From Arenimonas maotaiensis (GTDB lineage Bacteria > Pseudomonadota > Gammaproteobacteria > Xanthomonadales > Xanthomonadaceae): a DNA stretch of 64,000 bases. Made by a program: the position numbers and the translations under genes. The stretch is from positions 496,001 to 560,000 of the forward strand of contig NZ_BMFO01000002.1 of assembly GCF_014638745.1 (NCBI RefSeq), given 5' to 3'. Positions 1 to 64,000 of the stretch are shown here, one piece after another (within the stretch, counting starts at the first letter, position 1; the number at the start of each line of letters is the position of its first letter). The notes under the pieces were generated by a model. That model worked only from the letters and a program-made list of their open reading frames with translations, had not been told where the DNA came from and did not search any database.

Positions 1-698
1 TCGGCATCGACCGGCAATGCCACGCCGAAGCTGGCGGGATCGATGAAGAAGCAGGACAGCGCCTGGATCTTGCGTACGTAGGCGTAGGTGTGCGGCGCCA
101 ACCCGGTAGGCAGCCGCCGCTCGGCATCCGCCTGCGTAAGTTTCTGCCGCTTCAAGCCCATGCGCAGGCGGCCGTCGCCGGCGTTGTAGGCCATGATGCT
201 GGTCGGCCAGTGGCTGAACATCGTCTGCAGCCGCTCCAAGTAGGCCAGCGCCGCGTCGGTGGATTCGATCACCGAGAAGCGCTGGTCGTTCTTGCCGCCG
301 ATGCGCAGGCCGAAGTGGCGCGCGGTGGCGGGCATCAGCTGCCACAGCCCGGTCGGACCGCCCTTGGCGACCGCTTTGGGCTGGAAGCGGCTTTCCACGA
401 ACGGAATCAGCGCGAATTCCATCGGCAGGCCGCGCTTGCGGGCCTGGACGCTGACGTGGTCGAGTATCGGCAGCAGGTCGATCAGCTGGGTGCGGAAGCG
501 CGCGGGGTCATGGATGTATTTGCGCATCCATTGGCTTTCGGCCGCCGCCGGCGTGCAGGATTCCGGTTCGAGCGATTCAGCGATGCGCCGGAACACGTCT
601 TGGCCGGTGCGCGTGGGCTCCGGCGGCGGTTGCGGATCTTCCGCCAGCGCCGGCGTGAGCCACAGCGCCAGACACAGGCCGAGCGGCAATGTGCGCAT
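1..698 (-). CDS. mltD: Membrane-bound lytic murein transglycosylase D, C-terminus cut by window edge
   Basis: Periplasmic or outer-membrane enzyme that cleaves peptidoglycan glycan strands to 1,6-anhydromuropeptides. The 232 visible codons read leftwards off the window. They begin with a signal peptide (hydrophobic LGLCLALWLTPALA, residues 6-19). An SLT domain follows, with catalytic Glu102 in FVESRF, the GLWQLMPATA block at 117-126 and AYNAG at 170-174. The E. coli protein carries LysM repeats C-terminal to this domain; that part would lie beyond position 1 and cannot be assessed. The ATG overlaps the gloB stop by one base (TGATG), so translation is probably coupled to gloB. The mltD-gloB-yafS-rnhA-dnaQ neighbourhood matches that of E. 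coli. The SLT identification is firm; the D subtype rests on neighbourhood and N-terminal layout. Confidence 0.9.
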   Translation of the reverse strand, partial: MRTLPLGLCLALWLTPALAEDPQPPPEPTRTGQDVFRRIAESLEPESCTPAAAESQWMRKYIHDPARFRTQLIDLLPILDHVSVQARKRGLPMEFALIPFVESRFQPKAVAKGGPTGLWQLMPATARHFGLRIGGKNDQRFSVIESTDAALAYLERLQTMFSHWPTSIMAYNAGDGRLRMGLKRQKLTQADAERRLPTGLAPHTYAYVRKIQALSCFFIDPASFGVALPVDA

Positions 699-1459
699 CA
701 GAACCGATCCTTCCAGGCGCGCAGGGCGGCAAAGCGCGCCAGACGGTCGCCCGTCAGCCCACCGGATTGCGCCGCCAGCCCGCGCAATGTCTCGGGCCGG
801 TCGATGCGCAAAAAGGGATTGCAGGCCTTTTCAATGCCGATGGCGGAGGGCAGGCTCGGCCGGCCGGCCGCGCGGCGGGCGCGGATGTCGGCCAGCAGGG
901 CGTCGCGCACGGGGTTGTCCGGCTCGGCGGCTTCGGCGAAACGGGCGTTGGCCAAGGTGTATTCGTGCGTGCAGCAGACCAGCGTGTCGTCCGGCAACGC
1001 GGCGAAGCGGTCGAGCGCGGCCAGCATCTGCGCCGGCGTGCCCTCGAACAGGCGGCCGCAGCCTAGGCTGAACAGGGTGTCGCCGCAGAACAGCACGCGT
1101 CCGTCCCAATACGCCAGATGGCTGCGGGTATGCCCCGGCACCGCCCAGACCGTGAACGGCACGAAACCCGGCAGCGTGATGCGGTCGCCTTCGCCCACGA
1201 TATGGTCGAGGCCGGCGATGCGCTCATCATGCGGGCCGTAGAACGGCGCGTCGCAGGCGGCGCGCAGGGCGGGTAGGCCGCCGATATGGTCGGCGTGGTG
1301 ATGGGTGATGAGCACCGCGGCCACGCGCATGCCTTCGGCCATGGCGCGCAGCACCGGGCCGGCATCGCCCGGGTCGACCACTACGGAGCCGCCGCCGTCG
1401 CCGCGGTAGCACCAGATGTAGTTGTCGTCGAAGGCGGGCAGTGCGGTCAGGGTATCCAT
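698..1459 (-). CDS. gloB: Hydroxyacylglutathione hydrolase (glyoxalase II)
   Basis: Hydrolyses S-D-lactoylglutathione to D-lactate and glutathione, the second step of cytosolic methylglyoxal detoxification. The 253-residue protein is the normal length for the family. It has the binuclear zinc signature THHHADHIGG starting at residue 52 (His53, His55, Asp57, His58), then the PGHT segment, the FCGDTLFSLGCGRLFEG block and the CCTHEYTL block, all characteristic of GloB. The C-terminal part contains KACNPFLR, typical of the substrate-binding domain. The ATG at 1459 gives the conserved MDTLTALPAFDDNYIW start; an open frame continues further upstream but runs into the divergent yafS-like gene. It is divergent from that gene across a 60-bp interval containing an inverted repeat. 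Confidence 0.96.
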   Translation of the reverse strand: MDTLTALPAFDDNYIWCYRGDGGGSVVVDPGDAGPVLRAMAEGMRVAAVLITHHHADHIGGLPALRAACDAPFYGPHDERIAGLDHIVGEGDRITLPGFVPFTVWAVPGHTRSHLAYWDGRVLFCGDTLFSLGCGRLFEGTPAQMLAALDRFAALPDDTLVCCTHEYTLANARFAEAAEPDNPVRDALLADIRARRAAGRPSLPSAIGIEKACNPFLRIDRPETLRGLAAQSGGLTGDRLARFAALRAWKDRF

Positions 1460-1468
1460 CGGTGATGA

Positions 1469-1485
1469 CCAAACGCGCCGTTTGG
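1469..1485. promoter_or_regulatory. Inverted repeat in the gloB / methyltransferase divergent region
   Basis: Arms CCAAACG and CGTTTGG are perfect reverse complements around a 3-bp spacer (CGC), in the 60-bp gap between two divergent start codons. It could be a binding site for a regulator of either gene. No T-run follows, so a terminator is unlikely. Function is inferred from symmetry and position only. Confidence 0.35.
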
Positions 1486-1519
1486 CGCACAATGGGTGCA
1501 GTTTAAACGGTAGCGGCGC

Positions 1520-2131
1520 ATGAGGGGCGAAAACAGCTGGTTCGAGACCGCGGCCGGCCAAGCCTTGGCGCTGGACGCCATCGCCTGTGCCGAACCTTGG
1601 CTGCGGCCGATCGTCGGCCATAAGGCCTTGGCCGTGTTGCCGTGCACGCAGGGCCTGCGTTTGCCGGAACTGCAGTGCACGCCGGTCATGCAACTGCAAC
1701 GCGCGCGCGGCCGCCTGTTCGGCGAGTTCATCGCCGACGATGCGCGCATTCCCTTGGTCAACGACTGCCTGGCTCTGGTGTTCGCCGCCTTCGTGCTGGA
1801 AACCTCGGCCGACGGCGACGCCTTGTTGGCCGAATTCGAGCGTCTGTTGGTCGGCGAGGGCCATCTGGCGCTGTTGACGCTCAATCCGCTGGCGCCACGA
1901 CGACCGGGCCGCTGGCGCGGCTTGGCGCTGGCCACGGCCGAGACGCAACGCGAACGGCTCGCGCGCGCCGGATTCGACGTGCTGCGGCAGGAATCCGTCG
2001 GCGCGCGCTATCGACCGCCGGCCCTGCGTCCGGTAAACTTCCTGTTGGCACGGAAGCGCAGAACCGCTCTGACGCCTATACGCAAAACCGCTCCGGCGGT
2101 GGCTTTGGCCAGGGAATCGACACCGAGATGA
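1520..2131 (+). CDS. YafS-like class I SAM-dependent methyltransferase
   Basis: A 203-residue protein starting [20 protein letters not shown]. It occupies the position of E. coli yafS, a methyltransferase-fold gene between gloB and rnhA. The visible pattern fits a degenerate Rossmann methyltransferase: an N-terminal helix region, a [13 protein letters not shown] strand-turn where the SAM-binding glycine loop would lie, and an acidic segment [19 protein letters not shown] followed by hydrophobic [12 protein letters not shown]. The glycine-rich motif I is weak, so SAM binding is not proven by sequence. Its stop overlaps the rnhA start (ATGA), indicating coupled translation. The substrate is unknown. 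Identification leans strongly on gene order. Confidence 0.7.
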
Positions 2132-2586
2132 GCAAGCACGGCGATGCGGCCGCACCGCATATCGAAATCCACACCGACGGCGCCTGTTCCGGCAATCCCG
2201 GACCCGGCGGCTGGGGCGCGTTGCTGCGCTACGGAAAGACCGAAAAGGAACTGTCCGGCGGCGAGGCGCTGACCACCAACAACCGCATGGAGCTGTTGGC
2301 GGCGATCTGCGCGCTGGAATCGCTCAACCGGCACTGCCGGATCGACCTGTACACCGACTCGCAATACGTGCAGAAAGGCATCACCGAATGGTTGCCGGGC
2401 TGGATGCGGCGCGGCTGGAAGAATGCCAAGGGCGAACCGGTGAAGAATCAGGACCTCTGGCAACGCCTGCACCAGGCCAGCGCCGGGCACCAGGTGGTCT
2501 GGCATTGGGTCAAGGGCCACAACGGCCATGCCGACAACGAGCGGGTCGACGCCTTGGCGCGTCAGGCCGCCGAAACATTCAAATAG
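2128..2586 (+). CDS. rnhA: Ribonuclease HI
   Basis: Endonuclease that degrades the RNA strand of RNA-DNA hybrids, removing R-loops and primers in the cytoplasm. The 152-residue protein contains the classic [19 protein letters not shown] block. Four catalytic carboxylates are recognisable: Asp17, Glu55 (NNRMELLAA), Asp77 (YTDSQYV) and Asp141. The basic handle ([20 protein letters not shown]) and [14 protein letters not shown] are also present. The chosen ATG overlaps the stop of the upstream methyltransferase by four bases; residues before the first beta strand form a short non-conserved tail. It is followed after 8 bp by dnaQ in the same direction. In E. coli rnhA and dnaQ are divergent, so this arrangement differs. 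Confidence 0.97.
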
Positions 2587-2594
2587 GCGCACGC

Positions 2595-3290
2595 ATGCGG
2601 CAGATCATCCTCGATACCGAAACCACCGGCCTGTCTTGGGAGAAGGGCAACCGACTGGTGGAAATCGGCTGCGTCGAACTGGTCGGCCGGCGACCGACCG
2701 GCCGCACCTTCCAGCGCTATCTGAATCCGGAGCGCGAGATGGAGCCCGGCGCGGCCGAGGTCACCGGCCTGACGCTGGAGTTCCTGGCCGACAAACCGCG
2801 CTTCGCCGAGGTGGTGGACGACTTCCTGGCCTTCATCGCCGGCGCCGAACTGGTCATCCACAACGCCGAGTTCGACGTCGGCTTCATCAACTACGAACTG
2901 CGGCTGCTGGGCGACGCCCATGGCAGTCTGGAGCGTCATGCCGGCGTGCTGGATACCCTGAAGCTGGCGCGCGAACTGTATCCGGGCCAGCGCAATTCGC
3001 TGGATGCGCTGTGCAAGCGACTGGGCGTGGACAACAAGCACCGCCAGCTGCACGGCGCGCTGCTCGACGCCGAGCTGCTGGCCGACGTCTATCTGGCGAT
3101 GACCTCCGGCCAGACCGGTTTCGGTTTCGACGCGGGGCAGGCCGTGCCGGAAGAGGCGGAAGCCTTGCCGGAGTTCGGGGCGGAGGGTTCCGCCTTCGTG
3201 CTCGAGGCCGGCGCGGCCGAGCTGGAGGCGCATGCCGCGCGCATGGCCAAGATCGCCAAGAAATCCGGCAAGACGCTCTGGCCGGCTTAA
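2595..3290 (+). CDS. dnaQ: DNA polymerase III epsilon subunit (proofreading 3'-5' exonuclease)
   Basis: Provides replicative proofreading within the polymerase III core. The 231-residue protein has the DEDDh exonuclease motifs: Asp7 and Glu9 in LDTETTG, Asp94 in HNAEFDVGF, and His153 with Asp158 in LHGALLDAELLADVY. The C-terminal 60 residues are acidic and Ala/Glu-rich, ending in a basic tail; this is the region that contacts the alpha subunit in the family. Length is slightly below the 243 of E. coli. It ends convergently with the PP2C-like gene, the two stop codons sharing a TTAA tetranucleotide, so no terminator separates them. Confidence 0.96.
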   Translation: MRQIILDTETTGLSWEKGNRLVEIGCVELVGRRPTGRTFQRYLNPEREMEPGAAEVTGLTLEFLADKPRFAEVVDDFLAFIAGAELVIHNAEFDVGFINYELRLLGDAHGSLERHAGVLDTLKLARELYPGQRNSLDALCKRLGVDNKHRQLHGALLDAELLADVYLAMTSGQTGFGFDAGQAVPEEAEALPEFGAEGSAFVLEAGAAELEAHAARMAKIAKKSGKTLWPA

Positions 3291-3949
3291 GCCCGGCGCA
3301 GGATCAACGCGCTGAGGTTCTCGTCGGCGTCGCCGCGCAGGGCCAGCAACAGCATGCGTTCGGCGGCCTCTTGCGCGCTGGCGCGGGCATCGCACAGGAT
3401 TTCACGAAGATCCGCCGGCCGGCATTGTTCGAGCATGGCGTCGGTGCACAGGACCAGGGCCTGGCCACGGCGCCAAGGCAGCTCCGCGGCGGCGATGCGG
3501 AGTTTGTCGCCCGCGGTGATGCCCAGCGCCTGGATCGACGGCACGCTTTTGGCCGGTTGGCCCGCGTCGTCGGCTTCGCTGCCGCTGACTGCTTTGAGCG
3601 CATTGCCGTCCCAGAACAGGACGCGGCAGGTGCCGACCTGAGCCAATTCCGCGCCGTTGCCGTGCCAGCGCACGCATACCGCGCTGGCGCCGCAGGGATT
3701 GCCGGATTGCGCCGGGCGCTGGATGCGCAGGGCCTGGCCGGCGTTCATCAGCGCATCGGCCGGACTCTCGCCGGCCAGCAGGCCGCGGCGCACCTGATCG
3801 CGCACGAAGGCGCTGGCGATGTCGCCGGCGTCCGGCCCGCCCATGCCATCGACCAACACGGCCTGGCCGTTGGGCGCGTCGATGTCGTAGCTGTCCTCGT
3901 TCAGCGGGCGTTTCCGGCCCGGATGGCTGATGTGGCCGATTTCGATCAT
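3287..3949 (-). CDS. PP2C-family serine/threonine phosphatase, divergent
   Basis: A 220-residue cytosolic protein with PP2C (PPM) metal-dependent phosphatase motifs: RKRPLNEDSYDID (Asn17-Glu18-Asp19), VLVDGMGG (Asp34, Gly35), TDAM (Asp170) and DADENLSALIL at the C-terminus (Asp209, Asn211). These supply the expected metal-binding aspartates. Two motifs are unusual: the family's GDSR segment reads GTCR (residues 106-109) and the late TDG reads TDA. No kinase or FHA partner is encoded next to it, unlike the stp/pknB pairs of other bacteria. ATG at 3949 is preferred because it gives MIEIGHISHPGRKRPLNED, the usual family N-terminus; a start 20 codons upstream is possible. Substrate unknown. Confidence 0.85.
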   Translation of the reverse strand: MIEIGHISHPGRKRPLNEDSYDIDAPNGQAVLVDGMGGPDAGDIASAFVRDQVRRGLLAGESPADALMNAGQALRIQRPAQSGNPCGASAVCVRWHGNGAELAQVGTCRVLFWDGNALKAVSGSEADDAGQPAKSVPSIQALGITAGDKLRIAAAELPWRRGQALVLCTDAMLEQCRPADLREILCDARASAQEAAERMLLLALRGDADENLSALILRRA

Positions 3950-4040
3950 GATGTGGCTGCGGCATGGGGCATACCGTCCATTATGGCCTTTTTTGCCGCC
4001 GTCCGGCATCCGGCGCTAGCCAAGAACCGGCCTTGGACGC

Positions 4041-4046
4041 TATAAT
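4041..4046 (+). promoter_or_regulatory. Promoter -10 hexamer for tRNA-Ser(CGA)
   Basis: Perfect TATAAT 19 bp before the mature tRNA 5' end. No convincing -35 hexamer stands at 16-18 bp spacing. The position suits a tRNA promoter. Confidence 0.65.
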
Positions 4047-4065
4047 CTCCGCCTGACCGACACCC

Positions 4066-4156
<91 letters not shown>

Positions 4157-4165
4157 GTTGTAACA

Positions 4166-4195
4166 AAAAGCCCCGCTTGAAGCGGGGCTTTTCTT
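4166..4195. terminator. Bidirectional intrinsic terminator (tRNA-Ser / alcohol dehydrogenase)
   Basis: Stem GCCCCGC (4170-4176), loop TTGAA, GCGGGGC (4182-4188), flanked by an A-run on the left and TTTTCTTTT on the right. It can terminate the tRNA from the left and the leftward alcohol dehydrogenase transcript from the right. Confidence 0.9.
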
Positions 4196-4215
4196 TTCTG
4201 TTTCGGAATATCCGG

Positions 4216-5310
4216 TCAGGGCTTGATGGCCACCTTCAGCACGCCGTCGCGCTGGTGGGCGAACAGGTCGTAGGCGGCCACGATGTCCTCCAGCTTGTAC
4301 TGGTGCGTCACCATCACGCCCAGGTCGATTCGACCGGATTGCACCACATTCATCAGCCGGCGCATGCGTTCCTTGCCGCCGGGGCAGAGCGCGGTGTTGA
4401 TGCGGTGGTCGCCCAGACCGGCGGCGAACGCCGACAGCGGAATCTTCAGGTCGCCGGAATACACGCCCAGGCTCGACAGCGTGCCGCCCGGCTTCAGCAC
4501 GCGCAGCGCCGATTCGAACGTAGCTTGGGTGCCGAGCGCCTCGATCGAGGAATCCGCACCCCGGCCACCGGTCAGTTTCATCACTTCGTCCACCACATCG
4601 CATTCGCGGAAGTTCAGCGTGATGTCGGCGCCCAGTTTCTTGGAGATGCCGAGCCGGTGGTCGTTGCCGTCCACCGCGATGATGGTGGTGGCGCCGAGCA
4701 GGCGCGCGCCGGCGGTGGCGCACAGGCCGATCGGGCCCTGCGCGAACACCACCACGGTGTCGCCGATGCGGATGTTGGCGTTCTCGGCGCCCTTGAAGCC
4801 GGTCGACATGATGTCCGGGCACATCAGCACCTGTTCGTCGGTCAGCCCGTCCGGAATCGGCGCCAGATTGGCCTGCGCGTCCGGCACCAGCACGTATTCG
4901 GCCTGGGTGCCGTCGATCAGGTTGCCGAAGCGCCAGCCAGCAGTGGCCTTCAGGCCGTGGCAGCCGCACAGGCCCTGCGGAATCAGGTAGCTGCCGTCCT
5001 GCGACGGCGCGCCGTCCTGCGCGGCGTAGGAATTGAAGTTCGGGCAGATGGCGCCGGCGATCACGCGCTGGCCTTCGCTGTAGCCCTGCACCGCGCTGCC
5101 GAGCTTCTCGATCACGCCGACCGGTTCGTGGCCGATGGTAAGCCCTTTGGCCACCGGATACTCGCCCTTCAAGATGTGCACGTCGGTGCCGCAGATGGTG
5201 GTGGTGGTGATGCGGATCAGCGCGTCGTTCGGACCCACGTCCGGAATGCGCTTGTCGATCACCTCGATGCGTCCGGGTTCGACGAATACCGCCGCTTTCA
5301 TCATGCTCAT
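4216..5310 (-). CDS. Zinc-dependent alcohol dehydrogenase (medium-chain dehydrogenase, secondary-ADH-like)
   Basis: NAD(P)-dependent oxidoreductase of the zinc MDR superfamily, 364 residues. Catalytic-zinc residues are visible: Cys40 in TTTICGTDVHI, His61-Glu62 in TIGHEPVG, and Asp166 in the MCPD segment. The four-cysteine structural zinc lobe of classical ADH is absent; only scattered cysteines (89, 115, 117) occur there. The AGWRFGNLIDGTQAEYV segment resembles tetrameric secondary alcohol dehydrogenases. A Rossmann motif (FAQGPIGL, about 189-196) is followed by AVDGNDHR; the Asp after the second strand suggests NAD rather than NADP. AAGGAA stands 8 bp before the first ATG, supporting this start over the two internal methionines. 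It may be co-transcribed with the lipoprotein gene 44 bp upstream. Physiological substrate unknown. Confidence 0.9.
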   Translation of the reverse strand: MSMMKAAVFVEPGRIEVIDKRIPDVGPNDALIRITTTTICGTDVHILKGEYPVAKGLTIGHEPVGVIEKLGSAVQGYSEGQRVIAGAICPNFNSYAAQDGAPSQDGSYLIPQGLCGCHGLKATAGWRFGNLIDGTQAEYVLVPDAQANLAPIPDGLTDEQVLMCPDIMSTGFKGAENANIRIGDTVVVFAQGPIGLCATAGARLLGATTIIAVDGNDHRLGISKKLGADITLNFRECDVVDEVMKLTGGRGADSSIEALGTQATFESALRVLKPGGTLSSLGVYSGDLKIPLSAFAAGLGDHRINTALCPGGKERMRRLMNVVQSGRIDLGVMVTHQYKLEDIVAAYDLFAHQRDGVLKVAIKP

Positions 5311-5354
5311 GTCGGTTCCTTGCAGGTCTTGGAGTTATGTTTCGGAATCATGGA

Positions 5355-5768
5355 TCAGCCGCGTTGCAGCACCCAGCCGTAGCCGGCGTTGAACGACTCG
5401 ATCGGACAGGCCGGGTTGCGTTGGCCCAGGGCTTTTTCGTCGAGGAAATAGCGTTCGCCGATCAGATTGTTGAAGGTGTAGCGCCGGCAGGGCGGGGCGA
5501 AGCTCAGGGTCACCGCCGTGACTGCGTCGCCGGCGCCGGTCTTCAGTTCGCAGGCGGCGGCGGTGAACACCTCGGGATCGTCGCGGTCCTTGCGCACGTT
5601 CAGGGCGCATTGCGTGCCGCCGGTGACCACGATGGTGCGCGCGATCTCGGCGCCCGGCGGGTCCTGTTCGATGGCAACCGGCTGCGGGGCATCCACGGCA
5701 TTGCCGCTGCAGGCGGCCAAGACGCAGAGAGTGAGGGAAGACAGCGTTAAGCGGGCGGAGAATCGCAT
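5355..5768 (-). CDS. Small lipoprotein of unknown function
   Basis: A 137-residue predicted lipoprotein. It has a basic N-terminus, a hydrophobic stretch and a lipobox LAAC with the lipidated cysteine at residue 20, followed by Ser-Gly; no Asp at +2, so outer-membrane sorting is likely. The mature part has three further cysteines or more (TQCALNV, AACELK, PPCRRYTF, PACPIESF), an even set that could form disulfides, and no domain I recognise. The last residues, NAGYGWVLQRG, are aromatic. A good promoter (TTCACA-17-TAAGAT) lies upstream, so it is probably the first gene of a short unit with the alcohol dehydrogenase. Function unknown. Confidence 0.8.
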   Translation of the reverse strand: MRFSARLTLSSLTLCVLAACSGNAVDAPQPVAIEQDPPGAEIARTIVVTGGTQCALNVRKDRDDPEVFTAAACELKTGAGDAVTAVTLSFAPPCRRYTFNNLIGERYFLDEKALGQRNPACPIESFNAGYGWVLQRG

Positions 5769-5800
5769 CTGGACGTTCCTTGCACGGTGCCGTTACCCGA

Positions 5801-5829
5801 ATCTTAGGGCACAAATCCGGTTTTGTGAA
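5801..5829 (-). promoter_or_regulatory. Promoter of the lipoprotein gene
   Basis: On the minus strand TTCACA (5829-5824) and TAAGAT (5806-5801) are separated by exactly 17 bp, reading towards the start codon at 5768. The -35 lies inside the inverted repeat at 5817-5833. Confidence 0.65.
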
Positions 5830-5833
5830 CCGG
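5817..5833. promoter_or_regulatory. Inverted repeat over the lipoprotein promoter
   Basis: Perfect 6-bp arms CCGGTT and AACCGG with a 5-bp spacer (TTGTG). It covers the -35 of the leftward lipoprotein promoter and sits about 30 bp upstream of the rightward TATAAT of the DUF6165 gene. The placement fits an operator, but no regulator gene is adjacent. Confidence 0.4.
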
Positions 5834-5863
5834 TTCGCGTTTCCCCGGCCTGCCGCCAGCGAC

Positions 5864-5869
5864 TATAAT
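5864..5869 (+). promoter_or_regulatory. Promoter -10 hexamer of the DUF6165 gene
   Basis: Perfect TATAAT 30 bp before the start codon. No good -35 is visible at normal spacing. Confidence 0.6.
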
Positions 5870-5899
5870 CAAGTCCCGCGACCCTAATCCGAGATTGCC

Positions 5900-6298
5900 A
5901 TGTCCGAAATCCTGGCCCCCGTGTCCTTCGGCGAACTGCTGGACAAAGTGACCATCCTGCAGATCAAATCCGAGCGCATGAGCGACCCGGCCAAGCTGGC
6001 CAACGTGCGCCATGAGCTGGCCGCGCTGGAGCGCCTGTGGGCCGCGCACCCGGCCGCGCAGACCGACATCCGCGAGCCGATGGCGCGTCTGAAGGCAGTC
6101 AACGAGCGTCTGTGGGTGATCGAAGACGACATCCGCGTGCTGGAGAAGGCGCAGCGCTTCGACGACGAGTTCATCAAACTGGCCCGCTCGGTCTATTTCG
6201 AGAACGACGAACGCGCCCGCATCAAGAAGGAAATCAACCTGATGCTGGGTTCGGCCTATGTCGAAGAGAAGTCCTACGAGGACTACCGTCAGGCCTGA
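5900..6298 (+). CDS. DUF6165 family protein, associated with LPS glycosyltransferases
   Basis: A 132-residue soluble, highly charged, mostly helical protein starting MSEILAPVSFGELLDKVTIL. Its FGELLDKVTILQIKSERM opening and RFDDEFIKLARSVYFENDER block are the marks of DUF6165, a family of unknown function found next to lipopolysaccharide heptosyltransferases and other glycosyltransferases. No signal peptide or membrane span; the charge pattern suggests a helical hairpin or coiled coil. The stop codon abuts the stop of the convergent heptosyltransferase gene with no intervening base, and the KDO kinase gene lies just beyond. Context therefore suggests a role in LPS core assembly, but no catalytic motif can be seen. 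Confidence 0.85.
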   Translation: MSEILAPVSFGELLDKVTILQIKSERMSDPAKLANVRHELAALERLWAAHPAAQTDIREPMARLKAVNERLWVIEDDIRVLEKAQRFDDEFIKLARSVYFENDERARIKKEINLMLGSAYVEEKSYEDYRQA

Positions 6299-7366
6299 TC
6301 AGCCCAGGCCGCGGTCGGCGCAGTAGCGTTCGAAGCGCGCGATCACGTCCTCGACCGTCACCAGATCCATGACGCCGGGGAATTCCACGCGCTTGCCCCA
6401 GGGCAGCTGTTCCGGGTGTTTGCCGAGGAAGCGTTCGGCTGCTTCGGCGTAGCAGTTCACCGTGTAGCGCCGGTCGGAATACGGGCCGGAGCGTTCTGCG
6501 TCGGTGCAGGCGTACAGCCCCAATACCGCGCTGCCCATGGCGTTGGCCATGTGCGCGGGTCCCGAGTCGGGCGTCAGCACCAGCTCGGCGCGTTCCAGCA
6601 GGGCCAGCAGCTGCTTCAGCGTGTCCTTGCCGATCAGGTCAATCGGCTTGACCGGCATCGCCGCCGCGATGGCGTCGCCGACCTCGCGTTCGAGCACGCT
6701 GCGGCCGCCGCACAGCACCACCTGCCAGCCGCGGGCGATGGCGTGGTTGGCCACCGCGGCGTAGCGCTCGGGCCGCCAGTTGCGCAGCACATGGCTGGAG
6801 CAGGGCGAAACCAGCAGACAGGGTTTGCCGCTTGGCCATTGCGCCGCCGCCCAGTCGCGGTCGGCCTGCGGCACCGGCATGTCCCAACGCACCGCGTCCT
6901 GGTGCAGGCCCAACGGCTCCGCGAACAGGCCGAACACGTCCAGCACGTGATGTTTATCGTGGCGGATGCGTTCGTTGATGAATAGCCCGTGGCCCTCCTT
7001 GCCGCGCTTGACGTCGTAGCCGATGCGGCGTTTGGCGGAAATCACGCCGGACACCAGATTGGCGCGCAACGCCAGCTGCATCTGCAGCAGCACATCGAAG
7101 CGGCGGCCGGCAAGCCGCACCGCCAGTTCGCGCATGCCTTTCAGTCCGGCCTTCTTGTCGAAGGCGATCAGCTCGACACCGTCCAAGCCCTCCATCAGCT
7201 TGGCTTCGCCCTTGCCCAGCACCCAGGTGATCGCGACGCCGGGCAGGCCGCGTTGCAGGGTGCGGATCAGCGGCAGCACATGGGTGGCGTCGCCCAAGGC
7301 CGAAAGGCGTAAAATGCACACGGACTTTACAGCGGCGGCGTCGTTCACTTGGTACACTCTCGGCAT
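6299..7366 (-). CDS. Glycosyltransferase family 9 (LPS heptosyltransferase-like)
   Basis: Predicted transferase of ADP-heptose to the LPS inner core, acting on the cytoplasmic face of the inner membrane. The two-domain GT-B layout of family 9 is evident: N-terminal ILRLSALGDATHVLPLIRTLQ, the central ANLVSGVISAKRRIGYD, the nucleotide-binding part PCLLVSPCSSHVLRNW, and LTPDSGPAHMANAMG near residue 285 on this start. About 355 residues is normal. The start is uncertain. ATG 7366 overlaps the divergent kdkA ATG; a GTG at 7348 with GAGAG upstream would leave room for the kdkA promoter and still precede the first beta strand. The exact acceptor (WaaC, WaaF or another) cannot be decided from this sequence alone. 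Confidence 0.88.
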   Translation of the reverse strand: MPRVYQVNDAAAVKSVCILRLSALGDATHVLPLIRTLQRGLPGVAITWVLGKGEAKLMEGLDGVELIAFDKKAGLKGMRELAVRLAGRRFDVLLQMQLALRANLVSGVISAKRRIGYDVKRGKEGHGLFINERIRHDKHHVLDVFGLFAEPLGLHQDAVRWDMPVPQADRDWAAAQWPSGKPCLLVSPCSSHVLRNWRPERYAAVANHAIARGWQVVLCGGRSVLEREVGDAIAAAMPVKPIDLIGKDTLKQLLALLERAELVLTPDSGPAHMANAMGSAVLGLYACTDAERSGPYSDRRYTVNCYAEAAERFLGKHPEQLPWGKRVEFPGVMDLVTVEDVIARFERYCADRGLG

Positions 7367-8090
7367 GGCGGATTCGGGCGACAGACAGGCGTTTGCGGCA
7401 GGCACATCGGCGGATCGGGTCTCGATCCTGCACGATGCCGCGTCATTGCCGGACGTCGGACCGGACCAGTTTAACGCAAGCGGCTATGCCGCCGCCGAGC
7501 CGGTGTCCGGTAGCGGCCGCGGCGGCGCCTGGTTCGTGCGCACGGCCGCCGGCGATGCCGTGTTGAAGCACTACCGCCGCGGCGGCAAGGCCGCCTGGCT
7601 GTCGGAAGATGCCTACTTCTATCTTGGCGATGCGCGCGTGCGCAGTTTCGCCGAATACCGTCTGTTGCGTCGTCTGCGCGAAGCGGATCTCCCGGTGCCG
7701 GAGCCTTTGGCGGCGTTCTGCCAACGCCGCGGCCTGAGCTATCGTGCCGCGCTGCTGACCCGTCGCATTCCGCAGGCAGCGTCTTTGCTGCAATCGGCCG
7801 ATGCCGGCCATGCGCCATGGGCGGCGGTGGGCGAAACCCTGGCGCGCCTCCATCGCGCCGGCGCGCGCCATAGCGATCTCAACGCCCACAACATCCTGCT
7901 TGATGCCGATGGCGGCATCCATGTCATCGATTGGGACAAGGGCCGACTGACGGCCGGTCCCGGACCGTGGTGCGCACAGGTGCTGGAGCGCCTGGCGCGC
8001 TCATTGCGCAAGGATTGCCGCGTACCCGCGGATGAATTGATGCGTGGTCTGGATATTTTGCGCACGGCGCATGACGGAGCCTTGGCATGA
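7365..8090 (+). CDS. kdkA: 3-deoxy-D-manno-octulosonic acid (KDO) kinase
   Basis: Phosphorylates the 4-OH of the lipid A-linked KDO, a substitution used by organisms with a single phosphorylated KDO such as Haemophilus and xanthomonads. The 241-residue protein has the eukaryotic-like kinase fold signatures of the Kdo/WaaP family: a nucleotide-binding VLKHYRRGG (Lys68), the catalytic loop ARHSDLNAHNILLD (His169, Asp171, Asn176) and IDWDKGR (Asp189, Asp191) as the metal-binding motif. The ATG at 7365 may not be the true start, since it shares bases with the divergent glycosyltransferase ATG. It is the first gene of a tight run: its stop overlaps the MBL gene start (ATGA). Confidence 0.9.
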   Translation: MADSGDRQAFAAGTSADRVSILHDAASLPDVGPDQFNASGYAAAEPVSGSGRGGAWFVRTAAGDAVLKHYRRGGKAAWLSEDAYFYLGDARVRSFAEYRLLRRLREADLPVPEPLAAFCQRRGLSYRAALLTRRIPQAASLLQSADAGHAPWAAVGETLARLHRAGARHSDLNAHNILLDADGGIHVIDWDKGRLTAGPGPWCAQVLERLARSLRKDCRVPADELMRGLDILRTAHDGALA

Positions 8091-8842
8091 GCTGGCAGTT
8101 GCGGTTTCTCGGCGTCGGCAACGCGCAGGCGGCGCCGGTGCTCGGTTCGGCCAGCGCCGTGTTGGAACAGGATGGCGCGCCGCAGCTGCTGATCGATTGC
8201 GGCCAGGAAACCCTGGACGCCTATCTGGCGCGCTACGGCGGGCTGCCGCAGGCGGTGTTCATCACCCATCTGCACATGGACCACATCGGTGGTCTGGAAC
8301 GCCTGTTTTTCATGGCCTATTTCGATCCGGCCCTGCGCGGCCGCCTGCGTCTGTATGTGCCGGCGCCCTTGGTGCCGGCGATGCAGGGCCGGCTGGCCGA
8401 TTATCCGGGTGTGCTGGCCGAAGGCGGCGCCAACTGGTGGGACGCGTTCCAGCTGGTGCCGGTCAGCACCGGCTTCTGGCATGCCGGCCTGCATTACGAG
8501 GTGTTTCCGGTCCGGCACCATCTGCCGGATTCGGCCTTCGGACTGCGCTTGCCGGGCAGTTTCGTCTGGACCGGCGACACCCGGCCGATTCCCGAGCGCC
8601 TGGCACTGTATGCCGGCGGCACGGAGCTGATCGCGCACGACTGCGGTCTGCACGGTAATCCCTCGCACACCGGTCTGGACGACATCCTGCGCGAGTATCC
8701 GGCCGAATGGCGTTCGAGTCTGGCGCTGTATCACTACGGCACTGAGGCAGACGCCGAAGCCATGCGCGGTCACGGCTTCCGCGTGGCGGAACGCGGGCAG
8801 GCGCTGGATTTAGCCGCGCCTGATCCGGAGCCGTTGCCGTGA
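8087..8842 (+). CDS. MBL-fold metallohydrolase (RNase Z / ElaC-like superfamily)
   Basis: A 251-residue cytosolic metallo-beta-lactamase-fold hydrolase. The zinc motif FITHLHMDHIGG gives His61, His63, Asp65 and His66; later ligands are likely in VRHHLPD and WTGDTRP, with AHDCGL and ALYHYG downstream. N-terminal LRFLGVGNA resembles RNase Z-type proteins, but the tRNA-binding exosite arm of true RNase Z is not evident. It overlaps kdkA by four bases and moaA by four bases (GTGA), so it sits in the same translationally coupled run. A role linking LPS and molybdopterin genes is not obvious; the substrate is unknown. Confidence 0.85.
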   Translation: MSWQLRFLGVGNAQAAPVLGSASAVLEQDGAPQLLIDCGQETLDAYLARYGGLPQAVFITHLHMDHIGGLERLFFMAYFDPALRGRLRLYVPAPLVPAMQGRLADYPGVLAEGGANWWDAFQLVPVSTGFWHAGLHYEVFPVRHHLPDSAFGLRLPGSFVWTGDTRPIPERLALYAGGTELIAHDCGLHGNPSHTGLDDILREYPAEWRSSLALYHYGTEADAEAMRGHGFRVAERGQALDLAAPDPEPLP

Positions 8843-9855
8843 ACGCGGTACCGCAAGCGGTGCCGTCGGCGCCGGTGGCCGATGCGCTCGGCCGGCCATT
8901 GCGCGATCTGCGCATCTCGGTGATCGAGACCTGCAATTTCCGCTGCCCGTACTGCATGCCCGAAGACGCGGTCGATGACGCCGCGCTGGACGCCAAGTCG
9001 CGCCTGGATTTCGGCGATATCGAGCGCATCGCGCGCGCATTCGTGGCCAACGGCGTGCGCAAAATCCGCCTGACCGGCGGCGAGCCGCTGTTGCGGCGTG
9101 GATTGCCGGAGCTGGTGGCGCGGCTGAAAACGGTGCCGGGCCTCGAGGATCTGGCGCTGACCACCAACGGCTCGCTGTTGGCGCCGCAGGCGCAGGCGCT
9201 GAAGGACGCCGGCCTCGACCGTTTGACGGTGAGTCTGGACGCGTTGGCGCCGGCGCTGTTCCGGCGCATGAGCGGCAACCGCGGCGAGCTGGCGCGCGTG
9301 CTGGACGGCATCGACGCCGCCGAGCGCGCGGGCTTCGCGCCGATCAAGATCAACTGCGTGGTGCAGCGCGGCGTCAACGAGGACCAGATGCTGCCGCTGA
9401 TCGCCGCCTTCGCGCCGCGCGGGCACATCGTGCGCTTCATCGAATACATGGACGTCGGCAGCTGCAACGGCTGGCGCGTGCAGGACGTGTTCGGCGTGCG
9501 CGAGATGCACGCACTGGTCGCGGCGCGGTATCCGCTCACGCCGCTGCAGCCGGAAGTGCCGGGCGAGGTGGCCGAACGCTATCGGCTCGACGGCGGCGGC
9601 GAAATCGGCTTCATCGCCTCGGTCAGCAAGCCGTTCTGCGGCGATTGCAACCGCGCGCGCATCTCGGCCGACGGCAAGCTGTTCACCTGCCTGTTCGCCG
9701 GCGCCGGCTTCGACCTGAAACCGTACTTGGCCGACGCCCGCGGTCTGCAGGCCGAAGTGCGCGCGCTCTGGCGCCACCGCGCGGACCGCTACAGCGAGAT
9801 CCGCCACGCCGCGGCCGACCGGCGCAAAATCGAAATGTTCTTCATCGGAGGCTGA
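8839..9855 (+). CDS. moaA: GTP 3',8-cyclase (molybdenum cofactor biosynthesis protein A)
   Basis: Radical-SAM enzyme that rearranges GTP to 3',8-cyclo-GTP, the first step of molybdopterin synthesis. The N-terminal cluster motif CNFRCPYCM places Cys32, Cys36 and Cys39 as the SAM-binding 4Fe-4S ligands. The C-terminal substrate cluster is Cys267-X2-Cys270-X13-Cys284 ([12 protein letters not shown] ... LFTCLF). The [12 protein letters not shown] motif and the Gly-Gly C-terminus (FFIGG) are conserved. At 338 residues it is full length. The start is GTG, overlapping the upstream stop as GTGA. It opens the moaA-moaC-moaD-moaE run. Confidence 0.97.
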
Positions 9856-9856
9856 T

Positions 9857-10351
9857 GTGACCCGAAGCAAAAGCGCGCCGTCCGGATTGACCCACCTCGA
9901 CGCCCAGGGCCGTCCGGCCATGGTCGACGTCGCTGGCAAGGCGATCACCGCCCGCTCCGCCAGCGCGGTCGCCGAACTGCGTTTCCCGCCGGCCGTGGCC
10001 GACGCCCTGCGCGCACAGGACATGCGCTCGGCCAAGGGCGCGGTGGTGGATACCGCCATCGTCGCCGGCACCCAGGCGGTGAAGCACACCGCGCAGCTGA
10101 TTCCGTTCTGCCATCCGTTGGCCATCGAGGGCTGCACGTTCGAGATCGACTGGCGGGGCGAGGACGTGCTGCGCATCGTCTGCACGGTGCGCATCACCGG
10201 CAAGACCGGTGTCGAGATGGAGGCGCTGACCGGCGCCAGTGTGGCGGCGCTGACCGTGTACGACATGTGCAAGGCGCTCAGCCACGACATCGTGATCGCC
10301 GAGGTCCGGCTGTTGGCCAAGCGCGGCGGCAAACGCACGGTGGGCGCATGA
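9857..10351 (+). CDS. moaC: Cyclic pyranopterin monophosphate synthase
   Basis: Converts the MoaA product to cyclic pyranopterin monophosphate (precursor Z). The 164-residue protein contains the expected blocks: [15 protein letters not shown] near the N-terminus, [32 protein letters not shown] and [20 protein letters not shown], which together form the active site of the hexameric enzyme. The GTG start lies one base after the moaA stop; the nearby ATG is immediately followed by TGA and cannot be used. The stop overlaps the moaD ATG. Full length and intact. Confidence 0.96.
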
Positions 10352-10584
10352 GCGTGACCGTGCTGTATTTCGCGGCCTTGAAGGAATCGGCCGGCATGGC
10401 GCAGGAAATCCTGCCGGTGCCGGACTCGTTGCCGGCGTTGTATGCCGCTTTGCGCGTGCGCCACGGTTTCGGCTACGAGCCGGCGGCGCTGCGGGTGGCT
10501 CTGAACGGCGCGTTCGCCGATTGGTCGGATCCGGTGCGGGCCGGCGACACCGTCGCTTTCATCCCGCCGGTATCGGGCGGCTGA
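10348..10584 (+). CDS. moaD: Molybdopterin synthase sulfur carrier subunit
   Basis: Small ubiquitin-like protein (78 residues) that carries the sulfur as a C-terminal thiocarboxylate for dithiolene formation. The sequence begins [13 protein letters not shown] and ends in SGG, the diglycine needed for adenylation and sulfur loading. The ATG overlaps the moaC stop (ATGA). An open frame continues upstream inside moaC but is not conserved. The partner moaE starts one base after its stop; the activating MoeB is not in this window. Confidence 0.95.
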
Positions 10585-10585
10585 C

Positions 10586-10990
10586 ATGCGCTTCGCCGTC
10601 ACCGGGTCGGCCATCGACGCCGCCGCATGGCGCGCGGAACTCGACGATCCGCGCTGCGGCGCTTATGCCGCATTCGAAGGCTGGGTGCGCGACCACCATG
10701 ACGGCCGTCAGGTTCTGGGCCTGCATTACGACTGCTATCCGGCGCTGGCCGAATCCGAAGGCGAAGCCATCCTGTCCGAGGCCTTGACCCGCTTCGCCAT
10801 CGTCGACGCGCGCTGCATCCACCGCATCGGCGACTGCGCGATCGGCGAGATGGCGGTCTGGGTCGGCGTCACCGCCGCGCACCGCGACGCGGCATTCTCA
10901 GCCTGCCGTTGGATCATCGATGAAGTGAAGGCGCGTGTGCCGATCTGGAAGCGCGAACGCTACGCCGACGGCGAGGCGCATTGGAAGTAG
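10586..10990 (+). CDS. moaE: Molybdopterin synthase catalytic subunit
   Basis: Forms the MoaD2-MoaE2 complex that inserts two sulfurs into precursor Z to give molybdopterin. The 134-residue protein has the family blocks AAFEGWVRDHHDG, HYDCYPALAESE, HRIGDCAIGEMAVWVGV and the catalytic pair Lys115 and Lys122 in KARVPIWKRE, with the same spacing as E. coli Lys119 and Lys126. It closes the moa run; the SRP RNA gene ends convergently only 4 bp beyond its stop, so no clear terminator for the moa operon can be seen. Confidence 0.96.
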   Translation: MRFAVTGSAIDAAAWRAELDDPRCGAYAAFEGWVRDHHDGRQVLGLHYDCYPALAESEGEAILSEALTRFAIVDARCIHRIGDCAIGEMAVWVGVTAAHRDAAFSACRWIIDEVKARVPIWKRERYADGEAHWK

Positions 10991-10994
10991 GGAA

Positions 10995-11107
10995 GGGTGG
11001 CAGCCCCTGCCGGTTGGCCTCGTCGCCCGAATCGGTCAATACCGTTGCTGCCTTCCGGCCCTGGCGGGGTTTTCGACCTATCGTCGCGAGGGCCGACAGG
11101 GGCCACC
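10995..11107 (-). ncRNA. ffs: Signal recognition particle 4.5S RNA
   Basis: RNA scaffold of the SRP that binds Ffh for co-translational targeting. On the minus strand the RNA starts GGTGGCCCCTG and ends CAGGGGCTGCCACC; the two ends pair as the long terminal helix. The conserved Ffh-binding domain IV reads GGGCCGGAAGGCAGCAACGG, with the GGAA tetraloop and the AGCA internal loop. Length near 113 nt matches the 4.5S class without an Alu domain. Ends are placed by helix pairing and are accurate to a few bases. No promoter is visible between it and the tRNA-Ser(GGA) upstream, so it may be processed from a joint transcript. Confidence 0.92.
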
Positions 11108-11136
11108 ATTGAAGCGTGGGCTGGGCCCTGAAGAAG

Positions 11137-11229
11137 TGGCGGAGAGAGAGGGATTCGAACCCTCGAAACGGGGTTTAGCCGTTTACACACTTTCCAGGCG
11201 TGCTCCTTCGACCGCTCGGACATCTCTCC
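11137..11229 (-). tRNA. tRNA-Ser (anticodon GGA)
   Basis: A 93-nt class II tRNA with encoded CCA (complement of 11137-11139). The acceptor GGAGAGA pairs perfectly with TCTCTCC. The anticodon stem CACGC/GTGTG carries GGA at 11195-11193, reading UCC and UCU. A long variable arm and the T-loop TTCGAAT are present. It has its own promoter upstream and lies 29 bp before the SRP RNA on the same strand. The tRNA-Ser at 4066 has anticodon CGA, so the two are different isoacceptors. Confidence 0.97.
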
Positions 11230-11259
11230 GCAGATGTTACCGCCTGATGTGAACGCCGA

Positions 11260-11288
11260 ATTATACGGTACGGCCGGTTTTTCCACAA
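11260..11288 (-). promoter_or_regulatory. Promoter for tRNA-Ser(GGA), possibly also SRP RNA
   Basis: On the minus strand TTGTGG (11288-11283) and a perfect TATAAT (11265-11260) are 17 bp apart, about 30 bp before the tRNA 5' end. Confidence 0.75.
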
Positions 11289-11353
11289 GTTGCGGCGCGG
11301 TACTCAGTCCGGCCGCGATATGGCAAAATGGCCGTCTGCACACGGGAATCCGC

Positions 11354-13012
11354 ATGTCCTATCTGGTTTTAGCACGTAAATGGCGCCCGAAGCGCTTCGC
11401 CGAGCTGGTCGGCCAGCAGCATGTGGTGCGGGCGCTCAGCCACGCGCTGGAGACCGGCCGGGTGCACCACGCATTCCTGTTCACCGGCACCCGCGGGGTC
11501 GGCAAGACCACCATCGCGCGCATCTTCGCCAAGAGCCTGAACTGCGAGTCGGGCACCTCGAAAGACCCTTGCGGCGTCTGCGGCACCTGCGCCGACATCG
11601 ACGCCGGCCGCTATCCGGACCTGATCGAGATCGACGCCGCCAGCCACACCGGCGTCGACGACGTGCGCGCCCTGATCGAGAATGCGCAGTACATGCCCTC
11701 GCGCGGCCGCACCAAGGTGTATCTGGTCGACGAAGTGCACATGCTGTCGAAGAACGCCTTCAACGCCCTGCTGAAGACGCTGGAAGAGCCGCCGGAGCAC
11801 GTCAAGTTCCTGCTCGCCACCACCGATCCGGAGAAGCTGCCGGTCACCGTGCTGTCGCGCTGCCTGCAGTTCAACCTGCGCCGGCTGGAGGTCGAGCAGA
11901 TCGCCGGCCAGATGCGCCACATCCTCGGCGCCGAGGGCATCGCGTTCGACGACGAGGCCATCGAGCAGTTGGCCGAATCCGCCGACGGCAGCCTGCGCGA
12001 CGGCCTGTCCTTGCTCGACCAGGCCATTGCCTACACCGGCGGCAGCCTGCAGGGCGAGCTGGTGCGCGCCATGCTCGGCACCGTCGACCGCAACCAAATC
12101 GAGCAGCTGCTGGCCGCGTTGGCCGCGCGCGACGGTGAGGCGCTTATGGCCGCCATCGAGCAGCTCGCCTCGTTCGCGCCGGATTTCGGGCAAGTGCTCG
12201 ACCGCCTGGCGCAGGCCCTGCATGAAATCCAGCTGGCGCAGCTGGTGCCCAACTATCGCCCGAGTCTGACCCGCGTTTCGATCAAGACGTTCGCGCAGTC
12301 GCTGGAGCCGCAGCTGGTGCAGCTCTGGTACCAGATGGCCGTGGCCGGCCGCCGCGACCTGCATCTGGCGCCGGGCGCACGCACCGGTTTCGAGATGGCT
12401 TTGCTGCGCATGTTGGCGTTCGTGCCGGCCGATGCCTCGTCATCCGGCGACGCCGCGCGTCCGCCGGCGGCAGCGGCCGCTGCTCCGGTTGCCGAATCGC
12501 CCGCCGCCGCGCCGGTCGCACCGAAGCCGATGCCGGCCGAATCCGTCGCGCCGCCGGTGCCTGCTCCGGCGCCCGCTCCGGCCGCACCGCCGCCGCCCGA
12601 AGCGCCGGCAGCCGTCAGCGAATTGCCCGACAGCGCCGAAGACTGGCTGCAACTGATCAAGCGCCTGAGCCTGAAAGGCCCGCTCGGCCAGATCGGCGCG
12701 CACAGCGCTTTCATTGCACGCCAAGGCCGGCAGCTGACGCTGTCCTATCCCGCCGATCTGATCGACAGCCTGAGCGAGGGCCTGCGTGAACGTTTCCGCG
12801 AGACCCTGATGCAGGCCGTCGGCGGCGACGTGCAGCTGAAGTTCGAGAAATTGAGCGACGCGCCGGCGGAAACGTTGTTCGCGCGCGAGACCCGTAACCG
12901 GCAGAACCGGCAGAGCGATGCCGAGGCCGAGTTCCAGAACCATCCGGTCGTCCACGCCCTTCTGGCCGAAGGCGCGCAGATCGTGCCGGATTCCATCCGA
13001 CCCTTGGAATGA
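11354..13012 (+). CDS. dnaX: DNA polymerase III subunits tau/gamma
   Basis: Clamp-loader ATPase and replisome organiser, 552 residues. Domain order: AAA+ module with Walker A GTRGVGKT (residues 45-52), a four-cysteine zinc site (Cys64, Cys73, Cys76, Cys79), Walker B LVDE (124-127) and [15 protein letters not shown]; then the lid and collar; then a Pro/Ala-rich linker at about 368-419; and a C-terminal tau-specific domain. ATG 11354 gives MSYLVLARKWRPKRFAELVG, the conserved N-terminus; upstream in-frame codons overlap the tRNA promoter region. I see no A-rich slippery heptamer like that of E. coli, so how or whether gamma is made here is unknown. First gene of dnaX-ybaB-recR. Confidence 0.97.
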   Translation: MSYLVLARKWRPKRFAELVGQQHVVRALSHALETGRVHHAFLFTGTRGVGKTTIARIFAKSLNCESGTSKDPCGVCGTCADIDAGRYPDLIEIDAASHTGVDDVRALIENAQYMPSRGRTKVYLVDEVHMLSKNAFNALLKTLEEPPEHVKFLLATTDPEKLPVTVLSRCLQFNLRRLEVEQIAGQMRHILGAEGIAFDDEAIEQLAESADGSLRDGLSLLDQAIAYTGGSLQGELVRAMLGTVDRNQIEQLLAALAARDGEALMAAIEQLASFAPDFGQVLDRLAQALHEIQLAQLVPNYRPSLTRVSIKTFAQSLEPQLVQLWYQMAVAGRRDLHLAPGARTGFEMALLRMLAFVPADASSSGDAARPPAAAAAAPVAESPAAAPVAPKPMPAESVAPPVPAPAPAPAAPPPPEAPAAVSELPDSAEDWLQLIKRLSLKGPLGQIGAHSAFIARQGRQLTLSYPADLIDSLSEGLRERFRETLMQAVGGDVQLKFEKLSDAPAETLFARETRNRQNRQSDAEAEFQNHPVVHALLAEGAQIVPDSIRPLE

Positions 13013-13024
13013 AGTGAGGACGCC

Positions 13025-13345
13025 ATGAGAGGCAATATCGCCCAAATGATGCAGAAAGCCCAACGCATGCAGGAAAACATGCAGAAGGTACAGGAAGAGC
13101 TCGGCCAGCTGGAAGTCACCGGCCAAGCCGGCGGCGGCGTGGTCAAGGTCACCATCACCGGCAAGATGGAGGCGCGCAAGGTCGCCATCGATCCGTCCGC
13201 GCTGGCCGACGCCGAGATGCTCGAGGACCTGCTGGTGGCGGCGCTGAACGACGCCGTGGCCAAGGCCAACGAGGAAAGCAACCGGCGCATGGCCGCGGTC
13301 ACCGCCGGCATGCCGCTGCCGCCGGGAATGAAACTGCCGTTTTGA
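13025..13345 (+). CDS. ybaB: YbaB/EbfC nucleoid-associated protein
   Basis: Small DNA-binding dimer, 106 residues, of the YbaB/EbfC family, which is almost universally encoded between dnaX and recR. The N-terminal helix [19 protein letters not shown] and the following [21 protein letters not shown] strands are characteristic; the C-terminal half ends [10 protein letters not shown] as in other proteobacteria. It overlaps recR by four bases, with TTG of recR embedded in its TGA region. The family binds DNA non-specifically or semi-specifically; its precise role is unsettled. Confidence 0.95.
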
Positions 13346-13941
13346 GCCAGAGCGATCTGCTGACGCAGCTGATGGAGTCCCTGCGCTGCCTGCCCGGTGT
13401 GGGCCAGAAGAGCGCGCAGCGGATGGCCTATCACCTGCTTGAACGCAACCGCGACGGCGGCCTGCGCCTGGCCGCGGCCCTGCAGGAGGGCCTGCAACGC
13501 ATCGGCCACTGCGCGCTGTGCCGCGATTTCACCGAGCAGGAACGCTGCCCGATCTGCGCCAGCAGCGCCCGCGACGGCAGCCTGCTGTGCGTGGTGGAAA
13601 CGCCCGCCGACCGGCTGGTGATCGAACAGGCCACCGGCTACCGCGGGCTGTATTTCATCCTGCAGGGCCGGCTGTCGCCGCTGGACGGCATCGGTCCGCG
13701 CGAGCTGGGCCTGGACCGCTTGGCCCGGCGCCTGGCCGAAGGCGAGGTGCGCGAGATGATCATCGCCACCAACCCGACCGTGGAGGGCGAGGCCACCGCG
13801 CATTACCTGGCCCAGCTGGCCCGCCAGTTCGAGGTCAAGCCTTCGCGCCTGGCGCACGGCGTGCCGATCGGCGGCGAATTGGAATACGTGGACCGCGGCA
13901 CGCTGGCGCACGCCTTCGGTTCGCGCACCGACATGCCCTAA
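13342..13941 (+). CDS. recR: Recombination mediator RecR
   Basis: Works with RecF and RecO in loading RecA at single-strand gaps. The 199-residue protein has the helix-hairpin-helix segment [20 protein letters not shown], a C4 zinc finger (Cys57, Cys60, Cys69, Cys72), and a Toprim domain starting [15 protein letters not shown]. The start is taken as TTG at 13342, which overlaps the ybaB stop and gives [19 protein letters not shown], matching the length and pattern of the E. coli N-terminus; the first ATG is ten codons later and would remove part of the first helix. Rare TTG use fits coupling to ybaB. Confidence 0.96.
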
Positions 13942-13951
13942 GGAGGCTCCC

Positions 13952-14296
13952 GTGACCGACAGCATCTTCGACCGCATCATCCGCCGCGAGATCCCGGCCG
14001 ACATCGTGTTCGAGAACGACGAACTCATCGCCTTCCGCGACATCGCGCCGCAGGCGCCGGTGCATGTGCTGTTCGTGCCCAAGCGCGGTTTCGCCACGCT
14101 CAACGACGTGCCCGAATCCGAGGCCGCGCTGGTCGGGCGCCTGCTGCTGGCGGCGCGCGATTACGCCCGGCGCGAAGGCTTCGCCGAGGACGGCTACCGC
14201 GTGGTGATGAACTGCAACCGCGACGGCGGGCAGACGGTGTTCCACATCCACCTGCACCTGCTGGCCGGCGCGCCGCTGACCGGCGGCTTCGCCTGA
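13952..14296 (+). CDS. HIT-family nucleotide hydrolase (HinT-like)
   Basis: A 114-residue histidine-triad protein. The triad is His98-Ile-His100-Leu-His102-Leu-Leu in the segment VFHIHLHLLAG, with the preceding MNCNRDGGQTV and N-terminal IFDRIIRREIPADIVFEN typical of HinT (purine nucleoside phosphoramidase). GTG at 13952 follows a near-perfect Shine-Dalgarno AGGAGG at 13941-13946, which decides the start. It is 10 bp downstream of recR and probably shares its transcript, and its stop is 1 bp from the stop of the convergent secreted-protein gene. Physiological substrate unknown. Confidence 0.93.
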   Translation: MTDSIFDRIIRREIPADIVFENDELIAFRDIAPQAPVHVLFVPKRGFATLNDVPESEAALVGRLLLAARDYARREGFAEDGYRVVMNCNRDGGQTVFHIHLHLLAGAPLTGGFA

Positions 14297-14297
14297 G

Positions 14298-14900
14298 TCA
14301 GTCGGCGTAACCCCAGGGTGCCGGTGGCGCCGGCACCGGCTTGCCCAGGTCGAAATCGACGCGGAATTCGCGGCCCTCGCGCACCAGCCGGTAGGTGAAT
14401 TTCGTCGGGTAGACGTACATCTGCCAGGTGTTGCCGTTCGACTGCGGGTTGCCGGCGGTGGTGAACAGTTCTTTCGAATAGGCATCGGCCGGAAACGACT
14501 GCGCGGTGGCCCAGCCGGCGTCCACGGTGTGGCCGCCGTACATGGTCGAGATGTCGCTGCTGCCGTCGGCGTGGCGGTGGTCGTGCTTGAGCTGCAGGCC
14601 GGAACCGGTCTTGCTCAGGATCCAGGTGCGCGAGCGGTCGTCGCCGACATGGAACGGGATCTGTAGCTGGCGGTCGCTGCATTTGCGCACATGCATCAGC
14701 AGGCGGCCTTCGAAGCCCGGCGCGGCCGGGTTATCGACCGTGACCTTGCCTTCGAAGGCTTTGCCGCAGTGCGCGCGCAGGGCTTCGAAGAACGCGTCCT
14801 GCACCGGAATCGACACCAACGGCGCTTCCGCTACGGTAGCGGCCGTGGCTGTGTGTGGGCCGAGCAGGGCGATGGCGGTGAGATAGGCGATGCGGCGCAT
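14298..14900 (-). CDS. Secreted protein of unknown function
   Basis: A 200-residue protein with a Sec signal peptide (MRRIAYLTAIALLGPHTATA, cleavage likely after residue 20). The mature part starts ATVAEAPLVSIPVQDAFFEALRAHCGKAFEGKVTVDNP and has only two cysteines (about 45 and 75), which could form one disulfide. Later segments include HVGDDRSRTWILSKT, LKHDHRHADGSSD and YPTKFTYRLVREGREFRVDFDLG; the charged, strand-like pattern suggests a beta-rich periplasmic domain. I do not recognise a named domain or catalytic motif. The gene is alone on the minus strand, 63 bp downstream of the TgpA-like gene, with which it may be co-transcribed. Confidence 0.8.
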   Translation of the reverse strand: MRRIAYLTAIALLGPHTATAATVAEAPLVSIPVQDAFFEALRAHCGKAFEGKVTVDNPAAPGFEGRLLMHVRKCSDRQLQIPFHVGDDRSRTWILSKTGSGLQLKHDHRHADGSSDISTMYGGHTVDAGWATAQSFPADAYSKELFTTAGNPQSNGNTWQMYVYPTKFTYRLVREGREFRVDFDLGKPVPAPPAPWGYAD

Positions 14901-14963
14901 GGCAGGACTCCTGGACGTAGCGGACCACTATAGCCGCTAAGCGCGGAGAGTTGTGCGGCTTCT

Positions 14964-16901
14964 TCAGCGCGCGCGCCGGATGCGGCGCGCCAGCGCGCGC
15001 AGGTTGTCGGCCAGCGCCCGGACGTCGCGCGCATCGACGGGTGTTTGGCCGTACCGCAGCGCGGTGTAACGGCGCGCGGCATCCGTCAGCGCCGGCGACC
15101 ACGCAGCCCGTCCGGTCAGGCGTGCGGCGTAATCCGGCGCGGTTTCGTGTCGGCGCTTGCCGAGCCCGATCCGCTGCAGGCGCGCCAACAGCCGGCGCCA
15201 GGCTTTTTCCAGCGGATCCGACGGTTCCGGCACGCGGCGCGCCAGCAGGAACAGCGCATACGACAGCAGGGCGGCCAGCGTCATCAGCACCAGTAGCATC
15301 TGCCAGCGTTGCACCTCGGCCAGGCCCATGGCGCGGAACAGCTGCATCTGGCGCGCGGCGTTGAAGCCGACCATCCAGTCGTTCCAGCGCGTGCGCAGGA
15401 AATCGCCGACGTCCAGCAACGGCGACAGCGCGTCGCGGCCGCCGGTCGGCTGCTCGCCGGCGGCGGTGGTCAGGGTGTCGAGGACGTTCTCCGGCGCCAC
15501 CGCTGCGGTTGGATCGACGCGGACCCAGCCTTCGCCCTCCAGCCAGACTTCGTTCCAGGCGTGCGCGTCGCGGCGGTACAGCAGCCAGTAGCCGCCATAC
15601 GGGTTGCGGTAGCCGCCGGCGTAGCCGGTGACCACCCGCGACGGGATGCCGGCGGCGCGCATCATCAGCGCGAACGAGGAGCTGAAGTGCTGGCAGAAGC
15701 CGCGCCGGTAGCCGAACAGGAACTCGTCGACGCCGTTGATGCCGGGTTCGGGCGTATCCAGGGTATAGGCGAAATCGCGCCGGATCCACGCCAGCACGCG
15801 TTCGATGTAGGCGCGCTCGTCGTCCGCTTCCGCCCGCCATTGCCGGGCCAGGGCCTGGGTGCGCGGATTGAAGCCGCGCGGGAACGCCAGGGCGCGCTGC
15901 CGGCTTGCCGCATCCAACCGTTTGCCGTCAGGCGATGACGGCAACGCGCGCGCGCGGTATTGGGTCAGGCGTTGTATCGGTTTGTCGCTCCACGCGCCGT
16001 TGTCCGCGCTCAGGGAATAGCCGTCAGGCGCCGCGGCCGGCCAATCCAAGACCGGCAGATAGCGTTTCTCGGTCGGCTCCAGACTCACCGAATAGCTGAT
16101 GCCGCCAGCGGCTTGGGCGTTGCCGTCGAGCGCCGGCGCCGGCGCGCTGTCCTGCCGGGTGCGGCGCCACTCCAGACCGTCGAAATCCCACAGCACCGGG
16201 CCGCGCCAGTAGCGCTGTTCGGGCGGCGGCGCCGGGCCGTCGAAGTTGACCCGGAACGCGATGCGGTCGTCGGCCAAGGTGTCGAGCCACTGTCCGGGCC
16301 GCATGCTGTCGCCTAGGCCGGCGCCGGTGTCGGACAGGCCCGGCAAGCCCCATAGCGGCGTGGCGATGCGCGGGAACAGCCAGAACAGCGCCGCCGCCAG
16401 CGGCAGCGCCATCAGCACCTGTCGGCCGATGCCCGATGCCAACTGCCGCCAACGGCCGCGCGGCCAGTCCAGCGAACCGGTGCTGGTGATTTGCAGCGCG
16501 AACAGCCAGGTCAGCATGCCGAGCAGGGCCAGCATCAGTGTCAGCGGCCCTTGGTCGTTGAGCAGGGCCGCGAACGGCAGGAACAGCGCAAAGCCAAGCA
16601 GGGCGCGCAAATCGCGCAGGCCGGTGGTTTCCAGGCATTTCAGCGCCATCATCAAGGCCAGCATGCCGGCGGCGGTGTCGCGCCCGAAGCGGCCGTGATA
16701 GGCCAGCAGCACCATCGCCAGCGAAACCGGCAACACCAGCAAAAGCACCAATCGGTGCGGTTTCGGCAGCAGATAACCGGCCAGGCACAGCAACAGCACC
16801 AGCACGCTCAGCAGCGGCGGCAATTGCGGCAACAGCGGCAACGCCGACAACGCGGCGCAGACTGCCGTCAGGCGGCGCAGGGCGGTATCCGGCTTATCCA
16901 T
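14964..16901 (-). CDS. tgpA: TgpA-like transmembrane transglutaminase-fold protein (DUF3488)
   Basis: Inner-membrane protein of 645 residues. The N-terminal third has about six transmembrane helices (approximately 28-45, 52-68, 76-90, 100-115, 119-140, 160-176). The periplasmic domain contains the transglutaminase-core triad: Cys403 in RRGFCQHFSSSFALM, His447 in DAHAWNEVW and Asp463 in RVDPTA. Another membrane segment lies near 545-562, followed by an arginine-rich cytoplasmic tail resembling DUF4129. TgpA of Pseudomonas is essential there; its substrate is not defined. The gene overlaps the DUF58 gene by 8 bp and forms the MoxR-DUF58-TgpA operon seen in many proteobacteria. Confidence 0.92.
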   Translation of the reverse strand: MDKPDTALRRLTAVCAALSALPLLPQLPPLLSVLVLLLCLAGYLLPKPHRLVLLLVLPVSLAMVLLAYHGRFGRDTAAGMLALMMALKCLETTGLRDLRALLGFALFLPFAALLNDQGPLTLMLALLGMLTWLFALQITSTGSLDWPRGRWRQLASGIGRQVLMALPLAAALFWLFPRIATPLWGLPGLSDTGAGLGDSMRPGQWLDTLADDRIAFRVNFDGPAPPPEQRYWRGPVLWDFDGLEWRRTRQDSAPAPALDGNAQAAGGISYSVSLEPTEKRYLPVLDWPAAAPDGYSLSADNGAWSDKPIQRLTQYRARALPSSPDGKRLDAASRQRALAFPRGFNPRTQALARQWRAEADDERAYIERVLAWIRRDFAYTLDTPEPGINGVDEFLFGYRRGFCQHFSSSFALMMRAAGIPSRVVTGYAGGYRNPYGGYWLLYRRDAHAWNEVWLEGEGWVRVDPTAAVAPENVLDTLTTAAGEQPTGGRDALSPLLDVGDFLRTRWNDWMVGFNAARQMQLFRAMGLAEVQRWQMLLVLMTLAALLSYALFLLARRVPEPSDPLEKAWRRLLARLQRIGLGKRRHETAPDYAARLTGRAAWSPALTDAARRYTALRYGQTPVDARDVRALADNLRALARRIRRAR

Positions 16902-17859
16902 GGGGCATCAAGGCCAAGGCTTGCAGGCACTGGTGCCGGTGCTCGGCGCCCGAATCGGCGGCGATGCGGACGCCCGGCAGCTGCAGGGCATAGCGCCGCT
17001 GCCGGCGCTCGGCCTCCAGCACCCAGAGCGTCAGCTGCGCGATGCGCGCTTCGTAATCGAGATGCGGCAGGTCGCGCCAGTCCAGCAGCAGTTCATCCGC
17101 GCTGGCGCGTTCGTATTCGCGCACCTGCAGTTGGCCGGTACGCGCGCTGGCCTTCCAGGCGATCTGCTTGCGCGCGTCGCCCGAACGGTATTCGCGCAGG
17201 TGATGCGGCTGGTCGCTGCGGTCGCGGGCGCTGCGGCCGATGCCGCCGTCGGCGGCCGGCGTCTGCATCGGCAACGGCTTGCCGCGCGGCGCGGGATACA
17301 CCAACGCGCGTTCGTGCAGGTTGAGATGGCACCAAGCGCGCGCCAGACCCAACGGGTGGTGGGTCGAGACGGTGACGCGGTCGATGTCCTGCCAGCCGCG
17401 GCGCTCGGCGGCGATCGGCAACAGCGAGCGGCGTTCGGCGGCGTCGAGCGCCAACGCGCAGCGCGCCTCGCCGTGTTCCAACAGCAGCTGCCGCCCGTCC
17501 GGCTTGGCCGATTCGATCAGTACCGGCAGCTGCAGCGTCTGGCCGGCGAACACCGGCGCCGCGGATTGCGTGCGCAGGCGCAGGCCCAGCAACGACAGAT
17601 GGCCGGCGATCAACGCGTTGTTGCACAGACTGATGACCACGAAGCCGAGCAGCAGCGCGGCGTTGTTGTTGTAGTTCAGGCTGCCGAGGTTCAGCACCGC
17701 CAAGGCCAAGCCGACGAACAGGCCGAAACGGGTCGGCAGCACGTAGATGCGCCGGTTGCCGACCGTGAACGGCTGCGCGTCGCGCGCGCCGGCCCGCAGC
17801 CACGGCATGCGGCGCCACCACCGGTCGAGACGTCCGCGCCAGGCGGCCAAGGCCGTCAT
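16894..17859 (-). CDS. DUF58 domain protein
   Basis: A 321-residue protein with two adjacent N-terminal membrane helices (about 45-62 and 66-85, around YVLPTRFGLFVGLALAVLNL) and a C-terminal DUF58 domain carrying the hallmark LREYRSGDARKQIAWKASART near residues 223-243. DUF58 proteins accompany MoxR ATPases and are thought to be their partners, with a von Willebrand-like fold in some members. The stop lies inside the TgpA-like gene start, and the MoxR stop is 1 bp before its ATG, so the three are translationally coupled. The biochemical role is unknown. Confidence 0.9.
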   Translation of the reverse strand: MTALAAWRGRLDRWWRRMPWLRAGARDAQPFTVGNRRIYVLPTRFGLFVGLALAVLNLGSLNYNNNAALLLGFVVISLCNNALIAGHLSLLGLRLRTQSAAPVFAGQTLQLPVLIESAKPDGRQLLLEHGEARCALALDAAERRSLLPIAAERRGWQDIDRVTVSTHHPLGLARAWCHLNLHERALVYPAPRGKPLPMQTPAADGGIGRSARDRSDQPHHLREYRSGDARKQIAWKASARTGQLQVREYERASADELLLDWRDLPHLDYEARIAQLTLWVLEAERRQRRYALQLPGVRIAADSGAEHRHQCLQALALMPHG

Positions 17860-17860
17860 T

Positions 17861-18799
17861 TCAGGCGACGGCGACGCTTTCGAGCAGGGCCGCCGCCAGC
17901 TCGCGGTTGCGGCCCTCGATGTCGGGATGGATCCGGTGCGCCGCGGCGTCGAGGAACACCGCCTGCACGTCGTTCGGCGTCACGAATCCGCGGCCGTCGA
18001 GGAAGGCGTTGGCTTTGGCCGCCGCCAACAGCGACAGCCCCGCGCGCGGCGACAGCCCGACGCGGATGCCCGGGAACTGGCGCGAGCGAGCGACCAGCTT
18101 CTGCACGTAGTCAATCAGGGCGTCCGAGCAATGCAGGGCCTGGGCCTGTGCACGCAAGGCCAGTACGCTGGCCACGTCGGGGAAGGCCGGCGCCACCGGC
18201 GCGCCGAGCGTGGCGCCGCCTTTCAGCAACGCGCGCTCATGTTCGGCCGGGATGTAGCCCATGCCGATGCGCAGGGTGAAACGGTCGAGTTGGGAATCCG
18301 GCAAGGCGAAGGTGCCGGACAGGTCGGTCGGGTTCTGGGTGGCGATCACGAAGAACGGGTCGGGCAGGGCGTGCGTGCTGCCGTCGATGCTGACCTGGTG
18401 CTCGGCCATCGCTTCCAGCAATGCGCTCTGCGTGCGCGGCGGCGCGCGGTTGATTTCGTCGGCGAGCAGGATCGAGGTGAATGCCGGCCCGCGATGCAGT
18501 TCAAACCGGCGCCGGTCCGGATCGTACACCGAGACGCCGAGGATGTCGGACGGCAACAGGTCGGCGGTGAACTGGACGCGCTTGAAGTCCAGCCCGAGCG
18601 CGCCGGCCAAGGCCCGCGCCAGGGTGGTCTTGCCCGTTCCCGGCAGGTCCTCGATCAGCAGGTGGCCGCCGGCCAAGAAGGCGATGAACGCCGACTTCAC
18701 CGCTTGCGGGTTGCCCAGCACCTGCCGGTTGCAGGCCGCCAACGCGCGTTGCAGGGGGGTGAGGCTGGCGTCGGATGCCTGATGCAGGGGATTGGACAT
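17861..18799 (-). CDS. MoxR-family AAA+ ATPase
   Basis: A 312-residue chaperone-like ATPase. Walker A is DLPGTGKTT (residues 51-59, Lys57), Walker B is ILLADEINRAPP near residue 113, followed by QSALLEAMAEHQVSIDG and the sensor 1 segment FVIATQNP. The winged C-terminal part contains GLSPRAGLSLLAAAKANA, a MoxR signature. The family assists maturation of metabolic complexes or cell-envelope proteins; the partner DUF58 and TgpA-like genes follow immediately. A good promoter (TTGACC-17-TATTAG) is visible 28 bp upstream of the ATG. Confidence 0.94.
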   Translation of the reverse strand: MSNPLHQASDASLTPLQRALAACNRQVLGNPQAVKSAFIAFLAGGHLLIEDLPGTGKTTLARALAGALGLDFKRVQFTADLLPSDILGVSVYDPDRRRFELHRGPAFTSILLADEINRAPPRTQSALLEAMAEHQVSIDGSTHALPDPFFVIATQNPTDLSGTFALPDSQLDRFTLRIGMGYIPAEHERALLKGGATLGAPVAPAFPDVASVLALRAQAQALHCSDALIDYVQKLVARSRQFPGIRVGLSPRAGLSLLAAAKANAFLDGRGFVTPNDVQAVFLDAAAHRIHPDIEGRNRELAAALLESVAVA

Positions 18800-18826
18800 G
18801 GCGGATTCCGGTCAAAGAAGTCCATT

Positions 18827-18855
18827 CTAATACGCTGCCGTGCAGGGCAGGTCAA
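18827..18855 (-). promoter_or_regulatory. Promoter of the MoxR-DUF58-TgpA operon
   Basis: On the minus strand TTGACC (18855-18850) and TATTAG (18832-18827) have a 17-bp spacer; a TAGAAT overlaps just downstream. It points to the MoxR start codon at 18799. Confidence 0.75.
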
Positions 18856-18979
18856 TCCCGCCGGATTTCTGAAAACCCTTGAATTACAATTACATGCCGT
18901 GCGCTCCGGCGGCATTCGGGCGGCGTCGGCCGGCTTGCCGCATGGCCGATGCCGGTTCAGCCGACGGCAATCCGCCGGA

Positions 18980-19008
18980 TTGACTTAGGTGGATGAATCC
19001 ATTAGAAT
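18980..19008 (+). promoter_or_regulatory. Promoter of yceD-rpmF, immediately before the start codon
   Basis: TTGACT (18980-18985), 17-bp spacer, TAGAAT (19003-19008). The ATG of yceD begins 9 bp after the -10 hexamer, so a normal start site leaves almost no leader. Confidence 0.8.
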
Positions 19009-19017
19009 TTAGCGCTT

Positions 19018-19530
19018 ATGTCTGCCACCTTGCCCCCGCAACTGGATGTTTGGCGCATGGTGGTGAACCAGCGCCGCTTCGAAGGAAGCCTGCCGTTGGC
19101 GCAGATGCCGCGCCTGATGGAGCTTCTCGCGGACGGCGAAGGCGACTGCCGCTACACGGTCGATTTCTACCGCGACCCGCTCAAGATCGATGTCATGCAC
19201 ATCCGCTTGCAGACGGTGTTCCACCTGGTGTGTCAGCGCACGTTGGAGCGCTTCGCACACCCGGTCGAAATCGACCAGCGCCTCGGTCTGATCAGCGACG
19301 AGGCGCAGGAAGCTTCCCTGCCGGAAGGCATGGAGGCGGTATTGATCGAAGGCAACGGCGAGGTCTCGCCGCTGCAGCTGATCGAAGACGAGCTTCTGCT
19401 GGCGGTGCCTCTGGTGCCGATCAACCCGGACGCTTCCGGCCTGGATCCGAAATGGAGCGGGGACGAGGCGGTCGAGGAAGAAAAACCCAATCCCTTCGCG
19501 GCCCTTGCGGCGCTGAAGGACCACACGTAA
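19018..19530 (+). CDS. yceD: YceD family protein (DUF177)
   Basis: A 170-residue acidic cytosolic protein encoded directly before rpmF, the standard position of YceD, a family linked to 23S rRNA maturation. Visible family features are the LDVWRMVVNQRRFEGSLP opening, HLVCQRTLERFAHPVEID and a C-terminal ELLLAVPLVPINPD with a downstream KPNPFAALAALK segment. Most family members have paired cysteines in the central region; only one cysteine remains here, so a metal site is unlikely. The only upstream promoter abuts the ATG at 19018, implying a leaderless or nearly leaderless mRNA unless a later start (Met14) is used. Confidence 0.88.
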   Translation: MSATLPPQLDVWRMVVNQRRFEGSLPLAQMPRLMELLADGEGDCRYTVDFYRDPLKIDVMHIRLQTVFHLVCQRTLERFAHPVEIDQRLGLISDEAQEASLPEGMEAVLIEGNGEVSPLQLIEDELLLAVPLVPINPDASGLDPKWSGDEAVEEEKPNPFAALAALKDHT

Positions 19531-19557
19531 CATCGCATTTCGTTCCGGAGTCTAACC

Positions 19558-19752
19558 ATGGCCGTTCAAAAATCCCGTCGTACCCCCTCCACCCGCGGTA
19601 TGCGCCGTTCGCACGACGCCCTGTCCGCCAAGCAGCTGGCCACCGATCCGACCACCGGCGAAACCCATCTGCGCCATCACGTGACCAAAGACGGTTTCTA
19701 CCGCGGCCGCAAGGTCGTCGACGTCAAATCGGCGGTCGAAACCGAAGAGTGA
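19558..19752 (+). CDS. rpmF: 50S ribosomal protein L32
   Basis: A 64-residue ribosomal protein beginning [20 protein letters not shown], the invariant L32 N-terminus, with [14 protein letters not shown] in the C-terminal part. It belongs to the cysteine-free form of L32, so no zinc is bound. It lies 27 bp after yceD and shares its promoter. A 13-bp perfect hairpin follows about 30 bp downstream, before fabH. Confidence 0.97.
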
Positions 19753-19784
19753 GGCTTGCCCGGTCACCGGGTATGCTCTAAGGT

Positions 19785-19813
19785 AATTAAGGCGAGCTCG
19801 GCTCGCCTTAATT
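19785..19813. terminator. Perfect hairpin between rpmF and fabH (terminator or attenuator)
   Basis: 13-bp perfect stem AATTAAGGCGAGC / GCTCGCCTTAATT with a TCG triloop. The following bases (GTTTCTG) are not a clean U-tract, but the AATT arm supplies U residues on the right side, so partial termination of yceD-rpmF is plausible. It is symmetric and could act on either strand. Confidence 0.6.
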
Positions 19814-19845
19814 GTTTCTGAAACGCCATACGGGATTCCCACATC

Positions 19846-20820
19846 ATGCCTATCTATTCGCGCATCGCCGGCACCGGCAGCTATCTTCCGGAGCGCGTGC
19901 TCACCAACGCCGACCTGGAGAAGATGGTCGACACCAACGACGAATGGATCGTCAGCCGCAGCGGCATCCGCGAGCGCCACATCGCCGCCGAGGGCGAGAA
20001 CACCAGCGACCTGGCCTACCAGGCCGCGCTGAAGGCGCTGGAGGCCGCCGGTATGCAGGCGTCGGATATCCAATTGATCATCGTCGGCACCACCACGCCC
20101 GACATCGTGTTTCCGTCCACCGCCTGCCTGCTGCAGGACAAGCTCGGCATCGCCGGCTGCGGCGCGTTCGACGTCAACGCCGCCTGCTCCGGCTTCCTGT
20201 ACGCGCTCAGCGTGGCCGACCAGTTCATCCGCGCCGGTACGGTCAATAACGTGCTGGTGATCGGCGCCGAGACCCTGACCCGCATCGTCGACTGGACCGA
20301 CCGCGCCACCTGCGTGCTGTTCGGCGACGGCGCCGGCGCCGTGGTGCTGAAGGCCGATGCCGAGGCCGGCATCCTGTCCACGCACCTGCATGCCGACGGC
20401 GGCAAGAAAGAGCTGCTGATTTGTCCGGCCGGTCCGTCCAAGGGCTTCGACAACACGCAGGCCAACGCCGGCGTGAAAGTGCTGATGGCCGGCAGCGAAG
20501 TGTTCAAGCACGCGGTCAAGGCGCTGGATTCGGTGGTCGACGAGACCCTGCAGGCCAACGGCCTCGACAAATCCGACCTGGACTGGCTGATTCCGCACCA
20601 AGCCAACCTGCGCATCATCGAAGCCACCGCCAAGCGTCTGGAGATGTCGATGGATCAGGTCATCGTCACCGTCGACAAGACCGGCAACACCTCGTCGGGT
20701 TCGGTGCCGCTGGCGCTGGACGAAGCCGTCCGCTCCGGCAAAGTGCAACGCGGGCAACTGCTGCTGTTGGAAGCGTTCGGCGGCGGCTTCACCTGGGGCT
20801 CGGCGCTGATCCGCTACTGA
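19846..20820 (+). CDS. fabH: Beta-ketoacyl-ACP synthase III
   Basis: Initiates fatty acid synthesis by condensing acetyl-CoA with malonyl-ACP. The 324-residue thiolase-fold enzyme has the Cys-His-Asn triad: Cys114 in [11 protein letters not shown], His251 in [10 protein letters not shown] and Asn281 in [12 protein letters not shown]. The N-terminal [17 protein letters not shown] and the C-terminal [14 protein letters not shown] are typical. It follows rpmF by 93 bp; the plsX gene, often found between them in Gammaproteobacteria, is absent. It opens the fab cluster. Confidence 0.97.
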
Positions 20821-20826
20821 CCGGAC

Positions 20827-20856
20827 TTGTGGGTACGGAGCGGCAACTGGTTTAAT
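20827..20856 (+). promoter_or_regulatory. Possible promoter in front of fabD
   Basis: TTGTGG (20827-20832), 18-bp spacer, TTTAAT (20851-20856), within the 69-bp fabH-fabD gap. It may add an internal start to the fab operon. Confidence 0.5.
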
Positions 20857-20889
20857 GTCGCCCTCAATCCATCCGGAGTCACCGTACGC

Positions 20890-21834
20890 ATGATCAGCCA
20901 GCTGGCATTCGTCTTCCCGGGGCAGGGTTCGCAGAGCGTCGGCATGCTGGCCGAGCTCGCCGACGCGCACCCGTCCATCCGCGACACCTTCGCCGAAGCC
21001 TCGGACGGCGCCGGCGTCGATCTCTGGCAGATCAGCCAGGAGAATCCCGACGACCGCCTGAACCGGACCGAATTCACCCAGCCGGCACTGCTGGCCGCGA
21101 ACGTGGCGTTGTGGCGCCTGTGGCAGATGCAGGGCGGCGCGCAGCCGGCCATGCTGTCCGGCCACAGCTTGGGCGAATACGCCGCGTTGGTCGCCGCCGG
21201 CGCGCTCGGCTTGGCCGACGGCGCGCGTCTGGTGCGTCTGCGCGGACAGTTCATGCAGGACGCGGTGCCGGCCGGCACCGGCGCCATGGCGGCCGTGCTC
21301 GGCGCCGAGGACGCGCAGGTCGAAGCGGTCTGCGCCGACAGCTCGCAGGACGGTTCGGTGGTGGTGCCAGCCAACTACAATTCACCCGGACAGATCGTCA
21401 TCGGCGGCCACGCCGAGGCCGTCGACCGCGCCATTGCCGCCTTGCAGGCCGCCGGCATCCGCAAGACGGTCAAACTGGCGGTGAGCGTGCCTTCGCATAC
21501 GCCGTTGATGCGCGCCGCCGCCGAACGCCTGCAGGACGCCATCCTGGCCGCCGCCTGGCGCGCGCCCGAGCGTCCGGTGGTGCACAACGTCGACGCCGCG
21601 GTGAAGACCGACGTGGCCGACATCCGGCGCGCGCTGGTCGAGCAGCTGTATCTGCCGGTGCAATGGACGCGCTGCACGCAGGCGCTGGCCGCGGCCGGCG
21701 TGCGCCACGCCGTGGAATGCGGACCGGGCAAGGTTTTGGCCGGCCTGGTCAAGCGCATCGATAAATCGGTTTCCACCTATAATCTGGCGTCGCCGGCCGA
21801 CTGGCAGGCGACGCTGGCGCAAACCTTCGATTGA
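20890..21834 (+). CDS. fabD: Malonyl-CoA:ACP transacylase
   Basis: Loads malonyl groups from CoA onto acyl carrier protein. The 314-residue protein begins MISQLAFVFPGQGSQSVGM and contains the nucleophile motif GHSLGEY with Ser93, the conserved RGQFMQDAVPAGTGAMAA, and VPSHTPLM with the catalytic histidine. The start ATG at 20890 matches the family N-terminus; an in-frame extension of 21 codons upstream runs through the putative promoter and is not conserved. It is 9 bp upstream of fabG, with a GAGG Shine-Dalgarno for fabG within its stop region. Confidence 0.97.
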   Translation: MISQLAFVFPGQGSQSVGMLAELADAHPSIRDTFAEASDGAGVDLWQISQENPDDRLNRTEFTQPALLAANVALWRLWQMQGGAQPAMLSGHSLGEYAALVAAGALGLADGARLVRLRGQFMQDAVPAGTGAMAAVLGAEDAQVEAVCADSSQDGSVVVPANYNSPGQIVIGGHAEAVDRAIAALQAAGIRKTVKLAVSVPSHTPLMRAAAERLQDAILAAAWRAPERPVVHNVDAAVKTDVADIRRALVEQLYLPVQWTRCTQALAAAGVRHAVECGPGKVLAGLVKRIDKSVSTYNLASPADWQATLAQTFD

Positions 21835-21843
21835 GGATTCGGG

Positions 21844-22587
21844 ATGAGCATGGATTTGAGCGGTGAAGTGGTTCTGGTGACCGGCGCCAGCCGGGGAATC
21901 GGCGCGGCCATCGCCGACCTGTTGGCGGCACGCGGCGCCACTGTCGTCGGCACCGCCACCTCGCAGGCCGGCGCCGATGCCATCAGCGCGCGTCTGGCGC
22001 CGCACGGCGGCACCGGCAGGGTGCTGGACGTGACCGACGGCGCCGCCGTTGAAGCGGCCGTGGACGACATCGCCAAGACCTTCGGTCCGGTCAGCGTGCT
22101 GGTCAACAACGCCGGCATCACCCGCGACCAGATCCTGATGCGCATGAAGGACGAGGACTGGGACGCCATCATCGACACCAACCTGAGCTCGGTGTACCGC
22201 ACCAGCAAGGCGGTGATGCGCGGCATGATGAAGGCGCGCAAGGGCCGCATCATCAACATCGCCTCGGTCATCGGCCTGACCGGCAACGCCGGCCAGTCCA
22301 ATTACGCCGCGGCCAAGGCCGGCATCATCGCGTTCTCTAAATCGCTGGCCAAGGAAATCGGCTCGCGCGGCGTCACCGTCAACGTGGTGGCGCCGGGCTT
22401 CATCCAGACCGACATGACCGACGGCCTGCCGGAAGACGCCAAGCAGGCGCTGATGGCGCAGATCGCCCTCGGCCGCCTGGGCAGCCCGGCCGACATCGCC
22501 GAAGCGGTGGCCTTCCTGGCCGGTCCGGCCGCGGCCTACATCACCGGCGAAACCCTGCATGTCAACGGCGGCATGTACATGGCCTGA
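21844..22587 (+). CDS. fabG: 3-oxoacyl-ACP reductase
   Basis: NADPH-dependent short-chain dehydrogenase that performs the first reduction of each fatty-acid elongation cycle. The 247-residue protein has TGASRGIG near residues 13-20, NNAGITRDQ, and the catalytic Ser141, Tyr154 and Lys158 in YAAAKAG. The C-terminal TGETLHVNGGMYM is highly characteristic of FabG and supports the assignment over other SDRs. It sits in conserved order between fabD and acpP. Confidence 0.97.
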   Translation: MSMDLSGEVVLVTGASRGIGAAIADLLAARGATVVGTATSQAGADAISARLAPHGGTGRVLDVTDGAAVEAAVDDIAKTFGPVSVLVNNAGITRDQILMRMKDEDWDAIIDTNLSSVYRTSKAVMRGMMKARKGRIINIASVIGLTGNAGQSNYAAAKAGIIAFSKSLAKEIGSRGVTVNVVAPGFIQTDMTDGLPEDAKQALMAQIALGRLGSPADIAEAVAFLAGPAAAYITGETLHVNGGMYMA

Positions 22588-22608
22588 GCCACGGCCGCCG
22601 GAAACTGA

Positions 22609-22624
22609 TAAAATACTCTAAAAT
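22609..22624 (+). promoter_or_regulatory. Tandem -10 elements upstream of acpP
   Basis: Two TAAAAT hexamers (22609-22614 and 22619-22624) in the 121-bp fabG-acpP gap, about 90 bp before the acpP start. acpP commonly has its own strong promoter; matching -35 elements are weak here. Confidence 0.5.
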
Positions 22625-22708
22625 CCCGCCAGCGCGAGTTCTGGGCCGAGCGCCGGCGGAAACCATTCAACAGCCCAATATCGTCACTCCGCGGGAGGAG
22701 AAAGTTTC

Positions 22709-22948
22709 ATGAGCACTATCGAAGAACGCGTCAAGAAAATCGTGGTTGAACAGCTGGGCGTCAAAGAAGAAGAAGCCACCGCCAATGCGTCGTTCGTCGA
22801 CGATCTCGGCGCCGACTCGCTCGACACCGTGGAGCTGGTGATGGCTCTGGAAGAAGAGTTCGAGTGCGAAATCCCGGACGAAGAAGCCGAGAAGATCACC
22901 TCGATCCAGCAGGCCATCGATTACATCAAGGCCCACGTCAAGGCCTGA
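22709..22948 (+). CDS. acpP: Acyl carrier protein
   Basis: The 79-residue acidic carrier of growing acyl chains. Ser37 in the [16 protein letters not shown] motif is the 4'-phosphopantetheine attachment site. The N-terminal [18 protein letters not shown] and the last helix are those of FabG-linked ACPs. A strong Shine-Dalgarno (GGGAGGAG) precedes the ATG. A GC-rich hairpin 22 bp after its stop may limit read-through into the next gene, which would help make acpP more abundant than its neighbours. Confidence 0.98.
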
Positions 22949-22969
22949 TCGCCCGCATACGGAACGCCA

Positions 22970-22992
22970 CAGGGCCGCTTCATGCGGCCCTG
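22970..22992 (+). terminator. Hairpin downstream of acpP
   Basis: Stem CAGGGCCGC / GCGGCCCTG (9 bp) with loop TTCAT. It is followed by TCTGCTTCC, a poor U-tract, so termination is probably partial. It could also protect the acpP mRNA 3' end. Confidence 0.55.
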
Positions 22993-23015
22993 TCTGCTTC
23001 CGGCCGGCCCCGCGC

Positions 23016-23687
23016 ATGCCACTCGTCCGTGCCGCCGTTCTCACCCTGCTGACCGGGCTTTGGCTCTGGAGCGGCTCGGTGTTCACGCCCTGGGCCGAGG
23101 ATCTCGATCCGCGGCTGTGGCTGTACGATCTGCGCTATTACGCCGGTTTCGGTCTGCTGTTCTGGGGCCTGGCCGAGCTCGCATTGCTGTTGCGGCGTGC
23201 GCGCCTCGGGCGTGAATCCCGCGTCCGCACCCTGGCCGGCCTGGCGTTGCTGTTGATGTCGGCGTTGCCGGCCTTGGGCGCGGCGTGGTTGGCACAGACC
23301 GAAGCCGGTTGGCGTTGGCGGGTACGTGCCAGTGCCGAGGCCTTGGCGCCGTTCGCGGCACCGGCGTATGCCGACCGCCGCCAGCGCGTCGGCTGGCTGC
23401 TGATTGACACCCAACGCATGCCCTGCGCCGGCCAAGCCTGGCTTTGGCTGGGGCGCCCGTTCGGCGGCGGTACCGGCACCAATACGGCCTTGGTGTACAG
23501 TCCGGATGCGGTGCCGAAATCGCCGCAGGCCGATGCCTTCGGCTTCCGCCCGGCCGCAGCCGGCTGGTGGTTGGCCTACCAGAACCCCGGCTCCTATTCC
23601 CCGGCGGTGGACGGTACAATGGCCTGCGTCGAGGGCCGGCGGCTGGCGTCGCATGCCGAAGGCCTCCGCTTCATCGATTCACCCTGA
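23016..23687 (+). CDS. Membrane protein of unknown function inside the fab cluster
   Basis: A 223-residue protein with about three predicted membrane segments in the first half (near residues 5-24, 43-61 and 72-92), then a soluble C-terminal half. That half includes WLLIDTQRMPCAGQAWLWLG and YQNPGSYSPAVDGTMACVEGRRL, with two cysteines but no motif I can name. It lies between acpP and fabF, which are normally adjacent. The codon pattern is GC-rich and like its neighbours, so recent transfer is not indicated. An alternative ATG in another frame at 22982 is not supported. Position suggests an envelope function; nothing more can be inferred. Confidence 0.75.
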   Translation: MPLVRAAVLTLLTGLWLWSGSVFTPWAEDLDPRLWLYDLRYYAGFGLLFWGLAELALLLRRARLGRESRVRTLAGLALLLMSALPALGAAWLAQTEAGWRWRVRASAEALAPFAAPAYADRRQRVGWLLIDTQRMPCAGQAWLWLGRPFGGGTGTNTALVYSPDAVPKSPQADAFGFRPAAAGWWLAYQNPGSYSPAVDGTMACVEGRRLASHAEGLRFIDSP

Positions 23688-23744
23688 GTGCGGCGCGCCG
23701 GCACCGCCCGCGCTTACCCCGTCAACGCTTCCGGAGTTTTGCAT

Positions 23745-24980
23745 ATGAAACGTCGTGTTGTAGTCACCGGTCTGGGCATCCTGTCGCCGCTCGGCAACGA
23801 CCTGGCCAGCAACTGGGACGCCGTGCTCAACGGCCGTTCCGGCATCGGTACCATCACCCATTTCGACGCCAGCGCGATGGCGACCCACATCGCCGGCGAA
23901 GTCCGCGACTTCGATCCCAAGGCCTGGTTCAGCCCGAAAGACGTGAAGAAGATGGACATCTTCATCCATTACGGCCTGGCCGCCTCGTTCATGGCGATGC
24001 AGGACGCCGGACTGGAGATCACCGAGGCCAACGCCGAGCGCGCCGGCGTGCTGGTCGGTTCCGGCATCGGCGGCATCCGCGGCATCGAGGAGACCGCGGT
24101 CGATTTGCATCTGGGCGGCCCGCGCAAGGTCTCGCCGTTCTACGTGCCGAGCACCATCATCAACATGATCTCCGGCCAGTTGTGCATCATGAAGGGCTTC
24201 AAGGGCCCGAACTTCTCGGCGGTCTCGGCCTGCGCCTCCAGCAACCACTCCATCGGCATGGCCATGCGCATGATCCAGTACGGCGACGCCGACATCATGG
24301 TCGCCGGCGGCGCCGAACACGGCTGCACGCCGACCGCGGTGGCCGGCTTCTGCGCCATGAAGGCGCTCTCCACCCGCAACGACGACCCGACCCGCGCCAG
24401 CCGGCCCTGGGACCGCGACCGCGACGGCTTCGTGCTCGGCGACGGCGCCGGTATCCTGGTGCTGGAGGAATACGAGCACGCCAGGGCCCGCGGCGCGCGC
24501 ATCTACTGCGAACTGGCCGGCTTCGGCGCCAGCTCCGACGCCTACCACATGACCGCGCCGAGCGACACCGGCGAAGGCCCGGCGCGCTGCATGACCATGG
24601 CGCTGAAGGACGCCGGCATCAACCCCGACCAGGTCGATTACCTGAACGCGCACGGTACCTCGACGCCGTTGGGCGATCTGGCCGAAACCAACGCCATGAA
24701 GCTGGCGTTGGGCGACCACGCCTACAAGACCCTGGTCAGCTCGACCAAGTCGATGACCGGCCATCTGCTCGGCGCCGCCGGCGGCGTGGAAGCGGTGCTG
24801 TCGATCTTGGCCATGCAGCACGGCATCGTGCCGCCGACCATCAACCTCGACAACCCGAGCGAAGGCTGCGACCTGGACTACGTGCCGAACGTGCCGCGCG
24901 AGAAGAAACTCGATGTGGTGATGTCCAACGGCTTCGGCTTCGGCGGCACCAACGGAACCCTGGTGTTCCGCAAGATCTGA
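23745..24980 (+). CDS. fabF: Beta-ketoacyl-ACP synthase II
   Basis: Elongating condensing enzyme of fatty acid synthesis. The 411-residue protein has the Cys-His-His triad: Cys163 in SACASSNHS, His303 in [11 protein letters not shown] and His340 in [10 protein letters not shown]. The C-terminal [16 protein letters not shown] is characteristic. ATG 23745 gives [19 protein letters not shown], the family N-terminus, with CCGGAG upstream as Shine-Dalgarno. It follows the unknown membrane gene by 57 bp and precedes pabB by 8 bp. Confidence 0.97.
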
Positions 24981-24988
24981 GCGCCGCG

Positions 24989-26338
24989 GTGCCGTTGATC
25001 CAGCGTCCCGTCGACGGTCCGATCGATCTGCCCGCCCTGCAGCGCCGCGATCCGCGGCGCTTTCCACTGCTGCTGCAGAGCGTGGCCGGCGGCAACGCGC
25101 TGTCGCGCTGGGACATCCTGTTCATCGCCGACGGCACGGGCCTGCTATTGCGCGGGGGCGAGACCCGCACCCTGGACGGCGCGCGCGTGGATATGCCGTT
25201 CCTGGCCGCATTCGATGCCGCGTTCGACGCCGCCCGCGGCGAGGCGTCGGACGAACTGCCGTTCTCCGGCGGCTGGGCCCTGTATCTGGGTTATGAGGCG
25301 GCGGCGCAGATCGAGCCCTCGTTGCATCTGCCGGCTTTCGATGGGCCCTTGCCCGATGCGCTGGCGCTGCGCTGTCCGACCGCATTGTTGTTCGACAAAC
25401 ACCGGAACCGCACCATCGCCATGGCCGAGCCCGGCCATGAGGCGCTGTTGGACGAGGCCTTGAGTCTGTTGGCGGCCGACGACAGCCTGCCGCCGCTACC
25501 GGCATGGCCGGAGCAGGGCGTCTGCCGCGAGGACGATCCGGCGCGCTTCACCGGCGCCGTGCGCCGCATCCTGGATTACCTGAAAGCCGGCGACGTGTTC
25601 CAGGTCAACGTCTCGCGCGCCTGGACCGGCCGTTATCCCGGCGCCGATCCGCACACGCTGTACGAGCGCCTGTGCCGCCTGAACCCGGCGCCGTTCGCCG
25701 GTCTGCTGCGCTTCGACGACTGGTCGCTGCTCAGCTCCTCGCCGGAGCGCCTGGTCTCGGTGCGCGGCGACGCCGTGCAGACCCGGCCGATCGCCGGCAC
25801 CCGGCCGCGCCTGCCGGGCGACGACGAGCCCGCGCGCATCCGCGAGCTGGTCGGGCATCCCAAGGAGCGCGCCGAACACGTGATGCTGATCGACCTGGAG
25901 CGCAACGACCTGTCGCGGGTGTGCCGGCCCGGCTCGGTGCGCGTCGACGAATTGATGGCAGTCGAATCCTACGCGCATGTGCACCATATCGTGTCGAACG
26001 TCAGCGGCCGGCTTAGGCCGCAGGCCACGCCGGGCCAGATCATCGCCGCGGTGTTCCCCGGCGGCACCATCACCGGCTGCCCGAAGGTGCGTTGCATGGA
26101 AATCATCGCCGAACTCGAAGGCGGCGGCCGCGGCCCGTACACCGGCGCGCTGGGTTACGTGAACCGCAACGGCGACATGGACCTCAACATCCTGATCCGT
26201 AGCCTGTGGTTGCAGGGCGACACCCTGCAGCTGCGTGCCGGCGCCGGCATCGTGTTCGATTCCGAACCGGCGCACGAACTGCAGGAAACGCGCGCCAAGG
26301 CCCGCGGGCTGTTGCGCGCCTTGGGCGCGGCCGAATGA
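24989..26338 (+). CDS. pabB: Aminodeoxychorismate synthase component I
   Basis: Converts chorismate to 4-amino-4-deoxychorismate for folate synthesis, using ammonia delivered by PabA. The 449-residue protein (GTG start 8 bp after fabF) has an N-terminal FPLLLQSVAGG segment and the chorismate-binding domain with YLKAGDVFQVNVSRAW, LVSVRGDAVQTRP, HVMLIDLERNDLSRV and FPGGTITGCPKVRCMEII. The segment that reads PIKGT in E. coli PabB (Lys274) is PIAGT here, the form more usual in anthranilate synthase TrpE. Neighbours pabC and mltG support PabB. PabA is not in this window. Confidence 0.9.
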   Translation: MPLIQRPVDGPIDLPALQRRDPRRFPLLLQSVAGGNALSRWDILFIADGTGLLLRGGETRTLDGARVDMPFLAAFDAAFDAARGEASDELPFSGGWALYLGYEAAAQIEPSLHLPAFDGPLPDALALRCPTALLFDKHRNRTIAMAEPGHEALLDEALSLLAADDSLPPLPAWPEQGVCREDDPARFTGAVRRILDYLKAGDVFQVNVSRAWTGRYPGADPHTLYERLCRLNPAPFAGLLRFDDWSLLSSSPERLVSVRGDAVQTRPIAGTRPRLPGDDEPARIRELVGHPKERAEHVMLIDLERNDLSRVCRPGSVRVDELMAVESYAHVHHIVSNVSGRLRPQATPGQIIAAVFPGGTITGCPKVRCMEIIAELEGGGRGPYTGALGYVNRNGDMDLNILIRSLWLQGDTLQLRAGAGIVFDSEPAHELQETRAKARGLLRALGAAE

Positions 26339-27141
26339 ACGTGCGCGTATTCCGCGGCGAACAGCCCGTGCCGGCGCTGTCGCCGGCCGACCGCGGCCTG
26401 GCCTATGGCGACGGGCTGTTCGAGACGCTGCTGGCGGTCGATGGCGACATCCCCTGGTGGCATGCGCACTGGCGGCGGCTTTCCACCGGCGCCGCGCGTC
26501 TGGGCATCACGCCGCCCGACGAAGCGTTCCTGCGTTCGGCGGCTGACGATCTGCTGGGGCAGGGCCGGCAGGTGTTGAAACTGATCCTGACCCGCGGCGA
26601 ATCCGGCCGCGGCTATCTGCCGGCTGACGGCCCGCCGACCAGCATTTTGAGCGTGCATCCGGCACCCGCCGCCGAGGAAGCGCCGCTGGCCTTGCATTGG
26701 TGCGAAACGCCTGTGGCGCGGCAACCGGCTTTGGCCGGCCTGAAGCACCTGAATCGGCTGGAAAACGTGCTGGCACGCGCCGAATGCGAACGCGTCGGCC
26801 GAGCCGAAGGCCTGATGTGCGATGAACAGGGCTATGTGCGTTGCGCCACCGCCGCCAACGTGTTCGCGCTGATCGATAGCGTCTGGCATACGCCGGATGC
26901 CGCCTTGGGCGGCGTGGCCGGTGTGGCGCGCGCGCAGTTGCTGGCCTTGGAGCCGGGCATCCGCGTGGCCGAGCTGAGCCGTTTGATGCTGGAAAACGCC
27001 GAGGCGGTTTTTCTGAGCAATGCCGTTCGCGGTATGATGGCGGTCGACCGAATCGGAGAAACCGCGTTCGCCCGAAGTGCCGCCTTCGACACGCTGAAAC
27101 AGCGTTTCCTGGCCACGTATCCGGCGTTCGCCCGCGACTGA
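26335..27141 (+). CDS. pabC: 4-amino-4-deoxychorismate lyase
   Basis: PLP enzyme that releases pyruvate from aminodeoxychorismate to give p-aminobenzoate. The 268-residue fold-type IV protein has DRGLAYGDGLFETLLAVDG near the N-terminus, the PLP lysine Lys137 in LAGLKHLNRLENVL, and C-terminal FLSNAVRGMMAVDRIG. ATG 26335 overlaps the pabB stop (ATGA). The coupled pabB-pabC pair followed by mltG-tmk-holB is conserved across Gammaproteobacteria. Confidence 0.95.
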   Translation: MNVRVFRGEQPVPALSPADRGLAYGDGLFETLLAVDGDIPWWHAHWRRLSTGAARLGITPPDEAFLRSAADDLLGQGRQVLKLILTRGESGRGYLPADGPPTSILSVHPAPAAEEAPLALHWCETPVARQPALAGLKHLNRLENVLARAECERVGRAEGLMCDEQGYVRCATAANVFALIDSVWHTPDAALGGVAGVARAQLLALEPGIRVAELSRLMLENAEAVFLSNAVRGMMAVDRIGETAFARSAAFDTLKQRFLATYPAFARD

Positions 27142-27144
27142 CCC

Positions 27145-28161
27145 ATGGCCAAATCCTCTTCCTGGCGCACCCGTTTCCTGTTGCTTGCCATGCTCGCCGC
27201 CTTGGCGGGCCTGTTGGCGTATCTGCATCTGGCCGATTTCGCCGACCGGCCGCTGAGCGTTTCGCCCGCGCCGGCGGCGCTGACCGTGGCGCCCGGCGAT
27301 GGATTGAACAAAGTACTGCCCAAGCTGCGCGCCGCCGGCATCCGCGGCGGCATGGATTGGCAGTGGCAGCTGTTGGCCCGGCGCATGGGCATGGCCGGGC
27401 GCATCCATGTCGGCGATTACGAGATCGCTGACGGCAGCACGCCGGCGGCGATCCTGCGCAAGCTGGCCAGCGGCGATACCGTGCGCATCCGCTACACGCT
27501 GGTCGAAGGCCGCGCGTTCCGGCAGGTGCGGGCGGAATTGGCCGGCATCCCGGGCCTGCAGAACGACTTGGCCGATAAGCGCGATGACGAGATCATGGCG
27601 CTGTTGGGCCGCGCCGGCGTGCACCCCGAAGGCCGCTTCCTGCCGGATACCTACTTCGTGCCGAAATCCGGCAACGCCAGCGACCTGCTGCGGCAGGCCG
27701 CGGCCGCGATGGACGCCGCGTTGGCCGAGGCCTGGCAGCAGCGCGATCCGGCCGCGCCGTTGAAATCGCCGGACGAGCTGCTGATCCTGGCCTCGATCGT
27801 GGAGAAGGAAACCGGTGCCGCGCACGAACGGCCGCAGATCGCCGGCGTATTCGCGCGCCGCCTGCGCCTAGGCATGCGCCTGCAGACCGATCCGAGCGTG
27901 ATCTACGGCATCGGCGAACGCTACGACGGCGACATCCGCACCCGCGATCTGCGTACCGACACGCCGTACAACACCTACACCCGGGCCGGCCTGCCGCCGA
28001 CGCCGATCGCCATGCCGGGCCGCGCCGCCCTGCAGGCCGCGGCGCGCCCGGCGCCCGGCGACACCCTGTATTTCGTGGCCACCGGCAACGGCGAGCACGT
28101 GTTCAGCGCGACCTACGCCGAGCACAAGAAAGCCGTGGCCACCTACCAACTGAAGCGATGA
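27145..28161 (+). CDS. mltG: Endolytic murein transglycosylase
   Basis: Inner-membrane enzyme that cleaves nascent glycan strands and is thought to set their length. The 338-residue protein has one N-terminal membrane anchor (residues 10-28), a LysM-like segment (LTVAPGDGLNKVLPKLRAAGI), and the YceG catalytic domain with Glu220 in SIVEKETG, FARRLRLGMRLQTDPSVIYG and NTYTRAGLPPTPIAMPG. E. coli MltG uses the equivalent Glu218. It lies 3 bp after pabC and 1 bp before tmk. Confidence 0.96.
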   Translation: MAKSSSWRTRFLLLAMLAALAGLLAYLHLADFADRPLSVSPAPAALTVAPGDGLNKVLPKLRAAGIRGGMDWQWQLLARRMGMAGRIHVGDYEIADGSTPAAILRKLASGDTVRIRYTLVEGRAFRQVRAELAGIPGLQNDLADKRDDEIMALLGRAGVHPEGRFLPDTYFVPKSGNASDLLRQAAAAMDAALAEAWQQRDPAAPLKSPDELLILASIVEKETGAAHERPQIAGVFARRLRLGMRLQTDPSVIYGIGERYDGDIRTRDLRTDTPYNTYTRAGLPPTPIAMPGRAALQAAARPAPGDTLYFVATGNGEHVFSATYAEHKKAVATYQLKR

Positions 28162-28162
28162 C

Positions 28163-28792
28163 ATGGACGTGAAACGCGGCATATTGATCAGCATCGAGGG
28201 CGGCGAAGGCGCCGGCAAGAGCACCGTGCTCGGCGCCGTGCGCGATTACCTGCTCGGCCTCGGCCATGCCGTCACCGTCACCCGCGAGCCCGGCGGCACC
28301 GAGGTCGGTGAACGCATCCGCGCCCTGCTGTTGGCGCCGGATCACGCCATCGTGCCGGAAGCCGAGCTTTTGCTGATGTTCGCCTCGCGCGCGCAGCTGG
28401 TGAAGGAACTGGTCGAACTGGCCTTGGCGCGCGGCGAGACCGTGCTCGCCGACCGCTTCACCGACGCCAGCTACGCCTACCAAGGCGGCGGCCGCGGCAT
28501 CGCGGTCGAACACATCCGCGAGCTGGAACGCCGTTTCGTCGGCGTGCAGCCCGACCTCACGCTGCTGTTGGACGTCGGCGTCGAACAGGGCATGGCCCGC
28601 GCCCACGGCCGCGGCCAGGCGCTGGACCGCATCGAACGCGAGCGCGGCGAGTTCTTCCACCGCGTGCGCGACGCCTATCTGGCGCGCGCGCGCGCCGAGC
28701 CGGAACGCATCGCGCTGATCGACGCCTCGCAGAGCGCCGACGACGTGGTGCGCCAGGTGCTGGCGGTGTTGGCCGGGCGCGTACCGCGATGA
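28163..28792 (+). CDS. tmk: Thymidylate kinase
   Basis: Phosphorylates dTMP to dTDP in the cytoplasm. The 209-residue protein has the P-loop GGEGAGKST (residues 13-21), the DR motif in VLADRFTDASYAYQGGGRG, and a central LID region containing an arginine-rich stretch RAHGRGQALDRIERE. Length and motifs are normal. The stop overlaps the holB ATG (ATGA). Gene order mltG-tmk-holB-pilZ is that of pseudomonads and xanthomonads. Confidence 0.97.
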   Translation: MDVKRGILISIEGGEGAGKSTVLGAVRDYLLGLGHAVTVTREPGGTEVGERIRALLLAPDHAIVPEAELLLMFASRAQLVKELVELALARGETVLADRFTDASYAYQGGGRGIAVEHIRELERRFVGVQPDLTLLLDVGVEQGMARAHGRGQALDRIERERGEFFHRVRDAYLARARAEPERIALIDASQSADDVVRQVLAVLAGRVPR

Positions 28793-29757
28793 CGCTGGCG
28801 CCCTGGCTGCAGCCCGCGTACGGTCAGGCGGTGAACGCCTTTCTGGCCGGCCGTTTGGGCCACGCGCAATTGCTGCAGGGCCCGGAGCGGCTCGGCAAGC
28901 TCGATCTGGCGCAGGCCTTGGCCGCTCGTCTGCTGTGCCAACGCGGCGACGCCGCCTTGCCGGCCTGCGGTGCGTGCACCGGCTGCCGGCGTTTGGCGCA
29001 GGGCAGTCATGGCGATTTCCGCCAGATCGGCATCGAACTCAACGAGAAGACCGGCAAGCTGAAGACCGCCATCGGCGTCGACCAGATCCGCGACATGTCG
29101 GAATGGCTGACGCTGACCGCGCAGCTGGGCGGGCCGCGCGTGGTGCTGATCGAAACCGCGCACCGGCTGAACCCGCAGGCCGCCAACGCCTTGCTGAAGA
29201 CGCTGGAAGAGCCGATGCCGGGGCGTTACCTGATCCTGGTCACCGACCAGCCGAAGGCTCTGCCGGCCACCATCCGCAGCCGTTGTCAGCGTCTGGAGAT
29301 CGGCCTGCCGGCGCGCAATGAGGCCTTGGCCTGGCTGGCGACGCAGGGCATCCGCGGCGAGCACGCCGCGCAGCTGCTGGCGCTGGCCGGCGGCAATCCC
29401 GGCCTGGCCGCGGACTGGGGCGAGGCCGGCTTGGCGCTGTATCAATCGGTGCGCGACGATCTGGCCGCCTGCGTCAAGAACCAGGCCGGCGTCAGCGAAA
29501 CGGTGCGCCGCTGGCTGGACGATGCCGACGCCGAGCGCCGGCTGCTGTTCGCCGCGCAGGTCGCCTATGGCCTGGGCCGGACCTGGGCGCTGGCCGCCGC
29601 GCCGTCGCCGAAGACGCCGCTGGCCATGGGCCGCCTGCAGGAATGGATTGATGGCCTGAACCGTTTACGGTTAAGCTTAAGCCAACCCCTGCGCCATGAT
29701 CTCAGCCTTGCCGGGCTTTTGGTCGAATGGCGCCAGCTGCTGCAGGACTCCCGTTAG
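28789..29757 (+). CDS. holB: DNA polymerase III delta-prime subunit
   Basis: Stator subunit of the clamp loader. The 322-residue protein resembles the DnaX AAA+ module but has a degenerate P-loop ([11 protein letters not shown]), as expected for non-hydrolysing delta-prime. A zinc site of four cysteines (Cys50, Cys60, Cys63, Cys66) lies in [11 protein letters not shown], and the [15 protein letters not shown] and TIRSRCQRL (sensor 1/SRC) motifs are intact. The C-terminal helical domain is of normal length. It is coupled to tmk upstream and pilZ follows by 9 bp. Confidence 0.94.
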
Positions 29758-29766
29758 GAAACCGCC

Positions 29767-30120
29767 ATGGCCACACCCTCCGCCAAACAAGGCCTGCTGT
29801 CCCTCCAGATCAAGGACAAGCGCGAGCTGTACAGCGCCTACATGCCGTACGTGAAGGGCGGCGCCATCTTCGTGCCGACGCCCAAGCGCTACCACTTGGG
29901 CGACGAAGTGTTCCTGATGGTCAGCTTCCTGGAGGACAAATCGCGCCTGCCGGTGGTCGGCAAGGTGGTCTGGGTCTCGCCGATGGGCCAGATGGGCGGC
30001 CGCCGCCCGGGCGTGGGCGTGCAGCTCAGCGACGCGGCGGAGAACAACGAGATCCGCCACAAGATCGAAACCCTGCTGGCCGGCATGCTGGATTCCGACA
30101 ATCCGACGCACACGATGTAA
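29767..30120 (+). CDS. pilZ: Type IV pilus assembly protein PilZ
   Basis: A 117-residue single-domain PilZ protein required for type IV pilus biogenesis in pseudomonads and xanthomonads, where it contacts the ATPase PilB and the regulator FimX. Features are [44 protein letters not shown], and the [10 protein letters not shown] segment. The RxxxR and D/NxSxxG motifs needed for c-di-GMP binding are absent, as in the canonical PilZ, so it is probably an adaptor and not a c-di-GMP receptor. Located after holB as in relatives. Confidence 0.93.
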
Positions 30121-30137
30121 GCCCGCGCGATGACGGG

Positions 30138-30914
30138 ATGAACATGCGTTACGCGATGGCCCTCGAATACGACGGCAGCCCGTTCATGGGCTGGCAGAAG
30201 CACCACACCGGCGCCACGGTGCAGGGCGAGGTCGAACGCGCGGTCTCGTTCGTGGCCGACGCGCCGACCGAGGTGGTCTGCTCCGGCCGCACCGACGCCC
30301 GCGTCTCGGCGCGTTGCCAGCTGGTGCATTTCGACAGCGGGGCCCGGCGCGACCCGCGCGCCTGGCTGCTGGGCACCAATACGCAGCTGCCCGACGCCAT
30401 CCGTGCGCTGTGGGTGCAGCCGGTGGCCGACGATTTCCACGCCCGCTACAGCGCGCGCGCGCGCCGCTACCGCTACAGCCTGCTGATCCGGCCGGTGAAA
30501 CCGGCGATCAACCGCCAGTTCCTGAGCTGGAGCCGTGAGGAGTTGGACGCCGCGCGCATGCACGAAGCGGCGCAGCACATCCTCGGCGAACAGGACTTCA
30601 GCGCCTTCCGCACCGTGCACTGCCAGGCCAAGCACCCGAACCGCAACCTGCACCGGCTCGATGTGAGCCGCGCGGGCGACACCATCTATTTCGACGTGCA
30701 GGCCAACGCCTTCCTGCACCACATGGTGCGCAACCTGGTCGGCAGCCTGATGCTGATCGGCAAAGGCGAACGGCCGGTGGAGTGGATGAAGACCCTGCTC
30801 GACGGCCGCGACCGCACCGTGGCCGGCCCGACCGCGCCGGCCGAAGGCCTGATGTTCCTCGGCGCGTTGTATCCACCGGAATGGGGTCTGCCGGCGGAAG
30901 TGACCCTGCCGTGA
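30138..30914 (+). CDS. truA: tRNA pseudouridine synthase A
   Basis: Modifies U38-U40 in the anticodon stem-loop of many tRNAs. The 258-residue protein begins [20 protein letters not shown] and has the catalytic Asp53 in [11 protein letters not shown]. Later blocks [20 protein letters not shown]-type [14 protein letters not shown] and the C-terminal [14 protein letters not shown] are conserved. Start 30138 is used; ATG 30144 two codons later is equally close to the family N-terminus. It overlaps trpF by four bases (GTGA), a coupling also common in Pseudomonas. Confidence 0.96.
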
Positions 30915-31534
30915 GCGTGCGCATCAAGTTCTGCGGCTTCACCCGTGCTGCCGACGCCGCGCTCGCCGCCGCGCTCGGCGTGCACGCCATCGGCGTGGTG
31001 CATGTGCCGGGCAGCAAGCGCCATGTGCCGCTGGACGCCATGCCGGCGATCCGTGCCGCAGTGCCCGCGCACATCGATCTGGTGGCCTTGTTCGTGAATC
31101 CCGATGCCGATACCGTACGCGCGGTGATGGCTGCGCTGCAACCGAGCCTGCTGCAGTTCCACGGCGATGAGGCCGATGCGTTCTGCACGCAGTTCGGCAT
31201 GCCGTTCATCAAGGCGATGGCGATGGGTGAGGGTGCCGGCGATATCGGCCTGCGCCAGAAGGATTATCCCAGCGCGCAAGCCTTCGTGCTCGATGGCCAC
31301 GTGCCCGGCCAGTTGGGCGGGCAGGGCGAACGCTTCGCCTGGGCCGGGCTGCCGATACTGGATAAACCGATTTACCTGGCCGGCGGCCTTCATGCCGGCA
31401 ATGTGGCCGAAGCCATCCGGACCGTGACGCCGTTCGCAGTCGACGCGTCCAGCGGCATCGAGTCGGCGCCGGGCGTCAAAGATGCGGACAAAATGCGTGA
31501 TTTCATCCGCGCTGCACGCGCGGATGGCCGATAA
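30911..31534 (+). CDS. trpF: Phosphoribosylanthranilate isomerase
   Basis: Third step of the common tryptophan pathway: Amadori rearrangement of phosphoribosylanthranilate. The 207-residue TIM-barrel protein has the catalytic Cys8 in RIKFCGFTR and Asp128 in [18 protein letters not shown], and the phosphate-binding [13 protein letters not shown]. The start is GTG overlapping the truA stop. It is a monofunctional TrpF, separate from TrpC, which is not present here. It heads trpF-trpB-trpA. Confidence 0.96.
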
Positions 31535-31544
31535 TGGAAAACCT

Positions 31545-32764
<1,220 letters not shown>

Positions 32765-32768
<4 letters not shown>

Positions 32769-33577
32769 GCGCCGTCTCGCGCCTCGACCGCCGGTTGGCG
32801 GAACTGGCCGGCCGTGGCCGCAAGGCTCTGGTGCCGTTCATCACCGCCGGCGATCCGGGCTTGGACGCCACCGTGCCGGTGATGCACGCGCTGGTGGCGG
32901 CCGGCGCCGACATCATCGAACTCGGCGTGCCGTTCTCCGATCCGATGGCCGACGGCGTGGTGATCCAGAAGAGTTCCGAACGCGCGCTGGCGCGCGGCCT
33001 GAACACGCCGGGCCTGTTCGCCATGGTGGCCGAGTTCCGCCAGCGCGACGCCGACACGCCGGTGGTGCTGATGGGCTACCTGAATCCGATCGAGCGCCGC
33101 GGCTGGGAATGGTACGCCGCGCAGGCGGCGCAGGCCGGCGTCGACGCGCTGCTGATCGTCGATCTGCCGCCGGAAGAAGCCGGCGATGCGCGCGTCGTGC
33201 TCAACCGCCACGGCCTGCAGCTGATCGCCCTGTTGGCGCCGACCACCGACGGCGCGCGCCTGCGGGAAGCCTGCGCGCAGGCCCAAGGCTACCTGTACTA
33301 CGTGTCGATGGCGGGCGTGACCGGCACCGGTCTGCAGCACGCCGACGACCTGCGCCAGCGCGTCGAGTCGATCCGCGCCGCCGCCGGCGTGCCGGTGCTG
33401 GTCGGTTTCGGCATCAAGGACGCCGCCACCGCCCGCGCCTGCGCCGCCTTCGCCGACGGCGTCATTGTCGGCAGTGCTTTGGTGTCGGTGCTGGCCGAAT
33501 GCGAGGGACCGGACGCCGCCGCTGCGGCCGCCCGGGCGTTCCTGGCACCGTTGCGCGAGGCCGTCGATCCGGCCTGA
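32765..33577 (+). CDS. trpA: Tryptophan synthase alpha subunit
   Basis: Cleaves indole-3-glycerol phosphate to indole, which is channelled to TrpB. The 270-residue TIM-barrel protein has Glu52 and Asp63 in [15 protein letters not shown], the equivalents of E. coli Glu49 and Asp60. [13 protein letters not shown] and [13 protein letters not shown], which bind the substrate phosphate, are also present. GTG start inside the trpB stop. The next gene, accD, begins 51 bp downstream behind a possible TAAACT -10, so the trp unit may end here or read through. Confidence 0.97.
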
Positions 33578-33628
33578 GCCCGCCGGTTTGCGATAAACTG
33601 TGCCCTTGGACCCATTCCAGGTGACACG

Positions 33629-34504
<876 letters not shown>

Positions 34505-34506
34505 GC

Positions 34507-35847
34507 ATGGCCCGGCGCTATTTCGGCACCGACGGCATCCGCGGCAAGGTGGGCGAGGGCAATATCTCGCCGGATTTCATGCTCAAGCTCGGCTGGGCCG
34601 CCGGCACCGTGCTGGCGCGCGGATCGGCCGGCAAGCCGCTGGTGGTGATCGGCAAGGACACCCGCATCTCCGGTTACATGTTCGAATCGGCCTTGGAAGC
34701 GGGTCTGGTGGCCGCCGGCGCCGACGTGCGCCTGCTCGGCCCGGTGCCGACCCCGGCGGTGGCGCACCTGACCCGTTCGTTGCGCGCCGACGCCGGCATC
34801 GTGATTTCGGCCTCGCACAACCCGCATTTCGACAACGGCATCAAGTTCTTCTCCGGCGACGGCGAGAAGCTCAGCGACGCCATGGAATCGGCCATCGAAG
34901 ACCAGCTCGGCGAGGCGCTGAAGACGGTCGATTCCGACCGGCTCGGCAAGGCCAAACGCATCGACGACGCACACCACCGCTACGCCGAGTTCTGCAAGGG
35001 CACGGTGCCGGAAACGCTCTCCCTGCGCGGCCTGAAGATCGCGCTCGACTGCGCGCACGGCGCCACCTACGCGTTGGCGCCGGAAGTGTTCTCCGAACTC
35101 GGCGCCGACGTGGTCGCCATCGGCGTGCAGCCGGACGGCCTGAACATCAACCGCGGCGTCGGTTCCACCCACCCCGAGGCGCTGCAGGCGTTCGTGCGGG
35201 AAAGCGGAGCCGACCTCGGCATCGCCTTCGACGGCGACGGCGACCGCGTGCAGATGGTCGATTCCGACGGCAACCTGCATGACGGCGACGCACTGATCTA
35301 TATCCTGGCCAACCATTGGCGTGAAAGCGGCCGCTTGAAAGGTCCGGTGGTCGGCACGTTGATGACCAACTACGCGATGGAGCTGCACTGCCAGCAGCGC
35401 GGCATCCGGTTCCTGCGCACCCAGGTCGGCGACCGCTACGTGCACCAGGCGTTGACCGAACACGGCGGTGTGCTTGGCGGCGAAGCCTCCGGCCACCTGC
35501 TGGTGCTGGACAAGACCTCGACCGGCGATGCCATCGTGGCCGCGTTGCAGGTGCTGGAGGCGTTGTCGGCCCGCAAGCAGACGCTGCAGCAGGCGTTGGC
35601 CGATTACGCGCCGTTCCCGCAGAAGACCGTGAACGTCCGCCTGCAACCCGGCGCCAAGCCGCTGGCGCACCCGAGCGTTCAGGCCGCGCGCGCCGTGGCC
35701 GAAGCCCGCCTGCAGGGCAAAGGCCGCCTGGTGCTGCGCGCCTCCGGCACCGAGCCGGTGGTGCGCGTGACCGTGGAGGCCAACGATGCCGCGCTGATGC
35801 AGGGCGTGCTCGACGATCTCGCCGCCGTGGTGCAAGCCGCGGTTTGA
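34507..35847 (+). CDS. glmM: Phosphoglucosamine mutase
   Basis: Interconverts glucosamine-6-phosphate and glucosamine-1-phosphate for UDP-GlcNAc synthesis. The 446-residue protein begins [18 protein letters not shown]. It has the phosphoserine loop VISASHNPH (Ser103), the magnesium loop DGDGDR (Asp242, Asp244, Asp246), the sugar-binding GGEASGHLL and the C-terminal phosphate loop [11 protein letters not shown]. In E. coli glmM follows folP; here it is next to accD, so cell-wall and fatty acid precursor genes are neighbours. Confidence 0.97.
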
Positions 35848-35914
35848 CCCCAATCAAGTCCGGTTCATCGACCGGAGCCTATGCTTGTGCCCTGAATTCA
35901 CCGGAGCCCGCCCC

Positions 35915-36850
35915 ATGAGCCAGATCCCGACCCTCGACATCCGCCGTTTCGATTCCGACCGCGCCGCCTTCGTGGCCGAACTGGGCGCCGCCTACCGCGA
36001 GTGGGGCTTCTGCGGCATCCGCGGCCACGGCATCTCCGACGAGCTGATCCAAGGCGCGTACGACGCCGCCAAGGCGTTCTTCGCGCTGCCGGAGGAAGTC
36101 AAAATGAAATACCACCAGCCGGGCACCGGCGGCGCGCGCGGCTATACGCCGTTCGGCATCGAGACCGCCAAGGACTCGAAGTACCCGGACCTGAAGGAGT
36201 TCTGGCACGTCGGCCGCGAGATCGCGCGCGATTCCGAATACGCCGGCATCATGGGCGAGAACCTGTGGCCGGCGGAAGTGCCGCAGTTCAAGCAGTACCT
36301 ATACGGCCTGTACAGCGCGCTCGACGCGCTCGGCTCGAAGGTGCTGTCGGCGCTGGCCCTGCATATCGGCCTGCCGGAAGACTACTTCGCCGACAAGACC
36401 CATTACGGCAACTCCATCCTGCGCCCGATCCACTACCCGGAAATCACCAATCCCGACGTGCCGAACGTGCGCTCCGGCGCGCATGAGGACATCAACTTCA
36501 TCACCCTGCTGGTGGGCGCCAGCGCGGCCGGCCTGCAGGTGCTGTCGCGCAAGGGCGAGTGGATCGATTTCACCGCCGACGCCGACACCATCGTGGTCAA
36601 CATCGGCGACATGCTGCAGCGCCTGTCGAACCACGTGTATCCGTCCACCACGCACCGCGTGGTGAACCCGATGGGCCCGGACGCGCGCAAGCCGCGTTAC
36701 TCCATCCCGTTCTTCCTGCATCCGAACCCGGACTTCCTGATCAAGACCCTGTCGCAGTGCGTCTCGGCCGACAATCCGGACCGCTACCCCGAGCCGATCA
36801 CCGGCCACGACTACCTGATGGAACGCCTGCGCGAAATCAAACTGGTCTGA
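35915..36850 (+). CDS. 2-oxoglutarate/Fe(II)-dependent oxygenase of the isopenicillin N synthase family
   Basis: A 311-residue cytosolic dioxygenase-like protein. The metal facial triad is His190 and Asp192 in SGAHEDINFITLL, and His247 in STTHRVVNP; the co-substrate motif RYSIPFF (Arg261, Ser263) follows. The N-terminal IPTLDIRRFDSDRAAFV and GFCGIRGHGISDEL segments are those of the DIOX_N domain. ATG 35915 fits the family start; an upstream TTG is possible but not conserved. It is a single gene ending in a strong terminator. Relatives include ethylene-forming and amino-acid hydroxylating enzymes, so the substrate cannot be named. Confidence 0.9.
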   Translation: MSQIPTLDIRRFDSDRAAFVAELGAAYREWGFCGIRGHGISDELIQGAYDAAKAFFALPEEVKMKYHQPGTGGARGYTPFGIETAKDSKYPDLKEFWHVGREIARDSEYAGIMGENLWPAEVPQFKQYLYGLYSALDALGSKVLSALALHIGLPEDYFADKTHYGNSILRPIHYPEITNPDVPNVRSGAHEDINFITLLVGASAAGLQVLSRKGEWIDFTADADTIVVNIGDMLQRLSNHVYPSTTHRVVNPMGPDARKPRYSIPFFLHPNPDFLIKTLSQCVSADNPDRYPEPITGHDYLMERLREIKLV

Positions 36851-36854
36851 AACG

Positions 36855-36882
36855 AAAAACCCGGCGCAAGCCGGGTTTTTCT
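36855..36882. terminator. Intrinsic terminator after the 2OG oxygenase
   Basis: Stem ACCCGGC / GCCGGGT with GCAA tetraloop, preceded by AAAA and followed by TTTTT. Also suitable for the convergent SDR gene on the minus strand. Confidence 0.92.
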
Positions 36883-36917
36883 TCGCGCGATTTATTCACG
36901 AGCTCTGTGGTGGAGTA

Positions 36918-37715
36918 TCACTCCGCGTTGCGGAACTGCTTGGCCTTGCCGCCCACCAGCGCATTGCTGACGGCATCCGGCAGATAGCGCGCCATCCAGG
37001 CGATGAGGTTGTTGATGCGGCCGCTGATGACCCGCGTCTTGCCGGCTTCCACCGCGTCCACGCCGATCTTGGCGACCTGTTCGCTGGTCAGCCACAGCGC
37101 CTTTGGCAGCTTCGAGATGCTCTCGCGCATGCCGTTCACGTCGTGGAATTCGGAATAGGTGAAGCCGGGGCAGAGCGCGGTCACGTGCACGCCGCGCGGC
37201 TTGCTCTCCAGCGCCAGGCATTCCGAGAAGCGGATCAGCCAGGCCTTGCTGGCGCCGTACAGCGTGTGCCCGGCCGAGGCGTGCACCAGCCCGGCCAGGG
37301 AGGCCACGTTCAGTATGCGGCCGTGGCGCTGGGCTTCCATCGCCGGCAGGAACAGGTAGGTCAGCTCGGCGGCGGCCGTCTGCAGCACCTGGATGAAGTC
37401 GCGGTGGGTCTGCCAGGACGCCGACAGATAGCGGCCCGGCACGCCGTAGCCGGCGTTGTTGACCAAGGTATCGACTTTCAGGACGGCGGCCTGCACGGCC
37501 TCGAACAGGGTCTTGGGCGCGGCCGGATCGGCCAGATCGGCGGCGATGACGGTGACCGGCACCGAGCGGCCGAGCTCCGCGGCCAGCGCGTCCAGGCGCT
37601 CTTTGCGGCGCGCGGTCAGGATCAGCGGCTTGCCGCGGCGGGCGTATTCGCGGGCGATGGCTTCGCCGATGCCGCTGGAGGCGCCGGTGATCAGGGCGTA
37701 TTGGTCGGTTTTCAT
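36918..37715 (-). CDS. Short-chain dehydrogenase/reductase
   Basis: A 265-residue classical SDR. It has the cofactor motif ALITGASSGIGEAIA (about 7-21), basic residues after the second strand (TARRKERLDAL) suggesting NADPH, LVNNAGYGVPG, and the catalytic Ser and YGASKAW motif (Tyr, Lys). The C-terminal region is longer than in FabG and includes RINNLIAWMARYLPD, possibly membrane-associated. It is a single gene divergent from tpiA. The substrate is unknown. Confidence 0.9.
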   Translation of the reverse strand: MKTDQYALITGASSGIGEAIAREYARRGKPLILTARRKERLDALAAELGRSVPVTVIAADLADPAAPKTLFEAVQAAVLKVDTLVNNAGYGVPGRYLSASWQTHRDFIQVLQTAAAELTYLFLPAMEAQRHGRILNVASLAGLVHASAGHTLYGASKAWLIRFSECLALESKPRGVHVTALCPGFTYSEFHDVNGMRESISKLPKALWLTSEQVAKIGVDAVEAGKTRVISGRINNLIAWMARYLPDAVSNALVGGKAKQFRNAE

Positions 37716-37734
37716 GCGCTGCTCGGGTTCGGGT

Positions 37735-37740
37735 TAGAAT
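37735..37740 (+). promoter_or_regulatory. Possible -10 of tpiA
   Basis: TAGAAT 42 bp before the tpiA start, with TTCATG 18 bp upstream as a weak -35. It overlaps the 66-bp divergent region with the SDR gene. Confidence 0.5.
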
Positions 37741-37781
37741 GACGGCCTCAATTGTGCATCAACCTGGGGCAGGGGAGCGAC

Positions 37782-38531
37782 ATGCGGACCAAAATCGTGG
37801 CGGGCAACTGGAAATTGAACGGCAGCCGGGACGTCAACCGGGCCTTGCTGAACACCCTGGCGCCGACCCTGCCGTCGAACGTCGAGGTGCTGATCGTGCC
37901 GCCGCTGCCTTATCTGGAAGGCCTGATCCGCGAGTACGCCGGCAAGGGCTTCGCCTTCGGCGCGCAGGACGTGGGCGTGCACGTGCAGGGCGCCTTCACC
38001 GGCGACGTCGCCGCCGAGATGCTGGCCGACATCGGCTGCCGCTACGTGCTGGTCGGCCATTCCGAGCGCCGCCAGTACCAGCAGGAAAGCAGCGAGCTGG
38101 TGGCCGAGAAGTTCATGGCCGCCAAGCGCGCTGGGCTGGTGCCGGTGCTGTGCGTGGGCGAGAGCCTGCACCAGCGCGAGGCCGGCCATACCGAGTGGGT
38201 CATCGAGAAGCAGCTCAAGCCGGTGTTCGAACTGGGCGGCGCGCAGGCCTTCGCCGGCGCGGTCATCGCCTACGAGCCGGTCTGGGCCATCGGCACCGGC
38301 AAAACCGCCAGCAAGGAGCAGGCGCAGGAAGTCCACGCCTTCATCCGTGGCGAAGTGGCCGCGTTTGATGCTAAAATAGCCAGTTCATTGCCCATCCTTT
38401 ACGGGGGCAGCGTGAAAGCCGCCAACGCCGCCGAGCTGTTCAGCCAGCCCGACGTCGACGGCGGATTGGTGGGCGGCGCCTCCTTGGTCGCCCAGGAATT
38501 CAGCGCCATCGCGGCCGCGGCCGCGGGCTAA
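37782..38531 (+). CDS. tpiA: Triose-phosphate isomerase
   Basis: Glycolytic interconversion of dihydroxyacetone phosphate and glyceraldehyde-3-phosphate. The 249-residue TIM-barrel protein has MRTKIVAGNWKLNGS (Lys12 region), His93 in VGHSERRQ, catalytic Glu165 in AYEPVWAIGTG, and the phosphate-binding LYGGSVKAANA with GGLVGGASL. The ATG is preceded by GGGGAG as Shine-Dalgarno. secG follows after 12 bp; the order tpiA-secG-tRNA-Leu-nuoA is typical of the Lysobacterales and related groups. Confidence 0.98.
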   Translation: MRTKIVAGNWKLNGSRDVNRALLNTLAPTLPSNVEVLIVPPLPYLEGLIREYAGKGFAFGAQDVGVHVQGAFTGDVAAEMLADIGCRYVLVGHSERRQYQQESSELVAEKFMAAKRAGLVPVLCVGESLHQREAGHTEWVIEKQLKPVFELGGAQAFAGAVIAYEPVWAIGTGKTASKEQAQEVHAFIRGEVAAFDAKIASSLPILYGGSVKAANAAELFSQPDVDGGLVGGASLVAQEFSAIAAAAAG

Positions 38532-38543
38532 CCGGTTTAATTT

Positions 38544-38957
38544 ATGATCGATACGATTCTCCAGATCCTGTACATCGCCATCGCCGTGGCCATGGTGGTG
38601 ATGATCCTGCTGCAACGCGGCGCGGGCGCCCAGGCGGGCTCGGGCTTCGGCGCGGGCGCCTCCGGCACCGTGTTCGGCGCGCGCGGCTCGGCCAACTTCC
38701 TGACCAAATCCACCAAGTGGCTGGCTTTCGTGTTCTTCGGCCTCAGCCTGTTCATGGCCTGGAAGGCGGTCAACATCAACCGGCCGGCCGCGGCCGAAGC
38801 CGACATCGGCGTGATGGCCGACCTGCCGGCGGTGCCGCAATCGGCGCCGACGGTTCCCGCCGCCACCGTTCCGGCCGCGCCCGCTCCGGCGGTTCCGGCC
38901 GCCGCGACGCCGGCCGCAAACGACGCCGCGCCGGCTTCCGCGGGCGAAAAAAAGTAA
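38544..38957 (+). CDS. secG: Protein translocase subunit SecG
   Basis: Small accessory subunit of the SecYEG channel. The 137-residue protein has two transmembrane helices (about 3-23 and 57-73) separated by the conserved glycine-rich loop GAGAQAGSGFGAGASGTVFG and ARGSANFLTKSTKW. The remaining 56 or so residues form an Ala/Pro-rich low-complexity tail ending GEKK, which is absent or shorter in E. coli SecG. Such tails occur in other proteobacteria and are not known to be functional. It precedes tRNA-Leu by 41 bp. Confidence 0.95.
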   Translation: MIDTILQILYIAIAVAMVVMILLQRGAGAQAGSGFGAGASGTVFGARGSANFLTKSTKWLAFVFFGLSLFMAWKAVNINRPAAAEADIGVMADLPAVPQSAPTVPAATVPAAPAPAVPAAATPAANDAAPASAGEKK

Positions 38958-38978
38958 GCGCGCGCAACCCGCGCTTGC

Positions 38979-38984
38979 TAAAAT
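38979..38984 (+). promoter_or_regulatory. Possible -10 of tRNA-Leu(GAG)
   Basis: TAAAAT 14 bp before the tRNA 5' end. No clear -35 is present and the tRNA could also be read from tpiA-secG. Confidence 0.45.
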
Positions 38985-38998
38985 AGTTCACGTTTCAA

Positions 38999-39083
38999 GC
39001 CCAGGTGGCGGAATTGGTAGACGCACTACCTTGAGGTGGTAGCGCTTTCGGGCGTAGGGGTTCGAGTCCCCTCTTGGGCACCA
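38999..39083 (+). tRNA. tRNA-Leu (anticodon GAG)
   Basis: An 85-nt class II tRNA with encoded CCA (39081-39083). The acceptor GCCCAGG pairs with CTTGGGC including one G-U pair. The anticodon stem CTACC/GGTAG has loop TTGAGGT with GAG at 39033-39035, reading CUC and CUU. The variable arm and T-loop TTCGAGT are typical of tRNA-Leu. A terminator follows at once. It stands between secG and nuoA. Confidence 0.97.
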
Positions 39084-39086
39084 ACG

Positions 39087-39116
39087 AAAAACGCTTGCTC
39101 CGGCAGGCGTTTTTTT
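39087..39116 (+). terminator. Intrinsic terminator after tRNA-Leu
   Basis: Stem ACGCTTGC / GCAGGCGT (8 bp, one G-U) with TCCG loop, preceded by AAAA and followed by seven T. It separates the tpiA-secG-tRNA unit from nuo. Confidence 0.9.
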
Positions 39117-39161
39117 ACGTCCGCGGGATGCGGAAAGCGGGCCGGAAAACCGCCGCATTCG

Positions 39162-39191
39162 TTGCCAATCGGGTGCCGGAAGGGCTATCAT
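39162..39191 (+). promoter_or_regulatory. Promoter of the nuo operon
   Basis: TTGCCA (39162-39167), 18-bp spacer, TATCAT (39186-39191), 71 bp before the nuoA start and just after the tRNA-Leu terminator. Confidence 0.7.
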
Positions 39192-39261
39192 AGTGCGCCT
39201 GTCGCGAACGCGCGCGTCCGCCGGCGGGCAAGGAAGTCCAAACCCAATCAAGGAGCCGCAT

Positions 39262-39608
39262 GTGCTGAATGCGTATGTGCCGATAGCATTGTTCCTCCTC
39301 GTCGCGGCCGGCGTGGGCGTCGCCCTCATGGTGCTCGGCCGCCTGCTGGGCCCGCAGCGTCCCAGCGGCGAGAAACTCTCCCCCTATGAATGCGGATTCG
39401 CGGCCTTCGAAGACGCGCACATCCAGTTCGACGTCCGCTACTACCTGATCGCCATCATGTTCATCGCGTTCGATCTGGAAATCGCCTTCGTGTTCCCGTG
39501 GGCGGTGATCTTCCGCGACCTCGGCTTCATCGGTCTGGTCGAGATGGGCATTTTCCTCGGCCTGCTGCTGCTGGGCTTCGTCTACGTCTGGAAGAAAGGA
39601 GCGCTCGA

Positions 39609-39618
<10 letters not shown>
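39262..39618 (+). CDS. nuoA: NADH-quinone oxidoreductase subunit A
   Basis: Membrane subunit of proton-pumping complex I. The 118-residue protein has three transmembrane helices and the conserved loop [20 protein letters not shown], whose cysteine is the one that changes exposure in the active/deactive transition of complex I. GTG at 39262 is chosen because AGGAG (39251-39255) stands six bases upstream and the frame matches; the adjacent ATG at 39260 is out of frame. The last 10 bases overlap nuoB. First gene of the complete nuoA-N operon. Confidence 0.96.
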
Positions 39619-40163
<545 letters not shown>

Positions 40164-40172
40164 GGACGGGCC

Positions 40173-40892
40173 ATGACCGATCTTCCCAATCCCTTCGTGG
40201 AAAAACTGACCGCGCACTTCGGTGCGCGCGTGCAGGTGCTGCGCCAGCGCGACGAGGTCACCCTCGAGGCGGCGCCGGCCGATTACCTGGCGGTGATGAC
40301 CGAACTGCGCGACCACGCCGACTTCGCCTTCGAGCAGCTGCTCGACCTGTGCGGCGTCGACTACCTCGGCTACGGCCAGGCCGAATGGGACACCACCGAC
40401 GTGTCCTCGGAAGGCTTCTCGCGCGGCGTCGAGGGCCAGGGCCCCGGCCGCTTCAGCTGGGAGTCGCGCCCGCGCGGCGACGGCCCCGAACGCCGTTTCG
40501 CGGCGGTCTCGCACCTGACCTCGGTGCGCCATAACCGCCGCATCCGCGTGCGCTGCTTCGCCGCCGACAACGCCATGCCGGTGCTGGATTCGGTCACCGG
40601 CGTGTATCCGGTCGCCGACTGGTTCGAGCGCGAGGCCTTCGACCTGTACGGCATCATCTTCAGCGGCCATCCCGATCTGCGCCGCATCCTCACCGACTAC
40701 GGCTTCGTCGGCCATCCGTTCCGTAAGGACTTCCCGCTGGTCGGCAACGTCGAAGTGCGCTACGACGAGGAACGCGGCCGGGTGGTGTACCAGCCGGTCT
40801 CGATCGAGCCGCGCGTCGGCGTGCCGCGCGTGATCCGCGAGGACTCGCGCTGGCAGCAGGCCCAAACCGAACAATCGCAGGTGAAACCATGA
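40173..40892 (+). CDS. nuoC: NADH-quinone oxidoreductase subunit C
   Basis: The 30-kDa-type subunit of the complex I peripheral arm, 239 residues, not fused to NuoD as it is in E. coli. It has the [19 protein letters not shown] start of the fold, [13 protein letters not shown], and the signature ERETFDLYG-like [23 protein letters not shown], followed by [19 protein letters not shown]. There is an insertion between about 72 and 108, rich in Gly and charged residues, with no motif. Coupled to nuoD by an ATGA overlap. Confidence 0.96.
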
Positions 40893-42148
40893 GCGGCCAG
40901 GAAATCCGCAATTACACGCTGAACTTCGGCCCGCAGCATCCGGCCGCGCACGGCGTGCTCCGCCTCATCCTCGAGATGGACGGCGAGGTGGTGCAGCGCG
41001 CCGACCCGCACGTCGGCCTGCTGCACCGCGGTACCGAGAAGCTGGCCGAGAGCAAGCCGTTCAACCAGTCGATCGGCTACATGGACCGCCTCGACTACGT
41101 GTCGATGATGTGCAACGAGCACGCCTACGTGCGCGCCATCGAGCAGCTGCTCGGCATCGAGGCGCCCATCCGCGCGCAGTACATCCGCACGATGTTCGAC
41201 GAGATCACCCGCATCCTGAACCACCTGATGTGGATCGGCTCCAACGGCCTCGACCTCGGCGCGATGGCGGTGTTCCTGTACGCCTTCCGCGAACGCGAGG
41301 AGCTGATGGACTGCTACGAGGCGGTGTCCGGCGCGCGCCTGCACGCTACCTACTACCGCCCGGGCGGCGTCTACCGCGACCTGCCGGACAGCATGCCGAA
41401 ATACCGCGAATCGCCCTGGCGCAAGGGCGAGGCGCTGAAGAAGTCGAACGCCTGGCGCGAGGGCTCGATGCTTGACTTCCTCGAGGCGTTCACCGACGAC
41501 TTCCCGAACAAGATCGACGAATACGAGACCCTGCTGACCGACAACCGCATCTGGAAGCAGCGCACCGTCGGCATCGGCGTGGTGCCGCCGGAGAAGGCCC
41601 TGGCCTGGGGCATGACCGGCCCGATGCTGCGCGGTTCCGGCGTGGCCTGGGACCTGCGCAAGAAACAGCCGTACGCCGCCTACGACAAGGTCGATTTCGA
41701 CATTCCGGTCGGCGTCACCGGCGACTGCTACGACCGCTACCTGGTGCGCGTCGAGGAGATGCGCCAGTCCAACCGCATCATCCAGCAGTGCGTGAAGTGG
41801 CTGCGCGCCAACCCCGGCCCGGTGATGGTCAAGAACTTCAAGGTCGCGCCGCCGTCGCGCGCCGAGATGAAGGAAGACATGGAAGCGCTGATCCACCACT
41901 TCAAGCTGTTCACCGAAGGCTATTCGGTGCCGGCCGGCGAAGTGTACTCGGCGGTCGAAGCGCCGAAGGGCGAGTTCGGCGTGTACCTGGTGTCGGACGG
42001 CGCCAACAAGCCGTTCCGCCTGAAAGCGCGCGCCCCGGGCTTCGCGCACCTGTCGTCGATGGACGCCATCGTGCGCGGCCACATGCTGGCCGACGTGGTG
42101 GCGATGATCGGCACCTACGATATCGTTTTCGGTGAGGTGGACCGATGA
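40889..42148 (+). CDS. nuoD: NADH-quinone oxidoreductase subunit D
   Basis: The 49-kDa-type subunit that, with NuoB, forms the quinone-binding site. The 419-residue protein opens with [18 protein letters not shown], contains [14 protein letters not shown] and [14 protein letters not shown], and ends DIVFGEVDR, all conserved. The histidine in PQHPAAHG lies in the quinone pocket of the family. ATGA overlaps link it to nuoC and nuoE. Confidence 0.97.
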
Positions 42149-42672
42149 AAGCAACCGGTAATTTCGAAGCCTGCCAGCACGTCGATCCGATGCAGGCGCT
42201 GAGCGCGGAGACGCGCGCCCACATCGACCACTGGGTGGCTAAGTTCCCGGCCGACCGCAAGCGTTCGGCGGTGATCCAGTCGCTGATGGCGGCGCAGGAG
42301 CAGAACGGCGGCTGGCTGACCGACGAGCTGATGGCGGCCGTGGCCAAGTACCTCGGCATCCCGGCGGTCTGGGCCTATGAAGTGGCCAGCTTCTACTCGA
42401 TGTTCGACCTGGCGCCGGTCGGCCGGCACAAGGTCTCGATCTGCACCAACATCAGCTGCTGGCTGAACGGCGCCGAAGACCTGGTCCGCCACGCCGAACG
42501 CAAGCTCGGCTGCAAGCACGGCGAAACCAGCGCCGACGGCCGCATCACCCTCAAGGTCGAGGAGGAATGCGTGGCCGCCTGCGCCGGCGCGGTGGCGGTG
42601 GTCATCGACGGCCATTACCACGAACGCGTCACCCCCAACACGCTCGACGAGCTGTTCGACGGATTGAAGTAA
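42145..42672 (+). CDS. nuoE: NADH-quinone oxidoreductase subunit E
   Basis: The 24-kDa-type subunit carrying 2Fe-2S cluster N1a near the FMN site. The 175-residue thioredoxin-like protein has the four ligands Cys100, Cys105 (SICTNISCW) and Cys142, Cys146 (EEECVAAC). An N-terminal helical region ends with [15 protein letters not shown]. It overlaps nuoD by four bases and precedes nuoF by 9 bp. Confidence 0.97.
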
Positions 42673-42681
42673 GGAATCGAC

Positions 42682-43991
<1,310 letters not shown>

Positions 43992-43995
<4 letters not shown>

Positions 43996-46232
43996 GCAGC
44001 ACCGCCGACAAACCGCAAGCCGTCGACCTGGTCAACCTAGAGATCAACGGCCAGGCCGTGCAGGTCGCCAAGGGCTCGATGATCATCCAGGCCTCGGACG
44101 CCGCCGGCATCCCGATTCCGCGCTTCTGCTACCACGAGAAGCTGCCGATCGCGGCCAACTGCCGCATGTGCCTGGTCGACGTCGAGAAGACGCCGAAGCC
44201 GATGCCGGCCTGCGCCACGCCGGTGATGGAAGGCATGAAGGTCTACACCCAGAGCAAGCGCGCGCTCGACGCGCAGCGCAACGTGATGGAGTTCCTGCTG
44301 GTCAACCACCCGCTGGACTGCCCGATCTGCGACCAGGGCGGCGAATGCGAGCTGCAGGACGTGTCGATGGGCTACGGCCGCTCGGTCAGCCGCTACGTCG
44401 ACCGCAAGCGCGTGGTGCCGGACGAGGACATGGGCCCGCTGGTGGCCACCGACATGACCCGCTGCATCCAGTGCACCCGCTGCGTGCGCTTCTCGGCCGA
44501 GATCGCCGGTACCTACGAGCTGGGCGGCATCTACCGCGGCGAGAACCTGCAGATCGGCACCTTCGACGGCAAGCCGTTGATGAGCGAGATCTCCGGCAAC
44601 GTGATCGACGTCTGCCCGGTCGGTGCGCTGACCAACAAGGTGTTCCGCTACAAGGCCCGCGCCTGGGAGCTGATCGCCAAGGAATCCGTGGCCTACCACG
44701 ACGCGCTCGGTTCGAACATGTTCCTGCACGCCCGCCGCGGCGAAGTGCTGCGCGCCGTGCCGCGCGACAACGAAGCGGTCAACGAATGCTGGCTGTCGGA
44801 CCGCGACCGCTATTCGCATGAAGGCCTGTACGGCGAAGACCGCCTGAGCAAGCCGATGATCAAGGAAAACGGCATCTGGCGCGAAGCCGCCTGGGACGAA
44901 GCCCTGGCCGCCGCCGCCGCCGCGCTGCAGTCGGTACCGGCCGAACAGGTCGGCATTCTGGCGCATCCGGCCGCCAGCAACGAAGAGGGCGCCATGCTGG
45001 CGCTGCTGGCCAAAGGCCTGGGCATCGCCAATCTCGACCACCGCATCAAACAGCGCGATTTCGCCGATGCCGCCGTGGCCGAGCCGTTCGCCGTGCCGGT
45101 GGCCGACATCGCCAAGGCCAAGCGCATCGTGCTGGTCGGCTGCAACGTCCGCCACGAAATGCCGCTGCTGCACCAGCGCATCCATCAGGCCGTCAAGCGC
45201 GGCGCGCAGGTGCATGTGGTCAATCCGGTCGATTTCGACTTCACCTTCGCGCCGGCCGGCAAAGCCATCGTGCCGCCGTCCAAGTTGGCCGATGCGTTGC
45301 GCGCGCTGGGCGAAAGCCTCGACGCCGACGGTTCGACGGTGCTGATCCTCGGCGAGATCGCCGAGAACCATGCCGACGCCTCGCACATCCGCGCTGCCGC
45401 CAAGGCGCTGCAGGCCGCCGGCAAGGCCGCGCTCTGCCGCCTGCCGCAGGGCGCCAACGCCATCGGCCTGGCCCGTTACGGCGTGCTGCCGGGCGGGCAG
45501 GGCAAGGACGGGTTCGCCATGCTCGACGGTTCGCTGAAGGCCGCGCTGCTGTTCGGCATCGAACCGCAGTTCGACTTCGCCGACAACGCCCGCGCGCTCA
45601 AGGCGCTGCTGGCCGCCAAGACCGTGGCCTGCACCGCCTTCACCAGCGAAGCCCTGTGCGAGCTGGCCGACGTGCTGCTGCCGATCGCCGCCTTGCCGGA
45701 AATCCAGGCTACGCTGACCAACGTCAACGGCACCGAACAACAGGCCGAAGCCGCCGGCAAGGCCCCGGGTTCGGCGCAGAGCGGCTGGCGCGTGCTGCGC
45801 GCGCTGTACGAGCACTGCGCGTTGCCGGCGTTGGCGTTCACCGATATCGCCGGCCTGCGCGCCAGCGTCGCGCCGACGGCCGCGGTCTCGGGCAACGGCC
45901 TGTCGGCTCCGGCCGCGCGCGAGCAAGGTTTCGAGCGCATCGCCACCAGTCCGATCTATCGCATCGACGCGGTGACCCGCCGCGCGCCCGCGCTGCAGGC
46001 GCATCCGCTGAACGCGGGTCCGCGCGTCGTGATGCACCCGGAAGACGCCGCCAAGGCCGGCTTGGCCGAGGGCCAAATGGCCCGCGTCGGCGACGGCACC
46101 GGCACCGCCGTGCTGCCGGTCGCGCTGTCGTCCAAGATCGCGCCGTCCTGCGTCTGGATCGAAACGAACCATTCCGCCACCGCGCCGCTGTCGCAGACCG
46201 CCGCCTTGGCCATCGTGAGGGCCGCCCCGTGA
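43992..46232 (+). CDS. nuoG: NADH-quinone oxidoreductase subunit G
   Basis: The 75-kDa-type subunit, 746 residues. The ferredoxin-like N-terminus has N1b (Cys46, Cys57, Cys60, Cys74), then the N5 site with His106, Cys110, Cys113, Cys119 ([14 protein letters not shown]), and N4 ([10 protein letters not shown] with the distal DVCPVGAL cysteine). The extra N7 cluster found in E. coli and Thermus is not evident, so this is the mitochondrial-like layout. The molybdopterin-oxidoreductase-like C-terminal half has no catalytic function in the family. Stop overlaps the nuoH GTG. Confidence 0.96.
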
Positions 46233-47317
46233 TCGATCTCATCCGCGAACCCCTGTTGCAGTTCGGTCTGGCCGGCGACTTGGCCTGGATGCTGCTCAAG
46301 ATCCTGGTGATCATGTTGCCGCTGATCATTGCCGTGGCGTTCTACACCCTGTTCGAGCGCAAGGTCATCGGCTGGATGCACGTCCGCCAAGGGCCGCAGT
46401 ACGTCGGCGGCGTGTTCGGCATCGGCGTCATCCAGGCCTTCGCCGACGTGTTCAAGATGCTGTTCAAGGAACTGATCACGCCCGACAAGGCCAGTCCGTT
46501 CCTGTACCGCCTGGCGCCGCTGCTGGCGCTGGCGCCGGCTTTCGCGGCCTGGGCGCTGATCCCGTTCGGCGAGACCGACACCGGCCCGCTGGTGCTGGCC
46601 GACATCAACGCCGGCATCCTGATGCTGCTGGCGCTGACCTCGATGGGCGTGTACGGCATCATCCTCGGCGGCTGGGCCTCGAACTCCAAGTACGCGGTGA
46701 TGGGTGCCCTGCGCGCCGCCTCGCAGGTGATCAGCTACGAGATCGCCATGGGCTTCGCCTTGGTCGGCGTGCTGGTGGCCGCGGGCAGCATGAACCTGAC
46801 CGCCATCGTCAACGCCCAGGCCGGCGACGCCGGCTTCCTGGAATGGTTCTTCATCCCGCTGTTCCCGCTGTTCCTGGTGTACTTCATCTCCGGCACCGCC
46901 GAGACCAACCGGGCGCCGTTCGACGTCGCCGAAGGCGAGTCCGAGATCGTGGCCGGCTTCCACGTCGAGTATTCCGGTTCGGCCTTCGCGATCTTCTTCC
47001 TGGCCGAATACGCCAACATGATCCTGGTCAGCTTCCTGACCTCGCTGCTGTTCCTCGGCGGTTGGCTGTCGCCGCTGCAGGGCTGGATCGCGGCGGATTC
47101 CGCGCTCGGCGTCCTGGCCGCGTCCGGTCCGTGGTGGCTGTTCGCCAAGGCGCTGTTCTTCGCGTTCTGCTTCGTCTGGTTCCGCGCCAGCTTCCCGCGC
47201 TACCGCTACGACCAGATCATGCGTCTGGGCTGGAAGGTGTTCATTCCGATCACCATCGCCTGGATCTTCTTCACCGCGGTGGCGGCCTACAACAACTGGT
47301 TCGTCCTGGGAGCATGA
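46229..47317 (+). CDS. nuoH: NADH-quinone oxidoreductase subunit H
   Basis: Membrane subunit ND1-type at the junction with the peripheral arm and quinone channel. The 362-residue protein has eight or more hydrophobic helices, the family blocks [36 protein letters not shown], and the acidic loop [19 protein letters not shown] that forms part of the quinone entry and proton path. GTG start overlapping nuoG. 7 bp before nuoI. Confidence 0.96.
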
Positions 47318-47324
47318 GGCCGAT

Positions 47325-47813
47325 ATGATCCGACTGTTCAATTACCTGAAAAGCCTGATGCTGGTCGAGTTCCTGCAGGGGCTCTGGCTGACGCTGACCT
47401 ACATGTTCAAGCCGAAGTACAACGTCAACTACCCGTTCGAGAAGCTGCCGCAGTCGAACCGCTTCCGCGGCCTGCACGCGCTGCGCCGCTACCCGAACGG
47501 CGAAGAGCGCTGCATCGCCTGCAAGCTGTGCGAGGCGGTGTGCCCGGCGCTGGCGATCACCATCGACTCGGCCCCGCGCGAGGACGGCCAGCGCCGCACC
47601 ACGCGCTACGACATCGACCTGTTCAAGTGCATCTTCTGCGGCTTCTGCGAGGAGAGCTGCCCGGTCGACTCGATCGTCGAGACCCACATCCACGAATACC
47701 ATTTCGAGAACCGCGGCGAGAACGTGGTCACCAAGCCGCAGCTGCTGGCGATCGGCGACCGCTTCGAAGCCGAGATCGCCGAACGCCGCCAGGCCGACGC
47801 GGCCTACCGATAG
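47325..47813 (+). CDS. nuoI: NADH-quinone oxidoreductase subunit I
   Basis: Ferredoxin-like subunit with clusters N6a and N6b leading to N2. The 162-residue protein has two CxxCxxCxxxCP motifs: Cys63, 66, 69, 73 ([12 protein letters not shown]) and Cys102, 105, 108, 112 ([12 protein letters not shown]). The N-terminal amphipathic region (residues 1-30) anchors it to the membrane arm. Between nuoH and nuoJ. Confidence 0.97.
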
Positions 47814-47823
47814 GAGAGGGCGA

Positions 47824-48471
47824 GTGAGCTTTGAATTGATCGCGTTTTACCTGTTCGCCGCGGTGGCCCTGTCTTCGGCCGCCGCCGTGATCAGCTTCAA
47901 GAACCCGGTGCACTCGGTGCTGAGCCTGGTGCTGACCTTCTTCTCGACCGCCTGCCTGTGGCTGCTGCTGCAGGCCGAGTTCCTCGGCATCGTGCTGGTG
48001 CTGGTGTACATCGGCGCAGTGATGATCCTGTTCCTGTTCGTGGTGATGATGCTGGACGTGCACTCGGTGCCGAAACGCGAGGGCTTCATCAAGCACTTCC
48101 CGGTCGCCATCGCGGTGGCCGCGGTGATGCTGGCCGAGATCCTGGTGCTGGTCGGCGTCGGCAATGCCGATTCCGCGCTCGCTTCCGCCGCCGGCGCCGC
48201 CGCCTACGAAACGCAGATGGCCGGCTACGACAGCAACCTGCACTGGATCGCCACCGCCCTGTTCAGCCGCTACATGCTGCCGTTCGAGGTCGCCGCGGTG
48301 ATCCTGACCGTGGCCATCGTGGTCGCGGTGCTGCTGACCCTGCGCCGCCGCGAAGGCACCAAGCACCAGGATCCCGCCCAGCAGGTGCTGGTGCGCAAGG
48401 CCGACCGCGTCCGCCTGGTCAAGATGGCGGCGGCCGGCAACGCCGCAGACGAAACCCCGGAGGCCAAATGA
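47824..48471 (+). CDS. nuoJ: NADH-quinone oxidoreductase subunit J
   Basis: ND6-type membrane subunit, 215 residues, with five hydrophobic segments. Conserved features are [15 protein letters not shown] and the [20 protein letters not shown] helix, whose glycine-containing pi-bulge is characteristic of ND6. The cytoplasmic C-terminal tail is charged ([19 protein letters not shown]). The start codon is GTG. Its stop overlaps the nuoK ATG. Confidence 0.95.
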
Positions 48472-48773
48472 TCACGCTCGAGCACTACCTGACCTTCGGC
48501 GCCATCCTGTTCGCGCTGAGCATCGCCGGCATCATCATCAACCGCAAGAACGTGATCCTGCTGCTGATGTGCATCGAACTGATGCTGCTGTCGGTGAACG
48601 TCAACTTCGTGGCCTTCTCGCGTTTCCTCGGCAACGTCGACGGCCAGGTCTTCGTGTTCTTCATCCTGACCGTGGCCGCCGCCGAGGCCGCCATCGGCCT
48701 GGCGATCCTGGTCACCCTGTTCCGCAGCCGGCGCACCATCAACGTGGCCGAGCTGGACTCCCTGAAAGGCTGA
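48468..48773 (+). CDS. nuoK: NADH-quinone oxidoreductase subunit K
   Basis: ND4L-type membrane subunit, 101 residues, three transmembrane helices. Glutamates in the second and third helices ([15 protein letters not shown] and [13 protein letters not shown]) are the conserved proton-channel acids of the family. Start overlaps nuoJ; nuoL begins 4 bp after the stop. Confidence 0.97.
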
Positions 48774-48777
48774 TGCG

Positions 48778-50868
48778 ATGCTGACCGAAACCACCCAATT
48801 GTCCCTGCCGATCCTGCTCACCATCGCGCTCGCGCCGCTGCTGGGCGCCATCCTGGCCGGCCTGTTCGGCCGCCGGATCGGCCGCGCCGGCGCGCATACC
48901 GCCACCATCGCGCTGGTGCTGCTGAGCTGCGCGCTGTCGTTCTACGTGCTCGGCCAGTTCATCTACGAGGGCGCGCTGCCGTTCAACCAGAACGTCTACA
49001 CCTTCTTCGAATCCGGGAAGTTCTCGGCGCACGTCGGCTTCATGGTCGACCGCCTGACCGCGATGATGATGGTGGTGGTCACCTTCGTGTCGCTGCTGGT
49101 GCACGTGTACACCATCGGCTACATGCACGAAGACCCGGGCTACCAGCGCTTCTTCAGCTACATCTCGCTGTTCACCTTCTCGATGCTGATGCTGGTGATG
49201 AGCAACAACTTCCTGCAGCTGTTCTTCGGCTGGGAAGCGGTCGGCCTGGTCTCGTACCTGCTGATCGGCTTCTGGTACAAGCGGCCGACCGCCATCTTCG
49301 CCAACCTGAAGGCGTTCCTGGTCAACCGCGTCGGCGATTTCGGCTTCCTGCTCGGCATCTGCGGCGTGGTGTACTACACCGGCACCCTGGACTACGCCGA
49401 GGCCTTCGCGCGCGTGCAGGGCGTGACCCAGGCCGCGATCGAGCTGGTGCCGGCCTTCGGCCTGTGGGGCATGCAGTTCGGCGCCTGGGAAGTGTCCGCG
49501 GTCACCTTCATCGCCGTCTGCCTGTTCATCGGCGCCATGGGCAAGTCGGCCCAGGTGCCGCTGCACGTCTGGCTGCCGGATTCGATGGAAGGCCCGACCC
49601 CGATTTCGGCGCTGATCCACGCCGCCACCATGGTCACCGCCGGCATCTTCATGGTCGCGCGCATGTCGCCGGTGTTCGAGCTGAGCCCGACCGCGCTGCA
49701 TTTCGTGCTGTTCATCGGCGCGACCACGGCGCTGTTCACCGGCCTGATCGGCATCATCCAGAACGACATCAAGCGCGTGGTGGCGTACTCGACGCTGTCG
49801 CAGCTCGGCTACATGACGGTCGCGCTCGGCGTGTCCGCCTATTCGGGCGCGGTCTACCACCTGATGACGCACGCCTTCTTCAAGGCCCTGCTGTTCCTCG
49901 CCGCCGGCTCGGTCATCATCGGCATGCACCACGAGCAGGATATGCGCAAGATGGGCGGCCTGCGCAAGTACATGCCGGTCACCTACTGGACCAGCCTGAT
50001 CGGCACCCTGGCGCTAGTCGGCACCCCGTTCCTGTCCGGCTTCTATTCGAAGGACACCATCATCGAGGCCGCGCATTTCGCCACCCAGAGCGGCCATTGG
50101 ATCAACACCTACGCCTACTGGGCGGTGCTGCTCGGCGTGTTCGTGACCAGTTTCTATTCTTTCCGACTGCTGTACCTGACCTTCCACGGCAAGGAGCGTT
50201 TCGATACGCATGCGGCGGAACACCACGCCGAGCCGCACGAGACGCACGGCAACGAAAACCATGACGACCACGGCCACCACGGCGGCCTGCCGCACGAGTC
50301 GCCGCTGGTGGTGACCGTGCCGCTGGTGCTGCTGGCGATTCCGTCCATCTTCATCGGCTTCTTCACCGTCGGCCCGATGCTGTTCGGCGGTTTCTTCACC
50401 GGCGCCATCGAGGTGTTGCCGCGCAACGACGTGATCGGCGCGCTGGGCGAGGAGTTCCACGGTCCGGTCGCGTTCGCCCTGCACGGCATGCAGATGCCGG
50501 CATTCTGGCTGGCTTTCGGCGGTTTCGCCCTGGCGACCTACATCTACCTGTTCAACATCAAGGTCGCCGAACGCGCCAGCCGCCTGTTCGCGCTGCCGAT
50601 CCGCGTGCTGGAGAACAAGTACGGCTTCGACGACCTGTGGATCAAGGGCTTCGCCGGCGGCGGCATCGCGCTCGGCAAGCGCGCCTGGAAGTACATCGAC
50701 GCCGGGCTGATCGACGGCGTGCTGGTGAACGGCACGGCCAACCTGGTCGGTCACGTCTCGCGCGCCGTCCGCGGCATGCAGACCGGCCGCCTGACCACCT
50801 ATGCGTTCGCGATGATCCTCGGCCTGATCGTACTCCTGGCCGCGGTCGCCCGCCTGTTCGCCCTATAA
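48778..50868 (+). CDS. nuoL: NADH-quinone oxidoreductase subunit L
   Basis: ND5-type antiporter-like proton-pumping subunit, 696 residues with around 16 helices. Family blocks include FFGWEAVGLVSYLLIGFW, GKSAQVPLHVWLPDSMEGPTPISALIHAATMV and GLIGIIQNDIKRVVAYSTLSQLGY, with key Glu and Lys residues. The C-terminal lateral helix region is present. A histidine-rich stretch (about residues 476-510, roughly ten His in 30) lies in a loop before the last third. Longer than E. coli NuoL (613), mostly because of this and adjacent loops. Confidence 0.97.
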   Translation: MLTETTQLSLPILLTIALAPLLGAILAGLFGRRIGRAGAHTATIALVLLSCALSFYVLGQFIYEGALPFNQNVYTFFESGKFSAHVGFMVDRLTAMMMVVVTFVSLLVHVYTIGYMHEDPGYQRFFSYISLFTFSMLMLVMSNNFLQLFFGWEAVGLVSYLLIGFWYKRPTAIFANLKAFLVNRVGDFGFLLGICGVVYYTGTLDYAEAFARVQGVTQAAIELVPAFGLWGMQFGAWEVSAVTFIAVCLFIGAMGKSAQVPLHVWLPDSMEGPTPISALIHAATMVTAGIFMVARMSPVFELSPTALHFVLFIGATTALFTGLIGIIQNDIKRVVAYSTLSQLGYMTVALGVSAYSGAVYHLMTHAFFKALLFLAAGSVIIGMHHEQDMRKMGGLRKYMPVTYWTSLIGTLALVGTPFLSGFYSKDTIIEAAHFATQSGHWINTYAYWAVLLGVFVTSFYSFRLLYLTFHGKERFDTHAAEHHAEPHETHGNENHDDHGHHGGLPHESPLVVTVPLVLLAIPSIFIGFFTVGPMLFGGFFTGAIEVLPRNDVIGALGEEFHGPVAFALHGMQMPAFWLAFGGFALATYIYLFNIKVAERASRLFALPIRVLENKYGFDDLWIKGFAGGGIALGKRAWKYIDAGLIDGVLVNGTANLVGHVSRAVRGMQTGRLTTYAFAMILGLIVLLAAVARLFAL

Positions 50869-50887
50869 CGCTTCAAGGACATTCCGC

Positions 50888-52402
50888 ATGGGCTTCCAAC
50901 TGCCGCTCCTCAGTACCCTTATCTGGCTGCCGATCCTCGGCGGCCTGCTCACCTTCCTGCTCGGCGACCGCCGCACCGGCGGCGCCAAGGTGTTGGCCTT
51001 CGCGGTGACCATCGCCACCTTCCTGCTCAGCCTGCAGCTGTACACCGGGCTCGACCAGAGCTCCTCGGCGATGCAGTTCACCGAGCTGCTGCCGTGGCTG
51101 CCGGGCTTCAACATCAACTACCACCTGGGCGTCGACGGCATCTCGGTGGCGCTGATCATCCTGACCACGTTCACCACCGTGCTGGTGCTGCTGGGTTCCT
51201 GGAGCTCGATCGACAACCGCGCGCACCAGTACTTCGCCGCCATGCTGGTGCTGGAGGGCCTGATGGTCGGCGTGTTCTGCGCGCTCGACGCCGTGCTGTT
51301 CTACATCTTCTTCGAAGGCATGCTGATCCCGATGTTCATCATCATCGGCATCTGGGGCGGCCCGCGCCGGATCTACGCCAGCGTCAAGTTCTTCCTGTAC
51401 ACCTTCCTCGGTTCGGTGTTCATGCTGATCGGCCTGGTGTACCTGTACCTGAAGTCGGGCAGCTTCGCGTTGGCCGACTGGGCGCAGCTGCCGCTGAACG
51501 CCACCGAACAGATGTGGCTGTTCTTCGCGTTCCTGGCCGCGTTCGCGGTCAAGGTGCCGATGGTGCCGGTGCATACCTGGCTTCCGGACGCGCACGTCGA
51601 GGCGCCGACCGGCGGCTCGGTGATCCTGGCCGCGATCATGCTGAAGATCGGCGGCTACGGCTTCCTGCGCTTCAGCCTGCCGATCGTGCCGGACGCCTCG
51701 CAGGAGTGGGCCTGGCTGGTCATCGCGCTGTCGCTGATCGCCGTGGTCTACATCGGTCTGGTCGCGCTGGTACAGGAGGACATGAAGAAGCTGGTCGCGT
51801 ATTCCTCGATCGCACACATGGGCTTCGTCACCTTGGCCACCTTCATCGTGCTGGCGATGGTGCGCGAGGACGGCAACCTGGAAGGCGCGCGCCTCAGCCT
51901 GCAGGGCGGCATGGTGCAGATGGTCTCGCACGGCTTCATCTCCGGCGCCATGTTCAGCTGCATCGGCGTGCTGTACGACCGCATGCACAGCCGGATGATC
52001 AAGGACTACGGCGGCGTGATCAACACCATGCCGTGGTTCGCCGGCTTCTTCGTGCTGTTCGCCATGGCCAACGCCGGCCTGCCGGGCACCAGCGGCTTCG
52101 TCGGCGAGTTCATGGTCATCATCGCCAGCTTCCAGTCGCACCCGCTGATCGCCTTCTTCGCCGCGCTGACCCTGATCCTGGGCGCCGCCTACACGCTGTG
52201 GATGGTGAAGCGCGTGATCTTCGGCGATATCGGCAACCGCCATGTCGCCGAGCTGCAGGACATCAACGCCCGCGAGGCCTGGATGCTCGGTCTGTTCGCC
52301 GTCGGCGTGCTGGCGCTGGGCGTGTACCCGAAACCGCTGGTCGACCTGATGGACGCGCCGATCGCGGCCCTGGTCGAACACCTCGTGCAAACCAAGTTGT
52401 GA
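50888..52402 (+). CDS. nuoM: NADH-quinone oxidoreductase subunit M
   Basis: ND4-type antiporter-like subunit, 504 residues, about 14 helices. Conserved blocks are FFEGMLIPMFIIIGIWGG (the helix 5 glutamate), VKVPMVPVHTWLPDAHVEAPTGGSVILAAIMLKIGGYG, and LVQEDMKKLVAYSSIAHMGF with the key lysine. Ordinary length and arrangement between nuoL and nuoN. Confidence 0.97.
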   Translation: MGFQLPLLSTLIWLPILGGLLTFLLGDRRTGGAKVLAFAVTIATFLLSLQLYTGLDQSSSAMQFTELLPWLPGFNINYHLGVDGISVALIILTTFTTVLVLLGSWSSIDNRAHQYFAAMLVLEGLMVGVFCALDAVLFYIFFEGMLIPMFIIIGIWGGPRRIYASVKFFLYTFLGSVFMLIGLVYLYLKSGSFALADWAQLPLNATEQMWLFFAFLAAFAVKVPMVPVHTWLPDAHVEAPTGGSVILAAIMLKIGGYGFLRFSLPIVPDASQEWAWLVIALSLIAVVYIGLVALVQEDMKKLVAYSSIAHMGFVTLATFIVLAMVREDGNLEGARLSLQGGMVQMVSHGFISGAMFSCIGVLYDRMHSRMIKDYGGVINTMPWFAGFFVLFAMANAGLPGTSGFVGEFMVIIASFQSHPLIAFFAALTLILGAAYTLWMVKRVIFGDIGNRHVAELQDINAREAWMLGLFAVGVLALGVYPKPLVDLMDAPIAALVEHLVQTKL

Positions 52403-52412
52403 GGACCCGCAC

Positions 52413-53864
52413 ATGATCCCGATTTCGTTCTCCCCCGCGGACCTGCACACCATCCTGCCGGAGCTGTTCCTGTGCGGCGCGGCCTTCGCCCTGCTGATGG
52501 CCGACCTGTTCATCGACGCCAAGCGCCGGGCGCTGATCCATTTCCTGGCCATCGCGGTGCTGGCCGCGGCCGTGCTGCTGACCGTGCGCGACATGGCCGC
52601 CGGCGCGGTGACCGCCTTCGGCGGCATGTTCGTGCGCGACGTCGCCGGCGACGTGATGAAGATCGCGGTGTATGCGGTGACCGCGTTCGGCTTCGTGTAC
52701 GCCAAGCCGTACCTGGCCGAGCGCGGCCTGTTCAAGGGCGAATATTACGTACTCTGCCTGTTCTCGGTGCTGGGCATGGGCCTGATGATCTCCGCCGGCA
52801 ATCTGACCGTGCTGTACCTCGGCCTGGAACTGCTGGCGCTGAGCTCCTACGGCCTGGTCGGCTTCGACCGCGACAATCCGACCGTGTCGGAAGCGGCGAT
52901 GAAGTATTTCGTGCTCGGCTCGATGGCCTCCGGTCTGCTGCTGTACGGCATGTCGATGCTGTACGGCGCCACCGGCAGCCTGCAGTTCGACGCCATCCTG
53001 GCCGGCTCGGCGCAGACCGCCTCGCCGATGATGTTCAAGCTCGGCGTGGTGTTCGTGCTGGCCGGCATCGCCTTCAAGCTGGGCGCGGCGCCGTTCCACA
53101 TGTGGCTGCCGGACGTCTATCAGGGCGCCTCCACCGCGGTCACCGCGTTCATCGCCTCGGCGCCGAAGATCGCCGTGTTCGCCATGGCCTACCGTCTGCT
53201 GGAGACCGCCGCCGGCGGCGCGGCGGCCGATTGGGTGCCGCTGGTGGCCGGCCTGTCGGCGGTATCGCTGGTGCTCGGCAACCTGATGGCGTTGGTGCAG
53301 TCGAGCTTCAAGCGCCTGCTGGCGTACTCCACCATCTCGCACGTCGGCTTCCTGCTGCTCGGCCTGCTGTCGGCCGACAACGCCGGCTATGCCGCCGCGA
53401 TGTTCTACGCCATCAGCTACGCGGTCACCGCGGTCGCGGCGTTCGGCTCGCTGATCCTGCTCAGCCGCGCCGGCTTCGACGCCGACGCCATCGACGACTT
53501 CCGCGGCCTGTGGGCCAAGAGCCCGGGTTTCGCGTTCCTGATCCTGTTCGTGGTCGCGTCCTTGGCCGGCATCCCGCCGTTCCTGGGTTTCTTCGCGAAG
53601 CTGCAGGTGATCGTGGCCGCGCTGCAGGGCGGTTACCAGTCGCTGGCGATCCTGGCCGTGGTCTGCGCGGTGATCGGCGCCTTCTACTACCTGAAATTGA
53701 TCCGCGCCATGTTCTTCGACAAGTCCGAAACCGAGTCCGCCGAGGTCAACGCCGACGGCCACCTGCGCGCCGCGTTCGCGGTCAACGCCGCGGCGCTGTT
53801 GGTGCTCGGCGTGTTCTCCAACGGCATCCTGTCGTGGTGCCTGCGGGCGTTCCCGGCGGCCTGA
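52413..53864 (+). CDS. nuoN: NADH-quinone oxidoreductase subunit N
   Basis: ND2-type antiporter-like subunit, 483 residues, about 14 helices; last gene of the nuo operon. Conserved blocks are LYLGLELLALSSYGLVGF, EAAMKYFVLGSMASGLLLYG, KLGAAPFHMWLPDVYQGAS and SSFKRLLAYSTISHVGFLLLG. Only 51 bp separate its stop from the initiator tRNA, and no hairpin terminator is apparent; the tRNA has its own promoter. Confidence 0.97.
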   Translation: MIPISFSPADLHTILPELFLCGAAFALLMADLFIDAKRRALIHFLAIAVLAAAVLLTVRDMAAGAVTAFGGMFVRDVAGDVMKIAVYAVTAFGFVYAKPYLAERGLFKGEYYVLCLFSVLGMGLMISAGNLTVLYLGLELLALSSYGLVGFDRDNPTVSEAAMKYFVLGSMASGLLLYGMSMLYGATGSLQFDAILAGSAQTASPMMFKLGVVFVLAGIAFKLGAAPFHMWLPDVYQGASTAVTAFIASAPKIAVFAMAYRLLETAAGGAAADWVPLVAGLSAVSLVLGNLMALVQSSFKRLLAYSTISHVGFLLLGLLSADNAGYAAAMFYAISYAVTAVAAFGSLILLSRAGFDADAIDDFRGLWAKSPGFAFLILFVVASLAGIPPFLGFFAKLQVIVAALQGGYQSLAILAVVCAVIGAFYYLKLIRAMFFDKSETESAEVNADGHLRAAFAVNAAALLVLGVFSNGILSWCLRAFPAA

Positions 53865-53872
53865 CGGAACAC

Positions 53873-53902
53873 TTGCGCGCCGGCGGGGAAGTCCGCTATA
53901 AT
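53873..53902 (+). promoter_or_regulatory. Promoter of the initiator tRNA / rimP-nusA-infB operon
   Basis: TTGCGC (53873-53878), 18-bp spacer, perfect TATAAT (53897-53902), 13 bp before the tRNA 5' end. Confidence 0.8.
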
Positions 53903-53915
53903 GGCCATTCGCTGA

Positions 53916-53992
<77 letters not shown>

Positions 53993-54077
53993 GTTATTCA
54001 AGCAAGTGGCTCCGGCCGGTTGCATGGCTTGTCCGGAGTGCGGTACGGCTTCGGACGCCGGATCTAGGAAGTACCGG

Positions 54078-54101
54078 AAAAGGGCCGTCAGGCCCTTTTT
54101 T
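54078..54101 (+). terminator. Intrinsic terminator between the initiator tRNA and rimP
   Basis: Stem GGGCC / GGCCC with GTCA loop, AAAA on the left and six T on the right (A-T extended to about 9 bp). Terminator or attenuator of the tRNA transcript, as in the E. coli metY leader; some read-through would feed rimP-nusA. Confidence 0.88.
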
Positions 54102-54137
54102 GTTAGCGGAAATCACCCGGCGCGAGGAGTCGGCATC

Positions 54138-54665
54138 ATGGCAATGACCGGTAAAGCACTGGAATTGATGGAATTGTTGGCCCCGACCGTGCACAGCCTC
54201 GGTCTCGAACTGCTCGGCATCGAGTTCTCGCCGGCGGTCGGTAACGCCTTGGTGCGCCTGTACATCGACGCGCCCGGCCGTCCGGTCGGTATCGAGGACT
54301 GCGAAGCGGTCAGCCGCGAGGTCTCGGCCAATCTGGACGTGAACGACCCGATTGCCTCGCAGTACACCCTCGAGGTGTCCTCGCCTGGCATCGACCGGCC
54401 GCTGTTCACGTTGGCGCATTTCGCCGCGCAGATGGGCGAACTGGTCAAGGTCAGCCTGAACCTGCCGCAGGACGGCCGCCGCCGCCTGCAGGGCCGGGTC
54501 CGGGCGGTGACCGACGGCAACGTAATACTGGACGTCGACGGCCGCGAATTCAGCGTCGCCATCGGCAACGTGGACAAAGCCAGGCTGGTGCCCGATCTGG
54601 TCGCCCTCGGTCTGGTCGCGGCACCCAAAGGCGGACGCAGGAAGCCTGCGCCCGATAAGCGATAA
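54138..54665 (+). CDS. rimP: Ribosome maturation factor RimP
   Basis: 30S subunit assembly factor acting early in head maturation. The 175-residue protein has ALELMELLAPTVHSLGLELLGIEF, LYIDAPGRPVGIEDCEAVSREVSANLDV and YTLEVSSPGIDRPLF, the RimP signature. ATG 54138 follows a GAGGAG Shine-Dalgarno; ATG 54144 is an alternative. First protein gene of the nusA-pnp region; 33 bp before nusA. Confidence 0.96.
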   Translation: MAMTGKALELMELLAPTVHSLGLELLGIEFSPAVGNALVRLYIDAPGRPVGIEDCEAVSREVSANLDVNDPIASQYTLEVSSPGIDRPLFTLAHFAAQMGELVKVSLNLPQDGRRRLQGRVRAVTDGNVILDVDGREFSVAIGNVDKARLVPDLVALGLVAAPKGGRRKPAPDKR

Positions 54666-54698
54666 TCTCGGCACAGCCGACGGATACGGAGTTTCATT

Positions 54699-56207
54699 GT
54701 GAGCAAAGAACTGTTGTTGGTCATGGAAGCGGTGGCGAACGAGAAGGGCGTCGACCGCGGCGTGATAATCCAGGCGATGGAATCGGCCTTGGCCTCCGCC
54801 GCCAAGAAGCGCTACCACGACGAAGACGTGTCCATCCGCGTCGCCATCAATCCCAAGGACGGCACCTACGAGACCTTCCGCCGCTGGGAAGTGGTGGCCG
54901 ACGACGTAGTCATGGAGTCCCCGGACCGCATGATCCGCCTGATGGACGCCGTCGACGAGGATCCGGACGCGCAGGTCGGCGACTTCATCGAGCAGCAGGT
55001 CGAGAACCCGGAGTTCGGCCGCATCTCGGCCCAGGCCGCCAAGCAGGTTATCGTGCAGCGCGTGCGCGAAGCCGAACGCGCGCTGGTGCTGGAGCAGTGG
55101 AACGACCGCGTCGGCGAGCTGGTCAACGGCGTGGTCAAGCGCGCCGAGCGCGGCAACGTCTACGTCGACCTCGGCGGCAACGCCGAAGCGATCATCCCGA
55201 AAGACAAATCCATCCCGCGTGACGTGCTGCGCCCGGGCGACCGCGTGCGCGGTTATCTGGCCGAGACCCGTGCCGAGACCCGCGGTCCGCAGCTGGTAAT
55301 CTCGCGCGTGGCGCCGGAATTCATGATCGAGCTGTTCCGCCTGGAAGTGCCGGAAGTCGGCCAGGGCCTGGTCGAGATCAAGGGCGCCGCCCGCGATCCG
55401 GGCGACCGCGCCAAGATCGCCGTGCTGGCTCACGACCATCGCACCGATCCGATCGGCGCCTGCATCGGCATGCGCGGTTCGCGCGTGCAGGCGGTGTCGA
55501 ACGAGCTCAACGGCGAACGCGTCGACATCGTGCTGTGGTCCGACAACCCGGCCCAGTTCGTGATCAACGCCATGGCGCCGGCGGAAGTGCAGTCGATCAT
55601 CGTCGATGAAGAGAAGCATTCGATGGACATCGCGGTGGCCGAGGACAAACTGGCCCAGGCCATCGGCAAGGGCGGCCAGAACGTGCGCCTGGCCAGCCGC
55701 CTGACCGGTTGGCAGCTGAACGTGATGACCCAGGACCAGGTCGCCGCCAAGAGCGAGGCCGAGCAGGCCGCCGCCCGCGCGGTGTTCGTCGACAAGCTGG
55801 AGGTCGACGAAGAGATCGCCGGCATCCTGGTCGGCGAAGGTTTCGGCACGGTCGAGGAAATCGCCTATGTGCCGGCCGCCGAGCTGCTGGCGATCGACGG
55901 CTTCGACGAGGACATCGTCGAGGAACTGCGCGCCCGCGCCCGCGACGCCCTGCTGAACGAGGCCTTGGCCGCGGAAGAGGAGATCGAGGAACACAAGCCG
56001 GCCGACGACCTGCTGTCGCTGGACGGCATGACCGAATCGGTCGCCTACGCGTTGGCCGAGCGCGGCGTCTCCACCCGCGACGACTTGGCCGAACTGGCCG
56101 CCGACGAGATCTCCGACATCGAGGACATGGGCATCGAACAGGCCTCGGCCCTCATCCTGGCGGCCCGCGCCGCCGAAATCGCCCGCTTGGAACAGCTGAA
56201 CGGCTGA
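54699..56207 (+). CDS. nusA: Transcription termination/antitermination factor NusA
   Basis: RNA polymerase elongation factor controlling pausing, termination and antitermination. Domains in the 502-residue protein: N-terminal RNAP-binding domain (1 to about 125), S1 (about 135-200, GELVNGVVKRAERGNVYVDL), two KH domains (about 230-345, including GACIGMRGSRVQAV and AIGKGGQNVRLASRL), and two acidic C-terminal repeats (about 360-425 and 435-495), as in E. coli. The start is GTG with a GGAG site upstream. Confidence 0.97.
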   Translation: MSKELLLVMEAVANEKGVDRGVIIQAMESALASAAKKRYHDEDVSIRVAINPKDGTYETFRRWEVVADDVVMESPDRMIRLMDAVDEDPDAQVGDFIEQQVENPEFGRISAQAAKQVIVQRVREAERALVLEQWNDRVGELVNGVVKRAERGNVYVDLGGNAEAIIPKDKSIPRDVLRPGDRVRGYLAETRAETRGPQLVISRVAPEFMIELFRLEVPEVGQGLVEIKGAARDPGDRAKIAVLAHDHRTDPIGACIGMRGSRVQAVSNELNGERVDIVLWSDNPAQFVINAMAPAEVQSIIVDEEKHSMDIAVAEDKLAQAIGKGGQNVRLASRLTGWQLNVMTQDQVAAKSEAEQAAARAVFVDKLEVDEEIAGILVGEGFGTVEEIAYVPAAELLAIDGFDEDIVEELRARARDALLNEALAAEEEIEEHKPADDLLSLDGMTESVAYALAERGVSTRDDLAELAADEISDIEDMGIEQASALILAARAAEIARLEQLNG

Positions 56208-56264
56208 GCGGCACGTATATCCGCGCCGCATGTTGCATCACAAATTTGAAGGATTGACACATCC

Positions 56265-58892
56265 ATGTCAGAAGTAACCGTAGGATCGTTGGCAAAAATC
56301 GTGGGACTCCCGGTCGACAAGCTGCTCAAGCAGCTGGCCGACGCCGGCATGGAGTTTTCCGGCCCCGATCAGGTCGTCAGCAGCACCGAGAAGATCAAAC
56401 TGCTCGGCTTCCTGCGCCGCGCGCACGGCAAGGCCGAAGCGCCGGCCGAGGCCGCCGGCGCGCCGAAGAAGATCACCATCGCGCGCCGCAAGACCGAAGA
56501 GCTGACGGTCGCCGGTTCCGGCAAAGCCAAGACCACGGTCGCCGTGGAAGTGCGCCAGAAGCGCACCTACGTCAAGCGCGACGACGTCGAGGCGCCGGTC
56601 TCCAGCGAGCGCGAGGAAGTGCTGCGCAAGCTCGAGGAATCCAAATCCCGCAACGCCGAAGAACAGGCGCGCCTGAGCGAGCTCGACCGCGCCCGCCGCG
56701 AACAGATCGAGGCCGAGAAGGCGGAGAAGGAACGTCTGGCCCGGGAAGCGGAGGAGAAGGCCCGCACCGCCGTCGAGGTCGCCGGCAAAACCGCCGCCGA
56801 CGCCGGCCACGAGTCGCGCCGCGAACGCGACGAGAAGCACGGCCACAAGCCGCACAAGACCGAGGCCATCCGCCACGAACCGGCCAAGGCCGTCAAGGAC
56901 AAGGCGCCGGTCCGCGCGCCGGCCGCCAAGCACAAGGTGCGCGGCTCGCACGCCATGGTCGACAACGACATCGACGACGAGTCCGGTCTGCAGAACATCA
57001 GCGGCCAGCTGCACCTGACCGCGGCCGAGCGCGAGCGCCGCGCCGGCGCCAAGAAGAAGCCGCGCGCCAAGCCGATGGAAGCCTCGCGTACCGCCTCCGG
57101 CCAGCACGGCTTCTCGCGTCCGACCGCGCCGATCACCCGCGAAGTCGCCCTCGGCGATTCGATCGTGGTCTCCGAGCTCGCCAACAAGCTGGCGATGAAG
57201 GGCTCCGACGTGGTGCGCGCGCTGTTCAAGATGGGCATGATGGTCACCATCAACCAGGTCATCGACCACGACACCGCGGTGCTGGTGGTCGAGGAGCTCG
57301 GCCATAAGGCCGTGCGCGCCAACGACAACGACGCCGAACTGGCGCTGGTCGCGCATCTGGACGAAGTCCGGGGCGACAAGACCGTGCGTCCGCCGGTGGT
57401 CACCATCATGGGCCACGTCGACCACGGCAAGACCTCGCTGTTGGACTACATCCGCCGCACCAAGGTCGCCACCGGCGAAGCCGGCGGCATCACCCAGCAC
57501 ATCGGCGCCTATCACGTCGAGACCCCGCGCGGCGTGATCAGCTTCCTCGACACCCCCGGCCACGCGGCGTTCACTTCGATGCGCGCCCGCGGCGCCAAAC
57601 TGACCGACATCGTGGTGTTGGTGGTCGCGGCCGACGACGGCGTGATGCCGCAGACCGTCGAAGCGGTCAACCACGCGCGCGCCGCCAAGGTGCCGCTGAT
57701 CGTCGCCATCAACAAGATGGACAAATCCGAGGCCAACCCCGACAACGTCAAGCAGGGCCTGGTGGCGCTGGAAGTGGTGCCGGAGGAGTGGGGCGGCGAC
57801 GTCCAGTTCGTGCCGGTATCGGCCAAGACCGGCGACGGCGTCGACAACCTGCTGGAATCGATTCTGGTCCAGGCCGAACTGATGGAGCTGAAAGCCACGG
57901 TCGATGCCCGCGCCACCGGCGTGGTCATCGAATCCGCGCTCGACAAGGGCCGCGGCCCGGTCGCCACCGTGCTGGTGCAGGAAGGCACCCTGAAGAAGGG
58001 CGATTACCTGGTCAGCGGCCTGCAGTACGGCCGCGTGCGCGCGCTGTTCGACGAGAACGGCAAGCAGACCGACAGCGCCGGTCCCTCGATTCCGGTGCAG
58101 GTGCTCGGTCTGTCGGGCGTGCCCGACGCCGGCGACGATTTCGTGGTGGTGGCCGACGAGCGCCTGGCACGCGAAGTGGCCCAGCAGCGCGAGACCAAAT
58201 ACCGCGAATCGCGTCTGGTCAAGCAGCCGGGCTCGCGCATGGAAGACGTCATCGCCCAGATGGGCGCCGGCCAAGGCCAGCAGGTGCTCAACCTGGTGGT
58301 GAAGGCCGATGTGCAGGGCTCCGTGCAGGCGCTGCGCGAATCGCTGACCGGCCTGTCGAACGAGATGATCCGCATCAACGTCGTCGCCTCCGGCGTCGGC
58401 GGCATCACCGAGTCGGACGCCACCCTGGCGGCCGCCTCCAAGGCGGTGGTGATCGGCTTCAACGTCCGCGCCGACGCCAGCGCCCGCAAGATCATCGAGA
58501 GCAACGGCGTCGACCTGCGCTACTTCTCGATCATCTACGACGTCATCGACCAGGTCAAACAGGTCGCTTCCGGCCTGTTGGGCGTCGAGATCCGCGAGGA
58601 GATCATCGGCATCGCCGAGGTGCGCGACGTGTTCCGCAGCTCGAAGTTCGGCGCCGTCGCCGGTTCGCTGGTGGTCGAAGGCACGGTCAAGCGCAACAAG
58701 CCGATCCGCGTACTGCGCAACAACACCGTGGTGTTCGAGGGCGAGCTGGAATCGCTGCGCCGCTTCAAGGACAACGTCGACGAGGTCCGCAGCGGCACCG
58801 AATGCGGCATCGCGGTGAAGGCCTACAACGACGTCAAGCCGGGCGACCAGATCGAGTGCTTCGAGCGAATCGAAGTGGCGCGCAGCCTCTGA
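56265..58892 (+). CDS. infB: Translation initiation factor IF-2
   Basis: GTPase that brings fMet-tRNA to the 30S subunit. The 875-residue protein has the N-terminal IF2_N fold ([20 protein letters not shown]), a long charged, Ala/Lys/Glu-rich linker (about 60-290), a second IF2_N-like segment ([19 protein letters not shown]), and the G domain with GHVDHGKT (383-390), DTPGH (429-433) and NKMD (483-486). Domains II-IV follow to the C-terminus. AAGGA precedes the ATG. The stop overlaps rbfA by one base (TGATG). Confidence 0.98.
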
Positions 58893-59251
58893 TGGCGAAG
58901 AAGAGCTTCCACCGTACCGACCGCGTCTCCGCCCAGCTCCGCCGGGAGCTGGGCCTGATCGTGCACGCCAGCGTGCGCGAGCACGGTCTGCCGTCGGTCA
59001 GCGTCTCCGACGTGGAAGTGACCCGCGACATGGCGCACGCCAAGGTGTTCGTCACCGCGCTGCTGCCGGAGTCCTCGCGGGCGGCGGTCAAGGCGCTGAA
59101 CGAACTGGCGCCGGAGATGCGCTTCCAGCTGGCGCATGCGGTCAAGATGCGGCATGTGCCGGAGCTGCATTTCCACTACGACGATTCCGTCGACCGCGGC
59201 GAGCGCATCGACCGCCTGCTGCGCGACGCGCCCAAACCCGAACAGACCTGA
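58892..59251 (+). CDS. rbfA: Ribosome-binding factor A
   Basis: Cold-shock-linked 30S maturation factor, 119 residues, KH-like fold. Features are RVSAQLRRELGLIVH at the N-terminus, VSDVEVTRDMAHAKVFV, LAHAVKMRHVPELHFHYDDSVDRGERIDRLL. TGATG overlap with infB indicates coupling. A complete hairpin with a T-run begins directly at its stop codon, upstream of truB. Confidence 0.96.
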   Translation: MAKKSFHRTDRVSAQLRRELGLIVHASVREHGLPSVSVSDVEVTRDMAHAKVFVTALLPESSRAAVKALNELAPEMRFQLAHAVKMRHVPELHFHYDDSVDRGERIDRLLRDAPKPEQT

Positions 59252-59271
59252 CCGCCTCCGGGCGGTTTTTT
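59251..59271 (+). terminator. Intrinsic terminator between rbfA and truB
   Basis: Stem ACCGCC / GGCGGT with TCCG tetraloop followed by five T. It starts at the last base of the rbfA stop and ends 4 bp before the truB ATG, leaving no room for a standard Shine-Dalgarno. Confidence 0.8.
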
Positions 59272-59275
59272 CGGC

Positions 59276-60211
59276 ATGAAGAAAACCCAATTCACCTTCC
59301 CGCGCCGGCCCGTCGACGGCCTGATCCTGCTCGATAAGCCGCAGGGCCTGAGCTCGAACCAGGCGCTGCAGAAGGTGCGCAACCTGCTGCGCGCCGAGAA
59401 GGCCGGACACACCGGCGCGCTCGATCCGCTGGCCACCGGCGTGCTGCCGATCTGCCTGGGCGAGGCGACCAAAGCGGCCGGCATCCTGCTCGGCAACGAC
59501 AAGGCCTACGAGGTCGAGGCCCGGCTGGGCGCGACCACCGACACCGACGACGCCGAAGGCCAGATCCTGCGCGAGCGTCCGGTGCCGGTCTTCACCGCGG
59601 CCGACATCATGGCCCTGCTGCCGCGCTTCACCGGCGATATCCAGCAGGTGCCTCCGATCTATTCGGCGCTCAAACAAGGCGGCGAACCGCTATACGTGAA
59701 GGCCCGTCGCGGTGACAGCATCGAGCTTGAGGCGCGGCCGGTCAGCATCCACGCCATCGAGCTGCTGGATATCGGGCCGGAGTCCCTGCGTCTGCGGGTG
59801 ACCTGCGGTTCCGGCACCTACATCCGCAGTCTGGTGCGCGACTTGGGCGAAGCCCTGGGTTGCGGCGCGCACGTGACGGCGCTGCGACGCTTGTGGGTCG
59901 AGCCGTTCCAGGACCTGCCGCTGTGGACGATCGAGGCCCTGCAGGCGTTGGCGGAGCTGGGCGAGGCGGTGCTGGATGCGGCGGTGCTACCGGTCGAGCA
60001 GGCCCTGCGCGCGGTGCCGAAACTGATGTTGGACGCCGAGCAGGCCCGGCGCCTGGGCATGGGCCAGCCGGTGCGCCTGCCCGAGGCGGCGGAAACCGTC
60101 GAGCCCGTTCAGCTTTGCGATGAAAGCGGCCGAAGCCTCGGCTTGGTCCACATCGGGCCGGACGGCTTGGTGCGCGTGCAGCGCCTGTTCCGTTGGGCCG
60201 CCATCAACTGA
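59276..60211 (+). CDS. truB: tRNA pseudouridine-55 synthase
   Basis: Makes pseudouridine 55 in the T-loop of nearly all elongator tRNAs. The 311-residue protein has [19 protein letters not shown], catalytic Asp50 in [15 protein letters not shown], and [16 protein letters not shown], plus a C-terminal PUA domain ending in [10 protein letters not shown]. No Shine-Dalgarno is visible because the rbfA terminator occupies the leader; translation may depend on read-through mRNA in which this hairpin is unfolded. Confidence 0.96.
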
Positions 60212-60243
60212 GGCCGGCGGCCCCCATCGGGGCCGGCTTCGGG

Positions 60244-60249
60244 TATAAT
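60244..60249 (+). promoter_or_regulatory. Promoter -10 of rpsO
   Basis: Perfect TATAAT about 106 bp before the rpsO start. No standard -35 is evident at the expected spacing. Confidence 0.6.
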
Positions 60250-60354
60250 ACGCGGGCTTCGCGCCGTAATCGGACGAGGCTCCCTTAACCGGCGGTCCAC
60301 GCGGTCGCGCAATGGCGCGCTTCTGCCGGATTCGCATCGAACAGAGAAAACACC

Positions 60355-60615
60355 ATGTCCATCGACACCAACAAGATCATCGCCGAGCACGCGCGCACCG
60401 CCAACGACACCGGCTCGCCGGAAGTCCAGGTCGCCCTGCTCACCGCCCGCATCGAAGACCTGTCCGAACACTTCAAGACCCACAAGAAGGACCACCACTC
60501 CCGCCGCGGCCTGCTGACCATGGTCAACCAGCGCCGCAGCCTGCTGGCCTACCTGAAGAAGAAAGACGGTGAACGGTACCGCGCCCTGATCCAACGCTTG
60601 GGTCTGCGTCGCTAA
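60355..60615 (+). CDS. rpsO: 30S ribosomal protein S15
   Basis: Primary 16S rRNA-binding protein of the central domain, 86 residues. Hallmarks are [39 protein letters not shown] and [21 protein letters not shown]. In E. coli S15 represses its own mRNA; the 100-nt leader here could support similar control but no pseudoknot was worked out. A terminator hairpin follows. Confidence 0.98.
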
Positions 60616-60622
60616 CCACCCG

Positions 60623-60652
60623 ACGCGGCGCTTAGGCGCCGCGTTGTTTTTT
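60623..60652 (+). terminator. Intrinsic terminator between rpsO and pnp
   Basis: Stem ACGCGGCGC / GCGCCGCGT (9 bp) with TTAG loop, then TGTTTTTT. Equivalent in position to the rpsO terminator of E. coli, which allows read-through into pnp. Confidence 0.85.
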
Positions 60653-60665
60653 GCAGTACATCAAA

Positions 60666-60684
60666 GCCGGGCATGTGGCCCGGC
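60666..60684 (+). promoter_or_regulatory. Hairpin in the pnp leader
   Basis: Stem GCCGGGC / GCCCGGC (7 bp) with ATGTG loop, 26 bp upstream of the pnp start. In E. coli the pnp leader forms a hairpin cut by RNase III and then used by PNPase for autoregulation; this could be the counterpart. Confidence 0.5.
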
Positions 60685-60710
60685 TCGCGGAAATCAAAGA
60701 GGATAGAACA

Positions 60711-62810
60711 GTGGCAAAAATCGTGAAAACCTTCCAATACGGCAAGCACCAGGTCAGCATCGAAACCGGTGAAGTCGCCCGCCAGGCCAGCGGCTCGGTC
60801 ATCGTCAGCGTCGAAGGCACCGTGGTGCTGGTCACCGCTGTCGCCGCCAAGAGCGCGCGCGAGGGCATGGACTTCTTCCCGCTCACCGTCGACTACCAGG
60901 AGAAGTTCTACGCCGGCGGCCGTATCCCGGGCGGTTTCTTCAAGCGCGAAGGCCGCGCCACCGAGAAGGAGACCCTGATCTCCCGCCTGATCGATCGCCC
61001 GATCCGTCCGCTGTTCCCGGAAGGTTTCCGCAACGAAGTGCAGATCATCGCCACCGTGATGTCGCTGAACCCGGAAGTCGACGGCGACATCCCGGCCCTG
61101 ATCGGCGCCTCCGCCGCCCTGGCCCTGTCCGGCGCGCCGTTCAACGGCCCGATCGGCGCCGCCAAGGTCGGTTTCGCCAACGGCCAGTACATCCTCAACC
61201 CGACCGCCGCCGAACTGGCCACCTCGCAGCTTGAGCTGGTGGTCGCCGGTACCGCCAACGCGGTGCTGATGGTGGAATCGGAAGCCGCCCTGCTGTCGGA
61301 AGAGCAGATGCTGGGTGCCGTGATGTTCGGCCACCGCGAAATGCAGGCCGCCATCACCGCCATCAACGAGCTGGCCGCCGAAGCCGGCGTGCAGAAGTGG
61401 GACTGGCAGGCGCCAGCCAAGAACGAGGCGATGATCGCCGCGCTGAAGGCCGCCGTCGGCACCCGTCTGGAAGCCGCGTTCGCCATCCGCGAGAAGCTGG
61501 AACGCCGCGACGCCATCGCCAAGATCAAGGCCGAGGTGCTGGAAAGCCTGAAGCCGCAGGCCGAAGCCAACGGCTGGCCGGTCGCCGACCTCGGCAAGGA
61601 ATTCGGCGAGCTCGAATACGAAACCATGCGCGCGTCCGTGCTGAAGACCAAGATCCGCATCGACGGCCGCAACCTGGACACCGTGCGTCCGATCAGCGTG
61701 CGCACCTCGGTGCTGCCGCGTACCCACGGCTCGGCCCTGTTCACCCGCGGCGAGACCCAGGCCCTGGTGGTCGCCACCCTCGGCACCGCCCGCGACGGCC
61801 AGATCATCGACGCCGTGTCCGGCGAGTACAAAGAAAACTTCATGTTCCACTACAACTTCCCGCCGTATTCGGTGGGCGAGTGCGGCCGTTTCGGCGCGCC
61901 GAAGCGCCGCGAGATCGGCCACGGCCGTCTGGCCAAGCGCGGCGTGCAGGCCGTGATGCCGAACATGGAAGAATTCCCGTACACCATCCGCTGCGTGTCG
62001 GAAATCACCGAATCCAACGGCTCCTCGTCGATGGCCTCGGTCTGCGGCTCCTCGCTGGCCATGATGGACGCCGGCATCCCGCTGAAGGCGCCGGTCGCCG
62101 GCATCGCCATGGGTCTGGTCAAGGAAGGCGGCGACTTCGTGGTGCTGTCCGACATCCTGGGTGACGAAGACCACCTGGGCGACATGGACTTCAAGGTCGC
62201 CGGTTCCGACAAGGGCATCTCCGCCCTGCAGATGGACATCAAGATCGAAGGCATCACCGAGGAGATCATGAAGATCGCCCTCGACCAGGCCAAGCACGGC
62301 CGCCTGCACATCCTGGGCGAGATGAACAAGGTGCTGTCGGCGCCGCGTCCGGAAATGTCGGAATACGCCCCGCGCCTGATGACCATCAAGATCCACCCGG
62401 ACAAGATCCGCGAAGTGATCGGCAAGGGCGGCTCGGTGATCCAGGCCATCACCAAGGAAACCGGCACCCAGATCGACATCCAGGACGACGGCACCATCAC
62501 CATCGCCTCGGTCAACAACGCCGCCGCCGAAGCCGCCAAGGCGCGCATCGAGTCGATCACCTCGGACGTCGAGCCGGGCCGCATCTACGAAGGCAAGGTC
62601 GCCAAGATCATGGATTTCGGCGCGTTCGTGACCATCGCCCCGGGCAAAGACGGCCTGGTGCACGTGTCGCAGATCTCCAACGAGCGCGTCGAGAAGGTCT
62701 CCGACAAGCTCAAGGAAGGCGACATCGTCAAGGTCAAGGTGCTGGAAGTCGACAAGCAGGGCCGCATCCGCCTGTCGATGAAGGCGCTGGACGAAGACGC
62801 GGCCGAATAA
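60711..62810 (+). CDS. pnp: Polynucleotide phosphorylase
   Basis: Phosphorolytic 3'-5' exoribonuclease of the degradosome type, 699 residues. Two RNase PH-like domains (about 5-220 and 310-540) with the second containing [18 protein letters not shown] acidic active-site residues, a helical linker between, then a KH domain (about 555-610, [20 protein letters not shown]) and an S1 domain (about 620-690, [20 protein letters not shown]). GTG start with AGAGGA Shine-Dalgarno. A strong terminator follows, ending this operon. Confidence 0.98.
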
Positions 62811-62831
62811 GCCGCTGTCACCGGCATACGG

Positions 62832-62857
62832 AAAAGCGGGCTTCGGCCCGCTTTTTT
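62832..62857. terminator. Intrinsic terminator after pnp
   Basis: Stem GCGGGC / GCCCGC with TTCG tetraloop, AAAA before and TTTTTT after. Confidence 0.92.
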
Positions 62858-62913
62858 GTTGCCCTTCGACAACATTAGGGCGCACATCCGAATGATCCAA
62901 GGTTCAATCGGGC

Positions 62914-62919
62914 TACAAT
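62914..62919 (+). promoter_or_regulatory. Possible -10 immediately before the HExxH membrane protein gene
   Basis: TACAAT ending 6 bp before the ATG at 62926. If used, the transcript would be leaderless, like that inferred for yceD. No clear -35. Confidence 0.4.
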
Positions 62920-62925
62920 CGGGGC

Positions 62926-63372
62926 ATGGATACGCATCCGGCACTCCGTTACGCCGCGTTCGCGCTTGGCAGCCTGTGGGCCTTGCCGATGACCGCAGTC
63001 GGTCTGGTGCTGGGCTGCGGCGCGCTGGCGCTGGGCGCGCGCGTCTCGTTCTCGGACCACGCGCTGCTGTTCTCGCAGGTGCGCTTTCCCGGCCGCGGCG
63101 CGCTCACGCTCGGGCAGGTCATCCTGCACACTGGCCGAAGCCTGGACGAATCCGCCAAGACCTACCACTGCGCCGCGTTCGGCGGCAACGAGTGCGTGCG
63201 CATCGGCAGCCACGAGCGCGCGCACGTGTACCAGTACATGGCGCTGGGCGTGCTATTCCTGCCGCTGTATTTCCTGCATGGCGGCATCCACCACAGCAAC
63301 CGCTTCGAGCAGGCCGCCGACCGCTACGCGCTGACGGGCAGGGGCTGGTGGCCGTATAACTGGTTTCTATAA
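62926..63372 (+). CDS. Small membrane protein with HExxH and ExxxD metallopeptidase-like motifs
   Basis: A 148-residue protein with an N-terminal hydrophobic helix pair (about 8-42) and another near 105-119. It has His96-Glu97-x-x-His100 (SHERAHVYQYM) and, 28 residues later, Glu128-x-x-x-Asp132 (FEQAADRY), the zinc-binding layout of gluzincin peptidases such as M48 HtpX, though the protein is only about half the usual length. The C-terminus WWPYNWFL is aromatic. Conserved hypothetical proteins of this type exist in xanthomonads. Catalytic activity is not established. A GC-rich, normal composition shows it belongs to the core side of the compositional break. Confidence 0.7.
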   Translation: MDTHPALRYAAFALGSLWALPMTAVGLVLGCGALALGARVSFSDHALLFSQVRFPGRGALTLGQVILHTGRSLDESAKTYHCAAFGGNECVRIGSHERAHVYQYMALGVLFLPLYFLHGGIHHSNRFEQAADRYALTGRGWWPYNWFL

Positions 63373-63390
63373 CAGATAAGAAAAAGTCTT

Positions 63391-63483
63391 ATGGACTATA
63401 AGGTGGTAATCGGTATTATCGATTTTAATGGACAAGTTAATCAGTCACATAATGGTCAGCTCATGACCTTAGTCGATAATTAA
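63391..63483 (+). CDS. Possible 30-residue ORF in the AT-rich tail
   Basis: ATG at 63391 opens a 30-codon frame (MDYKVVIGIIDFNGQVNQSH...) with no clear Shine-Dalgarno. It may be a remnant of a longer gene or non-coding. Low support; listed because the region is otherwise empty. Confidence 0.2.
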   Translation: MDYKVVIGIIDFNGQVNQSHNGQLMTLVDN

Positions 63484-63532
63484 ATTTTTAGCAGTACAAG
63501 ATCATCGACTTGATTTAGCTAAGGATAATACA

Positions 63533-64000
63533 ATGAAATACTTAATTTTAATGTTGAGTTTTTTTCTTGCGGGATGCAATAAGTCTGATCTTGATAAAGA
63601 ACGCGATGCTAGAGAATATTTACAGGCTGGAATGATTGATAAGGCTGAAAAATATTATCAAGATTTGATTCTTTCTGAAGACGAAAATATGAAGCATGCA
63701 AATTGGTTATGGAAAGATCAATTGCTGCAACTATATTTAAAATCTAATCAGCTAGATAAAGCTGATAGATATATGGCATTCGTTATTTTTATCGATTCTA
63801 ATGGCATGCTCGATTATGAATTAATGTCCAGAAGCCACTCCGAGGTGGCAAAATCCCTGTATAACGAAAAAAAATATAGCAGAGCATATTTCCACTATAA
63901 AGCTAGTGCTGATTACAAGGTTGCTGATAAAAACAGAAATAAAGAAGAATGTAGCACTGAGGCAATTGAATTTTTTGCTTTAGCGTATGATTCAGCTAAG
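63533..64000 (+). CDS. Lipoprotein with repeat-like helical region, truncated by window end
   Basis: The first 156 codons of a gene running off the window. MKYLILMLSFFLAGCN is a lipoprotein signal with lipobox LAGC and lipidated Cys15. AAGGAT six bases before the ATG is a good Shine-Dalgarno. The mature part is helical and charged, with repeated patterns such as REYLQAGMIDKAEKYYQDLI, LYLKSNQLDKADRYM and SLYNEKKYSRAYFHYKASADY, resembling tetratricopeptide-like helix pairs (A-G/Y-A positions). Codon use is AT-rich and rich in Lys, Asn, Tyr and Ile codons unlike all neighbours, indicating horizontal acquisition. Function unknown; the partner genes would lie beyond the window. Confidence 0.75.
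   Translation, partial: MKYLILMLSFFLAGCNKSDLDKERDAREYLQAGMIDKAEKYYQDLILSEDENMKHANWLWKDQLLQLYLKSNQLDKADRYMAFVIFIDSNGMLDYELMSRSHSEVAKSLYNEKKYSRAYFHYKASADYKVADKNRNKEECSTEAIEFFALAYDSAK

Follow-up and report, generated by a model that had tools for sequence, protein, structure and literature searches.

The window, by which we mean the whole stretch of 64,000 nucleotides that was analysed, corresponds to C2:496001-560000 of the 2.16-Mb genome of Arenimonas maotaiensis (G000), and at its right end it runs into a short AT-rich segment. To the left of this segment and downstream of pnp lies a gene of normal GC content for a 148-aa membrane protein (mp; 62926..63372, plus strand), the last four codons and stop of which are in or at the AT-rich DNA. 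The mp gene was found in 22 of the 41 genomes searched, all 22 carriers belonging to the genus, and its product had no Pfam match at E<=1. By eye, the mp sequence contains HERAH and, after it, E..AAD, which resembles a zinc-metalloprotease pattern, and in one genome (G003) the match to mp is broken into three pieces. The segment itself, as delimited by composition and locus comparison (63358..64000 and on to ~64121 in continued window numbering, ~0.76 kb in total, no strand), carries a single gene, an open reading frame for a predicted lipoprotein of 195 aa (63533..64120, plus strand, with the stop outside the window), here called the orphan gene. At the base composition of the segment, a frame of 195 open codons would arise from a fixed start with a probability of ~6e-8, and a Shine-Dalgarno-like AAGGA was noted by eye 7 nt before the ATG (63521..63525, plus strand). 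No second long frame is present in the 160 bp upstream of the gene; promoter-like sites, of which there are 9 where shuffles average 2.7, were not counted as evidence. In a DNA comparison, the stretch 63366..63431 (plus strand) weakly resembles 63743-63804 inside the orphan gene, with a score that was reached by none of 500 shuffles and, with three scoring schemes, by 0, 3 and 37 of 5000; at the protein level, the score was reached by 179 of 1000 shuffles, which gives the resemblance no support. The stretch is possibly, if uncertainly, a decayed partial copy. The AT-rich DNA ends ~0.12 kb beyond the window, at a terminator-like hairpin (64126-64144) adjoining a tRNA-Leu(CAA) gene (64155-64240, minus strand; the tRNA was all that an Rfam search matched), which is followed by genes of normal GC content whose products look, by eye, like cysteine dioxygenase and MetX.

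The change in composition is abrupt. All 63 of the 1-kb windows from position 1 to 63000 have a GC content of 0.616-0.716 and the last one has 0.459; at the break GC falls from ~0.66 to 0.33, with 0.332 over 63373-64154 (window numbering continued). A survey of 522 kb of the contig (C2:96001-618000), in 5215 windows of 600 bp with a mean of 0.663 and an sd of 0.043, places the GC minimum, 0.33, in the AT-rich segment, which bears out the break after mp that a sequence-only reading of the window had described. That reading set the break at the mp stop codon (63372); the break is real, and its left junction lies slightly earlier, at ~63358, the mp coding sequences of G000 and its three nearest relatives matching through the WWPY codons and diverging from there on. 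The lipoprotein frame that it saw running past the window is present from 63533, with its stop 120 bp outside, at 64120. It had also named low GC in many ordinary genes of this genome as an argument against acquisition, and only three places in the surveyed 522 kb, the segment included, fall below 0.40.

The orphan gene (GC 0.33) has a GC3 of 0.32, compared to 0.92 in a fragment of the neighbouring pnp. This bears on whether the gene could be native, either as an old gene of the genus that survives here alone or as one born here and AT-rich by chance. Its tight fit between the flanks, together with a lipoprotein signal and a Shine-Dalgarno-like site that look functional by eye, would suit such an origin, but a GC3 of 0.32 within a contig of GC 0.66, the expectation that recent genes from local DNA would be GC-rich, and the lack of any match at E<=0.001 among the 26 further genomes of the genus make it very unlikely.

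Very AT-rich DNA is rare in the surveyed 522 kb and defence-like wherever it can be named. One of the other two places below 0.40 (C2:176026-178321; L081, L082; GC 0.37-0.39) contains an EcoRI-type adenine methylase gene (PF13651, 4.8e-128) and a GmrSD_N/HNH gene, a restriction-modification pair according to the family search. The other (C2:123776-126961; L079) is an ORF of 1061 aa that looks by eye like a restriction-modification enzyme; its middle has a GC content of 0.33-0.41, with both ends higher, and is perhaps an exchanged recognition domain. For the orphan gene, the character of these places is at most a hint. Elsewhere on the contig, a second single-gene low-GC islet (C2:466507-466950; L096; GC 0.49) reads by eye as an HNH-type protein, and a lower-GC cluster (C2:221500-229000; L084; 0.53) as glycosyltransferase, UDP-GlcNAc epimerase and flippase-like genes.

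The three relatives nearest to G000 (G001, G013 and G024) have an mp that is ~82-83% identical to that of the window, and their mp, tRNA-Leu and cysteine dioxygenase-like gene follow each other in the order seen in G000, with metX next in G001 and G024 and the G013 contig ending before it. Between mp and the tRNA, all three carry a PliI-family lipoprotein gene (Pfam PF16743, E 2.5e-7, 30.9 bits at a cut-off of 27) on the minus strand, opposite to the orphan gene. Strong matches to this PliI gene occur in these 3 of 27 genus genomes; the gene was not found in G000, and weak matches in two further genus genomes (E 7.7e-5 and 1.7e-4) cover the first 45-55 residues. The right junction is sharp at the terminator AAAAACCCCTCG..CGAGGGG, common to G000 and the three relatives, in which a similar hairpin stands beside the tRNA at the same place. 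Because a MetX tree (15 rows, midpoint root, G013 left out as it had no usable MetX) puts G000 sister to G001+G024 with support of 100/100 and 99/97, the PliI gene may be a gain of the sisters and not a loss in G000, and both a replacement in G000 and a gain by the sisters are possible histories of the slot. The conserved flank order and the tRNA terminator common to the segment and the relatives also speak against an assembly error or contamination, as do the location of the segment inside a 674-kb contig and the listing of the genome as 100% complete with 0.13% contamination; such an artefact, with which composition alone is compatible and which has no direct support, is extremely improbable.

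The content of the slot between mp and the tRNA differs between related species. Eight loci have the 3' end of the tRNA facing mp, namely those of G000, G001, G013, G024, G007, G008, Lysobacter concretionis (L075) and Vulcaniibacterium gelatinicum (L077), and in all of them mp and tRNA are 773-1253 bp apart. Besides the orphan lipoprotein in G000 and the PliI-family gene in its three nearest relatives, this space holds a 194-aa protein with no Pfam family over the cut-off (G007), DUF3667 (G008), TANGO2 (L. concretionis) and a YoeB-like toxin (V. gelatinicum). Given that the slots of G008 (GC 0.50, versus 0.525 for its fetched contig), L. concretionis (0.675) and V. gelatinicum (0.665) are not AT-rich, low GC does not characterise the slot in general. 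The block of cysteine dioxygenase and tRNA-Leu between mp and metX has two orientations in the genus and is reversed in ten other genus genomes (loci noted for the two orientations: L041, L043, L045-L048, L051 and L054-L057). When it is reversed, the space beyond the tRNA 3' end measures 32-336 bp in nine of ten cases and 1925 bp in G004, where a 1.9-kb insert on that side (L043:7745-9669, GC 0.556) contains an HSDR_N_2-like gene (24.6 bits, just under the cut-off of 25) and a second ORF without a Pfam family. Thirteen of 15 named loci lacked a tRNA in the 4 kb fetched for each and are uninformative on the slot, and a literature search on tRNA-Leu, integration hotspots and Lysobacter returned no paper about it, as judged by title.

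Such a location might suggest that the segment is what remains of a prophage or integrative element that had used the tRNA-Leu(CAA) gene as its entry point and has since lost all but one cargo gene by deletion. The cargo lies on the tRNA 3' side in all eight loci just described, and in G004, where the block is reversed, the insert is again on that side. In addition, a survey of 119 genomes assigns 39% of their ORFans to clusters of atypical genes, of which many are likely to be integrative elements (PMC2718499). However, no integrase was recognised, and none of nine slots has a tRNA-end repeat of at least 10 nt (in G000, the longest exact match is 5 nt on the far side and 6 nt in the slot), so that insertion by a tRNA-targeted integrase was rejected. 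A phage gene was likewise rejected, as neither phage records nor viral contigs gave a homologue and PHROG matches to the orphan protein were weak and mixed (best E 5e-4, an endolysin/head-packaging family). Nine of the ten measured gaps in the reversed orientation are as short as 32-336 bp. Overall, we regard a decayed element as possible but rather unlikely.

The orphan protein begins with MKYLILMLSFFLAGC, in which a signal peptide and the lipobox LAGC were recognised by eye, and with an N-terminal signal whose lipobox ends in Cys the product is a predicted lipoprotein. Its best match in the genus was in G042, at E 0.0092 (31% identity, residues 42-130). No convincing homologue turned up in samples of 398 genomes from the order, 369 from the class and 398 from the phylum (its own included); the sole further match, and the best outside the genus, is a 397-aa frame (E 9.9e-4, 31% identity) that looks by eye like a TPR protein of the LapB type. 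Plasmids and phages gave no match at E<=0.01, and neither did pattern scans of GTDB contigs and IMG/VR viral contigs, which reach close relatives only. All Pfam TPR models scored below their curated cut-offs (TPR_14, 13.2 bits at a cut-off of 23.5; TPR_2, 12.2 at 27; TPR_19, 11.3 at 25), the NCBIfam LapB models reached E 5e-4, far under theirs, and a Pfam comparison with PliI gave no match; a sequence search of the PDB returned TPR proteins at best, at E 0.31. An AlphaFold2 model of the 156 of 195 aa inside the window, made from one sequence without relatives, had a mean pLDDT of 52.8, was best (~61-81) at residues 11-50 and predicted helices at 17-31, 35-46 and 51-70. Among PDB structures, Foldseek ranked LapB first (E 0.13, probability 1.00 over 62 columns), with none of 593 matches at E<=0.001. 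We lean weakly, on these profile and fold resemblances, towards a TPR-like protein, which is a leaning and not a result.

Taken together, the segment is likely to be a single-gene islet, ~0.76 kb of foreign DNA with an orphan lipoprotein gene (an ORFan) for which the collections searched gave no convincing relative, in a cargo-variable slot beside a tRNA. Genomic islands comprise ~10 kb or more of foreign genes. The sequence-only reading had taken the break for the probable border of an island with defence, surface or toxin genes, but ~0.76 kb of AT-rich DNA with one gene is followed by tRNA-Leu and genes of normal GC; from ~64.2 kb on, GC is back near 0.67 and stays so through 58 kb past the window, and a large island was accordingly rejected. 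The mobility or defence genes that it named as possible support for an island were not found either: a six-frame reading of the segment recognised no integrase or mobility gene (surrounding ORFs were judged by eye only), and no PADLOC family matched at E<=1, which led us to reject a defence system. Nor is the locus downstream of pnp empty in the three nearest relatives, which it had named as further support for an island; they carry the PliI-family gene there instead. Its proposal that the segment was acquired gains support from the atypical composition, the failure of the remaining 26 genus genomes to give a match at E<=0.001 and conserved flanks around a different gene, and the orphan gene is not found at this locus in relatives, where its general presence had been named as evidence to the contrary.

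The islet sits exactly between mp and the terminator of the tRNA-Leu(CAA) gene. In its likeliest history, a recombination event would have replaced the content of the slot or filled it, keeping the flanks and the terminator on the tRNA side. Searches found no donor in the sequences covered, and the case for a foreign origin is therefore built on composition and absence in relatives; neither an integrase nor a tRNA-end repeat points to a mechanism of entry. Once exported, the orphan protein would receive a lipid at Cys15 and be anchored in the envelope, where TPR-like helices on the periplasmic side might bind a partner protein. Its role would most likely be one of envelope protection or adaptation, possibly as an adaptor.

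A more specific proposal is that, in Lysobacteraceae, the small mp-tRNA-Leu(CAA) slot serves for the exchange of envelope-protection lipoproteins, with a PliI-type inhibitor of peptidoglycan hydrolases in the three sisters and here an unrelated, TPR-like and new orphan immunity protein that would counter an enzyme or weapon used by neighbours or phages. By analogy, the PliI gene at the same position suggests an envelope-protection slot, and the topology of the Xanthomonas citri immunity lipoprotein XAC2610 is reported to resemble PliI (PMC10933484), with periplasmic lipoprotein forms of such immunity proteins described as well (PMC6536674). The XVIPCD effector domain was found in none of seven genomes (G000 and six relatives), in a search that gave no control match, and the same model finds it in 19 of 60 genomes from the family. 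As G000 has no XVIPCD, the orphan protein would not guard against an X-T4SS effector of its own, and immunity to such an effector was rejected. Given this absence, and given that TANGO2, DUF3667 and the YoeB-like toxin in the other slots are no envelope immunity proteins, the exchange of envelope-protection genes is highly improbable.

An acquired single-gene islet would add one more orphan lipoprotein to those already known, and it illustrates that a striking GC break at the edge of a window can mean a single-gene islet rather than an island. The compact slot beside tRNA-Leu(CAA), with different single genes in related species, represents a simple place to seek small acquired genes. Among known systems, the PliI-family lysozyme inhibitor lipoprotein (PF16743) shares with the orphan protein the slot, in the three nearest relatives, and the prediction of a lipoprotein, but differs in family and strand. 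TPR proteins such as LapB show a weak profile and fold resemblance to it over ~60-100 residues, although its scores are all far under the curated cut-offs; LapB is about twice as long and is not known to be a lipoprotein. The X-Tfi immunity lipoproteins, such as XAC2610, are similarly small predicted periplasmic lipoproteins from the same bacterial family (PMC10933484, PMC6536674), whereas the orphan gene has no recognised adjacent effector gene and G000 no XVIPCD effector domain. A parallel in origin might be the ORFans in clusters of atypical genes (PMC2718499), which share with the segment an atypical composition, the lack of relatives in the collections searched and a likely recent acquisition, and from which it differs in being one gene and no cluster, with no trace of a carrier element.
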